Positions 1 to 64,000 of a stretch of DNA of 64,000 nucleotides are shown here, one piece after another. The translations under genes and the position numbers were made by a program. Numbering within the stretch: the stretch's first letter is position 1; each line of letters opens with the position of its first letter. The DNA is from Bacteroidota bacterium (GTDB lineage Bacteria; Bacteroidota; Bacteroidia; B-17B0; Aurantibacillaceae): contig JAHBTI010000012.1 in the NCBI GenBank assembly GCA_019638705.1, positions 1-64,000 of the forward strand, in the 5' to 3' direction. The notes under the pieces are model-generated. The model saw only the letters and a list, made by a program, of their open reading frames with translations. It did no database searches and had not been told where the DNA came from.

Positions 1-997
1 ATTTCCAAGCACTCAACATCATATCGTCTAAAGAATATTCGGGTGTCCAGTTCAATTCTTTTTTTGCCAAAGAATTGTCGGCGTAAACGGCTATAACATC
101 ACCTGCGCGGCGCGCACCTATTTTGTAATCTAATTTTTTGCCCGATACTTTTTCAAAAGAGCGAATTGCTTCCAACACGCTTACGCCCTTGCCTGTACCG
201 AGATTAAACAAAGAACTGTTTTTTTTGTTTTTCTTTTCAAGCAAATAATTTAATGCTTTTACATGCGCATCGGCAATGTCGCTTACATGAATGTAATCAC
301 GAATGCAAGAGCCGTCGCGGGTATCGTAATCGTTTCCAAACACGGTGAGTGAATTTTTTTCCGAAGCGGTTTGCGTAATTATCGGCACTAAATTGTTTGG
401 TCGGTTAATCGGCAATTCGCCCATTTTTCCGCTGATGTGCGCACCCACAGGATTAAAGTAACGCAGCAACACCGTTTTAAAGTTGGGATTTGATTGGCAG
501 AAAAATTCAATAATTTCTTCGCCTATTTGTTTGGTGTGCGCATAAGGGCTTTCGGCTTTTTGCAAAGGCGTTTGTTCGGTAACAGGCAATTGCTCCGCAT
601 TTCCGTAAACCGAGCAAGAGGAAGAAAAAATAAAATTGTTGATGTTGTTTTGTTGCGAAAACTTTAAAAGATTAGTAAGTGAAGTCAAATTATTTTGATA
701 ATACAAAACAGGATTTTCCACACTTTCGCCAACGGCTTTAAACGCCGCAAAATGAATAATGCCAGCAATGTTTTTCAGTTTGGAAAGTTGCGTGTTTAAT
801 TCGTTTTCATTACACAAATCAAAATTCAAATGTTCAAAGTTGCGATTAACAAGCGATTGAATGCGCGTGTAAGATGAAGCCGATGAATTTGAAAAATTAT
901 CCACCGAAACAACGTTGAAGTTTGTTTTGTTGAGCAATTCTACAATGGTATGCGAACCAATGTAGCCCGCACCTCCTGTAACAATAATGGTTTGCAT
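1..997 (-). CDS. galE: UDP-glucose 4-epimerase, 3' end beyond window
   Basis: Cytosolic SDR-family enzyme that interconverts UDP-glucose and UDP-galactose to supply galactose for surface glycans. Translating the minus strand from the ATG at 995-997 gives an open frame of 332 codons to the window edge, so only the last few residues are missing (the family is about 340 residues). The N-terminus reads MQTIIVTGGAGYIGSH, the Rossmann NAD-binding loop. Further in are a catalytic YxxxK (SPYAHTK), FNPVGAH and DGSCIRDYIHV, all typical of GalE. It lies just downstream of the glycosyltransferase ending at 1040 but is separated from it by a hairpin. The call is secure; the exact end is not visible. Confidence 0.93.
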   Translation of the reverse strand, partial: MQTIIVTGGAGYIGSHTIVELLNKTNFNVVSVDNFSNSSASSYTRIQSLVNRNFEHLNFDLCNENELNTQLSKLKNIAGIIHFAAFKAVGESVENPVLYYQNNLTSLTNLLKFSQQNNINNFIFSSSCSVYGNAEQLPVTEQTPLQKAESPYAHTKQIGEEIIEFFCQSNPNFKTVLLRYFNPVGAHISGKMGELPINRPNNLVPIITQTASEKNSLTVFGNDYDTRDGSCIRDYIHVSDIADAHVKALNYLLEKKNKKNSSLFNLGTGKGVSVLEAIRSFEKVSGKKLDYKIGARRAGDVIAVYADNSLAKKELNWTPEYSLDDMMLSAWK

Positions 998-1008
998 TAG
1001 GGAACGAA

Positions 1009-1048
1009 GATAAAAAGATTTGACAAATTCAGAAAGTTGTCAAATCTT
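1009..1048 (-). terminator. Rho-independent terminator after the glycosyltransferase
   Basis: On the minus strand a 12-bp stem (AAGATTTGACAA, + positions 1037-1048, pairing with 1015-1026) is followed by TTTTTAT. The glycosyltransferase stop codon TGA lies inside the first arm. The palindrome core TTTGACAA/TTGTCAAA recurs near 6698-6730 and 29585-29615, so it also belongs to a dispersed palindrome family. Confidence 0.7.
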
Positions 1049-2254
1049 GGTTAGTGATTTATAAATGGAAGTATATTTTTCAATCGCCATAGTATTGTCA
1101 AAAAAATCTGAAGCAATTTTTCTGTATGTTCCTGTTGGCACGGAAAGCGCAAGATACTTTTTACAAGCAGTTTCGTATTCTTCCTCCGTAAAAGCGTTAG
1201 TCAAAATTCCGCCTTGATGTGTGTTAAAAAACAAATCGTTATCGCCAATGCCGCTGTTGGTAATAATCGGCAAATCCATTGCCCAACACTCCGCCATTTT
1301 TGTTGGTGAAGAAGCTATTTTGGAGTAAGCAGGTTTTATAAAAAATATGGAAGCCTTTGCCAATACCAGATAAGAAGCCACATCTTTATGCGAAGCACTT
1401 ACCGAAACAACGGTTTGTTTTTCTTCTTCGTTGTACAAAGACAAAATTTTTTCCAACTCAATTTTATCGTTTGTTAGAACAAGCAATTTTATTTCGGGAA
1501 TAAATTTTTTCCACGCTAAGACGCAATCAATCATTTCTTTGGTGTAATACCAAGTGCCGATTGAACCTGTGTAAACAAGAATGTGAGCGTTTTCGGAAAT
1601 ATTCGGTAATGAAATTTGTTTTGCGTTTTCTTTGCTAAATAAATTTGTGTTGGTACAGCACGGAATAACCGTTGTTTTTTTTCTTAAAATTTCTGCGGGA
1701 AAAAATTTTTCCAATTCTGTTACGGCGGCGTTGGTTAAAAACACGTTGGCATCGGAGCGGAGAATAAATTGTTTTTCTTTTTGTTTAAAGAAATTGTAGA
1801 ACAAATTTTCAATCGGATTACTCTTTTTCCAAATTCCGCCGTCAATGCGCTCGTCAGCCCAAAAGCCGCGCGCATCAAACAAAAACGGAATGTTGTATTG
1901 GCGTTTAAAATTTAATCCGATTAAAGAAGCCAAATAACTGCGGCAATGCACCAAACTGAAATTTTTTGTTTTGCGCAAACGGTAGGCTTTAGTACGCAAT
2001 TGATGAATGTACTGCAAGCGCGAAAAAAAACTTCCGTTTTCCTTGTAAATAATATAATCCCATTCAATAGAGGTGTTTTTTATCCGCGACAAAATATTTT
2101 CTTTTTCGCGGTCAAGGCGTTCTTTTTTTTCGCAAGACAAAATGTGAATGTGAAAACCGTTTTGTGCAATGCCTATCAGGTAAGGTAAAATTTGCGATTG
2201 CCCTAAAGGGTCGCTTAGTCCGTCAAATGTGATATAGAGCGTGTTTTTGAGCAA
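1040..2254 (-). CDS. Glycosyltransferase, GT-B fold (GT4-like)
   Basis: Probable cytosolic or membrane-associated sugar transferase of the GT4/GT1 type, 404 residues; acceptor and donor are unknown. The N-terminal half holds LSDPLGQSQILPYL and HCRSYLASLIG. The C-terminal half holds a GSIGTWY segment, like the start of a second Rossmann domain, and a late SPTKMAECWAMDLPIITN stretch that resembles the nucleotide-sugar binding region (E-x7-E type). No ATG is available near the 5' end: an in-frame TAA lies three codons upstream of the TTG at 2252-2254, so TTG (or the adjacent CTG) must be the start. It is upstream of galE on the same strand, consistent with glycan synthesis, but a terminator intervenes. 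Confidence 0.8.
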   Translation of the reverse strand: MLKNTLYITFDGLSDPLGQSQILPYLIGIAQNGFHIHILSCEKKERLDREKENILSRIKNTSIEWDYIIYKENGSFFSRLQYIHQLRTKAYRLRKTKNFSLVHCRSYLASLIGLNFKRQYNIPFLFDARGFWADERIDGGIWKKSNPIENLFYNFFKQKEKQFILRSDANVFLTNAAVTELEKFFPAEILRKKTTVIPCCTNTNLFSKENAKQISLPNISENAHILVYTGSIGTWYYTKEMIDCVLAWKKFIPEIKLLVLTNDKIELEKILSLYNEEEKQTVVSVSASHKDVASYLVLAKASIFFIKPAYSKIASSPTKMAECWAMDLPIITNSGIGDNDLFFNTHQGGILTNAFTEEEYETACKKYLALSVPTGTYRKIASDFFDNTMAIEKYTSIYKSLTKI

Positions 2255-2408
2255 CAGGTTTTATTCTTTATTTTGTTTTTGGCGCACAAATTTAGCATAA
2301 AACAAAAATTAAACTTTTCAAGTTTGGTATTTTTTCTCACTACATTTGTTTGGCAAAGTTCTCTTATTGCTCTCTGTTCTTATTGTTTAATCTTTAAAAA
2401 ACAAAGGC

Positions 2409-3281
2409 ATGAAAAAATTAGTATTCTTTTCGGTTGCTGTATTCACAGCAGTTTCAACGCAAGCACAACAATATGTTCATTTGCCGGACTCAAACGCTGT
2501 GTGGAAATGTCTTAACAATGTACAAATTTCTGTTTCGGGCAGCGTTACACAAAATAATAAAGTGTATAAAAAATATACAAGTAATGGAAATCCCTATCTG
2601 TTAAGAGAAGATACGGTTACAAAAAGAGTTTATATCCTTTCTGCACAAGATACTACACAAGAAAATTTACTTTACGATTTTTCTTTGCAAGTAAACCAAA
2701 CGGCTACGGTTTATCCTGTCGGGCAATGGGTGGGGATTAAAGTGCAATCCATAGATAGCGTTCTTATAGGCAATAATTACCGAAAAAGGCTACAGATTGT
2801 AAATCCTACGCTTATGTTTCAGGAGTTTGATATTTTTCAAGAATACTGGATTGAAGGGATTGGCAGCACTTCAGGAGTTTTGTTTAGCGGCGAAAACGCA
2901 ATTCCTTTGTATGACCTTTGTCATAATACCCTTTTGTGTTATGAGCAAAATGGTGTTGAATTATATCATCACCCACATTACGGCAATAATTGTAGTGCCA
3001 TTTGTGTTGGTGGAGGAGTTAAAGAATATACAAACAAAATCAATCTTGCGGTTTATCCAAATCCAACATCCAACTCAATTACTGTGAAATTGCCGGTAAG
3101 AAAGAAGTATGGTGTTTACAAGATTGAATTGAGTAATATGTTTGGTGAAGTATGTAAAGAAATTTCTTCTGTAAACACAAAAGCAGAAATTGATTTAAGC
3201 CAATTCCAATCAGGCATTTACTTTTTGCAGGTTTTTGAAGAAAGAAACTTGGTTGCGGTAGAGAAGATTGTAAAAGAATAA
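2409..3281 (+). CDS. Secreted protein with T9SS type A sorting domain
   Basis: A 290-residue exported protein. The signal peptide (MKKLVFFSVAVFTAVSTQAQ) targets it to the periplasm. The last 75 or so residues form a type IX secretion C-terminal domain: VYPNPTSNSITVKL, then LSQFQSGIYFLQV and a lysine-rich end. The middle (about residues 25-205) matches nothing I recognise, though its cysteines near residues 165-198 could form disulfides. A TACATTTG element at 2341-2348 fits a Bacteroidota -7 box with a leader of about 55 nt. It converges with murI, leaving only 5 bp between stop codons. Surface delivery is inferred from the sorting domain; the molecular role is unknown. Confidence 0.85.
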   Translation: MKKLVFFSVAVFTAVSTQAQQYVHLPDSNAVWKCLNNVQISVSGSVTQNNKVYKKYTSNGNPYLLREDTVTKRVYILSAQDTTQENLLYDFSLQVNQTATVYPVGQWVGIKVQSIDSVLIGNNYRKRLQIVNPTLMFQEFDIFQEYWIEGIGSTSGVLFSGENAIPLYDLCHNTLLCYEQNGVELYHHPHYGNNCSAICVGGGVKEYTNKINLAVYPNPTSNSITVKLPVRKKYGVYKIELSNMFGEVCKEISSVNTKAEIDLSQFQSGIYFLQVFEERNLVAVEKIVKE

Positions 3282-3286
3282 AATTT

Positions 3287-4120
3287 TCAAACCTGTAAAT
3301 GCTCCGACTTCACTTCTTCCCCATAAAAAAGCGTAGCCGCTTTATTAAACGTTTCGGGTAAATCGGTGGTGAGAAAATCAAGGCGGCTTTGTTTGCTGCA
3401 ATTAGCCTCCATTTCGGGGTGGCGATGCAAATAATCTTTTAAACTTTTTGCTACAATTTCTCCCTGCGAAAGCAAAGTAACATTTTCGGGCAACTGCTTT
3501 TTAATTTTATCCATAATTAAAGGATAATGTGTGCAGCCGAGAATAATGGTGTCAATATTGGGCTGTTGCTGCATTAATTCACTTGCGTATTTCTTAATGA
3601 AAAAATCTGCGCCCTCGTTTTCAAATTCGTTATTTTCAATTAAAGGAACAAACATTGGGCAAGCCTGTTGATACACGTTTAAGTCGGGAAAAAACTTTTC
3701 AATTTCCACCACATAAGAATTTGAATGTATTGTTCCCGCAGTTCCGAGAACGCCCACCTGCTTGGTTTTGCTGTAATTTCCCACAATTTCGGTGGTGGGG
3801 CGAATAACCCCAAGAACTCTTTTATTTGGCGCAATTTTAGGTAAATCTTTTTGCTGAATGCTTCGCAAAGCCTTTGCCGAAGCGGTATTGCAAGCTAGCA
3901 CAATTAAATGACAGCCCTTGTCAAACAAATGGTTTACACATTCCAACGTATATTCATACACCGTTTCAAAACTGCGTGAGCCGTAAGGTGTGCGGGCACT
4001 GTCGCCCAAATACAAAAAATCATATTGCGGCAATTCGCGTACCAATTCTTTCAAAACGGTTAATCCGCCAAAACCGCTGTCAAATACGCCGATTGGTTGG
4101 TATGTTTTTTCTGTTGCCAT
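3287..4120 (-). CDS. murI: Glutamate racemase
   Basis: Cytosolic cofactor-independent racemase that makes D-glutamate for peptidoglycan. At 277 residues it has the normal family length. GVFDSGFGGLTVLKEL is at residues 11-26 and GDSARTPYG at 39-47. The two catalytic cysteines appear as ACNTAS (Cys77) and GCTHYPL (Cys196). The ATG at 4118-4120 is well placed ahead of the first strand. It is monocistronic, with a T9SS gene convergent downstream and a dispersed repeat (4154-4216) upstream. Confidence 0.95.
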   Translation of the reverse strand: MATEKTYQPIGVFDSGFGGLTVLKELVRELPQYDFLYLGDSARTPYGSRSFETVYEYTLECVNHLFDKGCHLIVLACNTASAKALRSIQQKDLPKIAPNKRVLGVIRPTTEIVGNYSKTKQVGVLGTAGTIHSNSYVVEIEKFFPDLNVYQQACPMFVPLIENNEFENEGADFFIKKYASELMQQQPNIDTIILGCTHYPLIMDKIKKQLPENVTLLSQGEIVAKSLKDYLHRHPEMEANCSKQSRLDFLTTDLPETFNKAATLFYGEEVKSEHLQV

Positions 4121-4153
4121 TTTTCAGCCACGAATTTACGCAAAGATGTTGTT

Positions 4154-4216
4154 TGTCATGCTGACGAAGGAAGCATCTGACATTATAGATTCTTCGTTCC
4201 TCAGAATGACAGGAAT
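4154..4216. repeat. Dispersed intergenic repeat, imperfect palindrome
   Basis: TGTCATGCTGACGAAGGAAG at the left and TTCCTCAGAATGACA at the right pair imperfectly around a central GATTCTTCG. The sequence is of the 'TGTCAT...ATGACA' type that I recall as a common intergenic repeat in Bacteroidota. No coding frame crosses it, and only one copy is seen in this window. Confidence 0.5.
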
Positions 4217-4238
4217 GCTCTAAACACAATAAATCTCT

Positions 4239-4246
4239 TACTTTTG
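4239..4246 (+). promoter_or_regulatory. -7 promoter element for the DUF6089 gene
   Basis: TACTTTTG matches the Bacteroidota -7 consensus TAnnTTTG and lies 15 bp upstream of the TTG start at 4262. I see no convincing -33 TTG at the right distance, so the call is tentative. Confidence 0.4.
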
Positions 4247-4261
4247 CGTTTCTTTTAAATC

Positions 4262-5074
4262 TTGAAAAAAATTCTTGTATATTTTTTCTGTGCGCTCTCT
4301 TTTTCAGGCATGGCACAGGCTCACAAACACACGTTCAGGCAAAGAGAACTCGGTTTTTTGGGCGGCGGCAGTTATTATTTGGGCGACTTAAATCCGCGCA
4401 AACATTTTTTTATGTCAAGCCCCGCGTGCGGCATTTTTTTCAGATATGCCACCAATTACCGCTATGCTTTTCGCTTTGGGTTTAATTACGGCAACATTGG
4501 CGGAAATGATGCACGAAGCAAAGAAGCCGACCAGATAGAACGCAACTTAAATTTTAAATCCCGTCTTTACGAACTTAACACCACTGCCGAATTTAATTTT
4601 GTGGAATACCGTATCGGACACGACCGCCATCGCTTTACCATGTTTGTGTTTGCAGGGGTGAGCGGTTTTTACTTTAATCCCAAAGCCGATATTGGCAAAG
4701 GTTACGAGGAAGTGCGACCCATGCAAACCGAAGGAAAACACTATCCGAAATTTCAGGTGAGCATTCCTTTTGGTTTGGGCTTAAAATGGAACGCCGGCAA
4801 AAAATGCGGCATTGGTATTGAGTGGGGTCCGCGCCGAACGTTTACCGATTTTTTAGACGATGTAAGCGGCGTTTATCCCAATTTTACAGACCCCGATGTG
4901 AAAAATTACACCAACCAAAGTTTAAACGGAGGCGGCGAACCCGGCAATATGCGCGGCAACCCAAGCACCAAAGACTGGTATTTTTATTACGGAATCACCC
5001 TCAACATAAAATTAAAAGACCCCAACGATGAATGTCATGGGCGCAATAGAAAAGCGCGTTCGCGAAGAAAATAA
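4262..5074 (+). CDS. DUF6089 family protein, probable outer-membrane beta-barrel
   Basis: A 270-residue protein with a signal peptide (MKKILVYFFCALSFSGMAQA). The next stretch (RELGFLGGGSYYLGDLNP, about residues 27-44) is the hallmark of the DUF6089 family. The rest has alternating aromatic and polar strands (FRYATNYRYAFRFGFNYG, GLGLKWNAGKKCGIGIEWG) as in an outer-membrane barrel, and a basic tail. The start is TTG: an in-frame TAA lies just one codon upstream and the signal peptide begins immediately. It ends at 5074, and the convergent gene's stop codon begins at 5075, with no gap. The function of the family is unknown. Confidence 0.8.
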   Translation: MKKILVYFFCALSFSGMAQAHKHTFRQRELGFLGGGSYYLGDLNPRKHFFMSSPACGIFFRYATNYRYAFRFGFNYGNIGGNDARSKEADQIERNLNFKSRLYELNTTAEFNFVEYRIGHDRHRFTMFVFAGVSGFYFNPKADIGKGYEEVRPMQTEGKHYPKFQVSIPFGLGLKWNAGKKCGIGIEWGPRRTFTDFLDDVSGVYPNFTDPDVKNYTNQSLNGGGEPGNMRGNPSTKDWYFYYGITLNIKLKDPNDECHGRNRKARSRRK

Positions 5075-5497
5075 TCAGCTTGTGTGGTCAGACACAATTA
5101 CCCAAACACCGTTTATCTTTTTCCAAAGCAAAGTAAAATGTCCGCCTGTGGGTTTTTCTTTTTGCAGTTCCCATTCACCCACCACATACATACTTGTTTC
5201 TGAAAGTTGCGTGGTTTCAATAATGGTAAATTTCAGCGTTCCCATTTTCACTTTGTCGGGATAAACTTTCAGATAATTATCCAACGTTTTTTGCCAGCCG
5301 TAAGTAATGCCTTTGCCGCCGATGAATTTTAAACTGTCGCTTTTCCAGTAATGTTGCATAAAGGCAGGAATATCGCCTTTGTTCCACGATTGTTCCTGCG
5401 CGTTCATGTTGTTTAAAACGCTTTGAATGTCAGAATTTGTTTGTGCAAACAAGGTGCAGCAAACACATGAATAGATGACGAATAAAATTTTACGCAT
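5075..5497 (-). CDS. Exported NTF2-like (SnoaL/DUF4440-type) protein
   Basis: A 140-residue protein with signal peptide MRKILFVIYSCVCCTLFAQ followed by one NTF2-like cone domain. It shows the DUF4440 pattern: an N-terminal helix with QEQSWNKGDIPAFMQHYW, then FIGGKGITYGWQKTLDNYL, and strand-rich VVGEWELQ and FTLLWKKINGVWVIVSDHTS. Such domains bind small ligands or act as periplasmic enzymes; no substrate can be named. It overlaps the 3' end of the upstream membrane glycosyltransferase gene by 8 bp, so the two are probably co-transcribed. Confidence 0.75.
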   Translation of the reverse strand: MRKILFVIYSCVCCTLFAQTNSDIQSVLNNMNAQEQSWNKGDIPAFMQHYWKSDSLKFIGGKGITYGWQKTLDNYLKVYPDKVKMGTLKFTIIETTQLSETSMYVVGEWELQKEKPTGGHFTLLWKKINGVWVIVSDHTS

Positions 5498-6668
5498 AAT
5501 GATGTTGTTTTAAATTTTTTGCCGAAAGCAAATCATAAGAAATTTTGAGCCAAACCAAAATACACGGAACAGGCTTTATCATGTAAAGGTAAAGTATTTC
5601 GCGGCGAACGTATTCGGGGAACACATCAATTTGCCCGAGGCAGGTAAACAACAAAACAAGCAAAAGCAAACTACTGTTTTCTTTTTTGGGCTGCTGCATA
5701 AAAAACCAAATGGCAACTCCCGATACGGCAATTACAAACGTTGGCGACTCGGCTTTGTGATTAAAAATAATTATCCAGATTAACACCGAAGCCAGCATAC
5801 TTAAACGAAACGTATAGTGCGCATACTGTTTTATTTTTAATAAAGGCAAAAGCAATAAAACAACGCCTGTTAAAAGCATCAATAATTTGTTTGGCTCTGT
5901 ATGAAACCACGTTTGAATAACACCCGACACCGAAAAGCCAACCGCACCCGAATGGTCGTTTGCCAAAAGCCTGAACCAACTTTTGTACAGAAACAGTAAT
6001 TGTTCAAAACCTCCGCAAAACAGCGCAGGCACAAGAGCAAAAAACAAGCACCAAAATATCATGTACAAAACAATTTTTATAAAATGTTTGGGGTAAAACA
6101 CAAACAACACACACGCCACAATGCCAAAAATTTTTATGAAAACGGTAAGCGACAAAAACAAGGCGGCTAACAAAATATTTTCTTTTTCCAGCATACAAAA
6201 TGCCAAAATGAGCAAACCTGCCATTAATCCGTTGCTCTGCGCGTATTGCATACTTGTCATTAATTCAACGGCTAAAAATAAAAGCATAAAACTTTTTTGT
6301 TTCAGATTAATGTTCGGCAGTTGGTATATGGCAATTAATAAAACAAAAGCGTTTAAAAAATTCCAAAAGAAAAGCCCCAGCCAGTCGGGCAAATAGGCTA
6401 ACACGCCAAACAAGGCTGCAAATGCGGGGCTGTACTTAAACAAATCCCATTGTTCGCTCACATACAACACATACAAATCTTGCCCATGAATTAAATGGAA
6501 AAATGATTGCTTAAAAATGATGTAATTGTTGTATTCTGTATAAATGTTCTGCGCATTTTGAGTCTGCTGTGTAACTATCAGCAATTGCAGCGTGGCAAAA
6601 GCCGCTAACAACAAAAACAGAATAAAAATAAACTTGAGATTAACGAGGCTGTTTAAAATTTGACGCAT
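5490..6668 (-). CDS. GT87/DUF2029-type polyprenol-dependent glycosyltransferase
   Basis: Integral membrane protein of 392 residues with about ten hydrophobic segments. After the first transmembrane segment (KFIFILFLLLAAFATLQLL) comes the loop feature of this family: GQDLYVLY followed by WDLFKYSPAFAALF and LPDWLGLFFWNFLNA. GT87 enzymes are GT-C fold transferases using polyprenyl-phosphate sugars on the outer face of the membrane; the mannosyl specificity of actinobacterial members cannot be assumed here. It overlaps the NTF2-like gene by 8 bp. Two palindromes lie upstream, between it and the PepSY gene. Confidence 0.75.
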   Translation of the reverse strand: MRQILNSLVNLKFIFILFLLLAAFATLQLLIVTQQTQNAQNIYTEYNNYIIFKQSFFHLIHGQDLYVLYVSEQWDLFKYSPAFAALFGVLAYLPDWLGLFFWNFLNAFVLLIAIYQLPNINLKQKSFMLLFLAVELMTSMQYAQSNGLMAGLLILAFCMLEKENILLAALFLSLTVFIKIFGIVACVLFVFYPKHFIKIVLYMIFWCLFFALVPALFCGGFEQLLFLYKSWFRLLANDHSGAVGFSVSGVIQTWFHTEPNKLLMLLTGVVLLLLPLLKIKQYAHYTFRLSMLASVLIWIIIFNHKAESPTFVIAVSGVAIWFFMQQPKKENSSLLLLVLLFTCLGQIDVFPEYVRREILYLYMIKPVPCILVWLKISYDLLSAKNLKQHHYA

Positions 6669-6693
6669 TTTTTATAAACGCCAAATATAAAGA

Positions 6694-6732
6694 TTTGAGG
6701 CTTGACAACTTTTAGAAAGTTGTCAAGCCTGC
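6694..6732 (-). terminator. Strong palindrome ending the TonB/DUF4374/PepSY operon
   Basis: A perfect 15-bp inverted repeat (AGGCTTGACAACTTT at 6698-6712, complement at 6716-6730) with a 3-nt loop lies just after the PepSY stop codon. The T-run that follows on the minus strand is weak, so terminator or mRNA-stabilising hairpin are both possible. Its core is shared with the palindromes at 1015-1048 and 29585-29615. Confidence 0.55.
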
Positions 6733-6737
6733 GTGTG

Positions 6738-7463
6738 TTACACAAACAGCATGATTAATGTAAGCACAATGCCCGCCAATGTATAATACATTCCTTTTTT
6801 GAAAATGTTGTTGCCCGGCATAAACATAAAGAATGAAGAAATCACAAAAAAGAACAACGATACACCAAAGAAAATGTTTAACCAATACAAAGGGTCTTTA
6901 GTGGTTGCTTTGTGTAAATGTGTCATTTTTTCAATAACGGTCGGATAACGTTTTACTTCATAATTTACTTCGCCTGTTTTAGCGTTGTATGTTCCTTTGC
7001 GAATTACAGGAGGTTTTGGAGCTTCACCGCCTTTTCCTTTTTCACCTTCGGGTCTTTCTTTTCTTTCGCCCATATTGCGGGGCATATTTTCCCGTTCAGA
7101 TTTTGCTTCTGAAACTTTAGCCGAATCCATTTTACCTTCACGGTTTCTGCCTTTATTTTCTGCATTCGGAGGAGTGCCGCCCGGTTGCGCTCTGCCTTCT
7201 GCATAAGTAAAATTAATGACTTCACTTTCGGGATTTTCAAATTTTACTTGATTAATGCGTAACTCTTTTTGCAAATCAAATTCGGCTAATTCGGGCTTCA
7301 ATGTTTTTTTATCCTGATATACTGATTTTAAAAAATCAGTTTGACGGAAAATTAAAATAATTCCGCTGATAGAATAAATTGCCATAATTCCCGCCAAGAA
7401 AAATCCGAGATAGCGATGCCAGATACGCATCTGATTGTTGAGTGTTTCCTTTTTTTTTGCCAT
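6738..7463 (-). CDS. PepSY-domain inner-membrane protein (XusC-like)
   Basis: A 241-residue protein starting at the ATG at 7461-7463 (MAKKKETLNNQMRIWHRYLG); an in-frame ATG 48 bp upstream would add a strand of junk. Transmembrane segments are at about residues 19-40, 184-207 and 215-238. The first carries the PepSY-TM pattern RIWHRYLGFFLAGIMAIYSISG, and a His-rich HLHKATT precedes the second. Between them is a periplasmic PepSY region containing an unusual insertion of roughly 80 residues rich in Glu, Lys, Arg, Pro and Gly. It is last in an operon with a DUF4374 lipoprotein and a TonB receptor, which suggests a role in iron-siderophore handling at the inner membrane. Confidence 0.8.
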   Translation of the reverse strand: MAKKKETLNNQMRIWHRYLGFFLAGIMAIYSISGIILIFRQTDFLKSVYQDKKTLKPELAEFDLQKELRINQVKFENPESEVINFTYAEGRAQPGGTPPNAENKGRNREGKMDSAKVSEAKSERENMPRNMGERKERPEGEKGKGGEAPKPPVIRKGTYNAKTGEVNYEVKRYPTVIEKMTHLHKATTKDPLYWLNIFFGVSLFFFVISSFFMFMPGNNIFKKGMYYTLAGIVLTLIMLFV

Positions 7464-7540
7464 AGTTCTTTTGTTTTTAAAATGAAAAAACAAAAGAGCC
7501 ACAAATGTCATTGCGGCTCTTTTGTTATGAAATTATTTTT

Positions 7541-8863
7541 TTAGAATACGCCGATGTAAGCCGTGTTAGCACCGCCTTTTTTAATAGTTGCACCTTTTTC
7601 AAATCCGTCAGCCGAAGTGGAAGCAGGGTCAAAAATGTAGAAATTTCCGTCTGCATCATTAGGCACAATAGCCATAATAAATTTTCCGTCTTTTATCACG
7701 CTGTTTTGATATTGCTGCAACCACAAATTGCTTGGTAAATTTAATTTCACGGCAGTTTTGTTTACCAAATCAATGCGGGCTACATACCAGTTTGGTGTAG
7801 ATGCCGCGCCATTAGCAGGTTTAAAGTATGGAATGTAACCGATACCGTTTTTTGCATAAAACCAACCGTTTGAAGCAATGCCGTCTCCGCCCAATGCAGA
7901 AGTAAGGTTAAACTCATAACTCTCATCAAAAGCACCGTCTTTCAATTTCAAAATTTTAAGCTCTTTGCCGATTGAAGAAACCATTTGATATACTTCACCG
8001 CTTTCGTTGGTATGCGCCACAGGCGTGCGGTAGCCGTTGGTGTTTCCTGCGGCTTTGGCAGTGCGAATAACTTTCGGGTTGGCAAACGAAGGATAATCCA
8101 TTACCAAAATATTGGCATCGCTTGGTGTGTAAGAGTTTACAGCAGCATAGGTGCTTGTGTTCATTTTTGAACGCGCATAGCCGTAATACACTTTTCCGTT
8201 GGCAACGGCAGGCGCATCAATACGCGACACATAAACACCCGAAGTCATTTCAGCTTCATCTAACATAATTTCAAATTGTGCCGGCGAACCCATTGACAAT
8301 TTTCCGTCGCTGTTGTTTGTGCCAATGCGAATAAACGAGCCCATGCTTTTTCTTCTTACAAAATTGCCGCCTTCGGTTACAATACCTGTGGCAGTGGTGT
8401 TTGATGTTACAACGTGCAGCAAGCAAGCCTCATCGCCAACTTTTGTAAAACGTGCGGCGTTAGAGCCGATAGCTGCGGTTGGGTTAATACGGTCTGCTTC
8501 CGAATAGTCGCCTGCGCCTGAACCTGCTTTGTAGCTGTAAACTTGTCCGCCCAAATAATCATACGAATACACATATTGTCCGTTTGGTGATGAATACGGG
8601 CGAGCGGTGCGCGTAGAGGCTAACTGAAAGCCTTTGTTGTCAAAATCATAGTTTCCCGATTTGAAATCGGAAACTTGCAGAAAGTAAGTTGCCGATTGTC
8701 CTTCGGGGTCAACGGCAAACGCAAGGTGATAATTTCTGCTTTCGGGTGTTGGTGTTGGCAGAGTGTCTTCGGGTGTTGTGTCCTTTTTTTTGCAAGCTGC
8801 AAAAGGCAGCACTAATGCGGCAACTACTGCCGATACTGTAATTAAACGGTTTGTACTTCTCAT
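7541..8863 (-). CDS. DUF4374 surface lipoprotein (XusB-like)
   Basis: A 440-residue lipoprotein. The N-terminal signal ends in a lipobox, LPFAAC, followed by KKKDTTPEDT, a short charged and proline-rich tether. The body shows repeating strand modules (NYHLAFAVDPEGQSATYFLQVSD and so on) consistent with the beta-propeller expected for DUF4374. It is the middle gene between a TonB-dependent receptor and a PepSY protein, the same order as XusA-XusB-XusC of Bacteroides thetaiotaomicron, where the DUF4374 partner is a surface siderophore-binding lipoprotein (from memory). Siderophore binding here is inferred from this context. The gap upstream holds three 12-bp tandem repeats. Confidence 0.8.
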   Translation of the reverse strand: MRSTNRLITVSAVVAALVLPFAACKKKDTTPEDTLPTPTPESRNYHLAFAVDPEGQSATYFLQVSDFKSGNYDFDNKGFQLASTRTARPYSSPNGQYVYSYDYLGGQVYSYKAGSGAGDYSEADRINPTAAIGSNAARFTKVGDEACLLHVVTSNTTATGIVTEGGNFVRRKSMGSFIRIGTNNSDGKLSMGSPAQFEIMLDEAEMTSGVYVSRIDAPAVANGKVYYGYARSKMNTSTYAAVNSYTPSDANILVMDYPSFANPKVIRTAKAAGNTNGYRTPVAHTNESGEVYQMVSSIGKELKILKLKDGAFDESYEFNLTSALGGDGIASNGWFYAKNGIGYIPYFKPANGAASTPNWYVARIDLVNKTAVKLNLPSNLWLQQYQNSVIKDGKFIMAIVPNDADGNFYIFDPASTSADGFEKGATIKKGGANTAYIGVF

Positions 8864-8871
8864 AACTTTAC

Positions 8872-8907
8872 TTATTTATTTGTTTATTTATTTGTTTATT
8901 TATTTGA
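8872..8907. repeat. Three tandem 12-bp repeats in the operon leader
   Basis: The unit TTATTTATTTGT occurs twice exactly (8872-8883, 8884-8895) and once with a final A (8896-8907). The block sits between the receptor stop (8921) and the lipoprotein start (8863). Slippage here would alter the spacer only, not a reading frame. Confidence 0.85.
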
Positions 8908-8920
8908 TTGAATTAAAATT

Positions 8921-11356
8921 TTAAAAAATCTTGTATGTAATTTTTCCGTAAAAGGCTCTGCCGGGTTTTTGCAATGCCCAGTTATCAAACACTTGTCGGT
9001 CAAACATATTTTTGGCATCAAAACTGAACGTTATTTTTTGGTTGGGCAAGGTGTAAGCAATGCCTAAATCATGTACAATTTGTGTGGGAATAATCGGTTT
9101 GTTGTTTCTGCCTATGCCCTCCCAATCGCGAAAAAACTCATGCACATAAGCAAAATTATAATACAAAGCCAGCAGCGATTTTTTTTGAATAACATTTTTC
9201 AAATTAATGCGCACGTTGTTGTTTGCCGTAAAGTAAGGGGCGTTGCGCAAACGTTTTTGATAGTAATAATATTTTCCGCCGTTTCGGTCAAACTCGGTAT
9301 TAAAGCGTGCATTAAAAACTGATGCGCCCGCGCTGTAATAAATCACCTGGTTGTAATTGTAATTCAATTCCGCATCTATGCCTTTGCTCAAAACGTGTTC
9401 CAAATTTTCAAACCGGTATGTTTCCGAAACCTGTGTGGGAACGCCCTGACGTATCATATCTGCCGTGTTGCGATAAAACACCGTTGTTACCAAACCAAGT
9501 TGGTGTTTTCCTAAATCAAAGTTTCCGAGATTTAAGCCAGCATTCAAGTTGTTGCTTTTTTCGGCTTTCAAATCAAAAGCGGGGTCAATGTTTTCGGCAC
9601 TGTTACCAAAAATTTCGGTGCTTTCGGGCAATCTCACCGCTTTTTCAACCGAGGCTACCAGCATAACGTGCCTAACAAGGGTGTATGACAAAGCGAAACC
9701 AAAGCCTGTATTTTTATTTTGTTTGTTTACACTGTAAGGCGAGTAGGTGCCTGTTCTCGTATCGCGGGTGGCATCGCGCAGCTTTAAATTCTGTATGTAA
9801 TGTTTTGCAAACAACGATGATTTTAATCTGTCGTTAAACAACGCACTTTCCAACGAAACAGAAATAACCTGTTTGGTGAGATGGCGCGTGCCAATCATAT
9901 CGCGTATTTCTTCTGACATCAACGCATCGTCTTGTTTGCGCACAAAACCCGTCATTAAATAATTGGCATTTAAACGCAGTTGCGGCAAAAAGCGGTACGA
10001 AGCATTGGCGCGGCTCACCACATTTTTTTCAAGGTTTGTAAGCACGGTTGGGTTGCTTCCTTCTGCGCCGCTAATCCATTTGTCCCAAACGCCGTCTCCG
10101 TTGGCATCAATTTTTTGCCCAAACCAGTTATAAATGTAAGGCACGGTATCCACCACCAAACGGTCAAGCATGGAATACGCCGCAAAAGCCGACACATCTA
10201 ATTTTTTAATCAGGTTTTTCTTTGTATAATTAACATTAAGCTGCTGCGTGTTTTGTTTTGAATGGCGGTTTCCGTAAACAACTTCCATAGTTGCACCGTG
10301 CTGAATTTCTTTTTTCATGCCCGAAAGCACCGCACCGATTAAAAACTGGTCAGCCCATTTTACGTTGGTAAAACCAATTTCCGCTTTTCCGCCCAAAGAA
10401 CTGTAACCATCGTGAAAACGTTTGGCGCGCACTTTTTCCACACGCCCTGTGGTGGGATTGGTAATGTAAACTTTGTCGCCCCACACATCGTAGCTGTTAT
10501 CCGAATAATTATAAAATCCCGAAGCACGAACGGTTAAACCGTTTTTGGTATTGCGATAGCCGCCGTTTACGTTGGTTTGATGTGTGTTGAATGACCCGAA
10601 CGAATAAGAAACATTCAAGGTATTTTGCAACGATTTTTTAAGCACCACATTAATTGCCCCGCCAAGTGCATCGTCTGACAGGTAAGATGGAATAACACCT
10701 TTGTAAACCTCAATGCGCTCAATCATAGAATTTGGAATGCTGTTCAACGAAAACGAAGGACCATAACTTGAAATAGGAACACCGTCAATAAAAATGCGAA
10801 TGGAATTTCCCGTTAAGCCGTTAATGTTATACTCCACCTGCGAACCCAAACCGCCCGTTTGTCTGATTCTTACGCCCGCCGTTCTGTCTAACAGTTCATT
10901 TGCCTGAATGGATTGCATTTCTACATTTTTTGTTTCAATCACATTTACGGCAAACCCTGTTTCTTCAATGATGCGTTTTTCACTTTGCGTTTCTATGGTA
11001 ACTTCGTTTAAACTTTTTGAAGACTGTTCAACCTGAACGTTTTTGCGAATGTTTGCTGCGTTTACAGTTACGGTTTCGCTGCGCGGAGGCAAACCAAATG
11101 CGGTAATTATAACACGGTAAGTATTATAAGGCAAGTTTTTAATTTCAAATTTTCCGTTTTCATCAACTACCTGCGAAATGTTTAACTCCTGAATTTGAAT
11201 AACCGCATCTTGCGCCGCAGAACCGTCCGAGTGTGTAATTTTTCCGCTCACAGAACCTGTTTGCGCGCTTGCATTAAAAACAACACAAAAAAACGCAATA
11301 AACAGAAAAACCGTTTTGTTATTTCTTGAAACTATGTTGTAAGCCTTGTGCAGCAC
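8921..11356 (-). CDS. TonB-dependent outer-membrane receptor (XusA-like)
   Basis: An 811-residue receptor with signal peptide to about residue 31. Next is a carboxypeptidase-regulatory-like domain (GSVSGKITHSDGSAAQDAVIQI, about 33-115), then a plug with VEMQSIQANELLDRTAGVRIRQ and ERIEVYKGVIPSYL. A 22-strand barrel follows, ending in FYGKITYKIF with the terminal aromatic. The barrel contains a DANGDGVWDKW segment that may be a calcium or cation loop. It heads an operon with the DUF4374 lipoprotein and PepSY protein, so the substrate is probably a ferric siderophore. The 185-bp upstream gap carries two dyads that look like a regulator target. Confidence 0.9.
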   Translation of the reverse strand: MLHKAYNIVSRNNKTVFLFIAFFCVVFNASAQTGSVSGKITHSDGSAAQDAVIQIQELNISQVVDENGKFEIKNLPYNTYRVIITAFGLPPRSETVTVNAANIRKNVQVEQSSKSLNEVTIETQSEKRIIEETGFAVNVIETKNVEMQSIQANELLDRTAGVRIRQTGGLGSQVEYNINGLTGNSIRIFIDGVPISSYGPSFSLNSIPNSMIERIEVYKGVIPSYLSDDALGGAINVVLKKSLQNTLNVSYSFGSFNTHQTNVNGGYRNTKNGLTVRASGFYNYSDNSYDVWGDKVYITNPTTGRVEKVRAKRFHDGYSSLGGKAEIGFTNVKWADQFLIGAVLSGMKKEIQHGATMEVVYGNRHSKQNTQQLNVNYTKKNLIKKLDVSAFAAYSMLDRLVVDTVPYIYNWFGQKIDANGDGVWDKWISGAEGSNPTVLTNLEKNVVSRANASYRFLPQLRLNANYLMTGFVRKQDDALMSEEIRDMIGTRHLTKQVISVSLESALFNDRLKSSLFAKHYIQNLKLRDATRDTRTGTYSPYSVNKQNKNTGFGFALSYTLVRHVMLVASVEKAVRLPESTEIFGNSAENIDPAFDLKAEKSNNLNAGLNLGNFDLGKHQLGLVTTVFYRNTADMIRQGVPTQVSETYRFENLEHVLSKGIDAELNYNYNQVIYYSAGASVFNARFNTEFDRNGGKYYYYQKRLRNAPYFTANNNVRINLKNVIQKKSLLALYYNFAYVHEFFRDWEGIGRNNKPIIPTQIVHDLGIAYTLPNQKITFSFDAKNMFDRQVFDNWALQKPGRAFYGKITYKIF

Positions 11357-11374
11357 GTGTTTTGCTTGTTATTT

Positions 11375-11446
11375 AGACTAATTTTACTTTTGGCGCAGCA
11401 AAAGAAATACATTAGTCTGTTTTGGGCAATACCGTAAATATGGTAT
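11375..11446. promoter_or_regulatory. Nested dyads upstream of the TonB receptor, probable operator
   Basis: AGACTAAT (11375-11382) and ATTAGTCT (11411-11418) form outer arms around a second pair, CTTTTG (11387-11392) and CAAAAG (11399-11404). A third dyad, ATACC/GGTAT (11429-11433 and 11442-11446), lies 10 bp further upstream of the receptor. They lie 19-90 bp ahead of the start codon, where an iron-responsive repressor would be expected. Which regulator binds cannot be told; no clean TAnnTTTG box was found on this strand. Confidence 0.5.
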
Positions 11447-11619
11447 ATGTTTTGAATACGTTTGATTTTTAAGAGATTAACAAAACGAGCGAAGAATTAT
11501 TTAATGGTGTGGTAATAGCTCTTTAACCTTACACTGTAGAATTGAACATCACATCATCATGTAACCTCCCTTTCCCCATTAAAATCTTCTTAAATTCGCG
11601 GTCTAATTTTTTAAAGAAA

Positions 11620-13053
11620 ATGGCACGTTTACGCATTAAAGACATCTTAACAACCACGCCCGAAAACCAACAAATTACCGTAAAGGGGTGGGTACGCACA
11701 TTTCGCAACAATTCGTTCATTGCCTTGAATGACGGCTCTACCAACAATAATTTGCAAGTGGTAATTGACTTTAATAACGTGCCAGAAGAAACTTTGAAAC
11801 GCATTACCACAGGCGCGGCGGTGCAGGCTACGGGAATTTTAATTCCTTCGTTAGGCAAAGGACAAAGCGTGGAAGTAAAAGCCGAAAGCATTGAAATCAT
11901 CGGCGACAGCGATGCAGAGAAATATCCCTTGCAACCAAAAAAGCACAGTTTGGAATTTTTGCGCGAAATTGCTCATTTACGTTTTCGTACCAATACGTTT
12001 GGCGCGGTGTTTCGTGTACGCAACTCCTTGGCGTTTGCCGTTCACAAATTTTTTAATGAAAAAGGATTTCTCTACATACACACGCCAATCATTACTTCCA
12101 ACGATGCCGAAGGTGCGGGCGAAATGTTTCATGTAACCAATTTTGACATTGCCAATCCGCCAAAAGACGAAAACGGCAACGTGGATTACAAGCAAGATTT
12201 TTTTGGCAAAGCTACCAATCTCACTGTTTCAGGGCAGTTGGAGGGCGAGTTGGCTGCCATGGCGTTTTCGGATATTTATACGTTTGGACCAACGTTCCGT
12301 GCGGAAAACAGCAACACGGCGCGCCACTTAGCGGAATTTTGGATGATAGAACCCGAAATGGCGTTTTGCGATTTGCAGGACAATATGAATATGGCGGAAG
12401 AAATGTTGCAATATGTTATCCGTTACGCGCTTGAAAACAACAAAGAAGACATTGAGTTTTTGAGCCAACGTTTGGAAGAAGAAGAAAAGCAAAAACCTCA
12501 AAACGAACGCAGCGAAATGACTTTGTTGCAAAAACTTCAATTTTGCTTAGACAACAAATTTGAGCGCGTTACTTACACACAAGCCATTGAAATTTTGCGC
12601 GAAAGCAATCACAACAAAAAGAAAAAATTTCAATACTTGGTAAACGAGTGGGGCGTTGATTTGCAAAGCGAGCACGAGCGTTATTTGGTAGAAAAACATT
12701 TTAAAAAGCCGGTGATTTTAATTGATTACCCTAAAGAAATTAAAGCCTTTTATATGCGCCAAAACGAAGACGGAAAAACTGTTGCAGCAATGGATATTTT
12801 GTTTCCGGGCATTGGCGAAATTGTCGGCGGTTCGCAGCGCGAAGAACGTTTGGAAAAATTAGAAACACGCATGAAAGAAATCGGTATTCCCGCCGAAGAA
12901 TTAGATTGGTATTTAGATACGCGCCGTTTTGGCTCAAACCCGCACGCAGGATTTGGCTTGGGTTTTGAGCGTTTGGTGTTGTTCGTTACAGGCATGACAA
13001 ATATCCGCGATGTTATTCCTTTTCCGAGAACGCCGAAGAATTGTGAGTTCTGA
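11620..13053 (+). CDS. asnS: Asparaginyl-tRNA synthetase
   Basis: Class IIb synthetase of 477 residues charging tRNA-Asn in the cytosol. An OB-fold anticodon-binding domain (about residues 15-105, [20 protein letters not shown]) precedes the catalytic core. Motif 2 is seen as [20 protein letters not shown] and motif 3 as [16 protein letters not shown], with the usual end [14 protein letters not shown]. The ATG at 11620 is preferred over an in-frame ATG at 11542, whose 26 extra residues look like leader DNA and match nothing in the family. It is divergent from the TonB receptor and convergent with the M23 peptidase gene. Confidence 0.95.
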
Positions 13054-13071
13054 TATAGAAATACACCCCCT

Positions 13072-14766
13072 CTACTCCACAACCACTTTTTTCACAGTAC
13101 TTATATTGTTTGCGCCTGCGGTTACTTTGATAAAATACAAACCTTTTTCTTTGGGCAACTGAATAAGCAGATTGTTTTTATTGACAGCTTGCTTTGTGCT
13201 TTGCACAATTTCACCCATGCTGTTTATTACTTCAATGCGCGCTTCTGCGCCAAGCAGCGGAAACTGCAACATCACTTCACCGCTTGTGGGGTTGGGAAAC
13301 ACCTGTGTATTAAGATTAAGAAAATTTTGTTCCGTAATGCCTGTGCCGTTAGCAGGTGTAGTGGCGCAAGCCGTGTTGCTAAACGCGCTTGTGCCCGCGC
13401 TGTTGGTGGCAGTTGTCTGATAGCAGTAAGTTGTGGTATAGCTTAACCCTGTGTGGGTGTACGTTGTGGTATTGGCAGGCAAAGTAGCCAGCACCGTATA
13501 ATTTGACACGCCACCTTTGTTATAATACAGCACAAAATTATCTTCGTCGTTGCTGTTATCTGTCCAAGTTATGTTATTGGTAAGACTGCCGTTATTGGCA
13601 GCAGTTAAGTTAAGCGGAGCATTGGGTGCTGTGCCCGGTTCAGTGGTGGGGGTAGCAACACAATTAATCGTAAATATTTTAGAACAGCTTACGCCGTCAT
13701 ACGTTGCTTCAAACGTATAGGTACCTGCCACAGAGGGCAACACTCGGGTTGAAAACGCATATAAAAATTTATAGTTGTTGGCGTTGGTATAAGTCCAGCT
13801 GCTGAAAATGCTGCCATTGGGGTTAATAATTTGCATATTAGCCGTTAAGCTGCTTGTTGCGTTTCGCATAAAAATATAAAACCTTGCCGATGCCCCTGCT
13901 GCAAAACAACTGTCTTCATTAGAACTTTCGGTTGTGGGGCAAGCAGGAAACACAGGCGGCACATTGTTCATTTGGACTTTTAAAATAGCAGGCTCGGTAT
14001 AGGGTTTTTGATTTGCCCACCACGAAGTGGCATTTAACGTATTACAACTTCCTGCAAAGGGGTCTTGCAAGGTATTGGCAGTAGCCCCGTTCCAAATTTC
14101 AAAATGGAGGTGCGGTCCGTCTGAATTGCCTGAACTTCCCACTATGCCAAGGTATTCGGCAACAGATACCGTTTGCCCGATTGTTTTGGTTGTTACCGAA
14201 TTCATTTTCATGTGATAGTAAAAAGCGCGTGAGTTGTCGGCGTGCTGAATGACAATGTAATTTGCAGGTAAATTATTCAGCGCACAGTTTTTATCAAAGT
14301 TTCCGTCCGCTTTTGCAATAATTGTTCCTGCCGCTGCTGCAATAACTTCTACCTCATCGTTCAGCAGTTTGTAAAAAGGATAGGGTGCTGTGGAAATATC
14401 CGTGCCTCTGTGTCCGTCGTAAGTAACATTTCCGCAATTCCAGTCTTGAATACCGGGGCTTGCGGCATCATGGTCGGCATAATTGCTGATGTAATAATAC
14501 CCGCAATCCTTAAATCCGTTGGCACTTTTCAGGGGAAAATCAAGCAAGGTAGTCATGGTTTTTTGATGTGCGTTATTCAACTCCAACAACTTCACGTTAT
14601 CTGCACATTGCTGTTCAATCTGTTTATATTCTTCCTCTGTTATGCAAGGGTGCTTGGCATCATTGGCTGTAAGGGGGTAGCCTTCGCCTGTTTCAAATGA
14701 TAAATCCTGAGCGGATATTACGAATGGCAGTAAAAGAAAGAAAGAAATGAGTGGATTTTTTTTCAT
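13072..14766 (-). CDS. Secreted M23 metallopeptidase with Fn3 and T9SS sorting domains
   Basis: A 564-residue exported protein with signal peptide MKKNPLISFFLLLPFVISAQ. The M23 (LytM-like) zinc peptidase domain spans about residues 90-245: YDGHRGTDIS supplies the H-x3-D ligand pair and GPHLHFEIW the second His motif, with IVIQHADNS and YYHMKM between. A fibronectin type III domain follows (about 375-470, APLNLTAANNGS...NNITWTDNS). A T9SS type A domain closes it (VFPNPTSGEVML...KGLYFIKV). Cleavage of peptidoglycan or of Gly-rich peptides at the cell surface is the likely activity. It is monocistronic. Confidence 0.88.
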   Translation of the reverse strand: MKKNPLISFFLLLPFVISAQDLSFETGEGYPLTANDAKHPCITEEEYKQIEQQCADNVKLLELNNAHQKTMTTLLDFPLKSANGFKDCGYYYISNYADHDAASPGIQDWNCGNVTYDGHRGTDISTAPYPFYKLLNDEVEVIAAAAGTIIAKADGNFDKNCALNNLPANYIVIQHADNSRAFYYHMKMNSVTTKTIGQTVSVAEYLGIVGSSGNSDGPHLHFEIWNGATANTLQDPFAGSCNTLNATSWWANQKPYTEPAILKVQMNNVPPVFPACPTTESSNEDSCFAAGASARFYIFMRNATSSLTANMQIINPNGSIFSSWTYTNANNYKFLYAFSTRVLPSVAGTYTFEATYDGVSCSKIFTINCVATPTTEPGTAPNAPLNLTAANNGSLTNNITWTDNSNDEDNFVLYYNKGGVSNYTVLATLPANTTTYTHTGLSYTTTYCYQTTATNSAGTSAFSNTACATTPANGTGITEQNFLNLNTQVFPNPTSGEVMLQFPLLGAEARIEVINSMGEIVQSTKQAVNKNNLLIQLPKEKGLYFIKVTAGANNISTVKKVVVE

Positions 14767-14823
14767 ACGATGTGTGTTTTTATTAGCCTGATGTGTACTT
14801 TGTTTTCAAAAGTAATTAATTTT

Positions 14824-15927
14824 TCACAACGCCACCGCACTCCCCTCACCCACCAAAAAAATGCGGTGTTCTATTTGTTTTTGGTTAAACAGTTCGTTCA
14901 TGCGTTCGGGGTGCGTGTCGGTAATAAACACCTGCCCGAATTTGTCGCTGCTTACAAGCTCCAACAATTTGGTAAAACGTTCTTCATCTAATTTGTCGTA
15001 CACATCGTCCAACAACAACAAAGGCTTGGTGTTTTTTTGCTCTTTGATAAATTCAAACTGCGCTAATTTCAGCGCAAGCAAATACGATTTTTGTTGCCCC
15101 TGCGAAGCAAATTTTTTTAAACTGAAACCGTTCAGCACAAATTCCAAATCGTCTTTGTGCGCACCAACCGTGGTGTATTGCACGGCTCTGTCGCGCGGCA
15201 GGGAAGTAAGCAAAGCTGTTTTAAATTCTTTTTCGCCCAACGAGTTTTCGTATTCCAACGCTACATCTTCGCGACTGTTGCTGATGAAATTGTAATAAAA
15301 ATTAAACAGCGGAATAAATTGCTTCAAAAATTCGCGGCGAATGTCCAAAATGCTGTTGCCGTGCAAAATCAGTTGTTCGTCCCATATTTCAAGGGTTTCC
15401 GAATCAAAGGTTCGTGTTTCCGCAAAATGTTTCAGTAAAGCATTGCGTTGCTTCAGCACTTGGTTGTACGAAATCAGTTTGTCCAAATAAAACTTGTTGT
15501 ACTGCGAAATAATACCATCTAAAAATTTCCGTCGCAACTCGCTGCTGCCGTTTATCAAGTCCGCATCGTTGGGCGAAATCATCACCAAGGGAAAACGCCC
15601 GATGTGTTCGCTCAAACGCTCGTATTCTTTTTTGTTATTTTTAAACACTTTTTTATGATTGCGTTTCAGTCCGCAATACACCTCATGTTCCTCGTCAAAC
15701 GAATTAAAATAGCCTTGCAGCACAAAAAATTCTTCCCGGTGTTTTATGTTTTGGCTGTCTGCCGAATTAAAAAAACTTTTGCAGAACGAGAGGTAATAAA
15801 TCGCGTCTAACAGATTGGTTTTTCCCATGCCGTTGTTGCCCACAAAACAGTTTATTTTGTCTGAGAATTTGGCTTCAAACTCGCTGTAATTCTTAAAATT
15901 GATAAGGGAAAGTTGTTTTAAAAACAT
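14824..15927 (-). CDS. recF: DNA replication and repair protein RecF
   Basis: SMC-like ABC ATPase of 367 residues acting with RecO and RecR at single-strand gaps. The Walker A loop is GNNGMGKT (residues 30-37), the signature region FASQGQQKSYLLALKLAQ, and Walker B PLLLLDDVYDKLD. The ATG at 15925-15927 (MFLKQLSLINFKNY) is the natural family start; a further upstream in-frame ATG would overlap the antitoxin gene. It follows higA by 14 bp on the same strand and has no visible promoter of its own, so transcription from the higBA promoter is likely. Confidence 0.95.
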   Translation of the reverse strand: MFLKQLSLINFKNYSEFEAKFSDKINCFVGNNGMGKTNLLDAIYYLSFCKSFFNSADSQNIKHREEFFVLQGYFNSFDEEHEVYCGLKRNHKKVFKNNKKEYERLSEHIGRFPLVMISPNDADLINGSSELRRKFLDGIISQYNKFYLDKLISYNQVLKQRNALLKHFAETRTFDSETLEIWDEQLILHGNSILDIRREFLKQFIPLFNFYYNFISNSREDVALEYENSLGEKEFKTALLTSLPRDRAVQYTTVGAHKDDLEFVLNGFSLKKFASQGQQKSYLLALKLAQFEFIKEQKNTKPLLLLDDVYDKLDEERFTKLLELVSSDKFGQVFITDTHPERMNELFNQKQIEHRIFLVGEGSAVAL

Positions 15928-15941
15928 GATGTCTGTTGTGT

Positions 15942-16226
15942 TCAAGCCGCGTGTTTGCACAACTCTTTTTTCATGGAATAATATTCGTAACGCACCTGCA
16001 TATTTAAAAAGAAAAGCGCGTTAATGTCTAATGCTTTTTCAAGTTTAATGGCTACGGAAGTAGTAATATTGCGCTTGCCTGTAATAATTTCATTCAGCAT
16101 GGTGGGCGATATGCCCATATCTTCGGCAACCTTTCTTTGGGTAAGCCCGCGGTATTCAATTTCTTCGCTCAATGCCAAACCCGGGTGAAAAAGCTGAGTT
16201 GGCGTTATTTCATTGGCTGTTTTCAT
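15942..16226 (-). CDS. higA: HigA-type XRE antitoxin
   Basis: A 94-residue helix-turn-helix protein of the HigA/VapI family. The pattern HPGLALSEEIEYRGLTQRKVAEDMGISPTMLNEIITGKRNITTSVAIKLEKALDI is the family core: a HxGxxL start, the HTH at about residues 28-48, and ITxxxAxxLExAL. It neutralises HigB and normally represses its own operon as the HigBA complex. It lies 13 bp downstream of the toxin gene, the usual higBA order, and 14 bp upstream of recF. Confidence 0.9.
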   Translation of the reverse strand: MKTANEITPTQLFHPGLALSEEIEYRGLTQRKVAEDMGISPTMLNEIITGKRNITTSVAIKLEKALDINALFFLNMQVRYEYYSMKKELCKHAA

Positions 16227-16239
16227 AGTCTTTATTTTT

Positions 16240-16551
16240 TTAGTGATAATCCGTCAATTCCAATATTCCTAAAATTATTTCGCTTTCATTCAGTTTTCTG
16301 AAACAAATTCTGAACTGATTATCTACCCGTATGGAAAGCTGTCCTTTTCTGTCGCCTTTCAGTTTTTCAAGATTCAGCGATTTAATTTGCCCCATTGTTT
16401 TTAAATCCGGCGCGTCTATCATCTGTCCTATTCTAAACTTATATTTTTCTATAATGTGTTTTCCCAATTTGTATTTTGCCACGCCTTGGTTTACCTCCAA
16501 TTCATACAGTTCCAATACTTTTTTATTCTCAAAGCGAACTACCACGTTCAC
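16240..16551 (-). CDS. higB: HigB-type RelE-superfamily toxin
   Basis: Probable ribosome-dependent mRNA interferase of about 103 residues. The C-terminal half carries the diagnostic LEKLKGDRKGQLSIRVDNQFRICFR and ends LTDYH, as in HigB/YoeB-related toxins. The open frame extends upstream to 16674, but that region overlaps the divergent TPR gene and encodes nothing family-like. The best starts are GTG codons at 16549-16551 or 16543-16545 just before VVVRFENKKV. The non-ATG start would keep toxin output low. It pairs with the HigA gene downstream. Confidence 0.85.
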   Translation of the reverse strand: MNVVVRFENKKVLELYELEVNQGVAKYKLGKHIIEKYKFRIGQMIDAPDLKTMGQIKSLNLEKLKGDRKGQLSIRVDNQFRICFRKLNESEIILGILELTDYH

Positions 16552-16659
16552 AAAAATAGTGAATTTTCGGCAACCACGCCCCTCAAAATTTTTCCCGAAA
16601 TAAAATTTTAACAGCCTTAGAAAAAAAACTATCTTCGCCAACCAAAATTTTAAATACAA

Positions 16660-17406
16660 ATGTCTGACACGCAAGAAACAAATTTAAACAACAACGAAGA
16701 GAACGTTCAAACAACCGAACCGCGCAAAGCAATTGACCCGAGTTTAGAAGGTATTCAGTTGTTTTACGAGCAAAACAAAAAAGCCGTAAACTACATTGGT
16801 GGCGGTTTGCTGGTTGCCATTGTGGCGTTTTTCTTTTTTAAATTTTACTATTTGCCCGAACAGGAAAATGAAGCCGCCAACGAATTGTTTTGGGCTGAAA
16901 ATTATTTTGAAGTGGACAGTTTCAATTTAGCGTTAAAAGGCGGCATTATGGTAAACTCCGCCGACGGTGCAAAACAAATGATGGGCTTTGAGCAGGTAGC
17001 CGAAAATTACGGCATTACCAAAAGCGGAAATTTGGCAAATTACTATGCCGGCGTATGCTATATGCGCACAGGCAATTTTGAGCAAGCCATTGAGTTTTTG
17101 CGTAAATACAGCGGTAAAGACGAAATTATTTCTTCTATTGCATTGGGCGCAATTGGCGATTGCAGCATGGAATTAAACCGTGTGGACGATGCCGTGAAAT
17201 ATTACACCAAAGCTGCCCAAAACAGCCGCAATGCGTTTACTGCGCCCATTTACCTGAAAAAAGCAGGCTTTGCGCACGAGCAAAAAGGAAATTATGCCAA
17301 TGCTTTGGAAGTGTATGAACGCATTCAAAAAGAATTTCCGCGCAGCGAAGAGGGCAGGGAAATTGAACGCGACATTGCCAAAGTAAAGGCTTTGGGAAAT
17401 TTATAA
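16660..17406 (+). CDS. Membrane-anchored TPR protein (YfgM-like)
   Basis: A 248-residue protein. An acidic, Asn/Glu/Thr-rich cytosolic N-terminus (1-45) leads to one transmembrane helix at about 48-66 (YIGGGLLVAIVAFFFFKFYYL). A periplasmic domain of about four TPR motifs follows, for example AALGAIGDCSMELNRVDDAVKYYTKAA-type helices. The layout resembles YfgM/tetratricopeptide-like-domain proteins that assist envelope protein folding, but the partner is not known here. An intrinsic terminator follows. ribH downstream is separated by that terminator and a repeat. Confidence 0.75.
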   Translation: MSDTQETNLNNNEENVQTTEPRKAIDPSLEGIQLFYEQNKKAVNYIGGGLLVAIVAFFFFKFYYLPEQENEAANELFWAENYFEVDSFNLALKGGIMVNSADGAKQMMGFEQVAENYGITKSGNLANYYAGVCYMRTGNFEQAIEFLRKYSGKDEIISSIALGAIGDCSMELNRVDDAVKYYTKAAQNSRNAFTAPIYLKKAGFAHEQKGNYANALEVYERIQKEFPRSEEGREIERDIAKVKALGNL

Positions 17407-17409
17407 ATT

Positions 17410-17440
17410 GAAAAGTCTGCTTCGCGCAGACTTTTTTATT
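17410..17440 (+). terminator. Rho-independent terminator of the TPR gene
   Basis: A 9-bp perfect stem (AAAGTCTGC at 17412-17420 with its complement at 17426-17434) and loop TTCGC are followed by TTTTTTATT. It starts 5 bp after the stop codon. Confidence 0.9.
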
Positions 17441-17446
17441 TTAATG

Positions 17447-17544
17447 AAACCACATAAAACACATAGAGGTTGCAAAGCAACATAACTTATGTGTTTGTTT
17501 AAAAAATTTGGCAAAACTATGCAAACTATGTAACTATGTGGTTT
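17447..17544. repeat. Dispersed CACATAG-type repeat upstream of ribH
   Basis: AAACCACATA (17447-17456) and TATGTGGTTT (17535-17544) are perfect inverted termini around an AT-rich body with several CATA/TATG pairs. A related element with AACCACATAG and CTATGCGGTT termini is at 46330-46464. No coding frame is evident. Confidence 0.6.
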
Positions 17545-17560
17545 AAAGATTAAACATAGT

Positions 17561-18082
17561 ATGAGCAGCGCAAACAAAAATTTATCAGCCTTTGAGGGCA
17601 GCAGCATTCCAAGTGCAAAGCCGTTTAAATTCGGCATTATATTTTCTGAATGGAATTTTGAAATAACCAACGCCTTAAAAGAGGGCGCGCTAAAAACATT
17701 GTTGGATAACGGCGCAGAAAAAGACAACATTATTATAAAAACCGTTCCGGGCAGTTTTGAATTAACGCTTGGGGCGCAATACATGGCAGAACTGACAGAT
17801 GTTGATGCCATAATTTGCTTGGGCTGTGTTATTCAGGGCGAAACACGGCACTTTGATTTTATTTGCGATGCCGTTGCAAAAGGCATTACCAAACTTAACA
17901 TTAAATACAACAAACCTTTTATTTTCGGCGTGCTAACGCCCGATAACCAACAGCAAGCCATTGACCGCGCAGACGGCAAACACGGCAACAAAGGCGATGA
18001 AGCAGCCGTTACCGCCATAAAAATGCTGGCTCTGAAAAAAAGTTTTAACCCCGAAAAAGGAAGTATCGGGTTTTCGCGATGA
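17561..18082 (+). CDS. ribH: 6,7-dimethyl-8-ribityllumazine synthase
   Basis: Penultimate enzyme of riboflavin synthesis, 173 residues, normally forming icosahedral or pentameric assemblies. FGIIFSEWNFEITNAL is the N-terminal substrate strand (FNxxI/W region). VPGSFELTLGAQYM is the second conserved block. CLGCVIQGETRHFDFICDAVAKGI carries the catalytic His (RHFD) and phosphate-binding residues. FGVLTPDNQQQAIDRADG is the last block. It stands alone, without other rib genes and with no FMN riboswitch upstream. Confidence 0.95.
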   Translation: MSSANKNLSAFEGSSIPSAKPFKFGIIFSEWNFEITNALKEGALKTLLDNGAEKDNIIIKTVPGSFELTLGAQYMAELTDVDAIICLGCVIQGETRHFDFICDAVAKGITKLNIKYNKPFIFGVLTPDNQQQAIDRADGKHGNKGDEAAVTAIKMLALKKSFNPEKGSIGFSR

Positions 18083-18395
18083 TATAAGCCACGAATTACA
18101 CTAATTTCACAAAACAAAAACACTTAGAAGCTGTTTAAATTTTTGTTTCAAGAATTTATTACAGTCAATATGCTAATTCCGAAGGAATGACAGTATTGTA
18201 AAAAGACTAAATAAACTTCAAGCGGGTGAAATATTAAACCGTACTATATCACACCCCTTTCAGGGTTTTGTGTCTTGTTTCTTATTACGTTATAATCATT
18301 CCATTCCTTCGGAATTTTTACGCAACAGCATTTTTCCGAAATAAATTTTAAACGGCTCTTAATTATCTAATTGTCAAATTAACAAATTGACTCAT
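18083..18395. other. Gene-free interval containing a MITE-like element
   Basis: A 313-bp gap between ribH and the convergent OmpA gene. It contains a 142-bp block with 15-bp perfect inverted termini (annotated separately) and otherwise AT-rich DNA. No ORF, tRNA or clear terminator was seen. Confidence 0.7.
18175..18316. repeat. 142-bp element with 15-bp perfect terminal inverted repeats
   Basis: AATTCCGAAGGAATG (18175-18189) and CATTCCTTCGGAATT (18302-18316) are exact reverse complements. Each arm is itself nearly palindromic. The interior includes CACCCCTTTCAGGGTTTTGTG, sharing the CCTTTCAGGG core with the elements at 25570-25725 and 29774-29930. It could be a non-autonomous mobile element or an RNA structure. 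Confidence 0.65.
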
Positions 18396-19487
18396 TTATT
18401 TTCTCACAATCTCAAACTCCACCCTCCTGTTTTTTGCGCGCCCATCGTCCGTTTCATTATCTGCTATGGGCTGCGAAGCACCAAAGCCTTTAAAATACAT
18501 TTTGTTTTGCACCCCTTTTTTTATCAGGTACTCAAACACTTCGCGCGCGCGGAGTTCACTCATTTTTTGATTTTTTATTTTCAATCCGCCACTGTCGCTG
18601 TGTCCGTTTATTTGAATTTGCAAATGCGGGTGTTTGAGAAGATACCTTGCCAACTTGTTTAATTCCGCGTTTGATTCGGGCAGCAAATGATAACGCCCGC
18701 TTTCAAAAAAAATGTGCTTCAATTCTACTTTCTCGCCCACCTTAATGTCTTCTCTTACGGCTAATACAGAGTCCATAAGCTGCTGAAAAGTTGGACCCAC
18801 AATTTGTACTTCCACTTTTTCTTCAAACTGTTTGGCTTTAACGAGTTTTATATCGTCCACAAAATAATAGGCTTCGCGCACCTGCAAAAATTTTAAAGGG
18901 TTTATGCGCAGCATATCTTTTTTTATTTCGGGCGAAAAATTGCCAATCGTTATGTATTTCTCGCCACCGTCAGCTTTATAAAAGCCGCGCACTTCAAACC
19001 ATTGAAAGCCTTTGTATAACCCGCCTTTGTCCCAAAGCGTATCCACCATGTTTGATTTTATCGCATCTTTCAAACCCCTGTAACCTGCCTTGGTAAACAC
19101 CGCGCCAAATGAGCGCAGCGAAGCCGTGCTCCAAAACGCCAGCTTAATGTGCATGGAAAAATCGTAAACCGTGCCACGGTGCAAAGGCTCTACCAATTTT
19201 ACCTGTAGAAATTCCTTGTATTTTTTACGGAAACGAAAACCCGTGTAGCAATAGCCCTCATACGCGCCTTTTTGCACGGTGGTGTCGTTATCCAAAGGTT
19301 GCTGATAAAAATCAATGGTTTCAATTTGCCGCCAGGGAACGGCTTTGCGCACATCAGACGATTTTTTGCGGTAATTTTCAAAACTTCCGTTTGGCACAAG
19401 GTTTTTTTCGGGTTTTTCTTCCGCCGCAGTTTGGGCTGAAAGGCTTGTAAATACAAGCAAAACCAAAAATGTAAACAAACACCTCAT
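18396..19487 (-). CDS. OmpA-family outer-membrane/peptidoglycan-binding protein
   Basis: A 363-residue exported protein (signal MRCLFTFLVLLVFTSLSAQ). The N-terminal 200 residues start with NLVPNGSFENY, a carbohydrate-binding-like jelly-roll pattern with conserved aromatic strands. The C-terminal 110 residues form a canonical OmpA domain: FESGRYHLLPESNAELNKLA, INGHSDSGG, KMSELRAREVFEYL and GFGASQPIADNETDDGRAKNRRVEF. The Asp and Arg needed to hold diaminopimelate are present. It probably ties the outer membrane to peptidoglycan while a N-terminal sugar- or protein-binding domain faces the periplasm. Confidence 0.87.
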   Translation of the reverse strand: MRCLFTFLVLLVFTSLSAQTAAEEKPEKNLVPNGSFENYRKKSSDVRKAVPWRQIETIDFYQQPLDNDTTVQKGAYEGYCYTGFRFRKKYKEFLQVKLVEPLHRGTVYDFSMHIKLAFWSTASLRSFGAVFTKAGYRGLKDAIKSNMVDTLWDKGGLYKGFQWFEVRGFYKADGGEKYITIGNFSPEIKKDMLRINPLKFLQVREAYYFVDDIKLVKAKQFEEKVEVQIVGPTFQQLMDSVLAVREDIKVGEKVELKHIFFESGRYHLLPESNAELNKLARYLLKHPHLQIQINGHSDSGGLKIKNQKMSELRAREVFEYLIKKGVQNKMYFKGFGASQPIADNETDDGRAKNRRVEFEIVRK

Positions 19488-19539
19488 CTTTACAAAAATA
19501 GACTGAAATCAATTTTTTGGGTTAAATTGTTTTTAACAC

Positions 19540-19568
19540 TTGTGTATTTATAAAAAACATTATATTTG
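19540..19568 (+). promoter_or_regulatory. Promoter of rpsT
   Basis: TTG at 19540-19542 and TATATTTG at 19561-19568, spaced 18 bp, match the Bacteroidota -33/-7 consensus (TTG, TAnnTTTG). The predicted leader is about 40 nt and begins with a short palindrome CCCAAAATTTGGG (19573-19585). Confidence 0.75.
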
Positions 19569-19613
19569 TCCTCCCAAAATTTGGGAATTAATTAAAGAAA
19601 TTTACACAGAGAA

Positions 19614-19868
19614 ATGGCAAATCACAAATCAGCAATCAAACGCATTCGTTCTAACAACGCAAAACGTACCGAAAACCGTTACTATGCTAAAACCACACGC
19701 ACCGCAATTAAACAAGTGCGCACTGCTAAAACTCAAAAAGAAGCGGCAGAATTATTGCCTAAAGTAAGCAGCATGGTGGACAAATTAGCTAAAAAAAGCG
19801 TTATTCATAAAAACAAAGCGGCTAACATTAAATCTAAACTGGCTAAAAAAGTAGCTTCGTTAAAATAA
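19614..19868 (+). CDS. rpsT: 30S ribosomal protein S20
   Basis: An 84-residue, strongly basic helical protein binding 16S rRNA in the small subunit body. It begins MANHKSAIKRIRSNNAKR, the family signature, continues with helices rich in Lys/Ala/Arg, and includes VSSMVDKLAKKSVIHKNKAANIKSKLAKK. It is monocistronic between a consensus promoter and an intrinsic terminator, as is usual for rpsT. Confidence 0.96.
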   Translation: MANHKSAIKRIRSNNAKRTENRYYAKTTRTAIKQVRTAKTQKEAAELLPKVSSMVDKLAKKSVIHKNKAANIKSKLAKKVASLK

Positions 19869-19907
19869 TACTGTTAAAAACAGAAAGATTGTTTTTTTCA
19901 TAAGAAG

Positions 19908-19943
19908 AAAAAGCTCGGACGGGAAACTGTTCGGGCTTTTTTG
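19908..19943 (+). terminator. Rho-independent terminator of rpsT
   Basis: AAAAAGCTCGGA pairs with TTCGGGCTTTTTT (one G-U pair) across a short loop, ending in a T-run, about 40 bp after the rpsT stop. Confidence 0.8.
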
Positions 19944-19966
19944 ATTATGATTTGTTTAAAGTTCCC

Positions 19967-20110
19967 TGTCACTTCGAGTAGCCCGAAGAATGAGGGCGTA
20001 TCCTTTGTCATTTCGAGTAGCCGACGACAGGAGGCGTATCGAGAAATGATTTTACGGCTTCAGTTCTCGATAAGGTTTGCAAAGAGGCAGCAAACCTACT
20101 CGAACTGACA
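19967..20110 (+). repeat. Dispersed TTCGAGTAGCC repeat, copy A
   Basis: Two tandem half units (TGTCACTTCGAGTAGCCCGA... and TGTCATTTCGAGTAGCCGAC...) are followed by GAGGCGTATCGAGAAATGA and, at the right end, a reverse-oriented CAAACCTACTCGAACTGACA. Related copies are at 24097-24279, 25341-25487, 34078-34120 and 52048-52096. It occupies most of the 304-bp gap between rpsT and prfC; the remaining 60 bp show nothing. Confidence 0.85.
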
Positions 20111-20172
20111 ACTTTTTATTGGACTTTAAACAACTTCTATATATACCCCAAAGCCGCAAAGAACAGAGAGAT

Positions 20173-21756
20173 TTAAAACTCACTCTTTACATGAAATTTT
20201 ATATCGGGAAATTTTTCCTGTGCCATTTGCAGCAGCCAAGGGCTTTCTGCCAAAAACACAGGGCGTTGGTCTTTATCGTAAGCAATGTGGGCGTTGCGGT
20301 CTTGCATAAACGCCTCTAATTTCTTTCTATCGTTGCTGCTTATCCAAAGTGCTTTGTATAAATTAATCTGGTCAAAACTTGCGCTGGCGTTGTATTCTGC
20401 TTTTAAGCGGTGCTGAATAACTTCAAATTGCAATGCCCCCACCGTACCGATTACTTTTCTGCCGTCAATTTTTTTGGTAAAAAGCTGTGCCACGCCCTCA
20501 TCAGTTAATTGCTCCAAACCTTTTTGAAGTTGTTTGGTTTTCATGGGGTCAAGGTTGGTAACATAGCGAAACAATTCGGGCGAAAAACTTGGAATGCCCT
20601 TGAAGCGAATGTCTGCGCCCTCTGTCAAAGAATCGCCTATTTTAAAATTTCCTGCATCGTACAAACCAATCACATCACCCGGAAAAGCCTCGTCAATGAC
20701 TGATTTTTGCTGCGCCATAAATGCCGTTGGGTTACTGAAACGCAGTTGTTTTTTTTCGCGCACATTGTAGTAATATTTGTTGCGCTCAAACGTTCCCGAA
20801 CAAATTCTTAAAAAGGCAATTCGGTCGCGGTGCTTGGGGTCAAGGTTGGCATGAATTTTAAACACAAAGCCGCTGAATTTTTTGTCATCGGGCTGTATGG
20901 TTGTACCCTCTTCGGTGTCGCGTGCTTTGGGCGCAGGTGCAATTTCCACAAAGCAATCTAACAATTCGGCAATACCAAAATTGTTTACCGCGCTACCAAA
21001 AAACACAGGGCTGATTTGCCCCTCCAAATATTTTTTCACGTCCAATTGGTCATACACACCATTAATCAAATCCACATCGGTGCGCAGTTGCGCGGCAAAA
21101 TCTTCGCCAATGCGTTTGTTAATTTGCTTGTCGTTAATATCGGTAATTGTCAGCGTTTCTTCCACCGTTGTTTTGCTGTCGCCCTGAAATAAATTGAGCG
21201 AAGATTTGGTAAGGTCATACACGCCTTTAAAGGATTTGCCGATGCCAATGGGAAACGTCATCGGGCGCACTTTTATTTTCAGTTCTTTTTCAATTTCGTC
21301 CAAAAGGTCAAACGGATTTTGTCCTTCGCGGTCTAATTTGTTGATGAACACAATCACAGGCGTGTTGCGCATACGGCAAACTTCCAGCAATTTTCGTGTT
21401 TGGGGCTCCACGCCTTTCACGCAGTCAATCACCATAATTACGCTGTCCACCGCGCTTAGGGTGCGGTAGGTGTCTTCGGCAAAATCTTCGTGTCCGGGCG
21501 TATCTAAAATATTTACTTTATACTGTTTGTAATCAAATGCCATAACCGAAGTGGAAACCGAAATGCCGCGCTGCTTCTCAATTTCCATAAAATCGGAAGT
21601 GGTGGCTTTTTTAATTTTGTTTGATTTTACCGCGCCCGCCGTTTGAATAGCTCCGCCAAACAACAATAATTTTTCTGTTAAAGTAGTTTTGCCCGCATCG
21701 GGGTGAGCAATAATGGCAAAGGTTCGGCGGCGGTTTATTTCTTCGGTAAAGGTCAT
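20173..21756 (-). CDS. prfC: Peptide chain release factor 3
   Basis: A 527-residue translational GTPase that recycles RF1/RF2 from the ribosome. G1 is [15 protein letters not shown] (about 17-31), with switch I residues around [16 protein letters not shown]3 DTPGHEDF and G4 NKLDRE. The C-terminal RF3 domain contains [20 protein letters not shown] and [28 protein letters not shown]-type segments. Full length, ATG start. It is monocistronic, divergent from the PD40/OmpA-like gene at 21898. Confidence 0.96.
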
Positions 21757-21838
21757 ATTAAAAAATCGGGCGCAAAGATAGAAAAACGCAAAGTATATTA
21801 AGTTTTAAATGTGAGTAAATTACCTGACTTTACAACTT

Positions 21839-21866
21839 TTGTATATGGATTAAAATTTTATTTTTG
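21839..21866 (+). promoter_or_regulatory. Promoter of the TPR/PD40 gene
   Basis: TTG (21839-21841) and TATTTTTG (21859-21866) with a 17-bp spacer fit the -33/-7 pattern. The site lies inside the upstream extension of the open frame, which argues that translation begins at 21898 rather than at the earlier ATG at 21811. Confidence 0.55.
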
Positions 21867-21897
21867 CCAAATTACACCACTTTTAAAATATATCAGC

Positions 21898-24087
21898 ATG
21901 ATGATGAAACGTACTTACACTTTTGTTTTTGTTTTTGCCGTTTTAGTTCTTTCGGCGCAAAAAAAACCAACTTACAAAGATTACTTTGAAGAGGGAATGT
22001 TTCTGCTGGCGGAAGATAACATGGCAGGCGCATTAAAAAACTTTGAAGCCGCATACAGAATAGATTCCACTTCGGCTAACATTAATTACCTGCTTGGCGT
22101 AAGTTATCTGTCTTCGGCACGGAAAAAAACCATTGCCGAATATTATCTGAAAAAAGCCGTGAGCGATATAAGCAAAAACTACCAAGCCGATAATGCTTCG
22201 GAAAAAAGCGCGCCACCGCTTGCCCACCTGTATTACGGCAATGCCCTGCACATTAATTATAAGTTTAACGATGCTTTGGCACAGTACAGCAGCTTTAACC
22301 AGTACCTAAGCCCCAAAGACAAGGAATCGCACAGGCTGCTGAAAAAAGGAACAGATGCGGCAAACGTAGCCAAAACTTTGGTAGCCAACCCCATTAACAT
22401 AAAAATTACCAACATGGGCGACAGCATTAACAGCGAGTACCCCGAATACAGCGCGGTGCTGAGTGCCGATGAGCGCATGATGATTTTTACCACCGACCGC
22501 CCCAACACCACAGGCGGCAGAAAAAGCGATGACGGACGGTATTTTGACGACATTGTGGTGTCGTATAAAGACGATGAGGGGCGGTGGAGCAAGCCCGTAT
22601 CGTTAAGCAGCAACATTAACACCCCCGGGCACGAGGGTTCTATTAACCTTAGCCCCGACGGGCAAACGCTGATTATTTTTAAAAATATTCCGCACTCAAA
22701 ACATCCGCAGGGCAACGGCAATATTTATTACAGCACTTTTGACGGCAAAGACTGGAGCGGCTTGCAGGAGTTTGGCTCTGATGTAAATACCGAGTACTGG
22801 GAATCACATGCCTGTTTAAGCACAGACGGCAACGTGTTATTTTTTGCCTCGGAACGCCCGGGCGGTTTTGGCGGAAAAGACATTTACCGCTGCGTGAAAT
22901 TGCCAAACGGACAATGGAGCAAGGCATGGAACATGGGCGATGTGATTAACACCGAAGACGACGAAGACGGTGCATTTATTCACCCTGACGGACAAACGTT
23001 TTTCTTCTCGTCAAACGGACCAAAAACCATGGGCGGTTACGATGTGATGTTTGCCACGCTTAACGAAGACAATAAGTTTTCGGACGTGCAAAACATGGGC
23101 TACCCCATTAACACCACCCAAGACGATGTGTTTTACGTTACCTCGCCCGACGGCACACGCGCCTATTTTTCGTCGGCACAGCAGGAGGGCGGTTTTGGCG
23201 ACAACGACATTTACCAGATTACCATGCCGCAGTTCAGAGAGGTGTTTTTGGCATTGTTTAAAGGACAAATTATTCCTGCGCAGGGCGAAACCCTGCCTGA
23301 CGACATAAGCATTATAGTAACGGATAAGCAAAGCGGCGACATGATTGGCACTTACCGCCCCAAAGTGGCAAACGGCGCATTTACCACCATTTTGCCCCCC
23401 GGCAAAGAGTATCATTTTTCGTATTTGGCAGGCGACGGCACAGAGTTTCATCAGGAAGATGTGTTTGTAAACAACGATATGGCGTATCAGGAAATTCGCC
23501 GCGAAATTGGGCTTGAACCCGTGAGGCTCACAGGCAAGGTAAAAACAAAAACCGTTTCGGCAGGAGGCAATGTGCCACCGCAGGAAAACAATGCCAACAC
23601 CGCCGCAAACAACACCAATACAACTGCACACGAGCCACCGCCTGTTAAAGAACAAAAAACCAAAAAGAATAAAAAAGGCAAAAAAGTGATGTATGAAGAC
23701 AGCGAAGATAACAGCGCGGTATTGCCACGCAACGAGTATGTGTTTTATTACCGCTACGGGCACAGCGTAATTGACGAAAAAACCATAAGCTGGAATAATT
23801 TTATCAATTTTATAACCGAGAACAGTAAGCAGAGAGAGGTGATTGTACACGTTGAATCGTCTGCCTCAAAAGTGCCTGCCAACACCAGCAATATGGAACT
23901 TGCAGTGGAGCGCAGCAAAAATTTTGAAATAAAAGTGGCAGCCGTGCTGGAAGAACGGGGCGCAGAGATGAACAACGTGAAGTTTGAAATAAATTCTATG
24001 GTGGGCGGTCCTGAATACAAGGGCGATGCAAAAGCAGCGGTAAAAAAATATGAGAAATTTCAATATGTGAAAGCAAAAGCAGAGTAA
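21898..24087 (+). CDS. TPR-PD40-OmpA-like envelope protein (PorE-like architecture)
   Basis: A 729-residue exported protein with signal MMMKRTYTFVFVFAVLVLSAQ; three ATGs in a row (21898, 21901, 21904) begin it. Domains in order: TPRs (about 25-150), five PD40 beta-propeller motifs (about 190-430, such as LSPDGQTLIIF and HPDGQTFFFSSNG with GGFGGKDIY-type turns), a carboxypeptidase-regulatory-like domain (about 450-540), a low-complexity Asn/Thr/Lys linker, and a C-terminal OmpA-like domain (about 610-725). The last is degenerate: the usual GHTD segment reads VESSAS. The order matches PorE-type T9SS accessory proteins, but no lipobox Cys is present, so this may be a paralogue. Confidence 0.75.
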   Translation: MMMKRTYTFVFVFAVLVLSAQKKPTYKDYFEEGMFLLAEDNMAGALKNFEAAYRIDSTSANINYLLGVSYLSSARKKTIAEYYLKKAVSDISKNYQADNASEKSAPPLAHLYYGNALHINYKFNDALAQYSSFNQYLSPKDKESHRLLKKGTDAANVAKTLVANPINIKITNMGDSINSEYPEYSAVLSADERMMIFTTDRPNTTGGRKSDDGRYFDDIVVSYKDDEGRWSKPVSLSSNINTPGHEGSINLSPDGQTLIIFKNIPHSKHPQGNGNIYYSTFDGKDWSGLQEFGSDVNTEYWESHACLSTDGNVLFFASERPGGFGGKDIYRCVKLPNGQWSKAWNMGDVINTEDDEDGAFIHPDGQTFFFSSNGPKTMGGYDVMFATLNEDNKFSDVQNMGYPINTTQDDVFYVTSPDGTRAYFSSAQQEGGFGDNDIYQITMPQFREVFLALFKGQIIPAQGETLPDDISIIVTDKQSGDMIGTYRPKVANGAFTTILPPGKEYHFSYLAGDGTEFHQEDVFVNNDMAYQEIRREIGLEPVRLTGKVKTKTVSAGGNVPPQENNANTAANNTNTTAHEPPPVKEQKTKKNKKGKKVMYEDSEDNSAVLPRNEYVFYYRYGHSVIDEKTISWNNFINFITENSKQREVIVHVESSASKVPANTSNMELAVERSKNFEIKVAAVLEERGAEMNNVKFEINSMVGGPEYKGDAKAAVKKYEKFQYVKAKAE

Positions 24088-24096
24088 GAAATGTTA

Positions 24097-24279
24097 GTGT
24101 CAGTTCGGGTAGGTTTGCTGCCTCTTCGCAAATTGCGGCAATAATGCAGGTCATTATTGAGCGAGCTTGTGGGAAAGAGAACTGATTTTTCAACACCACT
24201 TCTCGATACGCCCTCATTCTTCGGGCTACTCGAAGTGACAAAGGATACGCCCTCATTCTTCGGGCTACTCGAAGTAACA
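24097..24279 (-). repeat. Dispersed TTCGAGTAGCC repeat, copy B
   Basis: Reverse-oriented relative to copy A. It holds CAGTTCGGGTAGGTTTGCTG at the left, a GAGAACTGATTTTTCAACA centre, then two tandem units of GATACGCCCTCATTCTTCGG. It fills most of the 243-bp gap before the GT9 gene. Confidence 0.85.
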
Positions 24280-24330
24280 AGCAATCTCTTTAATTTGGAA
24301 CAGACATAGCCTCTTTGACAAAAACTTTAA

Positions 24331-25335
24331 ATGAACCTTAAACCTGATTTTAAACTTATTTTAAGCCGTACCGACAGCATTGGCGATGTGGTGCTTACCC
24401 TGCCTATGGCAGGTGTAATAAAACAGCGGTTTCCCGAATGTGAAATTTATTTTTTGGGCAAAACTTATACCAAAGAGGTGGTTGCCCTGAGCGAATATGT
24501 GAACGGGTTTATTAATTATGATGAGTTGCAAAAACTGCCCAAGCATGAAAAAATTGCCGCGCTTAAAAAAATAAATGCCGATGTGTTTATACACGTCCTG
24601 CCAAGAAAAGATTTGGCAGCTTTGGCAAAGCAAGCCAACATTCCGCTGCGTGTGGGCACTGCCAACCGCCTGTACCACTGGCTTAGCTGCAACCAACTGA
24701 TAAAATTGTCGCGCAAAAACTCCGCTTTGCATGAGGCGCAGCTTAATTTTAAACTGCTGAGTTTTTTGGATATTAACGTGAACATTGCCCTGCCCGACAT
24801 TCACCGCTATTACGGTTTCACAAACATTCCCGAATTAAACGAAGAATATAAAACTTGGCTTGACCCAACGAAGAAAAACATTATTCTTCACCCCAAATCA
24901 AAAGGCAGTGCCAAAGAATGGGGCTTGGAAAATTTTAAACAGCTTGCCGAACTTTTGCCCAAAGACACATACAAAGTATTTATCAGCGGTACTAAAGAAG
25001 ACGGACAGAGTATGCAGGAGTTTTTGCAACAGGTTTTTGCCACCGACATAACAGGAAAATTATCGTTACAGCAGTTTATTGCCTTTATAGCACAGGCTGA
25101 CGGTTTGGTGGCAGCAAGCACAGGTCCGCTGCATATTGCTGCGGCATTAAATAAACAGGCAATCGGGTTGTTTTCGCCAAAACGCCCCATTCACCCCGGA
25201 CGCTGGCAGCCGCTCGGCAAGCAGGCGCGCTATTTGGTATATGACGAAAACTGCGAACGCTGCAAGAAAAAGCAAGACTGCGATTGTATTGAAAAAATAA
25301 AGCCCGAAGACATTTTGAAAATTATTTCGAGTTAA
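24331..25335 (+). CDS. Glycosyltransferase family 9 (heptosyltransferase-like)
   Basis: A 334-residue GT-B enzyme of the ADP-heptose:LPS heptosyltransferase family, likely acting on lipopolysaccharide core or a related glycan at the cytosolic face. LILSRTDSIGDVVLTLPM is the N-terminal block (R-x-D-x-IGD). ILHPKSKGSAKEWGLENF is the start of the donor domain. AASTGPLHIAAALNKQAIGLF is the nucleotide-sugar binding block (TGPLHIA), followed by HPGRWQPLG. A Cys-rich C-terminus (CERCKKKQDCDC) resembles the tail seen in some members. It is monocistronic, flanked by dispersed repeats. Confidence 0.87.
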   Translation: MNLKPDFKLILSRTDSIGDVVLTLPMAGVIKQRFPECEIYFLGKTYTKEVVALSEYVNGFINYDELQKLPKHEKIAALKKINADVFIHVLPRKDLAALAKQANIPLRVGTANRLYHWLSCNQLIKLSRKNSALHEAQLNFKLLSFLDINVNIALPDIHRYYGFTNIPELNEEYKTWLDPTKKNIILHPKSKGSAKEWGLENFKQLAELLPKDTYKVFISGTKEDGQSMQEFLQQVFATDITGKLSLQQFIAFIAQADGLVAASTGPLHIAAALNKQAIGLFSPKRPIHPGRWQPLGKQARYLVYDENCERCKKKQDCDCIEKIKPEDILKIISS

Positions 25336-25340
25336 ATCGC

Positions 25341-25487
25341 TGTCAGTTCGAGTAGGTTTGCTGCCTCTTTGCAAACCATATCGAGAACTGATTTTTCAAC
25401 ACGCCACTTCTCGATACGCCTCCTATCGTCGGTTACTCGAAGTGACAAAGGATACGCCCTCATTCATCGGGCTACCCGAAATGACAA
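25341..25487 (-). repeat. Dispersed TTCGAGTAGCC repeat, copy C
   Basis: Same order as copy B: TGTCAGTTCGAGTAGGTTTG, GAGAACTGATTTTTCAACA, then GATACGCCTCCTATCGTCGG and GATACGCCCTCATTCATCGG units, ending CCGAAATGACA. Confidence 0.85.
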
Positions 25488-25569
25488 AACCCGTTTATCC
25501 CGCTTTGCTCAAAATTGACAAAGCATTATATGCCTGAAAAACCAGTTCCATATAAAATTATCACTTTGC

Positions 25570-25725
25570 TAAAGCGCAAGGCGTTGCCTTACGCTTTATA
25601 TACCTTGCCCTTTCAGGGCGCGCCACCATTAGCCCATGGCTGAAAGCCTTGCATACATTAGCGCAAGGCAACGCCTTGCGCCAACAAACACAAATACCAC
25701 ACAACGCCCTGAAAGGGCAACATAA
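25570..25725 (+). repeat. About 155-bp CCTTTCAGGG element, inverted partner of 29774-29930
   Basis: The block begins TAAAGCGCAAGGCGTTGCC and ends GCCCTGAAAGGGCAACATAA. Its reverse complement is found at 29774-29930 with only scattered substitutions. Inside are nested palindromes: GCCCTTTCAGGGC at both ends of an inner segment and GCGCAAGGCAACGCCTTGCGC in the middle. The RNA of either strand would fold strongly. Confidence 0.85.
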
Positions 25726-25796
25726 ATGTATTATTATTGAAATGTAAACCCACCACAAAAAAATTCTTGCGGCGGATTTGTTTTTGCACACATAAT

Positions 25797-25850
25797 AGCG
25801 CAGGGCGTTGCCCTGCGCTATGTATATGCTGCCCTTTCAGGGCGCGACAA
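25797..25850. repeat. Short relative of the CCTTTCAGGG element
   Basis: A near-perfect palindrome (arms AGCGCAGGGC and GCCCTGCGCT, 25797-25819) is followed by TGCCCTTTCAGGGCGCG, repeating the two structural modules of the larger element next door. Confidence 0.65.
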
Positions 25851-25952
25851 ACTACACGCTTAGTTTTAACCACCCTGCCGTAAACAAAAAAGCGCGGATT
25901 ACCAACCCGCGCAATTTCTAATTCCTAATCCCTGTTTCCTAATCCCTACCTC

Positions 25953-28658
25953 CTACCTCACCACCACTTTTTTAGTCAGGCTTTCTTTGTCGGTGGTTAC
26001 TTTTATAATAAGCACCTGATTGTGGGCATCAAGGTTAAGGCGGGTGCTGGTGTGTGTGCCTGTTACTTCCTGGTCGTTAATTAATTTTTGACCCATGATG
26101 TTGTAAACCGAAATAAGGGCTTTGGTGGTTTGCTCAAAGTAAGTGTTTACAAGCACCGCCTCGCCGTTGTGGGCAATGCTAATGTGGCTGTCGGCATTTA
26201 ATTCTGCCACCGACACCACAGGTTTTTCATCGCGGCACACCATTAATTCAAAACGCGCTGCCGACGTGGTATCGGACATGGTAAAGATGTACGGCGTGGC
26301 TTTTACATCGTGAAACATACCCGTTACTTTATCTTTCAGCATAAGGCAGTTAGGGAAATTAGCCAAGTTTTGTACACTAATGGTGTATGAACCGCTGCCC
26401 GAACCTCGCGCCAATATAGGAATGGACACATTTTTGTCAAAGCCCGGCGAAAGGGCATTTATGGCAAGGGTATCTTTATAAATAATGCTTGAAATGCTGG
26501 TGTATTTTGAATAAGTAGCCGAAGGACCATAACCCATGTAATTTGGGGTAACAAACTGCTTGTGGAAATCGTATCTGTCGTAGCCAAAGCTGGCGTTGGG
26601 GTTAATGTCAAAACGGGTTTTGTCGCCGTCGCCGTAAAAGCCCTGTATGGTTAAATCAAAGCCTTTCAAGTTATCACCGGCTGCCTGCCTTGAAACCAAC
26701 TGTGTGCTGTTGGCGGTGCTTTTCATGCTTTCGGTAAATAGTACAGTGCCTGCACTGTTTGCTTCCACATAAAAGCCCTGCCCTGCGGCAATAACGCCTG
26801 TGTTTGGGGTTTGCCAAGCACCGCTGCCACCGCCTGCACTTGCGTCCCAAATAGAAATAGCACCTTGTATATCGTTAGGCACAACATTCGCCGTTAAAAA
26901 ATCGGCAATTGAAATAGGCGACGGATACGGGTTAGCCAGCAAATTCCAACCCAAGCCTGTGCCTTTTGTTACAGGAACGTTTACATTGCCCTGCGCAAGC
27001 GTGCCGCTGTATTGTATGTCAAAAGGGTCGGTGGTGTATTGTCCGCTGCTCATATACACCCAATAGCCTTTGCCCGGTGTAAGCGGGGTGGCGGTGGTAG
27101 CGTTGGTAAGCCAATCGTTGGTGCTTTCGTCCCACTCCTGTATAGAAGTGAAACCACCCGCCTGGCTTGGTGTCCACACGCAATCGCTGCACGTCATGGG
27201 GAACTGCTGCCCATTGATGCTGCCACTGTTCCATGTGCCTATGTTTTGGTTGTTTACACCGCTTGTGCCAAGCAAATCCCAGCCTGTGCCACCGCCGGGC
27301 ACAAAGGCGTGCACCTGTGCATTACCTGTTATAGTGCCGCCGCCTGTAATAGGAGCTACGCGGGCGGTTAAGTTGAGGCTTGCAGGTAAAATTAAATTGC
27401 CGTTGGCGTTTAAGGTTGCCGTGCTGACATCTACGTTATCTAAAACGGTAATGGGGGCGTTTAAGGTTTTAGTGCCGCCGCCCGATATTTTGAGTGCCGA
27501 CACCGAAAAGCCGCTGCCGATTATGCTCTGCGCCCCGCTACCGCTCAGGTGCAAGGTGGTATTGTTGTTGTTTATTATGGGTGAAGAAATTGTACTAAGA
27601 CCTTTTGTTACTTCTATCGTTCCATTAGTCGGAGCATAAAAAATCATTCCTGAGTTTCCGTTAAGCACCATGGTATCCGCTAGAAGCAAAGTAGTCCCAA
27701 ATATATTAGCATAAAGTTCGCCCCCATAATTACTTGAAACAAGCAAGCCCGAAACACTTACAGCACCCGAAGGAAAACCACACTGTGAAGGGTTCACAGG
27801 AATAAGACTATTAGTAATAGTAACATAATGAGCAACAACGCCAAAGTCAAAACATATTGTATCGTTAGCGGAAGGAGCTGAAGTAGGAGTAGTCATGGCA
27901 CCTGGTGGGGTGTTAAGCGCGTATGTGGAAGAAGAACCCTCCCTCCAGTTTAGCGGGTTATTAAAATCAACGTCTTCAGTTTCATTTGTCCAAAACAAAA
28001 TGCGGGACGGGGCGGGTGGTGTGGTACTAACGCTGCCTGTAAACTCAACATTGTCTATACCTAATTGTCCATTAGTTCCATCCCAGGCATAAAAGCGAAA
28101 ACTTACGGGTGCAGTAAACGAAAAACTTGATAAAATTATTTCACTACCCTGAGAAAACCCTCCAATCAAATAGAAAAGACTACTAGGATTTGCAGTAAAT
28201 GTGTTTCCTGATAATACGGTTATATTTCCACTACCCGCAGGAGCAACAGAAGCCGTTAAATTAGTCGCAAAGTTGTCGCCATTGAAATCTGACCTTACTG
28301 CAAATGCTGCAGGACCATTACTATTACGCAGAACATCGAAAGCAATCTTGTCAAGCGAAACTGTGCCCGACGAGGGCGTTAGGGTAACCTCGTAATACAT
28401 AGTCGGAGGAAGAGAACTATTAGTACCCCAATTAAAATAAAAAAATCCGGGTATACCAGAATTAACATTACCAAAGCCCTCCGCCACAAATGGACTAAAA
28501 GTAACTCCGGCTACGCTTGGAGGCGTGGTTGGGTCAACCGTTCCTGAAGATGTTGTTACGTTTGCAAAATTATAGGTAGCACTAAAAGGTGTTTGCGCGT
28601 TTGTTTTATTTGTTAGTGCCAAGAGGCACAAAAGCAAAAGGGTAAAGAGTTTTTTCAT
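25953..28658 (-). CDS. Large T9SS-exported surface protein
   Basis: A 901-residue exported protein with signal MKKLFTLLLLCLLALTNKTNAQ. The first 210 residues look like a jelly-roll or LamG-like sandwich (FSATYNFANVTTSSGTVDP... FRFYAWDGTNGQLGIDNVEFTG). A Gly/Asn/Thr-rich middle (about 250-480) has beta-helix-like IxGxGT spacing, then WDLLGTSGVNNQNIGTW and related repeats (GWNLLANPYPSPISI). The last 80 residues form a sorting domain (ISVYNIMGQKLI...LTKKVVVR), without the usual YPNP entry. An adhesin or matrix role is plausible but not shown. It is monocistronic, next to the repeat-rich island. Confidence 0.8.
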   Translation of the reverse strand: MKKLFTLLLLCLLALTNKTNAQTPFSATYNFANVTTSSGTVDPTTPPSVAGVTFSPFVAEGFGNVNSGIPGFFYFNWGTNSSLPPTMYYEVTLTPSSGTVSLDKIAFDVLRNSNGPAAFAVRSDFNGDNFATNLTASVAPAGSGNITVLSGNTFTANPSSLFYLIGGFSQGSEIILSSFSFTAPVSFRFYAWDGTNGQLGIDNVEFTGSVSTTPPAPSRILFWTNETEDVDFNNPLNWREGSSSTYALNTPPGAMTTPTSAPSANDTICFDFGVVAHYVTITNSLIPVNPSQCGFPSGAVSVSGLLVSSNYGGELYANIFGTTLLLADTMVLNGNSGMIFYAPTNGTIEVTKGLSTISSPIINNNNTTLHLSGSGAQSIIGSGFSVSALKISGGGTKTLNAPITVLDNVDVSTATLNANGNLILPASLNLTARVAPITGGGTITGNAQVHAFVPGGGTGWDLLGTSGVNNQNIGTWNSGSINGQQFPMTCSDCVWTPSQAGGFTSIQEWDESTNDWLTNATTATPLTPGKGYWVYMSSGQYTTDPFDIQYSGTLAQGNVNVPVTKGTGLGWNLLANPYPSPISIADFLTANVVPNDIQGAISIWDASAGGGSGAWQTPNTGVIAAGQGFYVEANSAGTVLFTESMKSTANSTQLVSRQAAGDNLKGFDLTIQGFYGDGDKTRFDINPNASFGYDRYDFHKQFVTPNYMGYGPSATYSKYTSISSIIYKDTLAINALSPGFDKNVSIPILARGSGSGSYTISVQNLANFPNCLMLKDKVTGMFHDVKATPYIFTMSDTTSAARFELMVCRDEKPVVSVAELNADSHISIAHNGEAVLVNTYFEQTTKALISVYNIMGQKLINDQEVTGTHTSTRLNLDAHNQVLIIKVTTDKESLTKKVVVR

Positions 28659-28714
28659 ACAGCCAAAAGTTTTATAAAGAGAGTAAAAATAGGGAAAAAA
28701 ATTGTAAAAATTAA

Positions 28715-28788
28715 AATTCTAAAATGTAATTATTTCGTGGGGGTTTAACGGTAAACGGGGGGCGGGGTTGCAAAAAGGGGGAAGATTT
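28715..28788 (+). repeat. Left direct repeat flanking the PIN cassette
   Basis: ATTCTAAAATGTAATTATT, then GGGTTTAACGGTAAA, then GGGGTTGCAAAA and GGGGGAAGATTT. The same ordered blocks recur at 29517-29590 in the same orientation with a few substitutions and indels. A further copy of CTAATGTCTAAAT plus CTAAAATGTA lies at 28801-28834, matching 29502-29535. Confidence 0.75.
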
Positions 28789-28841
28789 AAAAAAATTCTA
28801 AATTCTAATGTCTAAATCCTAAAATGTAATTATGCGGGGGG

Positions 28842-29219
28842 TTATATTGTATAAGGCTTAAAATTAAGCTCTTTAATGTTATTAAACTCACTTATATTTG
28901 CCGAAATTAAAGGCAGTTTGTTGCTTATGGCAATGGCGGCAATTAAAAAATCTTTTCGGTGTTTTTTATCTGTTGTGTATTTCATTGCCATTGAGTTAGC
29001 TGCAATTATTGCCTTTTCAGAAAACTCCAATACCGTAAAATTGTGAAGCCTTTTGCGAACTCTTTGTTTTGCGGGTTTTGTTGCACCTGCCAATATTTCA
29101 ATGTAATTAATTCGTGTTGTATAAAATTCGGTTGCACCAATTTCCTTAAAAACTTTCAGCATTTTGTTTCTGTGATTTTCAAAGTGAATAATGGCAGTGC
29201 TATCCGAAATTACTTTCAT
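28842..29219 (-). CDS. PIN-domain (VapC-like) ribonuclease toxin
   Basis: A 125-residue single PIN domain, the usual toxin size. It begins MKVISDSTAIIHFEN with the first acidic residue at Asp6. Glu41 sits in NYIEILAG and Asp90 in RKDFLIAAIAISNKLPLIS, the order expected for a PIN active site; the fourth position (usually D near T-x-N-x-x-D-F) is less clear, at SANISEFNN. It would cleave RNA when free of its antitoxin. An 84-bp gap upstream separates it from a 52-codon basic ORF (29304-29462) that is the only candidate partner. Direct repeats flank the pair. Confidence 0.8.
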   Translation of the reverse strand: MKVISDSTAIIHFENHRNKMLKVFKEIGATEFYTTRINYIEILAGATKPAKQRVRKRLHNFTVLEFSEKAIIAANSMAMKYTTDKKHRKDFLIAAIAISNKLPLISANISEFNNIKELNFKPYTI

Positions 29220-29254
29220 GTGTAGATATTTATTGTTTTTTTAGTTGCCATATG

Positions 29255-29308
29255 GAATAGCCATGTCTTTCATTGTTGTTTGTATTTCTGAAATATGGCT
29301 ATTTCATA
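29255..29308. promoter_or_regulatory. Inverted repeat between small ORF and PIN gene
   Basis: ATGGAATAGCCAT on the left pairs with ATGGCTATTTCAT on the right with one mismatch, across about 25 bp. The site spans the 3' end of the small ORF and the PIN leader, so it could be an operator or an mRNA hairpin that limits toxin translation. Confidence 0.45.
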
Positions 29309-29462
29309 TAATATTCATTTTAGATAAATAAACGCCATCTTTGTTTAAGCCGTCAATCATTGCGGTTAATTGTTCAATGCTTATGCCGCGTTTGCCTTTT
29401 ACTCTTCGGTTTTTCTTCGCCGCGTTTTTTACCGCTTTTCTTTTTTTAATCATTGATGCCAT
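29304..29462 (-). CDS. Small basic ORF, candidate antitoxin partner of the PIN protein
   Basis: A 52-residue frame read by eye: ATG at 29460-29462, stop TGA at 29304-29306. The N-terminal 25 residues are very basic (MASMIKKRKAVKNAAKKNRR), then ISIEQLTAMIDGLNKDGVYLSK, which resembles a short helix pair. Position upstream of a PIN toxin on the same strand suggests an antitoxin, but the basic start is unlike a typical acidic toxin-binding tail. Reading past the TGA, the frame stays open for 20 more codons, so a nonsense mutation in a longer (about 73-residue) protein is possible. No family recognised. Confidence 0.4.
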   Translation of the reverse strand: MASMIKKRKAVKNAAKKNRRVKGKRGISIEQLTAMIDGLNKDGVYLSKMNII

Positions 29463-29516
29463 AACAGTTTTATTTGTAAAAATAGGGATTTTAAAATTAT
29501 AAATTCTAATGTCTAA

Positions 29517-29590
29517 ATTCTAAAATGTAGTTATTTTTTTGGGTTTAACGGTAAAATGGGGTTGGGGTTGCAAAATGGGGGGAAAGATTT
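29517..29590 (+). repeat. Right direct repeat flanking the PIN cassette
   Basis: ATTCTAAAATGTAGTTATT, GGGTTTAACGGTAAA and GGGGTTGCAAAATGGGGGGAA repeat the sequence at 28715-28788. The spacing between the two copies (about 800 bp) contains only the PIN gene and the small ORF. Confidence 0.75.
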
Positions 29591-29615
29591 GACAAATTCA
29601 AAATTTGTCAAATCT
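29585..29615. repeat. Perfect palindrome of the TTTGACAA family, next to a G10 run
   Basis: AGATTTGACAAATT (29585-29598) and its exact complement (29602-29615) with loop CAA. Ten consecutive G follow at 29616-29625. The same core occurs in the hairpins at 1015-1048 and 6698-6730. Confidence 0.8.
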
Positions 29616-29701
29616 GGGGGGGGGGTAAATGTAAGAATTGGGGCGGTAATGTTATATTTTAAGGCAAAAAAGTAAAATTGAACATTGATAATTTTACATT
29701 G

Positions 29702-29753
29702 AACAGGGGTTTGTGGGCAGATTTTTAATGTTAGTTGTTTAATTATTAATGTT
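29702..29753 (+). repeat. 52-bp direct repeat, left copy
   Basis: Starts AACAGGGGTTTGTGGGCAGA and ends ATTAATGTT; matches 29935-29986 at 50 of 52 positions. The two copies bracket the CCTTTCAGGG element. Confidence 0.9.
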
Positions 29754-29773
29754 ACATTTTTTTGGCGGCGTTA

Positions 29774-29930
29774 TTATGTTGCCCTTTCAGGGCGTTGTGC
29801 GGTATTTGTTTTTGTTGGCGCAAGGTGTTGCCTTGCGCTAATGTATGCAAGGCTTTCAGCCATAGGCTAATGGTACCGCGCCCTGAAAGGGCAAGGTATA
29901 TGAAGCGTAAGGCAACGCCTTGCGCTTTAA
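29774..29930 (-). repeat. About 155-bp CCTTTCAGGG element, second copy
   Basis: Reverse complement of 25570-25725 with a handful of changes (for example GGTACC for GCCACC). It carries the same three internal palindromes and is bounded by a 52-bp direct repeat. Confidence 0.85.
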
Positions 29931-29934
29931 TAAA

Positions 29935-29986
29935 AACAGGGGTTTGGGGGCAGATTTTTAATGTTAGTTGTTTAATGATTAATGTT
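29935..29986 (+). repeat. 52-bp direct repeat, right copy
   Basis: Starts AACAGGGGTTTGGGGGCAGA; two substitutions relative to 29702-29753. Confidence 0.9.
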
Positions 29987-29993
29987 GTGTGAA

Positions 29994-30179
29994 TTACATC
30001 ATTAATTTAACGGCGGCTATCATCAACCCCGCTAAGGCTACATTTGTAGCAATAAGCCACCGTATAATGTCCACTTTGGCATTGGCAATTTTACTTTCAA
30101 GTTCGGCAAGTGTTTTAGCTTGCACTTCGCCAATTTTTTCTTTGAGCAAATTATACAATTCTATTTTGGTAACTACCAA
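29994..30179 (-). CDS. Mini coiled-coil protein with C-terminal membrane anchor
   Basis: A 61-residue protein beginning with a TTG at 30177-30179: VVTKIELYNLLKEKIGEVQA, then a helical LAELESKIANAKVDIIRW and a hydrophobic anchor LIATNVALAGLMIAAVKLMM. It resembles a shortened CCDC90/DUF1640-like protein. The open frame runs on upstream to an ATG at 30299, but those residues are translated repeat DNA. TATCTTTA at 30185-30192 is a near-consensus -7 box that would place transcription at the TTG itself, so the mRNA may be leaderless. It is divergent from the Fic gene across the 70-bp repeats. Function unknown. Confidence 0.5.
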   Translation of the reverse strand: MVVTKIELYNLLKEKIGEVQAKTLAELESKIANAKVDIIRWLIATNVALAGLMIAAVKLMM

Positions 30180-30240
30180 TGAACTAAAGATACGGTTTTT
30201 TTGAAAAACCGGTTGGGTTTTATATTGTGGAAAATTGTTC

Positions 30241-30430
30241 GTTCCAAAAAATGAACACGTTTTTACTATTTGTTCATTTTTTAATAAAAAAGTGAACATT
30301 TAATTTATTCATTCCAAAAAATGGACACGTTTTCACTATATGTCCATTTTTTAATAAAAAAGTGAACATTTAATTTTTTTGTTCCAAAAAATGGACATAT
30401 TTTTGCTATCTGTCCAATTTTTAATAAAAA
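30241..30430 (+). repeat. Three tandem 70-bp repeats upstream of the Fic gene
   Basis: Units begin at 30241, 30311 and 30381 (GTTCCAAAAAATG or ATTCCAAAAAATG) with an exact 70-bp period. The third is cut at 50 bp by the Fic start codon. In the first two units the position equivalent to the start codon reads AAAGTGAACATT, so the repeat looks like a duplicated promoter-to-start segment. The last half unit leads directly into ATGAACACATC. Confidence 0.92.
30246..30422. promoter_or_regulatory. Three operator-like palindromes with covarying arms
   Basis: Each 70-bp unit contains 12-bp arms 13 bp apart. Unit 1: AAAAAATGAACA (30246-30257) with TGTTCATTTTTT (30271-30282). Unit 2: AAAAAATGGACA (30316-30327) with TGTCCATTTTTT (30341-30352). 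Unit 3: AAAAAATGGACA (30386-30397) with TGTCCAATTTTT (30411-30422). The A-to-G change in the left arm between units 1 and 2 is matched by T-to-C in the right arm. The Fic protein ends in a winged helix, a plausible binder. Confidence 0.65.
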
Positions 30431-31552
30431 ATGAACACATCAAAAAATATCAAATACGACCGAAACGTTCCTTACAACAATTTGCCGGAGTTGCCGCCCT
30501 CGGAAAGCATTATTGATAAAGAAGTTTTACTGAAATGGGGCTTGGCTTCGCGTGCTTTGGCTGAACTAAACAAAAACGTATTGCGAATGCCAAACCCGCT
30601 GATGCTGATAAACACCATTTCATTGCAGGAAGCGCAAAGTTCTACCGCCATTGAAAATATTTTTACTACCGAAGATGAATTGTATAAAGCCGTGAGCGAT
30701 ACCGTAAAAGAAGAAACTGCAAACCCTGCCACCAAAGAAGTGCTGCGCTACCGCGAGGCATTGTGGAGCGGCTACACAGCACTTTCAAAAAAGAAAACGT
30801 TTGACAAAAGCATTGCCGTAAAAATATTTCAGCAGGTAAAAAACACCCGGCAAGGCATTCGTCCGCAACAATCACAGGTAACTATTAAACGCGGACAAAG
30901 CGAGTTTAAGTCGGGAGAAATTATATACACGCCACCTCGTGGCGCAGGCATTGTAGAAAAAAAATTAAACAACCTGTTTGAGTTTTTAAACAACAACACC
31001 GCGTTTGACCCTTTGCTTAAAATGGCTGTTGCGCATTATCAGTTTGAAGCCATACACCCTTTTACCGACGGCAACGGACGTACAGGCAGAATTTTAAATT
31101 TGCTGTATTTGGTTCATCAAAAATTGCTGTCGCACCCTGTGCTGTATTTGAGCAAATACATTATTATGCACAAAGACGATTATTATCACCGTTTGGCAGG
31201 TGTTACGCAGCGTGGCGCATGGAAACCCTGGCTTTTGTTTATGCTGAATGCGGTAGAAGCCACCGCACAGCACAGCAACCAAAAAATTGACGAAATACTG
31301 GCACAAATGGAAGCCACACACAAACACGCACAAAAAAAACTGAAATGGTATTCTTACGAACTCAATCAAGCCTTGTTTTCGCAGCCATACATAAAACAAA
31401 AATTAGTAGGCGAAATCAGCGGTGCAACAAGCCGAACCACACTTACCAAATATATGCAGCAACTTGCCGAACTTGGTGTACTTTCTGCGCAGGTTGAGGG
31501 CAGAGAGGTTTTTTACATAAATGATGATTTGCTTAGAATTTTGCAGGAATAA
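30431..31552 (+). CDS. Fic-family protein (AMPylase) with inhibitory helix and winged-helix domain
   Basis: A 373-residue cytosolic Fic enzyme that would transfer AMP (or another nucleotide moiety) from NTP to a target hydroxyl. The catalytic motif HPFTDGNGRTGR is complete (about residues 200-211). An N-terminal segment contains STAIEN, matching the (S/T)xxxE(G/N) inhibitory helix of class II Fic proteins, whose Glu blocks ATP. A C-terminal winged helix (EISGATSRTTLTKYMQQLAELGVL) suggests DNA binding and self-regulation through the upstream palindromes. No separate antitoxin gene is adjacent. The start ATG is fixed by the repeat boundary and family N-terminus. Confidence 0.9.
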   Translation: MNTSKNIKYDRNVPYNNLPELPPSESIIDKEVLLKWGLASRALAELNKNVLRMPNPLMLINTISLQEAQSSTAIENIFTTEDELYKAVSDTVKEETANPATKEVLRYREALWSGYTALSKKKTFDKSIAVKIFQQVKNTRQGIRPQQSQVTIKRGQSEFKSGEIIYTPPRGAGIVEKKLNNLFEFLNNNTAFDPLLKMAVAHYQFEAIHPFTDGNGRTGRILNLLYLVHQKLLSHPVLYLSKYIIMHKDDYYHRLAGVTQRGAWKPWLLFMLNAVEATAQHSNQKIDEILAQMEATHKHAQKKLKWYSYELNQALFSQPYIKQKLVGEISGATSRTTLTKYMQQLAELGVLSAQVEGREVFYINDDLLRILQE

Positions 31553-31593
31553 AAACCTAAACAGTTTCTTACCTTTGCTCTCACAAAAAAATT

Positions 31594-32565
31594 ATGGCAC
31601 GCATTTTAACAGGATTACAAAGCACCAATGTTCCGCATCTCGGAAACCTTTTAGGCGCAATCGTTCCGGCAATTGAGTTAAGCAAAAACGAAAAAAACGA
31701 AAGTTTGTTTTTTATTGCCGACCTGCACACCTTAACAAGCAGAAAGGAAGCTGATTTTATTCGCGAAAGCACCAAAGCCGTTGCCGCCACTTGGTTAGCC
31801 TTTGGTTTGGATACGCAAAAAACCGTGTTTTACCGCCAAAGCCGCGTGCCACAGGTAACGGAACTGACCTGGTATTTGAACTGCTTTACCCCCTACCCCA
31901 TGCTGGCAAATGCACATTCATTCAAAGATAAAAGCGAACGTTTGAGTGATGTAAATGCAGGTTTGTTTACTTACCCCGTGTTAATGGCGGCAGATATTTT
32001 GCTGTATGATGCGCAATTTGTGCCTGTAGGCAAAGACCAAATGCAGCATTTGGAAATGGCGGCTGATATTGCCAAAGCCTGTAATCACAAAATGCAGAAA
32101 GAAATTTTTGTTGTACCGCAAGCCCTTACCGATGAGCGCGTAATGATTGTTCCCGGAACGGACGGACAAAAAATGAGCAAGTCGTACAACAACTTCATTA
32201 ATATTTTTCTGCCTGAAAAAGAACTGAAAAAAGTGGTGATGAGCATTGTGAGCGACAGCAAAACGCTGGAAGAACCAAAAACACCCGATACGGATAATAC
32301 CTTTAAATTGTATCAACTGATAGCAAGCACAGAGCAAAGCGAAACTATGCGCCAAAATTACTTGAAAGGCGGTTTTGGTTACGGTCATGCAAAAACGGCT
32401 TTGTTTGAACTGATTTTGGATACATACAAAACGCAGCGCGAAGCGTACAGCCGCTTAATGCAAAACCAAGATGTGCTTGAAAAAGAACTCGCGCTTGGCG
32501 AAAGCAAAGCCGCAAAACTGGCGAATGAAAAATTGAAGCAAGTGCGGGAAGTTCTGGGTTACTAA
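31594..32565 (+). CDS. trpS: Tryptophanyl-tRNA synthetase
   Basis: Class Ic synthetase of 323 residues (family about 330). MARILTGLQSTNVPHLGNLLGAI carries the HIGH-equivalent PHLGN. GTDGQKMSKSYNN is the KMSKS loop. The middle contains YPVLMAADILLYDAQFVPVGKDQMQHLEMAADIA, characteristic of TrpRS. TACCTTTG at 31570-31577 may be its -7 element. It is monocistronic, 41 bp after the Fic gene. Confidence 0.95.
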   Translation: MARILTGLQSTNVPHLGNLLGAIVPAIELSKNEKNESLFFIADLHTLTSRKEADFIRESTKAVAATWLAFGLDTQKTVFYRQSRVPQVTELTWYLNCFTPYPMLANAHSFKDKSERLSDVNAGLFTYPVLMAADILLYDAQFVPVGKDQMQHLEMAADIAKACNHKMQKEIFVVPQALTDERVMIVPGTDGQKMSKSYNNFINIFLPEKELKKVVMSIVSDSKTLEEPKTPDTDNTFKLYQLIASTEQSETMRQNYLKGGFGYGHAKTALFELILDTYKTQREAYSRLMQNQDVLEKELALGESKAAKLANEKLKQVREVLGY

Positions 32566-32598
32566 ATTGTATTTTTATCTTTCAAAAAAAATTGAACC

Positions 32599-34044
32599 AT
32601 GCAATACATTAAAAATTATATCAACGGTGAACTCGTTGAACCCATTTCAAAAAACTATATAGATAATTACGACCCTTCGCGCGGAAACGTTTATTCTTAC
32701 ATTCCCGACAGCGATGAGCAAGATGTAGAGTTGGCATACTCCGCCGCCAATGCAGCTTTTCATGAATGGAGCAATACACCCAAAGATGTGCGCTCAAAAT
32801 ACCTGTTGAAAATTGCCGAACTTATTGAAAAAAACTTGGACAAGCTCGCGCTCGCCGAAAGTTTAGATAACGGCAAGCCTCTGAAACTTGCCAAATTAGT
32901 TGATATTCCGCGTGCGGCGCATAATTTTAATTTTTACGGCACAGGCATTTTGCATTACGCTGCTCATGCGCACAGCATGGAAGACAGTGCCATTAACTAC
33001 ACCTTGCGCCAAGCTGTTGGCGTGGCAGGTTGCATTTCGCCATGGAATTTGCCTTTGTATTTATTCACATGGAAAATTGCGCCTGCCTTGGCTGCCGGCT
33101 GCACGGTAGTTGCTAAGCCAAGCGAAATTACGCCGATGACTGCTTATTTACTTTCTGAAATTTGTATGGAAGCAGGTTTGCCTAAAGGCGTGTTAAACAT
33201 TGTTCACGGCTTGGGCGGAAAAGTGGGTAACGCGATTGTAAGCCACAAAAACATTCCTTTAATTTCTTTTACGGGTGGAACGGTAACGGGCAAGCAAATT
33301 GCAAGCATTGCCGCGCCCATGTTTAAAAAATTATCCTTAGAGTTGGGCGGAAAAAATCCAAACATCATTTTTGCCGATTGCGATTACGAAAAAATGTTGC
33401 ACACCACCATTAATTCTTCGTTTCAAAATCAGGGGCAAATTTGTTTGTGCGGTTCGCGCATTTTTGTGGAGCGTGGTTTGTATGAAAAATTTAAAAACGA
33501 TTTTGTAGCACTGACAAAAAAATTAGTTGTGGGCGCACCGCTTGACGATAAAACCCGTGTGGGTGCAGTGGTTTCAAAACCTCACATGGAAAAAGTGTTG
33601 AGTTATATTGAATTAGCCCAAAAAGAAGGCGGAAAAATTTTGTGCGGGGGCAAACGAAAAATTTTAGAGGGTGAATTTGCCGAAGGCTATTACATTGAAC
33701 CAACCGTGATAGAAGGTTTGCCTTACAATTGCAGAACAAATCAGGAAGAAATTTTTGGACCTGTGGTTACCATAATGCCCTTTGATACCGAAGAAGAAGT
33801 TTTAAGCATGGCAAATTCTGTGGTGTATGGTTTGGCAAGCACCGTTTGGACAGAACATTTAACACGCGCGCACCGCATGGCTGCCAATATTCACGCGGGC
33901 ATTGTGTGGATTAACTGCTGGCTCATGCGCGATTTGCGTACACCCTTTGGCGGTGTGAAAGCAAGCGGCGTGGGGCGCGAAGGAGGCTTTGAAGCCTTTG
34001 ACTTTTTCACCGAACCGAAAAATGTGTGCATTAAGTTGAAGTAA
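32599..34044 (+). CDS. NAD-dependent aldehyde dehydrogenase, muconate-semialdehyde/ALDH8 type
   Basis: A 481-residue soluble ALDH. Cofactor site SPWNLPLYLFTWKIAPALAA and FTGGTVTGKQIA; catalytic Glu in LELGGKNPNI; nucleophile Cys in FQNQGQICLCGSR; EEIFGPVVTI near the end. The C-terminal block INCWLMRDLRTPFGGVKASGVGREGG closely resembles 2-aminomuconate/2-hydroxymuconate semialdehyde dehydrogenases and ALDH8A1, so a role in the kynurenine or aromatic degradation route is likely. No other gene of such a pathway is nearby. It follows trpS by 33 bp; the shared tryptophan theme may be chance. Confidence 0.85.
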   Translation: MQYIKNYINGELVEPISKNYIDNYDPSRGNVYSYIPDSDEQDVELAYSAANAAFHEWSNTPKDVRSKYLLKIAELIEKNLDKLALAESLDNGKPLKLAKLVDIPRAAHNFNFYGTGILHYAAHAHSMEDSAINYTLRQAVGVAGCISPWNLPLYLFTWKIAPALAAGCTVVAKPSEITPMTAYLLSEICMEAGLPKGVLNIVHGLGGKVGNAIVSHKNIPLISFTGGTVTGKQIASIAAPMFKKLSLELGGKNPNIIFADCDYEKMLHTTINSSFQNQGQICLCGSRIFVERGLYEKFKNDFVALTKKLVVGAPLDDKTRVGAVVSKPHMEKVLSYIELAQKEGGKILCGGKRKILEGEFAEGYYIEPTVIEGLPYNCRTNQEEIFGPVVTIMPFDTEEEVLSMANSVVYGLASTVWTEHLTRAHRMAANIHAGIVWINCWLMRDLRTPFGGVKASGVGREGGFEAFDFFTEPKNVCIKLK

Positions 34045-34419
34045 GTTAAGTAAGCCTTTACAGTAACAACGAAATTCACTTCTCGATACGCCCTCATTCT
34101 TCGGGCTACCCGAAGTAACAGACACCGCGTAACAAAAAGATGAAATAAAATTTAAACAGTTTTTTCACCCTGTATTAAAAATAATTTTCACTTCGCAAAA
34201 CCGCTTTTCCAATTTTTTATTAGTAATTATTATTTTACTGTAAATCAATCTTATTATCTCTAAGAACCGCTTGCCGCGCGGATTGGGCTGTTTAAAACTT
34301 TGGCAGGGTGTTAATTGAATTTAATACCCTTGCTGAATATTTTACCATTTATTTGCAAACACGATTTCTCCCAAAAAGTAAATCACTTGTTTAGTTATTA
34401 ACCTTAAAAAAAATAATTT
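34045..34419. other. Intergenic interval upstream of nrdB
   Basis: 375 bp without a gene. It contains dispersed repeat copy D at 34078-34120, then AT-rich DNA with a short CGCGCGG-containing palindrome (TTGCCGCGCGGATT near 34270). I could not find NrdR boxes or a clean TAnnTTTG element, though a promoter for nrdB must be here. Confidence 0.6.
34078..34120 (-). repeat. Dispersed TTCGAGTAGCC repeat, copy D
   Basis: A single unit: CACTTCTCGATACGCCCTCA followed by TTCTTCGGGCTACCCGAAGT. Same orientation as copies B and C. Confidence 0.85.
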
Positions 34420-35394
34420 ATGATGCCTGAACCAATACTCGCCGAAAACAAAAACCGTTTTGTTTTATTTCCTATTAAGTATAAAGATATATGGGAATTT
34501 TATAAAAAAGCCGAAGCAAGTTTTTGGACGGCAGAGGAAATTGATTTGGCTTCTGACTTAACGGATTGGGGCAGCAAACTGAATGACAACGAACGTCATT
34601 TTATTAAACATGTGTTGGCATTTTTTGCTGCCAGCGACGGCATTGTAAACGAAAATTTGGCAATCAACTTTTTAAATGAAGTGCAATATCCCGAAGCCCG
34701 CTGTTTTTACGGCTTCCAAATAATGATGGAAAATATTCACTCGGAAACTTACTCTTTATTAATAGACACTTATATAAAAGACCCCGTTGAAAAAGACCAT
34801 TTGCTCAATGCGGTGGACACCGTGCCTGCCGTAGGCGAAAAAGCAGAATGGGCGTTGCGCTGGATTAACAACGGCTCGTTTGCCGAACGCCTCATTGCCT
34901 TTGCAGCGGTGGAAGGTATTTTCTTTTCAGGTTCTTTCTGTTCTATTTTTTGGTTAAAAAAACGCGGCTTGATGCCGGGCTTAACGTTCAGCAATGAATT
35001 AATAAGCCGCGATGAAGGCTTGCATTGTGATTTTGCCTGCTTACTTTACACGCAGCACGTTAAAAACCAATTGCCGAAAGAGCAGGTAACCAAAATTATT
35101 ACCGATGCCGTTTCTATTGAAAAGAAATTTGTGGTGGACGCTATTCCTGTAAAACTGATTGGCATGAACTCGGATTTAATGTGCCAGTACATTGAATTTG
35201 TTGCCGACCGCCTGTTGGTGGCTTTGGGTTGCGGCAAATTTTACAATGCCTCAAATCCGTTTGACTTTATGGAAATGATTTCTTTACAGGGCAAAACCAA
35301 CTTTTTTGAAAAGCGCGTGGGCGAATATCAAAAAGCGGGTGTGATGAACAAAAACGAAGAGAACAATGCGTTTAGCTTAGACGAAGATTTCTAA
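34420..35394 (+). CDS. nrdB: Ribonucleotide reductase class I, beta subunit
   Basis: A 324-residue ferritin-like subunit carrying the diiron-tyrosyl radical centre for Nrd[17 protein letters not shown] provides the first Asp/Glu ligand. [24 protein letters not shown] supplies the E-x-x-H pair. [14 protein letters not shown] supplies the second E-x-x-H pair. The C-terminus (NAFSLDEDF) is the peptide that docks on NrdA. A second ATG follows the first directly; the upstream one is taken. nrdA follows after an unusually long 209-bp gap. Confidence 0.95.
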
Positions 35395-35603
35395 GATTTA
35401 ACGTTCATCTCTTTCCCGAACTTTTAAATTGCGGTAAGCCGAAATCTTGCAAAAGGATTTAAACCTGCTAAAAATCAGGAAAATAAAATTAACCGACAGT
35501 TTGTTGAAACATTAAAAAGACTTAAAACAAAAACAGAAAATATTGAAAGTACCTTGTACGGTACAATTTACATTACTCAAAAACTAAAAAAAACCAAAGG
35601 CGT

Positions 35604-38048
35604 ATGTTTGTAATTAAAAGAGACGGCACTAAAGAATCGGTAAAATTTGATAAGATTACCGCCCGCATTCAAAAATTGAGCTATGGGCTCGAACCCGCAC
35701 ACGTTGACCCTATTCTTGTGGCAAAGAAAGTGATTGACGGTGTTTATGACGGTGTAACCACCGTTGATTTAGATAACCTTGCTGCCGAAACAGCGGCTTC
35801 GCTCACGGTGCGCCACCCCGACTATGCACAGTTGGCTTCGCGCATTGCAGTGAGTAACCTGCACAAAAACACCATTAAATCGTTCTCAAAAACCGTAGAG
35901 GCTTTGCATGATTACATTGACCCGAAAAATGGTTTGAAAGCAGGTTTAATTGCCGAAGATGTTTACAAAATCGTTATGGACAACGCGCAAATTTTAGACT
36001 CGTCTATTATTTACGACCGCGATTTCGGTTACGATTATTTTGGATTTAAAACCTTGGAGCGTTCATACCTTTTAAAAATGAACGGAAAAATTGCCGAACG
36101 TCCGCAACACATGCTCATGCGCGTTGCCGTGGGCATTCACAAAAACGATATTGAATCAGCCATTAAAACATATAATTTAATGAGCGAACGCTGGTTTACA
36201 CATGCCACACCAACTTTATTTAACGCAGGTACGCCAAAACCGCAAATGAGTTCTTGCTTCTTACTTCAGATAAAAGAAGACAGCATTGACGGCATTTACG
36301 ACACTTTAAAACAATGTGCCAAGATTTCGCAAAGCGCGGGCGGCATCGGGTTGAGTATTCACAATGTTCGCGCAACAGGTTCATATATTAAAGGAACTAA
36401 CGGCACTTCAAACGGCATTATTCCGATGTTGAAAGTGTATAACGAAACCGCGCGTTACGTTGACCAGGGCGGCGGAAAACGCAAAGGCTCTATCGCTGTT
36501 TATCTTGAACCTTGGCACGCTGACGTGTACGAATTTTTAGACATTCGCAAAAATCACGGAAAAGAAGAGATGCGCGCCCGCGATTTGTTTGCCGCACTTT
36601 GGATTCCTGATTTGTTTATGAAACGTGTGGAAGAAGAAGGTATGTGGAGTTTAATGGACCCTAACGAGTGTCCGGGTTTGAGCGATTGCCACAGCGAAGC
36701 ATTTGAAAAACTTTATACTTCTTACGAAGAACAAGGGAAATTCCGCCGTCAGGTAAAAGCACGCGAGTTGTGGGCTGCCATTATTGATGCGCAGATTGAA
36801 ACAGGAAATCCGTATATGTTGTTTAAAGATGCGGCAAATTCAAAATCAAACCAACAAAATTTAGGAACCATTAAATCGTCCAACCTGTGTACCGAAATTA
36901 TTGAATACACAAGCAAAGACGAAGTTGCCGTTTGTAATTTGGCATCTATTGCTTTGCCGCGTTTTGTTGACGAAAAAGCAGGTACGTTTGACCACGACAA
37001 ATTATTTGAAATTACTTACCAAGCTACGCTCAACCTCAACAAAATTATTGACCGTAATTATTACCCAATTCCTGAAGCGCGAAACAGCAATATGCGCCAC
37101 CGCCCGATTGGTTTAGGTGTGCAAGGTTTGGCTGATGCGTTTATTTTAATGCGTTATCCCTTTGAAAGCGAAGAAGCAAAAAAATTAAATTCAGAAGTTT
37201 TTGAAACCATTTATTTTGCTGCTTTAACGGCAAGTAAAGATTTGGCAAAAGCCGAAGGTGCGTATGAAACGTATGCAGGCTCGCCGATTTCAAAAGGCAT
37301 TTTTCAGCAGGATATGTGGAACGTAACACCAAGTCCGCGTTGGGAATGGGACATTTTGCGTGAAGAAATTTTGAAATACGGTGTGCGCAACAGCTTGTTG
37401 TTAGCCCCCATGCCTACTGCTTCTACTTCGCAAATTTTGGGCAACAACGAATGTTTTGAGCCGTACACAAGCAACATTTACACCCGCCGCGTATTGAGCG
37501 GAGAATTTGTGGTAGTAAACAAACATTTATTGCGCGATTTGGTGAAACTCGGCATTTGGAACGAAGGTTTAAAAAACAAAATTATTGCCGCCAATGGCTC
37601 AGTACAAAACATTGCTGAAATTCCTCAAAACATTAAAGAACTTTACAAAACCGTTTGGGAAATTAAACAGCGTACCATTATTGACATGGCAGCCGACCGC
37701 GGCGCGTTTATTGACCAATCGCAATCCATGAACTTGTTTATTCAAGATGCCAACTTTGCGAAAATGAGCAGCGCGCATTTTTACGCCTGGAAAAAAGGTT
37801 TGAAAACAGGTATGTATTACCTGCGCACCAAAGCAGCAGCTGATGCGATTAAATTTACCGTGGATAAAGAAGCCTTGCAACAACCAACTTTTGTGTTGGG
37901 CAACGAAGACCAGCTACTGGTGGACAGAGGGCAAAGCCACATATTAAAACACGAGGAAAAACAATCGCAATGGACAGAAGAAGAACAACAAGCGCAACTG
38001 TCTTGCAGCCTTGATAATCCCGAAGATTGCGAAGCCTGCGGAAGTTAA
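35604..38048 (+). CDS. nrdA: Ribonucleotide reductase class I, alpha subunit
   Basis: Catalytic subunit of 814 residues. An N-terminal ATP-cone ([22 protein letters not shown], residues 1-95) gives dATP inhibition. Active-site features include [21 protein letters not shown] (first Cys), NLCTEIIEY with SNLCTEI (radical-site block) and [18 protein letters not shown]. The redox-active C-terminal cysteines are in [15 protein letters not shown]. Reduces ribonucleoside diphosphates for DNA synthesis. ATG start; bidirectional terminator follows. Confidence 0.96.
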
Positions 38049-38069
38049 TGAGCCACGAATAATTTTAAC

Positions 38070-38110
38070 AAAAAAGCCTTTCAAAATTTTGAAAGGCTTT
38101 TTTATTTTTT
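38070..38110. terminator. Bidirectional terminator between nrdA and tig
   Basis: AAAAAAGCCTTTCAAAA pairs perfectly with TTTTGAAAGGCTTTTTT (38070-38103), giving an A-run on one side and a T-run on the other. Two convergent genes end within 25 bp of it. Confidence 0.92.
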
Positions 38111-39446
38111 AGTTATTCTTAAAAAACTCATCGTAGCTCACTTCTTTTTTCTCAAGTGTGCATTTTTCTTTGATGAGGTCAAGCACTTTTTTGGTGTAAA
38201 GATTTTCAAAAATGCGTTGCGAATCTTTTTCGTTTTTCAATAAATCGTTGGTTATTTTTTCCAAATCTTCTGCGTTTGGTGTTTGTCCGTAACGTGCGTA
38301 TTCGCTAAGAATAAAGGCTTTTGCTTCGTTTTTGGCTTCATCGGCTTGCACCTGAATTTGATTGTCTTTAATAATTTTATTTTCAATCAAACGCCATTGC
38401 ATGGCTTTTGCGTAGTTCGGATATTCGTTTTCCAACTCTTCGGGCGTAACGGGTTTTTCGTTTACTACGGCTAACCAACGTTTCAAAAATTCGTCGGGTA
38501 ACTGCAAATTAGCTTTCTCAACCAATTTCTTTTCCACTTCTGTTTTCAAAAAACGGTCGGCATCAACGTTAAACATCAAACTCAGTTCTTCGCGAATTTT
38601 GTTTTTAAATTCTTCTTCGCTGGTTATTTTGCCTTCGCCATACACGCGGTCAAACAATTCCTGATTCAATTCGGCATCTTCCAAGCGAGAAATATTTTTT
38701 ACGGTCAGTTGCAAATTACTGTTGTTGCTTTCAGCCACATCTTTTTCAATGCCGAGTGAAACACTTTTATCAACGCTTGTTTCGTACAAATCGTTAATGT
38801 TAATCACCAATTTGTCTTCGCGTTTTAAGCCCAACAATTTTGCTTTGGCGTTTTCGTTTTTCACGCGCTCATAACTCAGGCTGGTGCTTTTGTAAATGCC
38901 GCCTGCTTTAATTGCACCTGTTTCGTCCAACTCGTTAATATCCACAAACAACACATCTTTTTCGCCCGACACTTCGGGGCTTACAGGCTTTCCGTAATTG
39001 CGGCGCACATCGCTCACATATTTGTTTACGAGTTCGTCATCAACTTTTACGGTTTTGTAAGTAAAGGTATTTTTGTTGTCCAGTTTCACATCAAACTGCG
39101 GTGCTAAACCAAGTTCATACACAAAGTCAAAATCTTTTTGAGCGGTAAAATCAATGGCTGTTTGGTTTTTAGGCAAAGGATTTCCCAGAATATCCAATTT
39201 ATTTTCTTCAATGTATTTGTAAATGCTGTCGTTTAAGAGTTTGTTTATTTCGTCCACCATAATTTGTGTGCCGTATTGTTTTTTAATTAAACCTGCAGGC
39301 ACTTTCCCCGGACGAAAGCCCGGCATAGAGGCTTGTTTTTGCACTTTTTTAATGCCGTCGTTCACCTGAGTTTCGTAATCGGTTGGCGTAAGGGAAATGG
39401 TGATTTCCGCATTCAATTTGTCAATATCTTGTTTTGTGATATTCAT
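38109..39446 (-). CDS. tig: Trigger factor
   Basis: Ribosome-associated chaperone of 445 residues. The N-terminal ribosome-binding domain includes QASMPGFRPGKVPAGLIKKQYG, the docking signature. The middle PPIase-like region (about 150-245, VLFVDINELDETGAIKAGG...) lacks the clear FKBP motif, which is usual in Bacteroidota trigger factors. The C-terminal helical arms (ELSLMFNVDADRFLKTEVEKKLVE and so on) hold the substrate cradle. It converges with nrdA over a shared terminator; clpP/clpX do not follow here. Confidence 0.92.
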   Translation of the reverse strand: MNITKQDIDKLNAEITISLTPTDYETQVNDGIKKVQKQASMPGFRPGKVPAGLIKKQYGTQIMVDEINKLLNDSIYKYIEENKLDILGNPLPKNQTAIDFTAQKDFDFVYELGLAPQFDVKLDNKNTFTYKTVKVDDELVNKYVSDVRRNYGKPVSPEVSGEKDVLFVDINELDETGAIKAGGIYKSTSLSYERVKNENAKAKLLGLKREDKLVININDLYETSVDKSVSLGIEKDVAESNNSNLQLTVKNISRLEDAELNQELFDRVYGEGKITSEEEFKNKIREELSLMFNVDADRFLKTEVEKKLVEKANLQLPDEFLKRWLAVVNEKPVTPEELENEYPNYAKAMQWRLIENKIIKDNQIQVQADEAKNEAKAFILSEYARYGQTPNAEDLEKITNDLLKNEKDSQRIFENLYTKKVLDLIKEKCTLEKKEVSYDEFFKNN

Positions 39447-39632
39447 TACTTTACTGATTTTTTAAGAGGCGCAAAAGTAAGCATTTTTTAGCGTGTATAA
39501 GAAAATTAACAATTCCTATACTCTTTTTCTTTCGGATTACTGACAAAAGTCATTTGTTTTGACAACTTTCTTTCTTTCCTTTGTGTGTGGGAAACCCTCA
39601 ATCTTGTATGCCAAAAACAATAATTAAGCAGT

Positions 39633-40991
39633 ATGGAAAATTTGATTAGCAAATACAACGTTTCTTCGCCCCGATATACCAGCTACCCGACAGTGCCTTA
39701 CTGGAATGTGAAACCTCCTGCTCAGGAAGAATGGCTGAGTACCGTAAAAACTTCTTTTGATGAAAGCAACCATAAAGACGGTATCAGTTTATACATTCAT
39801 CTTCCGTTTTGCGAAAGCCTTTGCACCTACTGTGCCTGTAATACACGCATTACCATTAACCACAAGGTTGAAATGCCATACATAGAAGCTGTTTTAAAGG
39901 AGTGGGCAATGTATTTGGCAGTATTTAAAGACAGACCAAAAATTAAAGAAATTCATTTGGGAGGAGGAACGCCCACGTTTTTCAGTTCGGAAAATTTAAA
40001 ATTGCTGATTGAAGGCATACTTGCACCCTCACACATAAGCAGCGATGCCGAATTTAGTTTTGAAGCCCACCCGAACAATACCACAAGCAGCCATTTACAA
40101 AGTTTGTATGAATTAGGTTTCAGGCGGGTAAGTTTCGGTATTCAGGATTTTGACCCTAAAGTGCAGGAAATTATTAACCGAATGCAAACCTACCAACAGG
40201 TGCAGGATAGTGTGAAGGCGTGCAGGCAAATTGGTTACACTTCCATAAACTTTGACCTGATATACGGCTTGCCCTTGCAAACAAAAAACAGCGTAAGTGA
40301 TACCATTAAACAAGTGAAGCAGCTAAAGCCCGACAGAATTGCATTTTACAGTTATGCGCATGTGCCGTGGGTAAAGCCGGGGCAACGGAAATTTACCGAT
40401 GCCGATGTGCCGGTGGATACAGAAAAACGGATTTTGTACGAAACAGGCAGAGATATGTTAAAAGAAGCGGGCTACGAAGAAATAGGCATGGACCATTTTT
40501 CATTAAAAAGCGATTCGCTGTACAAAGCTGCTCTTGCAAAAAACCTGCACCGAAATTTTATGGGCTACACCCATAACTATACAAGGCTGATGATTGGGCT
40601 GGGTGTTTCGTCTATCAGCGATACATGGAACGGTTTTATGCAAAACGTGAAAAAGGTAGAGGAGTATGAAGCCCTGATAAAAAAAGAAGAGTTTCCGATT
40701 TTTAAAGGACATATTTTAACCGAAGAAGACCTGATACTCAGAAAACATATCCTCAACATCATAACCCGTTTTCAAACCTCATGGGCTGATGAAAAAGAAC
40801 AATGCCATGAACTGTATAAGGCTTTGGAACGACTAACGGAAATGGAAAAGGATAATTTGCTCAGCCTTGAACCTTACCGCTTAACGGTAACAACAAAAGG
40901 CAGAGCTTTTTTAAGAAATATTTGTATGGCATTTGATGCAAGATTGTGGCAAAACCTGCCGCAATCTCAAATTTTCAGCACTTCGGCGTAA
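39633..40991 (+). CDS. hemN: Oxygen-independent coproporphyrinogen III oxidase
   Basis: Radical SAM enzyme of 452 residues that decarboxylates coproporphyrinogen III under low oxygen. The [4Fe-4S] motif is LPFCESLCTYCAC (Cys60, Cys64, Cys67, with the HemN-typical extra Cys69). GGGTPTFF follows, then SFEAHPNNTT and FGIQDFDPKVQEIINR. Length and the C-terminal HemN domain agree with the true HemN clade rather than HemW. It ends 7 bp from the convergent 601-residue gene; a 7-bp inverted repeat (GCGTAAA/TTTACGC, 40986-41004) covers both stop codons. Confidence 0.93.
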   Translation: MENLISKYNVSSPRYTSYPTVPYWNVKPPAQEEWLSTVKTSFDESNHKDGISLYIHLPFCESLCTYCACNTRITINHKVEMPYIEAVLKEWAMYLAVFKDRPKIKEIHLGGGTPTFFSSENLKLLIEGILAPSHISSDAEFSFEAHPNNTTSSHLQSLYELGFRRVSFGIQDFDPKVQEIINRMQTYQQVQDSVKACRQIGYTSINFDLIYGLPLQTKNSVSDTIKQVKQLKPDRIAFYSYAHVPWVKPGQRKFTDADVPVDTEKRILYETGRDMLKEAGYEEIGMDHFSLKSDSLYKAALAKNLHRNFMGYTHNYTRLMIGLGVSSISDTWNGFMQNVKKVEEYEALIKKEEFPIFKGHILTEEDLILRKHILNIITRFQTSWADEKEQCHELYKALERLTEMEKDNLLSLEPYRLTVTTKGRAFLRNICMAFDARLWQNLPQSQIFSTSA

Positions 40992-40998
40992 AATACGT

Positions 40999-42804
40999 TT
41001 ACGCTAATGCCTGTGTACCGGAACTCAACATTGATTTCAGGGCTTCTATTTCCTCTTTCATTTTCTTTTTAAATTCATCTGCCTCATCAGTCATTTTTGG
41101 TAAAAGATTTTTATAGTATTCTATTCCCTGCAAAAGGTTTGCTTTAAAAGAAGAAAAATATTTAGCCTGCTTTTCATTCAATGCCTCCAAATTTTTATCT
41201 AACTCTTTTTTTAAATAATCCACATACATTTTAAGCTCATTAATAAATATGTGCGGACGATACAAGGGGTTTAAAATATTTAAACGACCGTAGATGTGGC
41301 TCACCATGTCCTCCAAAGAAAAAACTCCGGAAAAATAAGCAAGGTTAGGTCCGGGGCAAATAGTAACCGCCTCCAAGCGATGCGGGTCTTTAATATTATT
41401 TTTAAGTAATGCAGGCGCAGCAAGCCCCTCGCACAGGCAATCTTTTTCAATAATTTCATTGTACCGCTCGGCTATTTTTTCTTTGGATAACGATGTATCG
41501 GCTAACAAGGTTTTCAGTTTTTTATCTTGGTATTCTCTTGATGCGGTGCAAACAGGTTTTTCTGTAAACTCTGTGTTAAATGCAAGGTACTTTTTGTAAC
41601 AAGGGCTGCCCGGTCTGTTTTTTTTGATACGCATTTTTCTTTGTTCTTCCGAAGAGCTTCGCCTGAAATTATTAAAAGGAATTCCGAGCGGTGAGGCATG
41701 GCTCAAATAGTAATCGTTCTGCTTGGCATTGGCAAGTTCTCTCAACGTTTTTTCATCAACATTGGTAGCTTCGGGCACTAACAAAAACGGGCTTCCCCAC
41801 CCTGTTGCATCTACGTTGTAATATTCCTTTAAAAATTTGTCTTCGTGTGTTGTGCCAATGCCGCCCTGAACGGTAATACGAATTTCGGGAGTTTCGGGCA
41901 GCACCGCGCGATTTTTAGTTTGCAGGGCATGATTACACAGTTCAATCAGTTCTTTTGTTAATGCCTGTTTTTTGGTTTTAAATTCTTCCAGTATCGGTCC
42001 AAGCAAATAGCCTTCTGTGGGGAATGCGTGTCCGCCACAGTTTAAGCCCGACTCAATACGAAATTCGGAAACCCATAATCCTTTTTTAGCCAAAAATTTT
42101 CCCTGAATAATGGCAGAGCGGTAATCGCTGACTTTCAGAATAATTTTTTTCTTAATGTTTCCGTTTTCATCAGGAAAAAAATCGCTCATGTTTTCAAGAA
42201 AAGCAAACAGACGGGGATTTAACCCTGCCGAAAAAATAATGGAAGAACTCAGGTTGCTGTTGGCAAACCCGCGTAAGGCAGACAAAGCATCTGAATATTC
42301 AACGGGCAGAAGCTCCCCGTCTTTTGAATAATTCAGGTTGTCAATCTTGGTCATAATGTTTACATCAATAGTACCCGGCACAATTTTTTTTCGCAGCTGT
42401 TTTTGAATAAATTCCTTGGCATCGCCTTCCAACCTCATCATTTCCAAATAGAGTTGTTTTACAGACGAGCTTTCAGGAAGAAGCTGAAAGTATTTTACAA
42501 TATCGTTTCCCTCCTCAAAGGCTTCGTGTTTCATTTTTTCTACCTGTTTATCTACCATGCGCTGCATCAGGTTAAGATAGGCAGATACTCTTTTCGCCCT
42601 GTGGTCGATGTCGTCAATGGGGATATGGCTATATTCCTCTCCTGATTTTTTACAATAAAATTCACGCATCTGCTCTACCAGCACGTCCTGAATTATGGAG
42701 ACAGCCGATGAAATTCCGAAACGGGCAACTTTTACGGGTGTATCAATGGTAAATCCCAGTCCCATAACGGGAATGTGGAAAGTGTGTTCAGATGTGTTTT
42801 TCAT
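40999..42804 (-). CDS. Uncharacterised 601-residue protein, possible TIM-barrel with cysteine cluster
   Basis: Starts at the ATG at 42802-42804 (MKNTSEHTFHIPVMGLGFTI); an in-frame ATG further upstream gives atypical residues. The opening IPVMGLGFTIDTPVKVARFGISS resembles FMN-dependent TIM-barrel enzymes, as do ESGLNCGGHAFPTEG and VQGGIGTTHEDKFL, which have the look of substrate and phosphate-binding loops. Five cysteines follow in SPCYKK, PVCTAS, KDCLCEGLA and TICPGPN, which could bind an iron-sulfur cluster. The last 90 residues are a helical, charged coiled-coil-like tail. I recall similar proteins of this length in Bacteroidota without an assigned function. It is convergent with hemN. Confidence 0.55.
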   Translation of the reverse strand: MKNTSEHTFHIPVMGLGFTIDTPVKVARFGISSAVSIIQDVLVEQMREFYCKKSGEEYSHIPIDDIDHRAKRVSAYLNLMQRMVDKQVEKMKHEAFEEGNDIVKYFQLLPESSSVKQLYLEMMRLEGDAKEFIQKQLRKKIVPGTIDVNIMTKIDNLNYSKDGELLPVEYSDALSALRGFANSNLSSSIIFSAGLNPRLFAFLENMSDFFPDENGNIKKKIILKVSDYRSAIIQGKFLAKKGLWVSEFRIESGLNCGGHAFPTEGYLLGPILEEFKTKKQALTKELIELCNHALQTKNRAVLPETPEIRITVQGGIGTTHEDKFLKEYYNVDATGWGSPFLLVPEATNVDEKTLRELANAKQNDYYLSHASPLGIPFNNFRRSSSEEQRKMRIKKNRPGSPCYKKYLAFNTEFTEKPVCTASREYQDKKLKTLLADTSLSKEKIAERYNEIIEKDCLCEGLAAPALLKNNIKDPHRLEAVTICPGPNLAYFSGVFSLEDMVSHIYGRLNILNPLYRPHIFINELKMYVDYLKKELDKNLEALNEKQAKYFSSFKANLLQGIEYYKNLLPKMTDEADEFKKKMKEEIEALKSMLSSGTQALA

Positions 42805-42936
42805 AATTCTATTAATTTGTGTACAAAAGAAAGGATAATGCCACTTTTTCTTTATGACCTTAATCATCTTCTTTCTATGACTTTCATCATAGCTAATTCA
42901 CAAAAAAATAATTATCTGCGCAGAGGGTATAAACAC

Positions 42937-43029
42937 ATGGTTTTGGTGCGCTTGGGAAGATTGAGTGTAGGAAAAGTAACGGAAGCGGAGTTTGAGAAGA
43001 TTTGTGAAATGGGAGGAATTAAGTTATAA
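42937..43029 (+). pseudogene. Fragment of an EVE-domain protein (C-terminal end only)
   Basis: The 30 residues from 42937 (MVLVRLGRLSVGKVTEAEFE...) closely resemble the last segment of EVE-domain proteins (LVRQSRLSVxPVTxEEFxxI, from memory). The sequence upstream in the open frame (from 42775) overlaps the divergent 601-residue gene's start and has no EVE features, so the first four fifths of the domain are missing. Most likely a decayed gene end. Confidence 0.5.
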
Positions 43030-43042
43030 GTTGAAAGTAGTT

Positions 43043-43339
43043 CTATGGAACAACGGTAATTGTAACCGTCTTTGTATTTGACTTCATTCCATTGCGAGCA
43101 GTTAAATCTATAATGTAGTTGCCCGCATTATCGTAAGTGTTTTTCGGATTGGCTTCGCTGCTAATTTTCATATTGCCTAAATTCCAATCATACTTCTTTG
43201 CATCGGTTGATTGGTTAGTAAATTGCATTTCTTGCCCTGCTTTCGGATTTTGTGGCGACCATGTAAAGTCGGCGGTTGGTTTTTTACCACAACTAAATAA
43301 CAAAATGCTAATGCCAAATAATAGTATGTGTTTTTTCAT
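43043..43339 (-). CDS. Small PKD-domain lipoprotein
   Basis: A 98-residue lipoprotein: signal and lipobox MKKHILLFGISILLFSC (Cys17), then a single PKD/Ig-like sandwich with PTADFTWSPQNPKAGQEMQFTN, KKYDWNLGNM and NTYDNAGNYIIDLTARN. PKD modules mediate surface protein or glycan contacts. It follows the 137-residue gene by 12 bp on the same strand. Confidence 0.8.
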   Translation of the reverse strand: MKKHILLFGISILLFSCGKKPTADFTWSPQNPKAGQEMQFTNQSTDAKKYDWNLGNMKISSEANPKNTYDNAGNYIIDLTARNGMKSNTKTVTITVVP

Positions 43340-43351
43340 AATTTTAAAATA

Positions 43352-43765
43352 TTAAGGATATGTAATTGTAAAATTATTTTTCTTTATATCGTCTGCCGTT
43401 AAGACATAGTGTTTTAAGATTTTGTTTTTATACTCAATAGAGTCGCATGAATAATGGACAGTCGGCTCATTGTAGTGGTTGGCATCTATAATGTAAAAAT
43501 CTTCTGTTTCTCCACTATTTTCCCAACAAAACCTTTTCCCTGAATTTGTGCGAGTTATTGTGTAACTATCTCCCGCGTTTATAGTTGTTATACCACCTAT
43601 GTTACATTTGTTATTTCTAAAATCCTGTTTGTGCCCTAAAATAACAGGAACACTATCCTTGTTGTAAATAACAAGTTTATTATGACATTCTTTCTTTTTA
43701 CAATCTGCTTGCGAGAAAAATAAAACACAAATAATTCCGATTGAAATATATGTAACGCTTCTCAT
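43352..43765 (-). CDS. Exported protein of unknown function
   Basis: 137 residues from the ATG at 43763-43765 (MRSVTYISIGIICVLFFSQADC). The N-terminal hydrophobic stretch ends in a possible but weak lipobox (SQADC). The mature part has four further cysteines (KKKEC, KCNIGG, FCWEN, YSCDS), which may form disulfides, and beta-strand character (DSYTITRTNSGKRF). I do not recognise the family. It lies 19 bp downstream of the nadR-like gene and just ahead of the PKD lipoprotein. Confidence 0.6.
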   Translation of the reverse strand: MRSVTYISIGIICVLFFSQADCKKKECHNKLVIYNKDSVPVILGHKQDFRNNKCNIGGITTINAGDSYTITRTNSGKRFCWENSGETEDFYIIDANHYNEPTVHYSCDSIEYKNKILKHYVLTADDIKKNNFTITYP

Positions 43766-43784
43766 TGAAAAACAAAAATAGAAA

Positions 43785-44309
43785 TTAAATTCCATTTATT
43801 ACCTCAACCGCCTCTTTCAAACCTTCCTCTTTCCCTGAAACAACAGCATAAGGAATGTTTGATTTTTGCACTTCCGTTTCGTTGAGTTTAAAAAGCAAAT
43901 TGCGGGGGTGTTTGTTTTGTCGCTGCGGGTCGGGTGTCCAAGCCACAGCGTTGTTGGTGATGAAATAATAATCGTAATCTTGTTTTGATAATTGCTCCTC
44001 AATAAAGGCGGGAATTTTTCCAAACTCTAATTCTGCCCAAATTTTTAAGGTGATGAGTGTGGTATCGCAAAACAAAAATTTGTTGGCACATTTAATCATA
44101 TCATTTTCCAAGTCCATTTGTTTTTTTGCAATGGTGATGAGGTCTTCCAAACCGTAATTATTTATGTCTGCATTATCAAAATACTCGCGGGCATATTCAG
44201 GAACAAAAACTGTATTGTACTGTTTTGCCAAATGCTCGCAAAGCCACGTTTTGCCTGTGCTTTCTGCACCAACGATTGCAATTTTTTTTATATTGTTTCT
44301 TTCTTCCAT
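43785..44309 (-). CDS. NadR-like ATPase, probable ribosylnicotinamide kinase
   Basis: 174 residues from the ATG at 44307-44309 (MEERNNIKKIAIVGAESTGKTWL). P-loop GAESTGKT at about residues 14-21, then FVPEYAREYFD, the NadR kinase signature, CDTTLITLKIW and WTPDPQRQN. It lacks the adenylyltransferase half of full NadR. It would phosphorylate nicotinamide riboside brought in by PnuC, whose gene overlaps its start by 22 bp; this coupling supports the NAD-salvage call. Confidence 0.82.
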   Translation of the reverse strand: MEERNNIKKIAIVGAESTGKTWLCEHLAKQYNTVFVPEYAREYFDNADINNYGLEDLITIAKKQMDLENDMIKCANKFLFCDTTLITLKIWAELEFGKIPAFIEEQLSKQDYDYYFITNNAVAWTPDPQRQNKHPRNLLFKLNETEVQKSNIPYAVVSGKEEGLKEAVEVINGI

Positions 44310-44893
44310 TTTTGCCAGCCGTAATATGCCATAATTGTAAACAATAAATATAAAAGCGCAAACAACCACATTGCTTTTATGCCGTACAGTAAGATATACG
44401 TTCCGTCAATCAACACCCAAGCCGCCCAGTTTTCTACCCATTTTTTTGTCATCATAAAAGTTGCGGTGAGGCTGCAAGCTGTGAGCAGCGCGTCTAACAA
44501 AGGCTGGTCGCCTTTAAAGTGAAGCAACAAAAAATAATACAACACACTTTGCGCAAGTGTTGCCATCAGCAAAACAGGAATAAATGTTCGCGGTGTTTTT
44601 TGTACGGTAAATTTTTCGTTCTGTTGTTTTTTCCAATACACCCAACCGTACACGCCTGCAAAAAAATAAAACACCTGCAAACTCATATCGCCAAACAAAC
44701 GCTTATTATAAAATTCAACGATTGAAGCAATCACACAAATCAACGCAAAAAACCAGCACCATATATTTTGTTTGATTGTGAGCCACACGCCCAGCGCGCC
44801 GAACACGAGGGCTATTACGCTTAGTAATGATGTTTCAATTTTAAATATTGAAAAGTGATAATTGAATAAGTATGAGTGAAAATCTGTATGCAA
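44288..44893 (-). CDS. pnuC: PnuC-family nicotinamide riboside transporter
   Basis: A 201-residue membrane protein with about seven hydrophobic segments. VFGALGVWLTIKQNIWCWFFALICVIASIVEFYNKRLFGD and LQVFYFFAGVYGWVYWKKQ match the PnuC core (Trp-rich GWxxW pattern). Near the C-terminus NWAAWVLIDGTYILLYGIKAMWLFALLYLLF repeats it. It imports a nicotinamide or thiamine-type ribosyl compound by facilitated diffusion. The overlap with the NadR-like kinase favours nicotinamide riboside; the ThiE-family gene 57 bp upstream leaves thiamine (PnuT) as an alternative. The ATG at 44893 is the only start that covers the first helix. Confidence 0.83.
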   Translation of the reverse strand: MHTDFHSYLFNYHFSIFKIETSLLSVIALVFGALGVWLTIKQNIWCWFFALICVIASIVEFYNKRLFGDMSLQVFYFFAGVYGWVYWKKQQNEKFTVQKTPRTFIPVLLMATLAQSVLYYFLLLHFKGDQPLLDALLTACSLTATFMMTKKWVENWAAWVLIDGTYILLYGIKAMWLFALLYLLFTIMAYYGWQKWKKETI

Positions 44894-44950
44894 AAATGTT
44901 CAATGTAAAATTATCACTATTCAATGTTACTTAATTTATGGCGTATAGAT

Positions 44951-45583
44951 TTATTCCAACGTAATATTATGCTTTTTAAACTCTGCCAGTACCTGCAAAA
45001 AATTTTCAAACGGTTTTTCGGCGTCCCAAATATAAGAACCAAATGCCATGCCGTAAAAACCGCATTTGGCAGCAGTTTCAATGGTTTTTGGGGAATTTCC
45101 GCCGCGGGCAATTAATTTTTTCCCGCCGTTTTTGTTGGCGGCAATTACGCCGTCTTCGTAAAATCCGCCGTAAAAATCCCCCGTTAAACTGTTAAACATT
45201 GTTCCTAAAAAAAAGTAAGAAAAATTTTGTTCCTCCTTTTCGTACACTTGTTTTAAGCGCATATATGAGCGGCTTTTGGAGGTTTCGGAAAAACGTACTT
45301 TTAATCGTACACGCACATACCAGTAACGCAACTTTTTTGAAAAATGTATGCGGCTTAAATGAATGCCTTTTAAACCGTATTTAAAAACCAATTTATGGTG
45401 AGAGTGCAGCACAATGCGGTTACGAAAGGCTTCGGGAATTTGCTCAATGTAATCGCACATTTCGCGGGTGGAGTATTTTGGTTTGCGCAAATGCAGCGTG
45501 GTAAGCCCGCTTTCAAACATTTTTGTTATCAGCTCGTGTTCGTCTTCTGCATCTTTTGACGGGGTTATGACGATTAATTTCAT
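44951..45583 (-). CDS. Thiamine-phosphate synthase-like (ThiE/TenI) protein
   Basis: 210 residues from the ATG at 45581-45583 (MKLIVITPSKDAEDEHELI). The TIM-barrel ThiE/TenI pattern is visible: GLTTLHLRKPKYS (pyrophosphate/ligand strand), LHSHHKLVFKYGLKGIHLS, and KLIARGGNSPKTIETAAKCGFYGMAFGSYIW. The LHLRKP motif replaces the canonical LQLREK, and a basic insert lies near residues 90-115 (SETSKSRSYMRLKQVYEKE), so it may be a TenI-type relative rather than a full synthase. It follows the GGGP synthase gene by 10 bp. Confidence 0.72.
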   Translation of the reverse strand: MKLIVITPSKDAEDEHELITKMFESGLTTLHLRKPKYSTREMCDYIEQIPEAFRNRIVLHSHHKLVFKYGLKGIHLSRIHFSKKLRYWYVRVRLKVRFSETSKSRSYMRLKQVYEKEEQNFSYFFLGTMFNSLTGDFYGGFYEDGVIAANKNGGKKLIARGGNSPKTIETAAKCGFYGMAFGSYIWDAEKPFENFLQVLAEFKKHNITLE

Positions 45584-45593
45584 TGTGCGAGTT

Positions 45594-46319
45594 TTACGCA
45601 AATGTAAAACACGCGCTTAATTCCGCAAGCAGATTGGGATTATTTTCTAACGCATTACCAACAACAATCATATTTGCGCCCGATTTTAGGGCATTTTGCA
45701 TTTTTGCTTTGCTGTCAATGCCGCCGCCAACAATAACGGGAATGGAAACAGTTTTTTTAATCTCTTTTACCAAAGCGTTGGGAACACTTGTTTTTGCGCC
45801 ACTTCCCGCTTCCAAATAAATTAATTTGAAACCGAGCTGCTCGGCAGCCAAAGCCGTGTGAAGAATTAATTTTTTGTTTTTTGCATCAAGCGGCTGAGTG
45901 TTGGTTACTTTTTGCGTAGCGGAAGCGCGGTTTCCGTTTATCAGCAAATACGCCATTGGTAAGTGTGGCAATTTCATTTGTTTAATAACCGGGGACATTA
46001 AAATTTGTTTGCCGATTAAATAATCGGGATTTCTGCCTGAAAGCAAGCTCGGCAAAAACAAACCGTCAGCATGTTTTGAAAGTTGCTTTTCATCACCGGG
46101 GAACAACACAACAGGAATGGACGAAATTTTTTTAATCGCAATGATTGTTTTGTTTACATTGCCTTTTTCCAACACACTTCCGCCAATTAAAAAGCAATCT
46201 ACTTTGCATATATTCGCCAAACGAATTAAATCCAAATTGAATTTATCAGGGTCTATCAACACCGCGAATAAGGGACGTTTTGACGTGTTGAGTTTTTTTA
46301 TGAGGGGGGTGAATTTCAT
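45594..46319 (-). CDS. Geranylgeranylglyceryl phosphate synthase (PcrB/GGGPS family)
   Basis: A 241-residue TIM-barrel prenyltransferase joining a polyprenyl diphosphate to sn-glycerol 1-phosphate. FAVLIDPDKFNLDLI and DCFLIGGSVLEKGNVNKTI form the N-terminal blocks. VVLFPGDEKQLSKHADGLFLPSLLSGRNPDYLIG, LIYLEAGSGAKTSV and VGGGIDSKAKMQNALKSGANMIVVGNA are the substrate and phosphate blocks typical of the enzyme. Such genes are known in Bacteroidota although the ether lipid is best known from archaea. It starts a minus-strand cluster with a ThiE-like gene and pnuC/nadR. Confidence 0.87.
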   Translation of the reverse strand: MKFTPLIKKLNTSKRPLFAVLIDPDKFNLDLIRLANICKVDCFLIGGSVLEKGNVNKTIIAIKKISSIPVVLFPGDEKQLSKHADGLFLPSLLSGRNPDYLIGKQILMSPVIKQMKLPHLPMAYLLINGNRASATQKVTNTQPLDAKNKKLILHTALAAEQLGFKLIYLEAGSGAKTSVPNALVKEIKKTVSIPVIVGGGIDSKAKMQNALKSGANMIVVGNALENNPNLLAELSACFTFA

Positions 46320-46329
46320 CTTTTCTTTT

Positions 46330-46464
46330 CAACCACATAGATACATAGTTTTCATAGTTATTACTAAATATGTTTAGCTGAACATAGAATATCGCTTTGC
46401 GATATTTCGCTATGTGAAAACTATGCTCATTAACAGTCTATCCAAACTATGTTCCTATGCGGTT
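46330..46464. repeat. Dispersed CACATAG-type repeat upstream of the GGGP synthase gene
   Basis: AACCACATAGATACATAG (46330-46347) is the imperfect inverted partner of CTATGTTCCTATGCGGTT (46447-46464). Inside is a hairpin ATATCGCTTTGCGATAT. It resembles the element at 17447-17544. Confidence 0.6.
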
Positions 46465-47033
46465 AATCCTTTTATCATGTAAACTAAAATATATTCATCA
46501 ATTTTTTCTTTCACCAACTCATACCTCTTTCTAAAACCATTTATCTCAATCTTCCCAATAATTGAAGATGAATGAAACGGTTCCACAAACAAATGTTGTT
46601 TAAACTCCATTTTTTTCCGTCCGTAAATTTTGTAAAGCGTTTCTTTTGCTGCCCAAAGTGTAACAAGGGTTTCAACGTTATTGTTTGCAAAATCAATTTC
46701 GTTTTCATTCAAAAATTTATTCTGAATGCTTTTTACTTTGTCGCGGATTAGTTCAATGTCAATGCCTGTGGGTTCTTGCCTGTTTACAATAATTGCCAGT
46801 TTGGCGTGAGAGTGCGAAATGGAAATGTGCTCGCTGCGGTGTTTTAAAAAAGGTTTGTTTGTTTCGGAATACGTTAATTCAACATTTTCATCGTTCATCA
46901 ATTTTTTCAGCAGAAACAACGTACCTGCTTTTTCTATTTCGCGTTTGCTCTGCAAATTTTGGCTTTTGGCAAAACCTTCCAAATCAAGCAGGGCAAGGGA
47001 AATGGCGTTGTTTATGGCTCTGATTTCAAACAC
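46455..47033 (-). CDS. 4'-phosphopantetheinyl transferase superfamily protein
   Basis: A 192-residue Sfp/AcpS-related enzyme that converts apo-acyl or peptidyl carrier proteins to the holo form using coenzyme A. The two diagnostic blocks are present: PTGIDIELIRDKV with the Mg-binding D and E, and WAAKETLYKIYGRKKMEF. ISISHSHAKLAI is the preceding block. Downstream of its stop is a repeat. It is divergent from ahcY, 86 bp apart. Confidence 0.85.
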   Translation of the reverse strand: MFEIRAINNAISLALLDLEGFAKSQNLQSKREIEKAGTLFLLKKLMNDENVELTYSETNKPFLKHRSEHISISHSHAKLAIIVNRQEPTGIDIELIRDKVKSIQNKFLNENEIDFANNNVETLVTLWAAKETLYKIYGRKKMEFKQHLFVEPFHSSSIIGKIEINGFRKRYELVKEKIDEYILVYMIKGLTA

Positions 47034-47044
47034 AAATCAAATTG

Positions 47045-47075
47045 TTGAGAGTTACAAACTTATCACTTATCTTTG
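47045..47075 (+). promoter_or_regulatory. Promoter of ahcY
   Basis: TTG (47045-47047) and TATCTTTG (47068-47075), spacer 20 bp, fit the Bacteroidota consensus. The leader is about 40 nt. A SAH or SAM riboswitch would be expected to be longer, and none is seen. Confidence 0.75.
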
Positions 47076-47119
47076 TAACCCTTAAAAAAAATAGTAATCA
47101 ATAAAAAACAAAAAATAAC

Positions 47120-48436
47120 ATGGCAACAGCAACACAAAAATTTGTGAAGTACAAGGTTAAAGATATGTCTTTAGCCGAATGGGGAAGAAAAGAAATTAAA
47201 TTGGCAGAAGAAGAAATGCCCGGATTAATGGCATTGCGCAAAGAATACGGCGCAAGCAAACCTCTGAAAGGTGCGCGTATTGCGGGTTGTTTGCACATGA
47301 CCATTCAAACGGCGGTATTAATTGAAACTTTGGTTGAATTAGGCGCGGAAGTAACCTGGTCTTCTTGCAACATTTTCTCAACGCAAGACCACGCCGCAGC
47401 AGCTATCGCCGCAGCAGGCATTTCTGTTTATGCTTGGAAAGGTATGAACGCCGAAGAGTTTGACTGGTGCATTGAACAAACACTTTGGTTTGGCGAAGAC
47501 CGCCAACCTTTGAACATGATTTTGGACGACGGCGGCGACTTAACCAACATGGTGTTTGACAAATATCCTGAATTGGCTGCGGGCATTAAAGGCTTGTCAG
47601 AAGAAACAACTACGGGCGTTCACCGCTTGTACGAACGCATGGCAAAAGGAACATTATTGTTGCCTGCCATTAACGTAAACGACAGCGTTACCAAATCAAA
47701 ATTTGACAACAAATACGGCTGCCGCGAAAGTTTGGTGGACGCTATTCGTCGCGCAACAGACATTATGCTTGCGGGCAAAGTGGCTGTGGTAGCAGGTTAC
47801 GGCGATGTGGGCAAAGGCTCTGCACAATCGTTATCATCGCAAGGTGTGCGTGTAATTGTTACTGAAATTGACCCGATTTGCGCATTGCAAGCGGCAATGG
47901 ACGGTTATCAAGTTCAAAAAATGGATAATGTAGTTGGCATTGCTGATATTATTGTTACCACCACAGGAAACAAAGACATCGTTGTTGGTCGCCATTTTGA
48001 AAAAATGAAACATAACGCTATTGTTTGTAACATCGGGCATTTTGATACAGAAATTGACATGGCTTGGTTGAACAAAAACTACGGCTCAACCAAAGATGTG
48101 ATTAAACCGCAAGTGGATAAATACACAATCAAAGGAAAAGACATTATTGTGTTGGCTGAAGGGCGTTTGGTAAACCTCGGTTGCGCCACAGGACACCCAA
48201 GTTTTGTAATGAGTAATTCATTTACCAACCAAACACTGGCGCAATTGGAATTGTGGACAAACGCTGCGGCTTACGAGAAAAAAGTTTACACCTTGCCAAA
48301 ACATTTGGACGAAAAAGTAGCGCGTTTACACTTAGGAAAAATTGGCGTTGAATTGGACGTGTTGAACCAAGAGCAAGCCGATTACATTGGTGTAAAAGTG
48401 GAAGGTCCATACAAACCTGAGCATTACAGATATTAA
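47120..48436 (+). CDS. ahcY: Adenosylhomocysteinase
   Basis: NAD-dependent S-adenosylhomocysteine hydrolase of 438 residues, closing the methyl cycle. [39 protein letters not shown] is the substrate block (Cys-rich, STQDH). [13 protein letters not shown] is the NAD site and [31 protein letters not shown] the third block. The C-terminal KPEHYRY contains the conserved Lys and Tyr. ATG start; a consensus promoter and terminator bracket it. Confidence 0.97.
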
Positions 48437-48454
48437 TTTTTAAAATTGATTTTT

Positions 48455-48490
48455 AAAGAGCCTTGCAGAAATGCAGGGCTTTTTTGTTTT
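48455..48490 (+). terminator. Rho-independent terminator of ahcY
   Basis: AGCCTTGCA pairs with TGCAGGGCT (one G-U) across GAAA, followed by TTTTTTGTTTTT. Confidence 0.88.
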
Positions 48491-48537
48491 TAAAAAATCC
48501 ATAAACTAAAAAATACTTATTTTCGGCTTCACGCAAA

Positions 48538-50355
48538 ATGAAACACGCTGTTTTTTGTTTTTTTATTTTTTGTTCTTCCTGTTTGTATGCACAAGGCAGC
48601 AAACACGATACTGCTGCGGTTTTAAAACTTCTTGACAGCGCAAAAGCATACCTTGACAGCGATTACGACAAAGCACAGCAGTTTGCAGAAGCCGCAAAAC
48701 AGCAATCTAAAAAAATAAAATACGGCAGAGGGCAAGCCTTAGCTTACAAGATGCTTGCTTCGGTGTATTACAACAAAGGCGAAATACCGCAGGCAGAAGA
48801 ATACACGCTTATTGCGCTTGAAAAATTGCGTGTTTTCGGCACACTTTCCGAAGTTTCGGGGGCTACCAACCTTTTGGGGCTTATTTATATGTCGCAGGGA
48901 AAATACTATCAGGCAGAAAGTTATTTTCATCAGCTTTGGCAAATGTCTTCTTCGCTTAAAGACACGGCAAGCATGATTAACGCCTTGCATAATTTGGGTG
49001 TGGTAAATCACTACAAAGGCGAATTTGATAAAACGGCAAAATTCTACGACCAATCTCTGCGCCTGGCAGAACGGGCAAAAGACGAAAAACGCATAAATGC
49101 CAATTTGCGCAATTTGGGTATGCTGTACGGTTCGCAACGCGAGCATGAGAAAGAAAAATTTTATATCAGAAAAGCCATGCATGGTTTTAAAAAAGCAAAC
49201 GACCGCCTTTCTATTGCGTACTGCTGGCAAGGTTTAGGCACGGCGCATTTTAATATGCTTCAGTTTGACAGTTCGCTGATTGCACATGGCAATGCCCTGA
49301 CTATTTTTGAAGATTTAGGAAAGAAAGACGGGGTTTCGCAGCAACTGTGCAACATAGCCGATATTTACGTTCAAAAAGAGCAGTACGGCAATGCCAAAGA
49401 ATTTTATAATAAATCGGTGGTTCTGCTGAAACAAAGCAACGAAAAGTTTGGATTGATTTTGGCATACACAGGCTTGGCAAACACACACTATGCAGAAGAA
49501 CACCCAAAAATAGCGCGCCAGTATTACGACTCGGCACTAAGCACCGCCAAAGAAATAAATGCCGCGTGGCAAATGGCAGATGTGTATTATTTTCTTGCCG
49601 ACTTTGAAGCCTACAATAAAAATTACAAAGCCGCTTACGAAGCCTTAACGCATTATTCCAAAGGGAAAGACACGCTGCTGAGTGCCGAAAAAACAAAACT
49701 TGTGCATGAGCTGGAAGCGCAGTACGAAAACGAAAAAAAGCAAAAAGAAATTCGGGACAAACAAACCGAGATTTTGTATTTAAAAAAAACCAACCAAATG
49801 TATGTATGGCTGTGGGCATTGTCGGGCTTTGTGGCGTTGTTAATTGTGCTGTTGTTATTTAACTGGATAAAACACATTCGCGCAAAATCAAAACGCGCCA
49901 TTGAACAAGAGCAAGCCAAAAAGAAAGCAGTGGAATTGGAACTGGAGTACAAGAAAAAAGAATTAACGCAATTGGCACTTCACATCAGCAATCAAAACGA
50001 GTTTTTGGAAAGTTTTAAAAACAACTTAAAAGAAGCAACTGACGAACAACAAAAAAAATCTTTGGAACGTGAATTGGAATCAAAATTGGTGTTGGATAAA
50101 CAGCGCGAAGATTTTGAAATGAACATCAATCTCATTCACGAAGATTTTTTCAGGAAATTGCAGGAAAAATTTCCGAGCCTGACTGAAAACGAAAAGAAAC
50201 TCTGTGCCATGCTGCGCTTAAATCTTTCTTCAAAAGAAATTGCTTCTATTCAAAATATTTCGGCAAAAAGTGTAGAAATGAACCGCTACCGTTTGCGACA
50301 AAAATTACAGCTCAACAGCGAAGAAAATTTGAATGTTTTTCTTAGCTCCATTTAA
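48538..50355 (+). CDS. TPR-containing membrane regulator with LuxR-like HTH
   Basis: A 605-residue protein with a signal-like N-terminus (MKHAVFCFFIFCSSCLYAQ). About eight TPR motifs fill residues 30-400 (ALHNLGVVNHYKGEFDKTAKFYDQSL-type). A transmembrane helix lies at about 420-440 (MYVWLWALSGFVALLIVLLLFNW). A cytosolic coiled coil follows, and a C-terminal helix-turn-helix (LTENEKKLCAMLRLNLSSKEIASIQNISAKSVEMNRYRLRQKL). This layout (periplasmic TPR, one membrane helix, LuxR-like HTH) is a common one-component regulator of Bacteroidota. Targets are unknown; the Ig-like lipoprotein gene downstream is a candidate. Confidence 0.85.
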   Translation: MKHAVFCFFIFCSSCLYAQGSKHDTAAVLKLLDSAKAYLDSDYDKAQQFAEAAKQQSKKIKYGRGQALAYKMLASVYYNKGEIPQAEEYTLIALEKLRVFGTLSEVSGATNLLGLIYMSQGKYYQAESYFHQLWQMSSSLKDTASMINALHNLGVVNHYKGEFDKTAKFYDQSLRLAERAKDEKRINANLRNLGMLYGSQREHEKEKFYIRKAMHGFKKANDRLSIAYCWQGLGTAHFNMLQFDSSLIAHGNALTIFEDLGKKDGVSQQLCNIADIYVQKEQYGNAKEFYNKSVVLLKQSNEKFGLILAYTGLANTHYAEEHPKIARQYYDSALSTAKEINAAWQMADVYYFLADFEAYNKNYKAAYEALTHYSKGKDTLLSAEKTKLVHELEAQYENEKKQKEIRDKQTEILYLKKTNQMYVWLWALSGFVALLIVLLLFNWIKHIRAKSKRAIEQEQAKKKAVELELEYKKKELTQLALHISNQNEFLESFKNNLKEATDEQQKKSLERELESKLVLDKQREDFEMNINLIHEDFFRKLQEKFPSLTENEKKLCAMLRLNLSSKEIASIQNISAKSVEMNRYRLRQKLQLNSEENLNVFLSSI

Positions 50356-50496
50356 CCATATTGTTGAAAATCAACAAGACCACATCTTTATGTAGGGACT
50401 GTATTTATTCGGTGTAGGGGCAATGTAGGGGTAAAAAATTTGGTTTTGCTTTTATTTTACAACACTTTTGCCACAACAATATTAAAACATATAATT

Positions 50497-51852
50497 ATGG
50501 AAATTAAAAAAATTATCAAAACAACCGTCATGGCTTTTGCAGGAATAGCAATAGCAATAGGAATACCTTTTGTTTCGTGTAAGAAAAAAGAGGAAACTCC
50601 GCCCGCAACTACAACAACGACTACCACCACCACAGGAGGTTCAACAACAGGTGGCAACCCAACGGACACCAAATATGTGCTGGTGATTAGCAACGGCGCG
50701 CAAGCCGTTCCTATGGGGAAAGAAATGCCGCTTAAAGCGCATTTGGTTTCGGAAACGGGCGAAGTTACAAATGCCACAAACGTAACGTGGAGTTCTGATG
50801 TGGGAAGCATAAGCGGTGCTAATTTTTTGGCAGGAAGTTCTGTAACCGTGGGTGTTATTTCTGCTTCTGCCCAGCACAACGGAAAAACTTATACTGCTCA
50901 AGTGCCTGTGAGCATTGAAGGTGCAAGCAATCTGTTTGGTGTTGTACCCTCTGCAATTATATGGTCGCCGATTGGCGGCGATATTCCGCTTATGGTGGTT
51001 TATCTTGGCAGCCAAAGCACATCGTATTCATTTTCGTCCACCAATGCCAATATTGCTTCCGTTTCAAGTGCGGGTGTGGTGTCGTTTCATAAAGCGGGAA
51101 ACACCACCATTGTAGTAAAAGCCACTATCGGCGGACAAAATTCCGAAATTTATGTTCCTGTGCTGGTTGTTGCCGAACCCGAAATTCCGCTGCCTGTAAC
51201 GCGCGTGGAAGTAAAACCTGCCGTGGGTGAATTGTTTCGCGGCGAAGAGTTGCAAATGGAAGCCAAAGCCTATAACAGCAAAGGCGAAGATGTAACCAAC
51301 AAAGTTACTTTCAGCTACGTTGTAGAAGAAAAACTGGAGGAAGACGGATTTTCGTTCGGCATACCTGTTTCTATTAACAACACAGGAAAAGTAAAAGCCT
51401 TAACCATTGGTAATGCTTATGTAAAAGTAACGGCTGAAGGCATTATGGGACAAGCTGAAATTATTGTAAACCCCGATACAGTTATTATGGTTACACCGTT
51501 CCATGTTCAGCTTGGCGGTATGGTGTTTGACCCCATGAATCCAATGAATCCGCCTACTGCCGGTCCTTCCGAACAAACCTTTACAGCCAAAATGCAAAAA
51601 GTGGACAGAGATAAATACAGGGCAAAAAATCCGAACTTCCTTATTGATTTACCAAATCCAAGTAATTTAGAGTGGGTGCTTCCCGAAGATTTTATTCCCA
51701 TGTATCCTGATATGTTTAAAGTGGTTACTCTAAGCAATAAAACCACCACAAGCGTTAAGGCAACAAAAATAGACGGCAAAAGCGGTGCTACCACCGTAAT
51801 AGCACGGTCAGGAATTTACGGTGGCGTTGGCTCGGTGTTTGTAAGTCCGTAA
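50497..51852 (+). CDS. Ig-like (BIG2-type) surface lipoprotein
   Basis: 451 residues from the ATG at 50497 (MEIKKIIKTTVMAFAGIAIAIG). Lipobox IPFVSC is followed by KKKEETPP and a Thr-rich linker (repeated threonines and Gly-Gly). Three or so BIG2-like sandwiches follow: VTNATNVTWSSDVGSIS, SVSSAGVVSFHKAGNTTIVVKATIGGQ, and VTFSYVVEEK with VKALTIGNAYVKVTAEG. It probably decorates the cell surface or binds partners. The in-frame ATG at 50440 is rejected because its residues precede the lipoprotein signal. It is followed by an intrinsic terminator. Confidence 0.8.
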   Translation: MEIKKIIKTTVMAFAGIAIAIGIPFVSCKKKEETPPATTTTTTTTTGGSTTGGNPTDTKYVLVISNGAQAVPMGKEMPLKAHLVSETGEVTNATNVTWSSDVGSISGANFLAGSSVTVGVISASAQHNGKTYTAQVPVSIEGASNLFGVVPSAIIWSPIGGDIPLMVVYLGSQSTSYSFSSTNANIASVSSAGVVSFHKAGNTTIVVKATIGGQNSEIYVPVLVVAEPEIPLPVTRVEVKPAVGELFRGEELQMEAKAYNSKGEDVTNKVTFSYVVEEKLEEDGFSFGIPVSINNTGKVKALTIGNAYVKVTAEGIMGQAEIIVNPDTVIMVTPFHVQLGGMVFDPMNPMNPPTAGPSEQTFTAKMQKVDRDKYRAKNPNFLIDLPNPSNLEWVLPEDFIPMYPDMFKVVTLSNKTTTSVKATKIDGKSGATTVIARSGIYGGVGSVFVSP

Positions 51853-51879
51853 ACAACACGTTTTATATTGAACTCACAA

Positions 51880-51917
51880 AATCCCGATTGAATAATTTTC
51901 AATCGGGATTTTTTTTA
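51880..51917 (+). terminator. Rho-independent terminator of the Ig-like lipoprotein
   Basis: A 13-bp perfect stem (AATCCCGATTGAA / TTCAATCGGGATT, 51880-51892 with 51898-51910) and a 5-nt loop lead into TTTTTTT. Confidence 0.93.
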
Positions 51918-52047
51918 CCGTTCACCGCCAAAAATTATCTGTTCACCGCCGTGCATTTACAACTCACCTAATACGCCTTGTTCGAATGCTTGCGCTGAAT
52001 GTATTTTTGCGGCATAAATTTAGAAACTGAAGTTGTTTAAAGTCCTC

Positions 52048-52096
52048 TGTCACTTCGAGTAGCCCGAAGAATGAGGGCGTATCGAGAAGTGATTTT
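52048..52096 (+). repeat. Dispersed TTCGAGTAGCC repeat, copy E
   Basis: One complete unit: TGTCACTTCGAGTAGCCCGA then GAATGAGGGCGTATCGAGAA. Same orientation as copy A. It ends 40 bp before the metallo-hydrolase gene. The rest of the 283-bp gap between 51852 and 52136 holds the terminator at 51880 and nothing else recognised. Confidence 0.85.
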
Positions 52097-52135
52097 ACGA
52101 CTTCACTGTTTTAATAAGAATGTAACAACAAATAA

Positions 52136-53266
52136 TTGAACCGAATTTTTAAAATAATAAAACGAACCATGATAATTTTATTCAGTGTCATTTTGCTTTT
52201 AGCAGTAGCCGCTATTTTTTATATCCGTCAGGCTAAATTCGGGAAAGCCCCGTCAGGGAAGCGTTTGGAGCAAATACAAAAATCGCCGAATTACAAAAAC
52301 GGAAAATTTCAAAACATACATTTTACGCCCACTCTCACCAAAGGTTATTCTATGTCGGGCGTGTTATACAAATTTCTGTTTAAAAAATCGCCGCGCCTAA
52401 GACCAACGGACAGTATTCCTTCCATAAAAACAGATTTACTCAAAATTCCGACTGACAGCAATGTGTTGGTGTGGTTCGGACATTCATCATACTTTATGCA
52501 ACTCAACGGTAAACGTTTTTTAATTGACCCTGTGTTTAGCGGCAACGCTTCGCCCATTCCGAACAGCAACACTTCATTTAAAGGTAGCGATATTTATACC
52601 GTAAACGATTTACCCGAAATTGATTATTTGCTCATCACTCACGACCATTACGACCACTTGGATTACGAAACAATTTTGCAATTAAAAAATAAAACAAACT
52701 TGGTTATTTGCGGTTTGGGCGTGGGCGAACATTTTGAACATTGGGGTTACGATGCGAAGAAAATTATTGAAAAAGACTGGAACGAAACAGTATCGTTGGA
52801 ACATGACATTCGTTTGCACACAGCACCTGCACGGCATTTTTCAGGAAGAAGTTTTACACGCGACAATACCTTGTGGTTATCGTACATCATTGAAACACCA
52901 AATAAAAAAATATATGTTGGCGGCGACAGCGGTTACGACACACACTTTGCAGACATCGGAAAAAAGTTTGAAGCGTTTGATTTGGTAATTCTTGACAACG
53001 GACAATACCACGAAGCGTGGCGCGCCATTCACATGTTTCCCGAAGATGTGCTGAAAGCCGCGAACGAATTAAATGCAAAATGTTTATTTCCTGTTCATTC
53101 TTCAAAATTTGCATTGGCACTCCACGCTTGGGATACATCACTAAACGAAATTTCAGAGAAAAATAAAACGGCTCAAATTCCTTTGGTAACGCCTGTCATC
53201 GGTGAATTGGTAGATTTGAATAACACCAATCAAGAATTTAAACAGTGGTGGAAAGAATTAAAATAA
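52136..53266 (+). CDS. MBL-fold metallo-hydrolase with N-terminal membrane anchor
   Basis: A 376-residue protein. It opens with a basic stretch and one transmembrane helix (MNRIFKIIKRTMIILFSVILLLAVAAIFYI, residues 12-30), then an MBL domain of the UlaG/NAPE-PLD-like type: VWFGHSSYFMQLNGKRFLIDPVF, THDHYDHLD (HxHxDH), HTAPARHFSGRS, YVGGDSGYDTHF, and LFPVHSSKFALALHAWD. All usual metal ligands are visible. Substrate unknown; related enzymes act on lipid or phosphodiester bonds. The start is the TTG at 52136; an in-frame ATG at 52169 would lose the basic anchor residues. Confidence 0.83.
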   Translation: MNRIFKIIKRTMIILFSVILLLAVAAIFYIRQAKFGKAPSGKRLEQIQKSPNYKNGKFQNIHFTPTLTKGYSMSGVLYKFLFKKSPRLRPTDSIPSIKTDLLKIPTDSNVLVWFGHSSYFMQLNGKRFLIDPVFSGNASPIPNSNTSFKGSDIYTVNDLPEIDYLLITHDHYDHLDYETILQLKNKTNLVICGLGVGEHFEHWGYDAKKIIEKDWNETVSLEHDIRLHTAPARHFSGRSFTRDNTLWLSYIIETPNKKIYVGGDSGYDTHFADIGKKFEAFDLVILDNGQYHEAWRAIHMFPEDVLKAANELNAKCLFPVHSSKFALALHAWDTSLNEISEKNKTAQIPLVTPVIGELVDLNNTNQEFKQWWKELK

Positions 53267-53277
53267 GTTTCACCCTA

Positions 53278-53308
53278 AATCCCTCCCCAAAGTGGAGGGA
53301 CTTTTTTA
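53278..53308. terminator. Hairpin terminator between convergent genes
   Basis: TCCCTCC (53280-53286) pairs with GGAGGGA (53294-53300), followed by CTTTTTTAT on the plus strand. It ends the MBL gene; the convergent gene's stop codon is at 53306. Confidence 0.7.
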
Positions 53309-53809
53309 TGTCTTCTTCAAACTTCTCATCATCTCGCCAAAATCTTGTTTTTTGTGCATGGCGTTAATTACGTTTACAATTCTACCTGCTTTGGTGGCTG
53401 CGCCTTTAGCTGTATAAACGTAACGGTGAAAATAATTTCGGTGTGAAAGCAACAAGGAATTAAATTGTTTCAACGCAATGTCATCGTCGTTTAAACATTC
53501 CATTAATTCCGCTGATTGAAGTGCGGGCGAAGTATCTACTTCAATTTTTAAATGGAGCATTGCACCCTCGTTTTTGCCGAGTTTTTTTCTTAGCTCTGCA
53601 TTCAGGGGAATAATAAAATTTCCGTCTTTCATCGGCATACACGACAAACGTTCTACGTTTACATCGTCTAAAAAACCTTTTACGCGAAACTCGCGCCTGT
53701 TTTTCAATTTCAGTTTTTTCCAAATATCCACAGGCATTTCCACATACGACCAACCTGTTTTTTCTTTGTTGTTTGAAAATTTTTGAATGATTGTTTTATA
53801 CGCAGGCAT
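53306..53809 (-). CDS. DUF1905/YdeI-type protein
   Basis: A 167-residue cytosolic protein. The N-terminal half has the DUF1905 pattern (GWSYVEMPVDIWKKLKLKNRREFRVKGFLDDVNVERLSCMPMKDGNFIIPLNAELRKKLG). The C-terminal half resembles the YdeI/OmpD-associated helical module (DDIALKQFNSLLLSHRNYFHRYVYTAKGAATKAGRIVNVINAM). The biochemical role of the family is unclear. It is 22 bp upstream-adjacent to rsgA's end on the same strand. Confidence 0.78.
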   Translation of the reverse strand: MPAYKTIIQKFSNNKEKTGWSYVEMPVDIWKKLKLKNRREFRVKGFLDDVNVERLSCMPMKDGNFIIPLNAELRKKLGKNEGAMLHLKIEVDTSPALQSAELMECLNDDDIALKQFNSLLLSHRNYFHRYVYTAKGAATKAGRIVNVINAMHKKQDFGEMMRSLKKT

Positions 53810-53831
53810 AATACTTTTGACTTGAAACTTC

Positions 53832-54764
53832 TTACTTAATTTCCCATGCTTTCCAGTCCATTTCTTCGCCGTTTAAAATGCCAAGATAAGAATGATAACG
53901 TTCCTCACTTATTTCATTGGCTTCTACGGCAGCAATCACGGCACATTTAGGCTCGTTTATATGCAGACAATTATTGAATTTGCAATCGTTCATGCGCGCT
54001 CTTATTTCAGGAAAGTAATGTCCGATTTCTTCTTTTTTCATTTCCACCAAACCTAATTCTTTTATGCCGGGCGTGTCAATAATGTTGCCGCCGAAACTTA
54101 ACGAATGTAACTCTGCAAAGGTGGTAGTGTGCATTCCTTTTAAATGCACCGAAGAAATTTCACCTGTTTTTAAATTCAAACTCGGCTCTAAAGCATTGAT
54201 AAACGTGGATTTCCCAACGCCCGAATGTCCTGTAATTAAAGTGGTTTTGTCTTTAAACAAGGGTTTTAATTTTTCAATCTGCGTTTTGTCATAGCTGCTT
54301 ACTTCAAAACATTCGTAGCCAACATTTGTATAAAGCGCAATAATTTCTTTTTGAATGTTTAAAAGTTCATCGTTCAGCAAATCACTTTTATTAAAAATTA
54401 ATTTGGCGGGAATGTTGTAGGCTTCGGCAGTTATCAAAAAACGGTCAATAAAACCCAAACTTGTGCGCGGCGATACAAGCGTAGCAATCAACACGGCTTG
54501 GTCTAAATTGCTTGCCAAAATTTGCGCTTGCTTGCTCAGATTAATGGATTTACGAATGATGTAATTTTTTCGCGGATAAATTTTTGTGATAGCTGCTTCT
54601 TCGTTTTCGTCTTGCTCAATGTCCACCATATCGCCAACGGCAACGGGATTGGTGGTTTTTCTTCCCTCCAAACGAATTTTGCCTACAAGCACACATTCAA
54701 AAATTTTGTTGTTTGCTTTTACAAGGTATTTGCTGCCTGTGGATTTTGTAACAACGCCTGTCAT
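53832..54764 (-). CDS. rsgA: Small-subunit-dependent GTPase RsgA
   Basis: A 310-residue circularly permuted GTPase in 30S maturation. An OB domain (residues 1-70, MTGVVTKSTGSKYLVKANNK) precedes the G domain, where the G4-type NKSDLL comes before the P-loop GHSGVGKSTFINAL and DTPGIKEL. The zinc-binding knuckle is CKFNNCLHINEPKCAV. The ATG at 54762-54764 is chosen; the longer frame to 54866 overlaps the divergent PolX gene. Divergent from polX, only 42 bp apart, so they share a promoter region. Confidence 0.95.
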   Translation of the reverse strand: MTGVVTKSTGSKYLVKANNKIFECVLVGKIRLEGRKTTNPVAVGDMVDIEQDENEEAAITKIYPRKNYIIRKSINLSKQAQILASNLDQAVLIATLVSPRTSLGFIDRFLITAEAYNIPAKLIFNKSDLLNDELLNIQKEIIALYTNVGYECFEVSSYDKTQIEKLKPLFKDKTTLITGHSGVGKSTFINALEPSLNLKTGEISSVHLKGMHTTTFAELHSLSFGGNIIDTPGIKELGLVEMKKEEIGHYFPEIRARMNDCKFNNCLHINEPKCAVIAAVEANEISEERYHSYLGILNGEEMDWKAWEIK

Positions 54765-54806
54765 AATTAATGCGTGAAAGTACAAATTATTAAATTTGGC
54801 TCTCCT

Positions 54807-56408
54807 ATGACCAACGACGATATTATTGACGCACTTGAACTCACTTCCAAACTCATGGAATTGCATGAGGAAAATCCGTTTAAAGTAAAAGCCTACGCAA
54901 ATGCCGCGTTTAAACTTTCAAAATTGCGTTACGATTTTGAGGGCAAAAGCGAAAAAGACATTGAAAGCATTGAGGGCATTGGCAAAGGCATCTCCGCAAA
55001 AATTATTGAACTCATTAACACAGGCACAAGTTCCGAATTGGAAAAACTGCGGGCACAAACGCCAAACGGTGTCATTGAAATGTTAGACATTAAAGGGCTT
55101 GGTGCAAAAAAAGTGCGGCAGCTTTGGCAGGAGTTAAATATTGAAAGTATTGGCGAATTACTTTACGCCTGCAACGAAAACCGTTTGATTACACTCAAAG
55201 GTTTTGGCGAAAAAACACAGGCGCAAGTCAAAAAAAACATTGAGTTTAAACTCGCCAGCGCAAATAAATTTCATTACGCTTCGTTGGAAAAATCGGTGTT
55301 AAGTTTGGTGCAACACATTTCCGAAAAACACAACCTACAATGCGCCGCCGTTGGTGAATTAGCGCGCAAATGCGAAGTAATTGACAACATTGAAATTTTA
55401 GTTGGAAGCACAGAAATTACTTTGAATGAACATGATTTTGAAAAAAATATTCCGCTTGCTGTGAATTATATTTTTTGTGAGGCAGACGAATTTAATTACA
55501 AATTTGTTGAGCTTTCATCTGCACAAGAACACTTAAATAATATTCATTTTTCGTCTTTGCCCAAAAAACAATTTTCTTCTCAGCAAGAAATTTACGCCGA
55601 ATTAAAATTGCAATACATTGAACCCGAATTGCGCGAAGGTTTACACGAAATTGAATTGGCGAAAGAAAATAAAATTCCTGCGCTAATTGAGTTGAAAGAT
55701 TTAAAAGGCATTTTGCACAATCACAGCACCTACAGCGACGGCGTGCACACGCTTAAAGAAATGGCGGATTATTGCAAACACTTGGGCTACGAATACTTTG
55801 GCATTTGCGACCACTCCAAAAGCGCGACTTATGCAAAGGGTTTAAGCATTGAACGTGTTTTGGAACAGCAACAGGAAATTGAAACATTAAATGCTGCTTA
55901 TCAAAATTTTAAAATCTTAAAAGGCATTGAAAGCGATATTTTAAATGACGGCTCTTTGGATTATCCCGAAGACATTTTAAAAACCTTTGATTTTGTTGTT
56001 GCTTCGGTTCATTCCAATTTAAAAATGAACGAAGAAAAAGCAACCGAACGTTTAATTAAAGCCATTGAAAATCCTTACACGTCCATTCTCGGACACCCCA
56101 CAGGGCGTTTGCTTTTGGCGCGTGAGGGTTATCCCATTCATCACAAAAAAGTGATTGATGCTTGCGCCGCAAACAAAGTTCACATTGAATTGAACGCGCA
56201 CCCCTACCGCTTGGATATTGACTGGCGTTGGATTTGGTATTGCGTGGAGCGTGGCGTAAAAATTTCCATTAATCCCGATGCACACCACAAAGAGGGTTTT
56301 CACGATATGTATTTTGGCGTGTGCGCCGCACGAAAAGGAATGTTAAGCAAAGATTTTTGTTTAAATGCGCTTGGGTTAGAGGAGTTGGTGAGGGCGTTTG
56401 GGAAGTAA
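54807..56408 (+). CDS. polX: PolX-family protein with intact PHP exonuclease and degenerate polymerase site
   Basis: 533 residues from the ATG at 54807 (MTNDDIIDALELTSKLMELH). The N-terminal 8-kDa-like domain has helix-hairpin-helix motifs (IEGIGKGIS, IKGLGAKKV, LKGFGEKTQ). In the palm, the usual GSLRRGKETVGDIDILV block reads GELARKCEVIDNIEILV at residues 183-199: the GS motif, the second Arg region and both catalytic Asps (now Asn194 and Glu196) are altered. The PHP domain is complete: HNHSTYSDG (H304, H306, D311), CDH (D335, H336), GIESDI (E375), SVHS (H402), GHP (H430) and DAH (D491, H493). It is likely a DNA 3'-exonuclease or phosphodiesterase without polymerase activity. Confidence 0.9.
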   Translation: MTNDDIIDALELTSKLMELHEENPFKVKAYANAAFKLSKLRYDFEGKSEKDIESIEGIGKGISAKIIELINTGTSSELEKLRAQTPNGVIEMLDIKGLGAKKVRQLWQELNIESIGELLYACNENRLITLKGFGEKTQAQVKKNIEFKLASANKFHYASLEKSVLSLVQHISEKHNLQCAAVGELARKCEVIDNIEILVGSTEITLNEHDFEKNIPLAVNYIFCEADEFNYKFVELSSAQEHLNNIHFSSLPKKQFSSQQEIYAELKLQYIEPELREGLHEIELAKENKIPALIELKDLKGILHNHSTYSDGVHTLKEMADYCKHLGYEYFGICDHSKSATYAKGLSIERVLEQQQEIETLNAAYQNFKILKGIESDILNDGSLDYPEDILKTFDFVVASVHSNLKMNEEKATERLIKAIENPYTSILGHPTGRLLLAREGYPIHHKKVIDACAANKVHIELNAHPYRLDIDWRWIWYCVERGVKISINPDAHHKEGFHDMYFGVCAARKGMLSKDFCLNALGLEELVRAFGK

Positions 56409-56419
56409 AATCATTAATT

Positions 56420-56450
56420 TTGTTTTCCAATAGAAAACTTTTTACATTTG
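56420..56450 (+). promoter_or_regulatory. Promoter of the second higBA pair
   Basis: TTG (56420-56422) and TACATTTG (56443-56450), spacer 20 bp. The start codon of the toxin lies 4 bp after the -7 box, so transcription would begin at or next to the ATG (leaderless mRNA). Confidence 0.75.
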
Positions 56451-56454
56451 CATA

Positions 56455-56769
56455 ATGTTTAACATCATTGCCCGAAAAACCTTGTTGGATTATTGTAAAA
56501 AATATCCTGTGGCGGCAGCGGCTTTATACGAATGGTATCACGAGTTTGAAAATTGCGATTTTAAAAACTTTAATGAGTTGAAGCAAAAATACGGCAATGC
56601 AAGCATTGTAGCCGACGACAGAGTAGTGTTTAACATTATGGGAAATCATTTTCGTTTGGTAGTGCGCTTGGTGTTTGAGTTTAAAGCCGTACAAATAAAA
56701 TGGTTTGGCACACATACCGAGTACAACAAAATAAATGTGGAAGAAATAAAATTTAAAAAAGGAAAATAA
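56455..56769 (+). CDS. higB: HigB-type toxin, second family
   Basis: A 104-residue toxin of the HigB_toxin family, unrelated in sequence to the one at 16240. It reads MFNIIARKTLLDYCKKYP at the start and RVVFNIMGNHFRLVVRLVFEFKAVQIKWFGTHTEYNKI near the end, the family signature (VFNIxGNxYRLIVxI...IRFIGTHxEYDKI). These act as ribosome-dependent mRNA interferases. It comes first, with the antitoxin overlapping by one base (TAATG), and its mRNA appears leaderless. Confidence 0.92.
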   Translation: MFNIIARKTLLDYCKKYPVAAAALYEWYHEFENCDFKNFNELKQKYGNASIVADDRVVFNIMGNHFRLVVRLVFEFKAVQIKWFGTHTEYNKINVEEIKFKKGK

Positions 56770-57125
56770 TGCAACTGAAAACCATAAAAACAAAAAAAGA
56801 GTACCAAGCCTATTTGGATTGGATTGACAAACAATTTGACAAAAAAATAAAACCCAACTCGGCAGATGGCGAAAAATTAAAAATTGCCTTGTTGCTTATT
56901 AAGCAATACGAAGACGAGCATTTTGCAATTCCTTATCCTGATGCTATTGAAGCCATTAGAATAAAAATGGAAGAAAAAGGCTTAAAGAATAAAGATTTTG
57001 TAGGGAAGATAGGGACAAAAGGTTATGTGTCTGCGCTTTTAAACAAGCGCAAGCCCTTAACTTTAGAATTAGCCAAATGGTTTCATGCCAATTTGGATAT
57101 TCCTGCCGAAGTGTTTATAGCATAA
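56769..57125 (+). CDS. higA: HigA-type antitoxin, second family
   Basis: A 118-residue antitoxin. A N-terminal helical region (KTKKEYQAYLDWIDKQFDKK, and GEKLKIALLLIKQYEDEHF) binds the toxin. The XRE-like HTH occupies the C-terminus (KGLKNKDFVGKIGTKGYVSALLNKRKPLTLELAKWFHANLDIPAEVFI). This domain order, opposite to the HigA at 15942, fits HigA partners of the HigB_toxin family. It probably represses the shared promoter. A terminator follows. Confidence 0.9.
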   Translation: MQLKTIKTKKEYQAYLDWIDKQFDKKIKPNSADGEKLKIALLLIKQYEDEHFAIPYPDAIEAIRIKMEEKGLKNKDFVGKIGTKGYVSALLNKRKPLTLELAKWFHANLDIPAEVFIA

Positions 57126-57129
57126 AACA

Positions 57130-57165
57130 AAAAAGGCTTCCAAATTTGGAAGCCTTTTTGTTTTT
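57130..57165. terminator. Bidirectional terminator after higBA
   Basis: AAAAAGGCTTCCAAA pairs perfectly with TTTGGAAGCCTTTTT (57130-57158), serving both higA and the convergent NHL-repeat gene. Confidence 0.9.
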
Positions 57166-57176
57166 GTAAGCAATTT

Positions 57177-59216
57177 TTACTCTTTCACAAATTTGCTCAT
57201 CGCATTTCCGATTTTTATAAAATAAATGCCGCTTTTTAGCTCGCGCACGTTCACACGCGCAGAGTTATTAATTATGAGTGATGAGTTATGAATGACGGTG
57301 TTTCCTAAAATATCATATACATAAATTTCAACTTCTGTTTTTCCATTTAACATTTCCCATTCAACATTCAACATTTCAGAACTTGGGTTCGGATAAACTT
57401 TAAACCCTGCAATGTCCGAATAGTTATGAATACCAACCGTGTCTGTTGTACAGGCATCTACCAAAACAGCAATACTTTCCTGCAAGGTGTTTGTACACGA
57501 GGTGCTGTTGCTTCTGCCAATAACGGCGGCATTGTAAGACACATTGCCTGCGCTTGTAAAAGCAGGGGTTATTAGCCTTAGATTGCCTGTGCCGCCTGCT
57601 GTGCCTGCCGATGTCCATGTATAAGCATTAGCTCCCAAAGCTATTAAGGTTGCCGAACCGTTAATGCACACAGTCGAGGTGATAGCAGATACCGTAAGGC
57701 TTGGCAATGCTTTTAAATTAATGCTGAATGTTGTTGTTTTAGTACAGCCGTTGTTATTAATTCCTGTAACAGAATACGTTGTTGGGGAGTTGGGGCTTAA
57801 CACAAACGATGTGCCTGTTTGATTGTTGTTTAACGTATAAGATACACCGCCTGTTGGGCTTATGGTGGCACTACTGCCCACGCAGATATTTTGACTGTTT
57901 ACCGAAATGTTGGGCTGGGGATTTACATTTATAGTAACCGTAGCGGTATAAGTAGAAACATGATTGCTTATGTTGCAGGAGCTAAACAAGCTGTATGTGC
58001 TGCTTGTGGCAGGACTTACACTAATGCTTGGGCTTGTTTGCCCTGTACTCCATGTGTAAGACGAAGCTGTGCCGCTTAATGTGAGCACTGCCGAATTGCC
58101 TGCGCAAATTACAGTAGCCGAACTCGCAATGTCTGCACTGCCTGTACTGCCGCAATAAACTTTTCGCACACGATGATTACCCATATCGGCAATATATACA
58201 TTGGCATTAACAGCATCTACGGCTACGCCGACAGGATTGTTTAATTGCGCTGCTGTGGCAAGCCCTCCGTCTCCGCTAAAACCCCATGTGCCTGCTGTGC
58301 CTGCTATGGTGGTAATAATGCCGTTGCTGCTTACTTTGCGTATGCAGTTATTGTCGGTAATATATACATTACCTGCAGCATCCACAGCTACACCGCTTGG
58401 GGAACTTAATCCCGCTACTGTGGCAAGCCCTCCGTCTCCGCTAAAGCCCAACAAACCACCACCTGCTATGGTAGTAATAATACCGTTAGTGCTTACTTTG
58501 CGTATGCGGTTATTTCCCATATCTGCAATATATACATTGCCCGCAGCATCTACGGCTACACCGTGTGGGTTATTTAATTGTGCTGCTGTGGCTGCCCCAC
58601 CGTCGCCACTAAAACCACCGTTACTAGACCCTGTTGCCCCACTTCCTGCTATGGTAGTAATAATGCCGTTTGTGCTTACTTTGCGTATGCGGTTATTCCA
58701 AGTATCTGCAATATATACATTGCCTGCAGCATCTACGGCTACACCGCCTGGGTAGTTTAATGCCGCTGCTGTGGCAAGCCCTCCGTCTCCACTAAAGCCA
58801 AATCCGCCAATGCCTGCAATGGTAGTAATAATGCCATTTGTGCTTACTTTGCGTATGCGGGTAGTCTCTGCAATATATACATTGCCCACAGCATCTACGG
58901 CTACAGCGCGTGTGCTGCCTAATGGTGCTGCTGTGGCTGCCCCGCCGTCGCCACTAAAGCCCGACCCACCATTACCTGCAATGGTAGTAATAATGCCGTT
59001 GGTACTTACTTTGCGTATTCTGCCATTGCCGGTAATATATACATTACCTGCAGCATCTGTAGCTACATCTCTTGGGAAGATTAATTGCGCCGCTGTGGCT
59101 ACCCCACCGTCGCCACTAAAACCACCTGTGCTTGTGCCTGCTATGGTGTTTATTACATATTGAGCATTTGCATTTAAGCAAAACATAATTGCCAATAGTG
59201 TGATTAGTTTTTTCAT
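57177..59216 (-). CDS. Secreted NHL-repeat propeller protein with Ig-like and T9SS sorting domains
   Basis: A 679-residue exported protein (signal MKKLITLLAIMFCLNANAQ). Residues 20-345 hold six NHL-type repeats, each with GFSGDGGxATAA, a GVAVDAAGNVYIAD core and IRKVSTNGIITTIAG, forming a beta-propeller. The repeats are nearly identical in DNA as well as protein. Two Ig-like or PKD-like modules follow (about 360-580, VCINGSATLIALGANAYTW and similar). A T9SS type A domain ends it (YPNPSSEMLNVEWEM...SGIYFIKIG). Its start overlaps the 97-residue gene's stop codon (ATGA), so the two are coupled. Likely a surface-binding protein. Confidence 0.85.
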   Translation of the reverse strand: MKKLITLLAIMFCLNANAQYVINTIAGTSTGGFSGDGGVATAAQLIFPRDVATDAAGNVYITGNGRIRKVSTNGIITTIAGNGGSGFSGDGGAATAAPLGSTRAVAVDAVGNVYIAETTRIRKVSTNGIITTIAGIGGFGFSGDGGLATAAALNYPGGVAVDAAGNVYIADTWNNRIRKVSTNGIITTIAGSGATGSSNGGFSGDGGAATAAQLNNPHGVAVDAAGNVYIADMGNNRIRKVSTNGIITTIAGGGLLGFSGDGGLATVAGLSSPSGVAVDAAGNVYITDNNCIRKVSSNGIITTIAGTAGTWGFSGDGGLATAAQLNNPVGVAVDAVNANVYIADMGNHRVRKVYCGSTGSADIASSATVICAGNSAVLTLSGTASSYTWSTGQTSPSISVSPATSSTYSLFSSCNISNHVSTYTATVTINVNPQPNISVNSQNICVGSSATISPTGGVSYTLNNNQTGTSFVLSPNSPTTYSVTGINNNGCTKTTTFSINLKALPSLTVSAITSTVCINGSATLIALGANAYTWTSAGTAGGTGNLRLITPAFTSAGNVSYNAAVIGRSNSTSCTNTLQESIAVLVDACTTDTVGIHNYSDIAGFKVYPNPSSEMLNVEWEMLNGKTEVEIYVYDILGNTVIHNSSLIINNSARVNVRELKSGIYFIKIGNAMSKFVKE
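58140..59160 (-). repeat. Six tandem repeats of about 165 bp inside the NHL gene
   Basis: The motifs CAATATATACATT, GCATCTACGGCTACA and ATGGTAGTAATAATGCCG recur in order, about 150-175 bp apart (for example near 58311, 58466, 58651, 58819, 58980 for ATGGTAGTAATAATGCCG or a variant). Each unit is one NHL blade. Low divergence implies recent duplication or gene conversion. Confidence 0.85.
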
Positions 59217-59506
59217 TGTTCTTCTTTGTTGAAAATAGAAATGATGTTCTTTTTATTTGAATTTGGAGATGATAATAGAGCGGTTAAAAAAATATCCGTT
59301 AAATCAGAAGATATAAGACACCAAACAGGGCGTCCAAAACTCGTTGGAAACCCTTTTTCCTCACCCTCGCCATTCCAGCGAACGGCGAGATGTCTAGAAC
59401 CCTGTTCGGCTTTGTGCCATTGCCCATAAGCAATGGAAAACTCATCGTCATCATAAATAATTTTTTCTACTTCAAAATTGCTTGGATTAACTTCTTCCGG
59501 CTTCAT
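59213..59506 (-). CDS. Small conserved-looking protein paired with an XRE regulator
   Basis: 97 residues from the ATG at 59504-59506 (MKPEEVNPSNFEVEKIIYDD). The pattern FSIAYGQWHKAEQGSRHLAVRWNGEGEEKGFPTSFGRPVWCLI resembles a family of small cytosolic proteins with a RWN...GxP..FG.P.W core that I recall near toxin-antitoxin-like loci. The longer upstream frame is rejected: it is hydrophobic and crosses the operator region. It ends in an ATGA overlap with the NHL gene. A XRE gene lies divergent at 59644. Function unknown. Confidence 0.6.
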   Translation of the reverse strand: MKPEEVNPSNFEVEKIIYDDDEFSIAYGQWHKAEQGSRHLAVRWNGEGEEKGFPTSFGRPVWCLISSDLTDIFLTALLSSPNSNKKNIISIFNKEEQ

Positions 59507-59557
59507 GTTTATTGATTTTAAATTATTGGGGGCTAATGTAGTAATTTTTATTATAAT

Positions 59558-59638
59558 AGCACTAATTAATGCTAAACTATATAATGCTAATATGATTGGT
59601 GCTAAACCAATAAAATTGAGTAATAAAAAACTACTCAA
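59558..59638. promoter_or_regulatory. Palindrome cluster between the 97-residue gene and the XRE gene
   Basis: Three dyads stand in the 137-bp divergent gap: AGCACTAATTAATGCT (59558-59573, 14 of 16 symmetric), ATTGGTGCTAAACCAAT (59595-59611, perfect) and TTGAGTA/TACTCAA (59617-59623 with 59632-59638). GCTAA occurs several times. A site for the XRE protein is likely. Confidence 0.5.
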
Positions 59639-59643
59639 AAAAA

Positions 59644-59892
59644 ATGGCAAAGGTTAAAAAGGTAAAACCGAAAGAAGTTCAGTTGTTGGGAAAAAGGATA
59701 AAGCAGCTTCGGCAGGAAAAAGGTTACAGCAGCCAAGAAACTTTTGCCTATGACAATGGATACACGCTTAGCTATTACTCGCGCATAGAACGCGGCGAAG
59801 ATATTCGGTTTACCAGCCTCGTTAAAGTGTCCAAAGCATTGGAAATAGATTTAAAAACATTCTTTTCAAGCGGTTTTGATAAATTGAAATAA
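59644..59892 (+). CDS. XRE-family HTH regulator
   Basis: An 82-residue DNA-binding protein. Basic N-terminus (MAKVKKVKPKEVQLLGKRIK), then an HTH_XRE domain over residues 15-75: LGKRIKQLRQEKGYSSQETFAYDNGYTLSYYSRIERGEDIRFTSLVKVSKALEIDLKTFF. Its likely job is to repress the divergent 97-residue gene and itself through the palindromes at 59558-59638. Confidence 0.85.
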   Translation: MAKVKKVKPKEVQLLGKRIKQLRQEKGYSSQETFAYDNGYTLSYYSRIERGEDIRFTSLVKVSKALEIDLKTFFSSGFDKLK

Positions 59893-59982
59893 CAGAAATA
59901 AATAAATTTTCTCTGTGTTTCCGAGAGATTGCGTTTTTGCAATTTGTTAAATGGTAAAAAGAAAATGATTATTTTTGTTATC

Positions 59983-60186
59983 ATGAGGGCAATAAAAACA
60001 GTAGAAACGAAAATCAATAGCTTAACTCCTGCTATGATAGAGGAATTAAATCACTATTTGGATTATTTGATAAACAAAAGAATTGTGCAAAAATCTAAAA
60101 AGTTAAAACAAGATTGGGCGGGCGGATTAAAAGACATTAAAATGTCATCTGTTGAATTGCAAAAATCGGCACTTAATTGGAGATAA
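59983..60186 (+). CDS. DUF2281-type antitoxin
   Basis: 67 residues from the ATG at 59983 (MRAIKTVETKINSLTPAMIEELNHYLDYLI). The C-terminal toxin-wrapping part is KQDWAGGLKDIKMSSVELQKSALNWR, matching the DUF2281 pattern (DWAGxLKD...SVELQxxALxWR). An earlier in-frame ATG (59929) is rejected as leader sequence. It overlaps the PIN gene by 10 bp. Confidence 0.83.
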   Translation: MRAIKTVETKINSLTPAMIEELNHYLDYLINKRIVQKSKKLKQDWAGGLKDIKMSSVELQKSALNWR

Positions 60187-60596
60187 AAATAAAATATTTG
60201 GTTGATACAAATGTTTGGCTTGAACCGCTTTTACAACAGGAACAAGCCCCTGCCGCTTCTAAGTTTTTTGATATAACACCCGCAGAAGCCTTATATGTAA
60301 GCGATTTTTCAATTCACTCCATTGGTGTTATTTTATCAAGATTAAAGAAATACACCGTTTTCGAAAAATTCATCAATGACTTATTTATTAACGCACAAAT
60401 TGAATTGCTCTCTCTTAATTCGGTTGAATTGTTAGAAGTTATGGATAATATTCAAAAACTCAAACTTGATTTTGATGATGCCTATCAATATTCCGTAGCC
60501 AAAAAATACGATTTAACCATTGTTACCTTTGACAAAGATTTTAATGTAAAAGGCATTAAAAGGAAAAATCCAACTGATATAATTTACGGCAAATAA
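60177..60596 (+). CDS. PIN-domain toxin paired with the DUF2281 antitoxin
   Basis: A 139-residue PIN protein starting at a TTG that lies inside the antitoxin's last codons. KYLVDTNVWLEPLL holds the first Asp (residue 10) and Asn. LDFDDAYQYSVAKKYDLTIVTFDKDF supplies the later acidic residues. The second conserved acid, usually Glu after a S-x4-E pattern, is replaced by a Ser/Ile-rich DFSIHSIGVIL. RNA cleavage is expected, as for VapC, but the altered position leaves a doubt. The TTG start and the overlap would keep toxin synthesis coupled to that of the antitoxin. Confidence 0.83.
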   Translation: MEIKIKYLVDTNVWLEPLLQQEQAPAASKFFDITPAEALYVSDFSIHSIGVILSRLKKYTVFEKFINDLFINAQIELLSLNSVELLEVMDNIQKLKLDFDDAYQYSVAKKYDLTIVTFDKDFNVKGIKRKNPTDIIYGK

Positions 60597-60667
60597 AACT
60601 TCCGTTACGCAGGATAAGCTCTGTTTTTGTCAACGCCCAAAATCTTGCGGAGTGCTGTTCTCTGCGC

Positions 60668-61777
60668 CTAATGCAAAATTTTAAACACCAATTCTTTCAG
60701 CAGTTCGCCGTTACTGATGCTGCTGTTGTCCACGCCTTTGGTTTTGAGGTCGTATTCTTTGAGGTAAGAAAAAATTTGTTTCAACTTTCCTGAATTATAA
60801 TTTGCTGCTGCTTTGGCGTAGCCGTCCACAAAATACGGATTAACTCCCAAAGCCCCTGCCGCCGCAAATTTGCTCTTGTCGGGCAAAAAATGATATTTCA
60901 GAATTTTACTGAAATACCCAAACAACGAACTCAACACCATAACGGCGGGGTGTTCTTTTTCATTTGCCGCAAAATAATTGATAATGCGGTTGGCTTTTAA
61001 AATATCTTTTTTTGCCAAAGCATCTTGCAATTCAAACACGTTGTAATCCTTACTGATACCAATGTTGTCTTGAATTAAATCAACAGTAATTTCTTTTCCT
61101 TCGGGCAAACTGATAAGCAACTTATTTATTTCGTTGGCAATTTTGCTGAGGTCGTTACCCAAAAATTCAGACATTAAAAAACCCGCTTTGGGGCTAATCG
61201 TGTAATTTTTTTCTTTCACATACTCCGTTATCCATTCGGGAATTTTGTTGTCGTACAACTTCGGCGACTCAAAATACACTGCATTTTTTTGCAGGGCTTT
61301 TGCAACTGCACTGCGCTTGTCAATGGTTTTGTATTTGAAACAAAAAACCAAAATGGTAGTTGGCTGCGGATTATTGATGTAAGCCAAAAACTGTGCCGAA
61401 GCATTGCTTGCACCGCTTTTTGAAGATTTGTTTTCATCATCGCCGCCCGCACTTTTGTTTAATTCTTTTAAATTTTGTGCTTCTTTTACAATCACCACAT
61501 TGTATTCCCCCATCATGGGAAATTGTTTTGCCAAGCCCAAAACACCCGCCAAATCAATGTCTTTGCCATACACCACACTTTGATTAAACTCCCGGTCGGC
61601 TTCTTCCAAAACATGGTGTTCCATGTAATCACTGATGAGGTCAATGTAATACGCCTCCTCGCCGCTTAAAAAATAAACCGGCTTAAAAATTCTGCGTTTG
61701 AGGTCTAAGAGTATTTGATTGGCTTCTTTCAAGGGAAAAAATTTAAGTGCCGCTAAAATTAAAAGATTTTGAAACAT
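60668..61777 (-). CDS. holA: DNA polymerase III delta subunit
   Basis: 369 residues from the ATG at 61775-61777 (MFQNLLILAALKFFPLKEAN). Clamp-loader subunit that opens the beta clamp. KRRIFKPVYFLSGEEAYYIDLISDYM is the N-terminal AAA+ start, with no functional P-loop, as usual for delta. The mid part has AKQFPMMGEYNVVIVKEAQNL and ILVFCFKYKTIDKRSAVAKAL. The C-terminal collar includes FLGNDLSKIANEINKLL and ISKDYNVFELQDALAKKDI. The longer frame to 61957 overlaps the divergent NADH dehydrogenase and is rejected. Confidence 0.93.
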   Translation of the reverse strand: MFQNLLILAALKFFPLKEANQILLDLKRRIFKPVYFLSGEEAYYIDLISDYMEHHVLEEADREFNQSVVYGKDIDLAGVLGLAKQFPMMGEYNVVIVKEAQNLKELNKSAGGDDENKSSKSGASNASAQFLAYINNPQPTTILVFCFKYKTIDKRSAVAKALQKNAVYFESPKLYDNKIPEWITEYVKEKNYTISPKAGFLMSEFLGNDLSKIANEINKLLISLPEGKEITVDLIQDNIGISKDYNVFELQDALAKKDILKANRIINYFAANEKEHPAVMVLSSLFGYFSKILKYHFLPDKSKFAAAGALGVNPYFVDGYAKAAANYNSGKLKQIFSYLKEYDLKTKGVDNSSISNGELLKELVFKILH

Positions 61778-61859
61778 CAAAAAATGATTTGGAGCAATTA
61801 AAATGAATTTTTTAAGCAGAGGTTTATTTTTAAACTTGTAAAAACTGTAAGTTAGCCCC

Positions 61860-63110
61860 GTGAAAAAGAAAGTTGTAATAATTGGCGGCGGCTTTGCAGG
61901 ACTGGGACTTGCAAAAGCATTGGACACAAAACTTTTTGACATCACCTTAATTGACAAACTAAATCACCACCAGTTTCAGCCTTTGTTTTATCAGGTTGCC
62001 ACCTCTCAAATTGAACCTTCCAGCATATCTTTCCCGTTCAGGTTTGTTTTCAGAGGAAATGAAAACATCAAAATAAGAATGGCGGAAGTTGTTGAAGTTT
62101 CTCCAACTCTGAATAAGGTATTCACTTCCACAGGCGAACTCGGTTATGATTATTTGATTGTTGCAACAGGCTGCAAAACCAATTTCTTTAACAATGCTTC
62201 CATTGAAAAACATTCATTCACATTAAAATCAACCTATGATGCCATTTCAATACGCAATCAAATAATTTCTGTTTTTGAAAAAATACTCACTGCCAATGAA
62301 GCCGAGCTGGAAGCATTGTTTAATTTGGTAATTGTTGGTGCAGGACCTACGGGCGTTGAATTAGCTGGGGCTTTTGCCGAAATAAAACGATATGTATTAC
62401 CGAAAGATTATCCCGGAATTGATTTCTCAAAATTTTCTGTTTACTTGATAGAAGGTAGTAAAAAACCGCTTAGTGCCATGAGTGAAAAATCAAGCAAAAC
62501 ATCGCTTGATTATTTGGAGAAAATGGGAGTGAAGGTAATTACGGAAACCTTTGTAAAAGAGTATGACGGAAAGGTAGCCGTTCTGTCAAACGGAACATCA
62601 ATCCCGACAGCTACCCTGATATGGGCTGCAGGTGTTAAAGGAAATAAAATAAATGGCTTGCCGCAAGATGTTTGGATAGCCAATGACAGAATTATTGTGG
62701 ACAGATTTAATAAGGTGAAAGGATTTGAAAACATTTTTGCGGTTGGCGATATAGCCTTTATGACAACACCTGAATATCCCAAAGCACATCCGCAAGTTGC
62801 CAATGTGGCAATAAATCAGGCTAAATTATTGGCTAAAAATCTTAAACATATTATTTTAAACAAACCCTGCCGGGAATATGAATACAAAGATTTGGGAGCA
62901 ATGGCTACCATTGGAAGAAACAAGGCTGTTGTTGATTTACCCTACATCAGATTTAAAGGATATTTTGCTTGGTTGGTTTGGATGTTTCTCCACTTAATGC
63001 TTATTCTCACCGTCAGAAACAAACTCATCATTTTTATTAATTGGGCATGGACGTATGTTACAAAAAACAGCGCGTTACGACTGATACTTAAATCCGATAA
63101 AGAGAGATAA
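61860..63110 (+). CDS. ndh: Type II NADH dehydrogenase (NDH-2)
   Basis: A 416-residue FAD enzyme passing electrons from NADH to quinone without proton pumping. KKVVIIGGGFAGLGLAKAL is the FAD site (residues 3-21). HHQFQPLFYQVATSQIEPSSISFPFR and VIVGAGPTGVELAGAFAEIK, the NADH site, follow. IFAVGDIAFMTTPEYPKAHPQVANVAINQAKLLA marks the quinone and FAD C-terminal block. Hydrophobic, basic helices near the end (YFAWLVWMFLHLMLIL) dock it on the membrane. The start is a GTG at 61860; no ATG occurs before the first strand. Confidence 0.93.
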   Translation: MKKKVVIIGGGFAGLGLAKALDTKLFDITLIDKLNHHQFQPLFYQVATSQIEPSSISFPFRFVFRGNENIKIRMAEVVEVSPTLNKVFTSTGELGYDYLIVATGCKTNFFNNASIEKHSFTLKSTYDAISIRNQIISVFEKILTANEAELEALFNLVIVGAGPTGVELAGAFAEIKRYVLPKDYPGIDFSKFSVYLIEGSKKPLSAMSEKSSKTSLDYLEKMGVKVITETFVKEYDGKVAVLSNGTSIPTATLIWAAGVKGNKINGLPQDVWIANDRIIVDRFNKVKGFENIFAVGDIAFMTTPEYPKAHPQVANVAINQAKLLAKNLKHIILNKPCREYEYKDLGAMATIGRNKAVVDLPYIRFKGYFAWLVWMFLHLMLILTVRNKLIIFINWAWTYVTKNSALRLILKSDKER

Positions 63111-63163
63111 AGCCTAAGCGAATAATAGACGACGATGTTTTTTTCAGATGTGGCAGAAAAAAT

Positions 63164-64000
63164 TCAAGCCTTAACCCTCGCTGCCAAATTCAACAATTTA
63201 CTTTCTTCAAAATAATCCGTCATTAATTGCAAACCCATAGGCATACCGTTGCTGTGAATGCCGCAAGGCACTGATATTGCAGGAATACCCGCCAAAGGTG
63301 CTTGCACGGTAAAAATATCTTCCAAATACATTTTAATGGGGTCGGCACTGTTTTTGCCAAACTCAAAGGCTGTACCCGGTGTACTTGGCGTTAAAATAAA
63401 ATCGTAGTTCTTAAAAATTTCTCGCGTTTTTTCGTGAATAATGCGGCGCACTTTTTGTCCTTTGGCGTAATAAGCATCGTAATAACCCGCGCTCAACACA
63501 AATGTTCCCAACATAATGCGGCGTTTCACTTCTTTGCCAAAACCCTCGCTGCGCGATTTTTTGTAAGTGCTTTCCAAATCGGTGGCGTTTGGGCTGCGGT
63601 AGCCGTAATGTATGCCTGCATAACGTGAAAGGTTTGATGAGGCTTCGGCAGTAGTAATCACATAATAAGTGGGCACTAAATATTCCAAATACGGAAAAGA
63701 GATTGCTTCAACGCTGTGTCCTTGCGATTTCAACGTTTCAATTTGTTTTAAAAACGCCGCTTTTACTTCGGGGTCAAGTCCTTCATTTTCTACACATTCT
63801 TTTATGTAAGAAATTTTGTAGGTTTTGTTTTCCTTTAATGCTTCAGAATAATTTTCTACTTTTTGCGAAGAAGAAGTATTATCGTTTTTATCGTGTCCGC
63901 TAATCACTTCCAGCACCAAAGCCATGTCTTCCACGTTTTTGGTAATGGGTCCGATTTGGTCTAAGGACGAAGAGTAAGCAATTAATCCGTAACGCGACAC
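63164..64000 (-). CDS. gatA: Glu-tRNA(Gln)/Asp-tRNA(Asn) amidotransferase subunit A, 5' end beyond window
   Basis: C-terminal 278 residues of the amidase. The first visible codon (GTG, Val) belongs to the segment VSRYGLIAYSSSLDQIGPITKNVEDMALVLEVISGHD, which normally follows the catalytic Ser-cisSer-Lys region, so the true start lies past 64000. YDFILTPSTPGTAFEFG and PLAGIPAISVPCGIHSNGMPMGLQLMTD are the substrate-binding C-terminal blocks. It forms GatCAB to make Gln-tRNA(Gln) by transamidation. Confidence 0.94.
   Translation of the reverse strand: MSRYGLIAYSSSLDQIGPITKNVEDMALVLEVISGHDKNDNTSSSQKVENYSEALKENKTYKISYIKECVENEGLDPEVKAAFLKQIETLKSQGHSVEAISFPYLEYLVPTYYVITTAEASSNLSRYAGIHYGYRSPNATDLESTYKKSRSEGFGKEVKRRIMLGTFVLSAGYYDAYYAKGQKVRRIIHEKTREIFKNYDFILTPSTPGTAFEFGKNSADPIKMYLEDIFTVQAPLAGIPAISVPCGIHSNGMPMGLQLMTDYFEESKLLNLAARVKA

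Follow-up and report, generated by a model that had tools for sequence, protein, structure and literature searches.

A putative autoregulatory operator lattice of 70-bp period in front of a SoFic-type fic gene from Bacteroidota

Among the described systems closest to the locus reported here is CccR of Yersinia pseudotuberculosis, a Fic protein with a C-terminal winged helix-turn-helix (wHTH) domain that represses its own promoter, as demonstrated by EMSA, footprint, and reporter assays (PMC9755527). Autorepression by CccR requires dimerisation, and its DNA-reading helices are placed 70 Å apart (PMC9755527). With regard to the SoFic family, Kinch et al. (2009) recognized the wHTH domain in the SoFic structure and proposed that HTH domains fused to Fic may regulate fic (PMC2686095); the authors of the CbFic2 study pointed out that DNA binding by SoFic was never shown (PMC10628234). 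For EcSofic of E. coli H397, leaky expression is toxic, an N-terminal helix mediates dimerisation, and the C-terminal domain, whose orientation differs between structures, is required for toxicity (PMC12249575). How SoFic is silenced in healthy cells and released upon infection was stated to be unknown (PMC12249575). Two further systems share individual traits with our locus: AbiEi of the AbiE phage-defence locus, in which a wHTH domain exerts negative autoregulation at inverted repeats (PMC3985639), and Phd/Doc, an autoregulated operon encoding a toxin of Fic fold (PMC2686095).

The window, i.e., the whole stretch of 64,000 nt that was analysed, contains on its plus strand a fic gene (30431-31552) for a SoFic-type protein adenylyltransferase of 373 aa, as assigned by Pfam, PADLOC, invariant alignment columns, and Foldseek. 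Its product comprises the Pfam domains Fic_N, Fic (PF02661, 1.1e-16), and SoFic-like_C (PF21248, 1.2e-14), and matches the PADLOC model SoFic with E=1.6e-105. The Fic core motif HPFx(D/E)GNGRxxR is intact (HPFTDGNGRTGR, residues 209-220), as is the N-terminal inhibitory helix motif (S/T)xxxE(G/N), represented by S71-TAI-E75-N76, of which S71, E75, and N76 were invariant in 46 aligned sequences. Since the NCBIfam SoFic equivalog score of 380 stays under the cut-off of 550, the protein represents a divergent member of the family. Using an AlphaFold2 model (mean pLDDT 86.9), the top PDB matches in Foldseek were all S. oneidensis SoFic (TM 0.88-0.91; 0.91 to 3zcn). The SoFic-like_C domain (residues 293-367; 31307-31531, plus strand; PF21248, AlphaFold2) forms a wHTH in the model, with helices at residues 309-315, 323-330, and 335-347 and a wing at 352-356/359-363, and is part of one chain with the Fic domain, in agreement with the winged-helix tail that a preliminary description of this DNA had ascribed to the downstream Fic protein. 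The recognition helix proper comprises residues 335-347; together with its N-terminal turn it spans residues 333-347 (TSRTTLTKYMQQLAE; 31427-31471, plus strand).

The protein thus shares family, fold, class II inhibitory motif, and Fic motif with SO_4266 of S. oneidensis and with EcSofic (PMC12249575, PMC3667792). Unlike for our locus with its putative operator, neither DNA binding nor an operator was reported for these proteins (PMC12249575, PMC3667792), and the C-terminal domain of EcSofic was described as a toxicity regulator only. Furthermore, EcSofic is followed by a gene for a 47-aa antitoxin, for which fic of the window has no room, as the next gene lies only 41 bp beyond it. A type II toxin-antitoxin operon is not indicated either, since no ORF of at least 70 aa, and hence no cognate antitoxin of that size, recurred as a neighbour in more than 3 of 46 loci. 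Whereas in Phd/Doc it is the antitoxin that binds DNA, here a single polypeptide carries both the toxin and the presumed DNA-binding domain; AbiEi likewise differs in being a separate antitoxin not fused to Fic, which acts at two sites without any lattice (PMC3985639).

Directly in front of fic lies a putative operator lattice of three 70-bp units (30232-30441, no strand assigned), which was delineated by repeat search and Tandem Repeats Finder and runs with its third unit into the fic start. The units begin at 30232, 30302, and 30372 (spacing 70/70), with identities to unit 1 of 90% for unit 2 and 74% for unit 3 in the repeat search; Tandem Repeats Finder returned 30238-30437, period 70, 2.9 copies, 88% matches, and a score of 309. 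The exact period and the three units noted in the preliminary description are thus real, although the array extends beyond the 30241-30430 given there, and its last unit is indeed cut by the start codon, as the start at 30431 falls inside the half-site ATGAACA. The 12-bp inverted repeat claimed for every unit is complete in unit 1 (30246-30257/30271-30282) and unit 2 (30316-30327/30341-30352), but only 11/12 in unit 3; it consists of TGRACA-N13-TGTYCA lengthened by A/T runs. Instead of the single dyad per unit assumed before, each unit contains two, because a third half-site (30293, 30363, 30432) is joined by a degenerate fourth. Along the array, dyad A of unit 1 (TGAACA-N13-TGTTCA, 30252-30276) is followed by the plus-strand half-site TGAACA of dyad B (30293-30298), whose right arm is degenerate, and dyad A of unit 2 (TGGACA-N13-TGTCCA, 30322-30346) by the plus-strand TGAACA of its dyad B (30363-30368). 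Both A dyads were located by repeat and motif scans. The promoter-proximal dyad A of unit 3 (TGGACA-N13-TGTCCA, 30392-30416), like the other two without assigned strand, precedes a plus-strand TGAACA across the fic start codon (30432-30437). Exact TGRACA/TGTYCA half-sites span 30252 to 30437 and amount to nine per 210 nt of the array, a density far beyond chance given the roughly 1.1 per kb of the window as a whole. A dispersed repeat or mobile element was ruled out, as the array sequence is single-copy across its own genome (3.2 Mb, 99.9% complete).

This layout resembles CccR in that a Fic AMPylase with a C-terminal winged helix is preceded by promoter inverted repeats, but CccR reads one pair of 10-bp boxes spaced by N26, whereas nine half-sites here form a 19-21-19-11 lattice of period 70, in which 6-bp cores are separated by N13 and N15/16. 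CccR, moreover, is a secreted effector and belongs to another Fic subfamily. We therefore liken the array to CccR in its predicted working and do not class it as the same type of operator. By simple arithmetic, half-sites 19-21 bp apart would be separated by 65-71 Å, close to the distance between the DNA-reading helices of CccR.

The neighbourhood contains several features in their own right. A small divergent ORF on the minus strand (29994-30299), whose tail is coiled-coil-like and membrane-like, enters the array in its longest reading and had no match in Pfam or NCBIfam. Near-identical copies of 'aacaggggtttgtgggcagatttttaatgttagttgtttaat.attaatgtt' (29700-29760 and 29935-29990) bracket inverted repeats of the 'ccctttcagggcg' type, possibly as a small mobile or REP-like element. 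Near fic, a PIN-domain gene (28842-29219; Pfam PIN) and a basic 52-aa ORF upstream of it (29304-29462), both on the minus strand, make a possible toxin-antitoxin pair. A 39-bp tandem repeat, GATACGCCCTCATTCTTCGGGCTACTCGAAGTAACAAAG (24205-24280), occurs again near the end of L117 (contig C12) and is a dispersed repeat of the genome, and a 162-bp repeat array of five and a half copies (58189-59120) probably encodes a repeat protein of NHL or beta-propeller type.

Within the same Fic clade, sampled as 37 loci including the window and nearly all from Bacteroidota, half-sites alternate in orientation with rigid spacing, namely 19 bp from plus to minus, 21/22 from minus to plus, 19 from plus to minus, and 10/11 from minus to plus. 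The 19-bp plus-to-minus step was counted in 60 pairs and the 21/22-bp minus-to-plus step in 70, and same-strand steps of 40 and 30 add up to the period of 70. Half-sites are dense only upstream of fic, with 6.2 per 235 nt there and 0.26 in 549 windows elsewhere in these clade loci. Thus, the comparison with relatives suggested earlier found the dyads kept, but the unit number variable (about 1.5 to 3). In several relatives (L008-L012) the last half-site is placed just 5' of a later ATG, so that what is preserved is the DNA site rather than a stretch of codons.

Other SoFic clades use different letters, such as TGTCAAA, TCGACA, GAGGGTAAA, CATTAA, and TTTACATG, among others, at nearly the same spacing. 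The pitch was also recovered with no motif assumed, by counting direct-repeat lags in 174 non-redundant SoFic loci. In the 128 of these that lie outside the window's clade, the three top lags were 30 (49 loci), 40 (43), and 70 (33), against a median of 7; control regions gave, at these three lags, 12, 3, and 11 inside the gene and 17, 8, and 3 further upstream. The 70-bp pitch is therefore a property of the SoFic family. Some SoFic loci, including several from Proteobacteria apparently within operons, displayed no recognisable lattice.

The proximal dyad spans a promoter element. A -7 box, TATTTTTG (30398-30405, plus strand), matches the Bacteroidota consensus TAnnTTTG (PMC7366714) inside the dyad at 30392-30416, so that inverted repeats lie over the gene's own promoter. 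In the clade, TAnnTTTG is present in 18/23 proximal dyads versus 1/53 upstream dyads, and its distance to the start hardly varies; units 1 and 2 of the window have CGTTTTTA and CGTTTTCA at that place. Functionally, the array is not a series of repeated promoter-to-start segments, as had been proposed, because the proximal unit alone keeps the box. No -33 element was identified at the fic promoter, and a scan for sigma-70 promoters, which are not of the Bacteroidota type, stayed at chance level. The same distribution bears on whether the array might have arisen solely by neutral duplication, in tandem, of some upstream sequence. With 90% identity between units 1 and 2, spacers included, a recent duplication probably shaped this copy, the units of the window having probably arisen by duplication of one full lattice period. 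However, the 70-bp pitch with its 40/30 subdivision is shared by unrelated sequences whose letters differ, and half-sites are retained where the -7 box is not, which renders neutral duplication as the whole explanation extremely improbable.

Alternatively, the inverted repeats might act in the leader transcript of fic, as RNA hairpins or attenuators. Taken singly, the units of this sequence give good RNA folds (z -4.9, -4.9, and -3.1), and the change of A to G in one arm is matched by T to C in the other, from which the preliminary description had argued that symmetry itself is maintained. This paired change is real across the three units, but it does not reflect maintained pairing: at the A/G position of 64 inward clade dyads the arms vary independently (AA 13, AG 17, GA 12, GG 22; Fisher p=0.61), the variable pair is mismatched in 29 of the 64, and the arms of 71 outward clade pairs were likewise independent. 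Most simply, the two arms would have acquired their letters independently of each other at a degenerate position. Consequently, covariation was the wrong argument for an operator, and with arm independence both the symmetry argument and the RNA-hairpin reading fall, while the operator reading stands. In addition, with the -7 box inside the proximal dyad, transcripts would start near 30412 and leave most of that dyad untranscribed. An RNA element was rejected, as no Rfam match was obtained and the hairpins are broken in relatives; we give this reading almost no credence.

Half-site letters instead follow the recognition helix of the Fic protein. The helix SRTT was found in 42/42 TGRACA loci, S(V/L/I)NTAKKY in TGTCAAA loci, KT(V/A)GNY in GAGGGTAAA loci, and mostly SRITA in TTTACATG loci, and KRQTA accompanies TCGACA in Pseudomonadota, Balneolota, Ignavibacteriota, Armatimonadota, Melainabacteria, and Bacteroidota. 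In class-balanced mutual information with the half-site letters, residues 336, 333, and 339, whose spacing fits a single face of the recognition helix, rank 1, 2, and 3 of 365 columns. Within the Y-x-R subgroup, N, V, or K at residue 336 pairs with CATTAA, CACTAA, or CGGTAA, respectively, and the letters switch several times on a core tree built without the winged helix; an independent-pair test of this subgroup gave 2-3 supported contrasts, too few for significance in a sign test. Two exceptions, L120 and L195, have N336 yet CCTTAA half-sites. Both carry T at residue 332, where the rest of the subgroup has I, L, M, or V, and this residue is a possible further specificity position. Shared ancestry inflates all letter-residue correlations, and the per-column class-balanced test is cleaner than a sliding window. 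In the latter, excluding the window's clade, residues 35-61 reached 0.29 versus 0.24 for residues 325-341; coupling is thus not confined to the recognition helix, as the dimer-helix region scores as high or slightly higher, and we dropped this only partly clean correlation as proof of helix specificity. Inside the window's clade alone, in which letters barely vary, there was no signal of coupling.

The letter code was also put to a prediction. The rule that a KRQTA helix goes with a TCGACA lattice was recorded before the Gammaproteobacteria loci were fetched, having been derived from TCGACA loci that already included a few Pseudomonadota (e.g., L100, L107, L121, and L122). Counting at least three TCGACA sites as positive, 4/6 loci with strict KRQT, 4/4 with HRET/QRQT, and 0/17 with other helices were positive. 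Strict KRQT against other helices (4/6 vs 0/17) gives 15/8855 = 0.002, calculated by hand, and pooling KRQT with HRET/QRQT (8/10 vs 0/17) gives p=2e-5, although this widening was chosen after the data had been seen. Many TCGACA sites in these loci conform to the 19/21/30/11 spacing; in L224 and L233, which also have a KRQT helix, the predicted sites are missing. For S. oneidensis SoFic, the member studied best, whose helix reads KRQTASVY, the rule would predict TCGACA sites.

Some winged-helix repressors govern many genes, and the repeats could accordingly be sites of another regulator, e.g., a host global transcription factor that runs fic together with other genes. However, across phyla the letters track the Fic recognition helix and not the host, and no linked regulator gene recurs in 46 loci. 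Genome-wide, the exact inward dyad has beyond the array just one match, located in a coding region and taken as chance, and the exact outward dyad just one other site. Furthermore, this one genome contains two SoFic paralogues with different half-sites, each suited to its own helix: the second (L118; G000:C7:8000-12500, minus strand) has CGAGRGTAAA half-sites upstream of fic in 30/40 steps. We consider control by another regulator improbable. Apart from these two, the genome has a third Fic gene with no recognised SoFic-like_C domain (L119; G000:C1:138500-142500, about 2170-2260, minus strand); an A/T-rich repeat in two copies (ACTTAAATAA ... TATATTTAACTTT) immediately precedes its start.

Taken as predicted from sequence, the array would serve the SoFic-type fic downstream of it as operator, and the product of fic would repress its own gene, a reading to which we assign a probability of about 0.82. 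The cooperative binding of operator half-sites and autoregulation by the winged helix proposed in the preliminary description hence gain strong support from the conserved lattice, the helix-tracking letters, the prediction, and the overlap with the -7 box. From these we infer binding, its cooperativity, and repression over activation as follows. Fic dimers would form via the N-terminal helix, as in E. coli Sofic, and the C-terminal winged helices of a dimer would sit on TGRACA half-sites 19 or 21 bp apart, so that several dimers could line up side by side along the fixed 70-bp lattice (19, 21, 19, 11). Since the -7 box falls within the proximal dyad and the start codon within another half-site, occupancy would block initiation. 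The upstream units, which kept half-sites and no -7 box, may add cooperative binding and thereby sharpen repression of a toxic AMPylase. If free Fic falls or Fic quits the DNA, presumably during events such as phage takeover, fic would be derepressed.

Fic might also bind the lattice and activate transcription, or merely store itself there. Upstream half-sites lie where activators bind, and since toxicity of E. coli Sofic needs its C-terminal domain, DNA binding could gate activity. Yet the -7 box is located under the proximal dyad and the start codon under a half-site, CccR represses, and the toxicity of leaky Sofic expression favours repression as well; we regard activation or storage as unlikely. 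Alongside autorepression, DNA binding might nevertheless also be coupled to the activity of the enzyme, given that the C-terminal domain of EcSofic is needed for toxicity and varies in orientation between structures. Extending autorepression by the lattice-bound protein further, we tentatively hypothesize, as a rather doubtful proposition, that SoFic dimers form an ordered array on the 70-bp lattice that serves as a toxin switch, in which DNA binding gates both AMPylase and transcription, and that a fast-evolving private letter code insulates paralogous defence toxins in one cell.

Both the multi-site lattice and the letter code of SoFic genes appear to be undescribed. The earlier statement that no such array is known for a Fic gene holds insofar as no report of a SoFic lattice was found in the literature searched (open-licence full texts; subscription journals or preprints may contain one), but CccR has been proven to repress itself at a single palindrome (PMC9755527).

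SoFic is a widespread single-protein phage-defence toxin, and the lattice offers a concrete, testable answer to the question of its silencing: a dedicated operator lattice, present in several phyla, that would be read by the toxin's own winged helix through a code of three residues. From the sequence of a SoFic not yet characterised, one could thereby predict the letters of its target sites.
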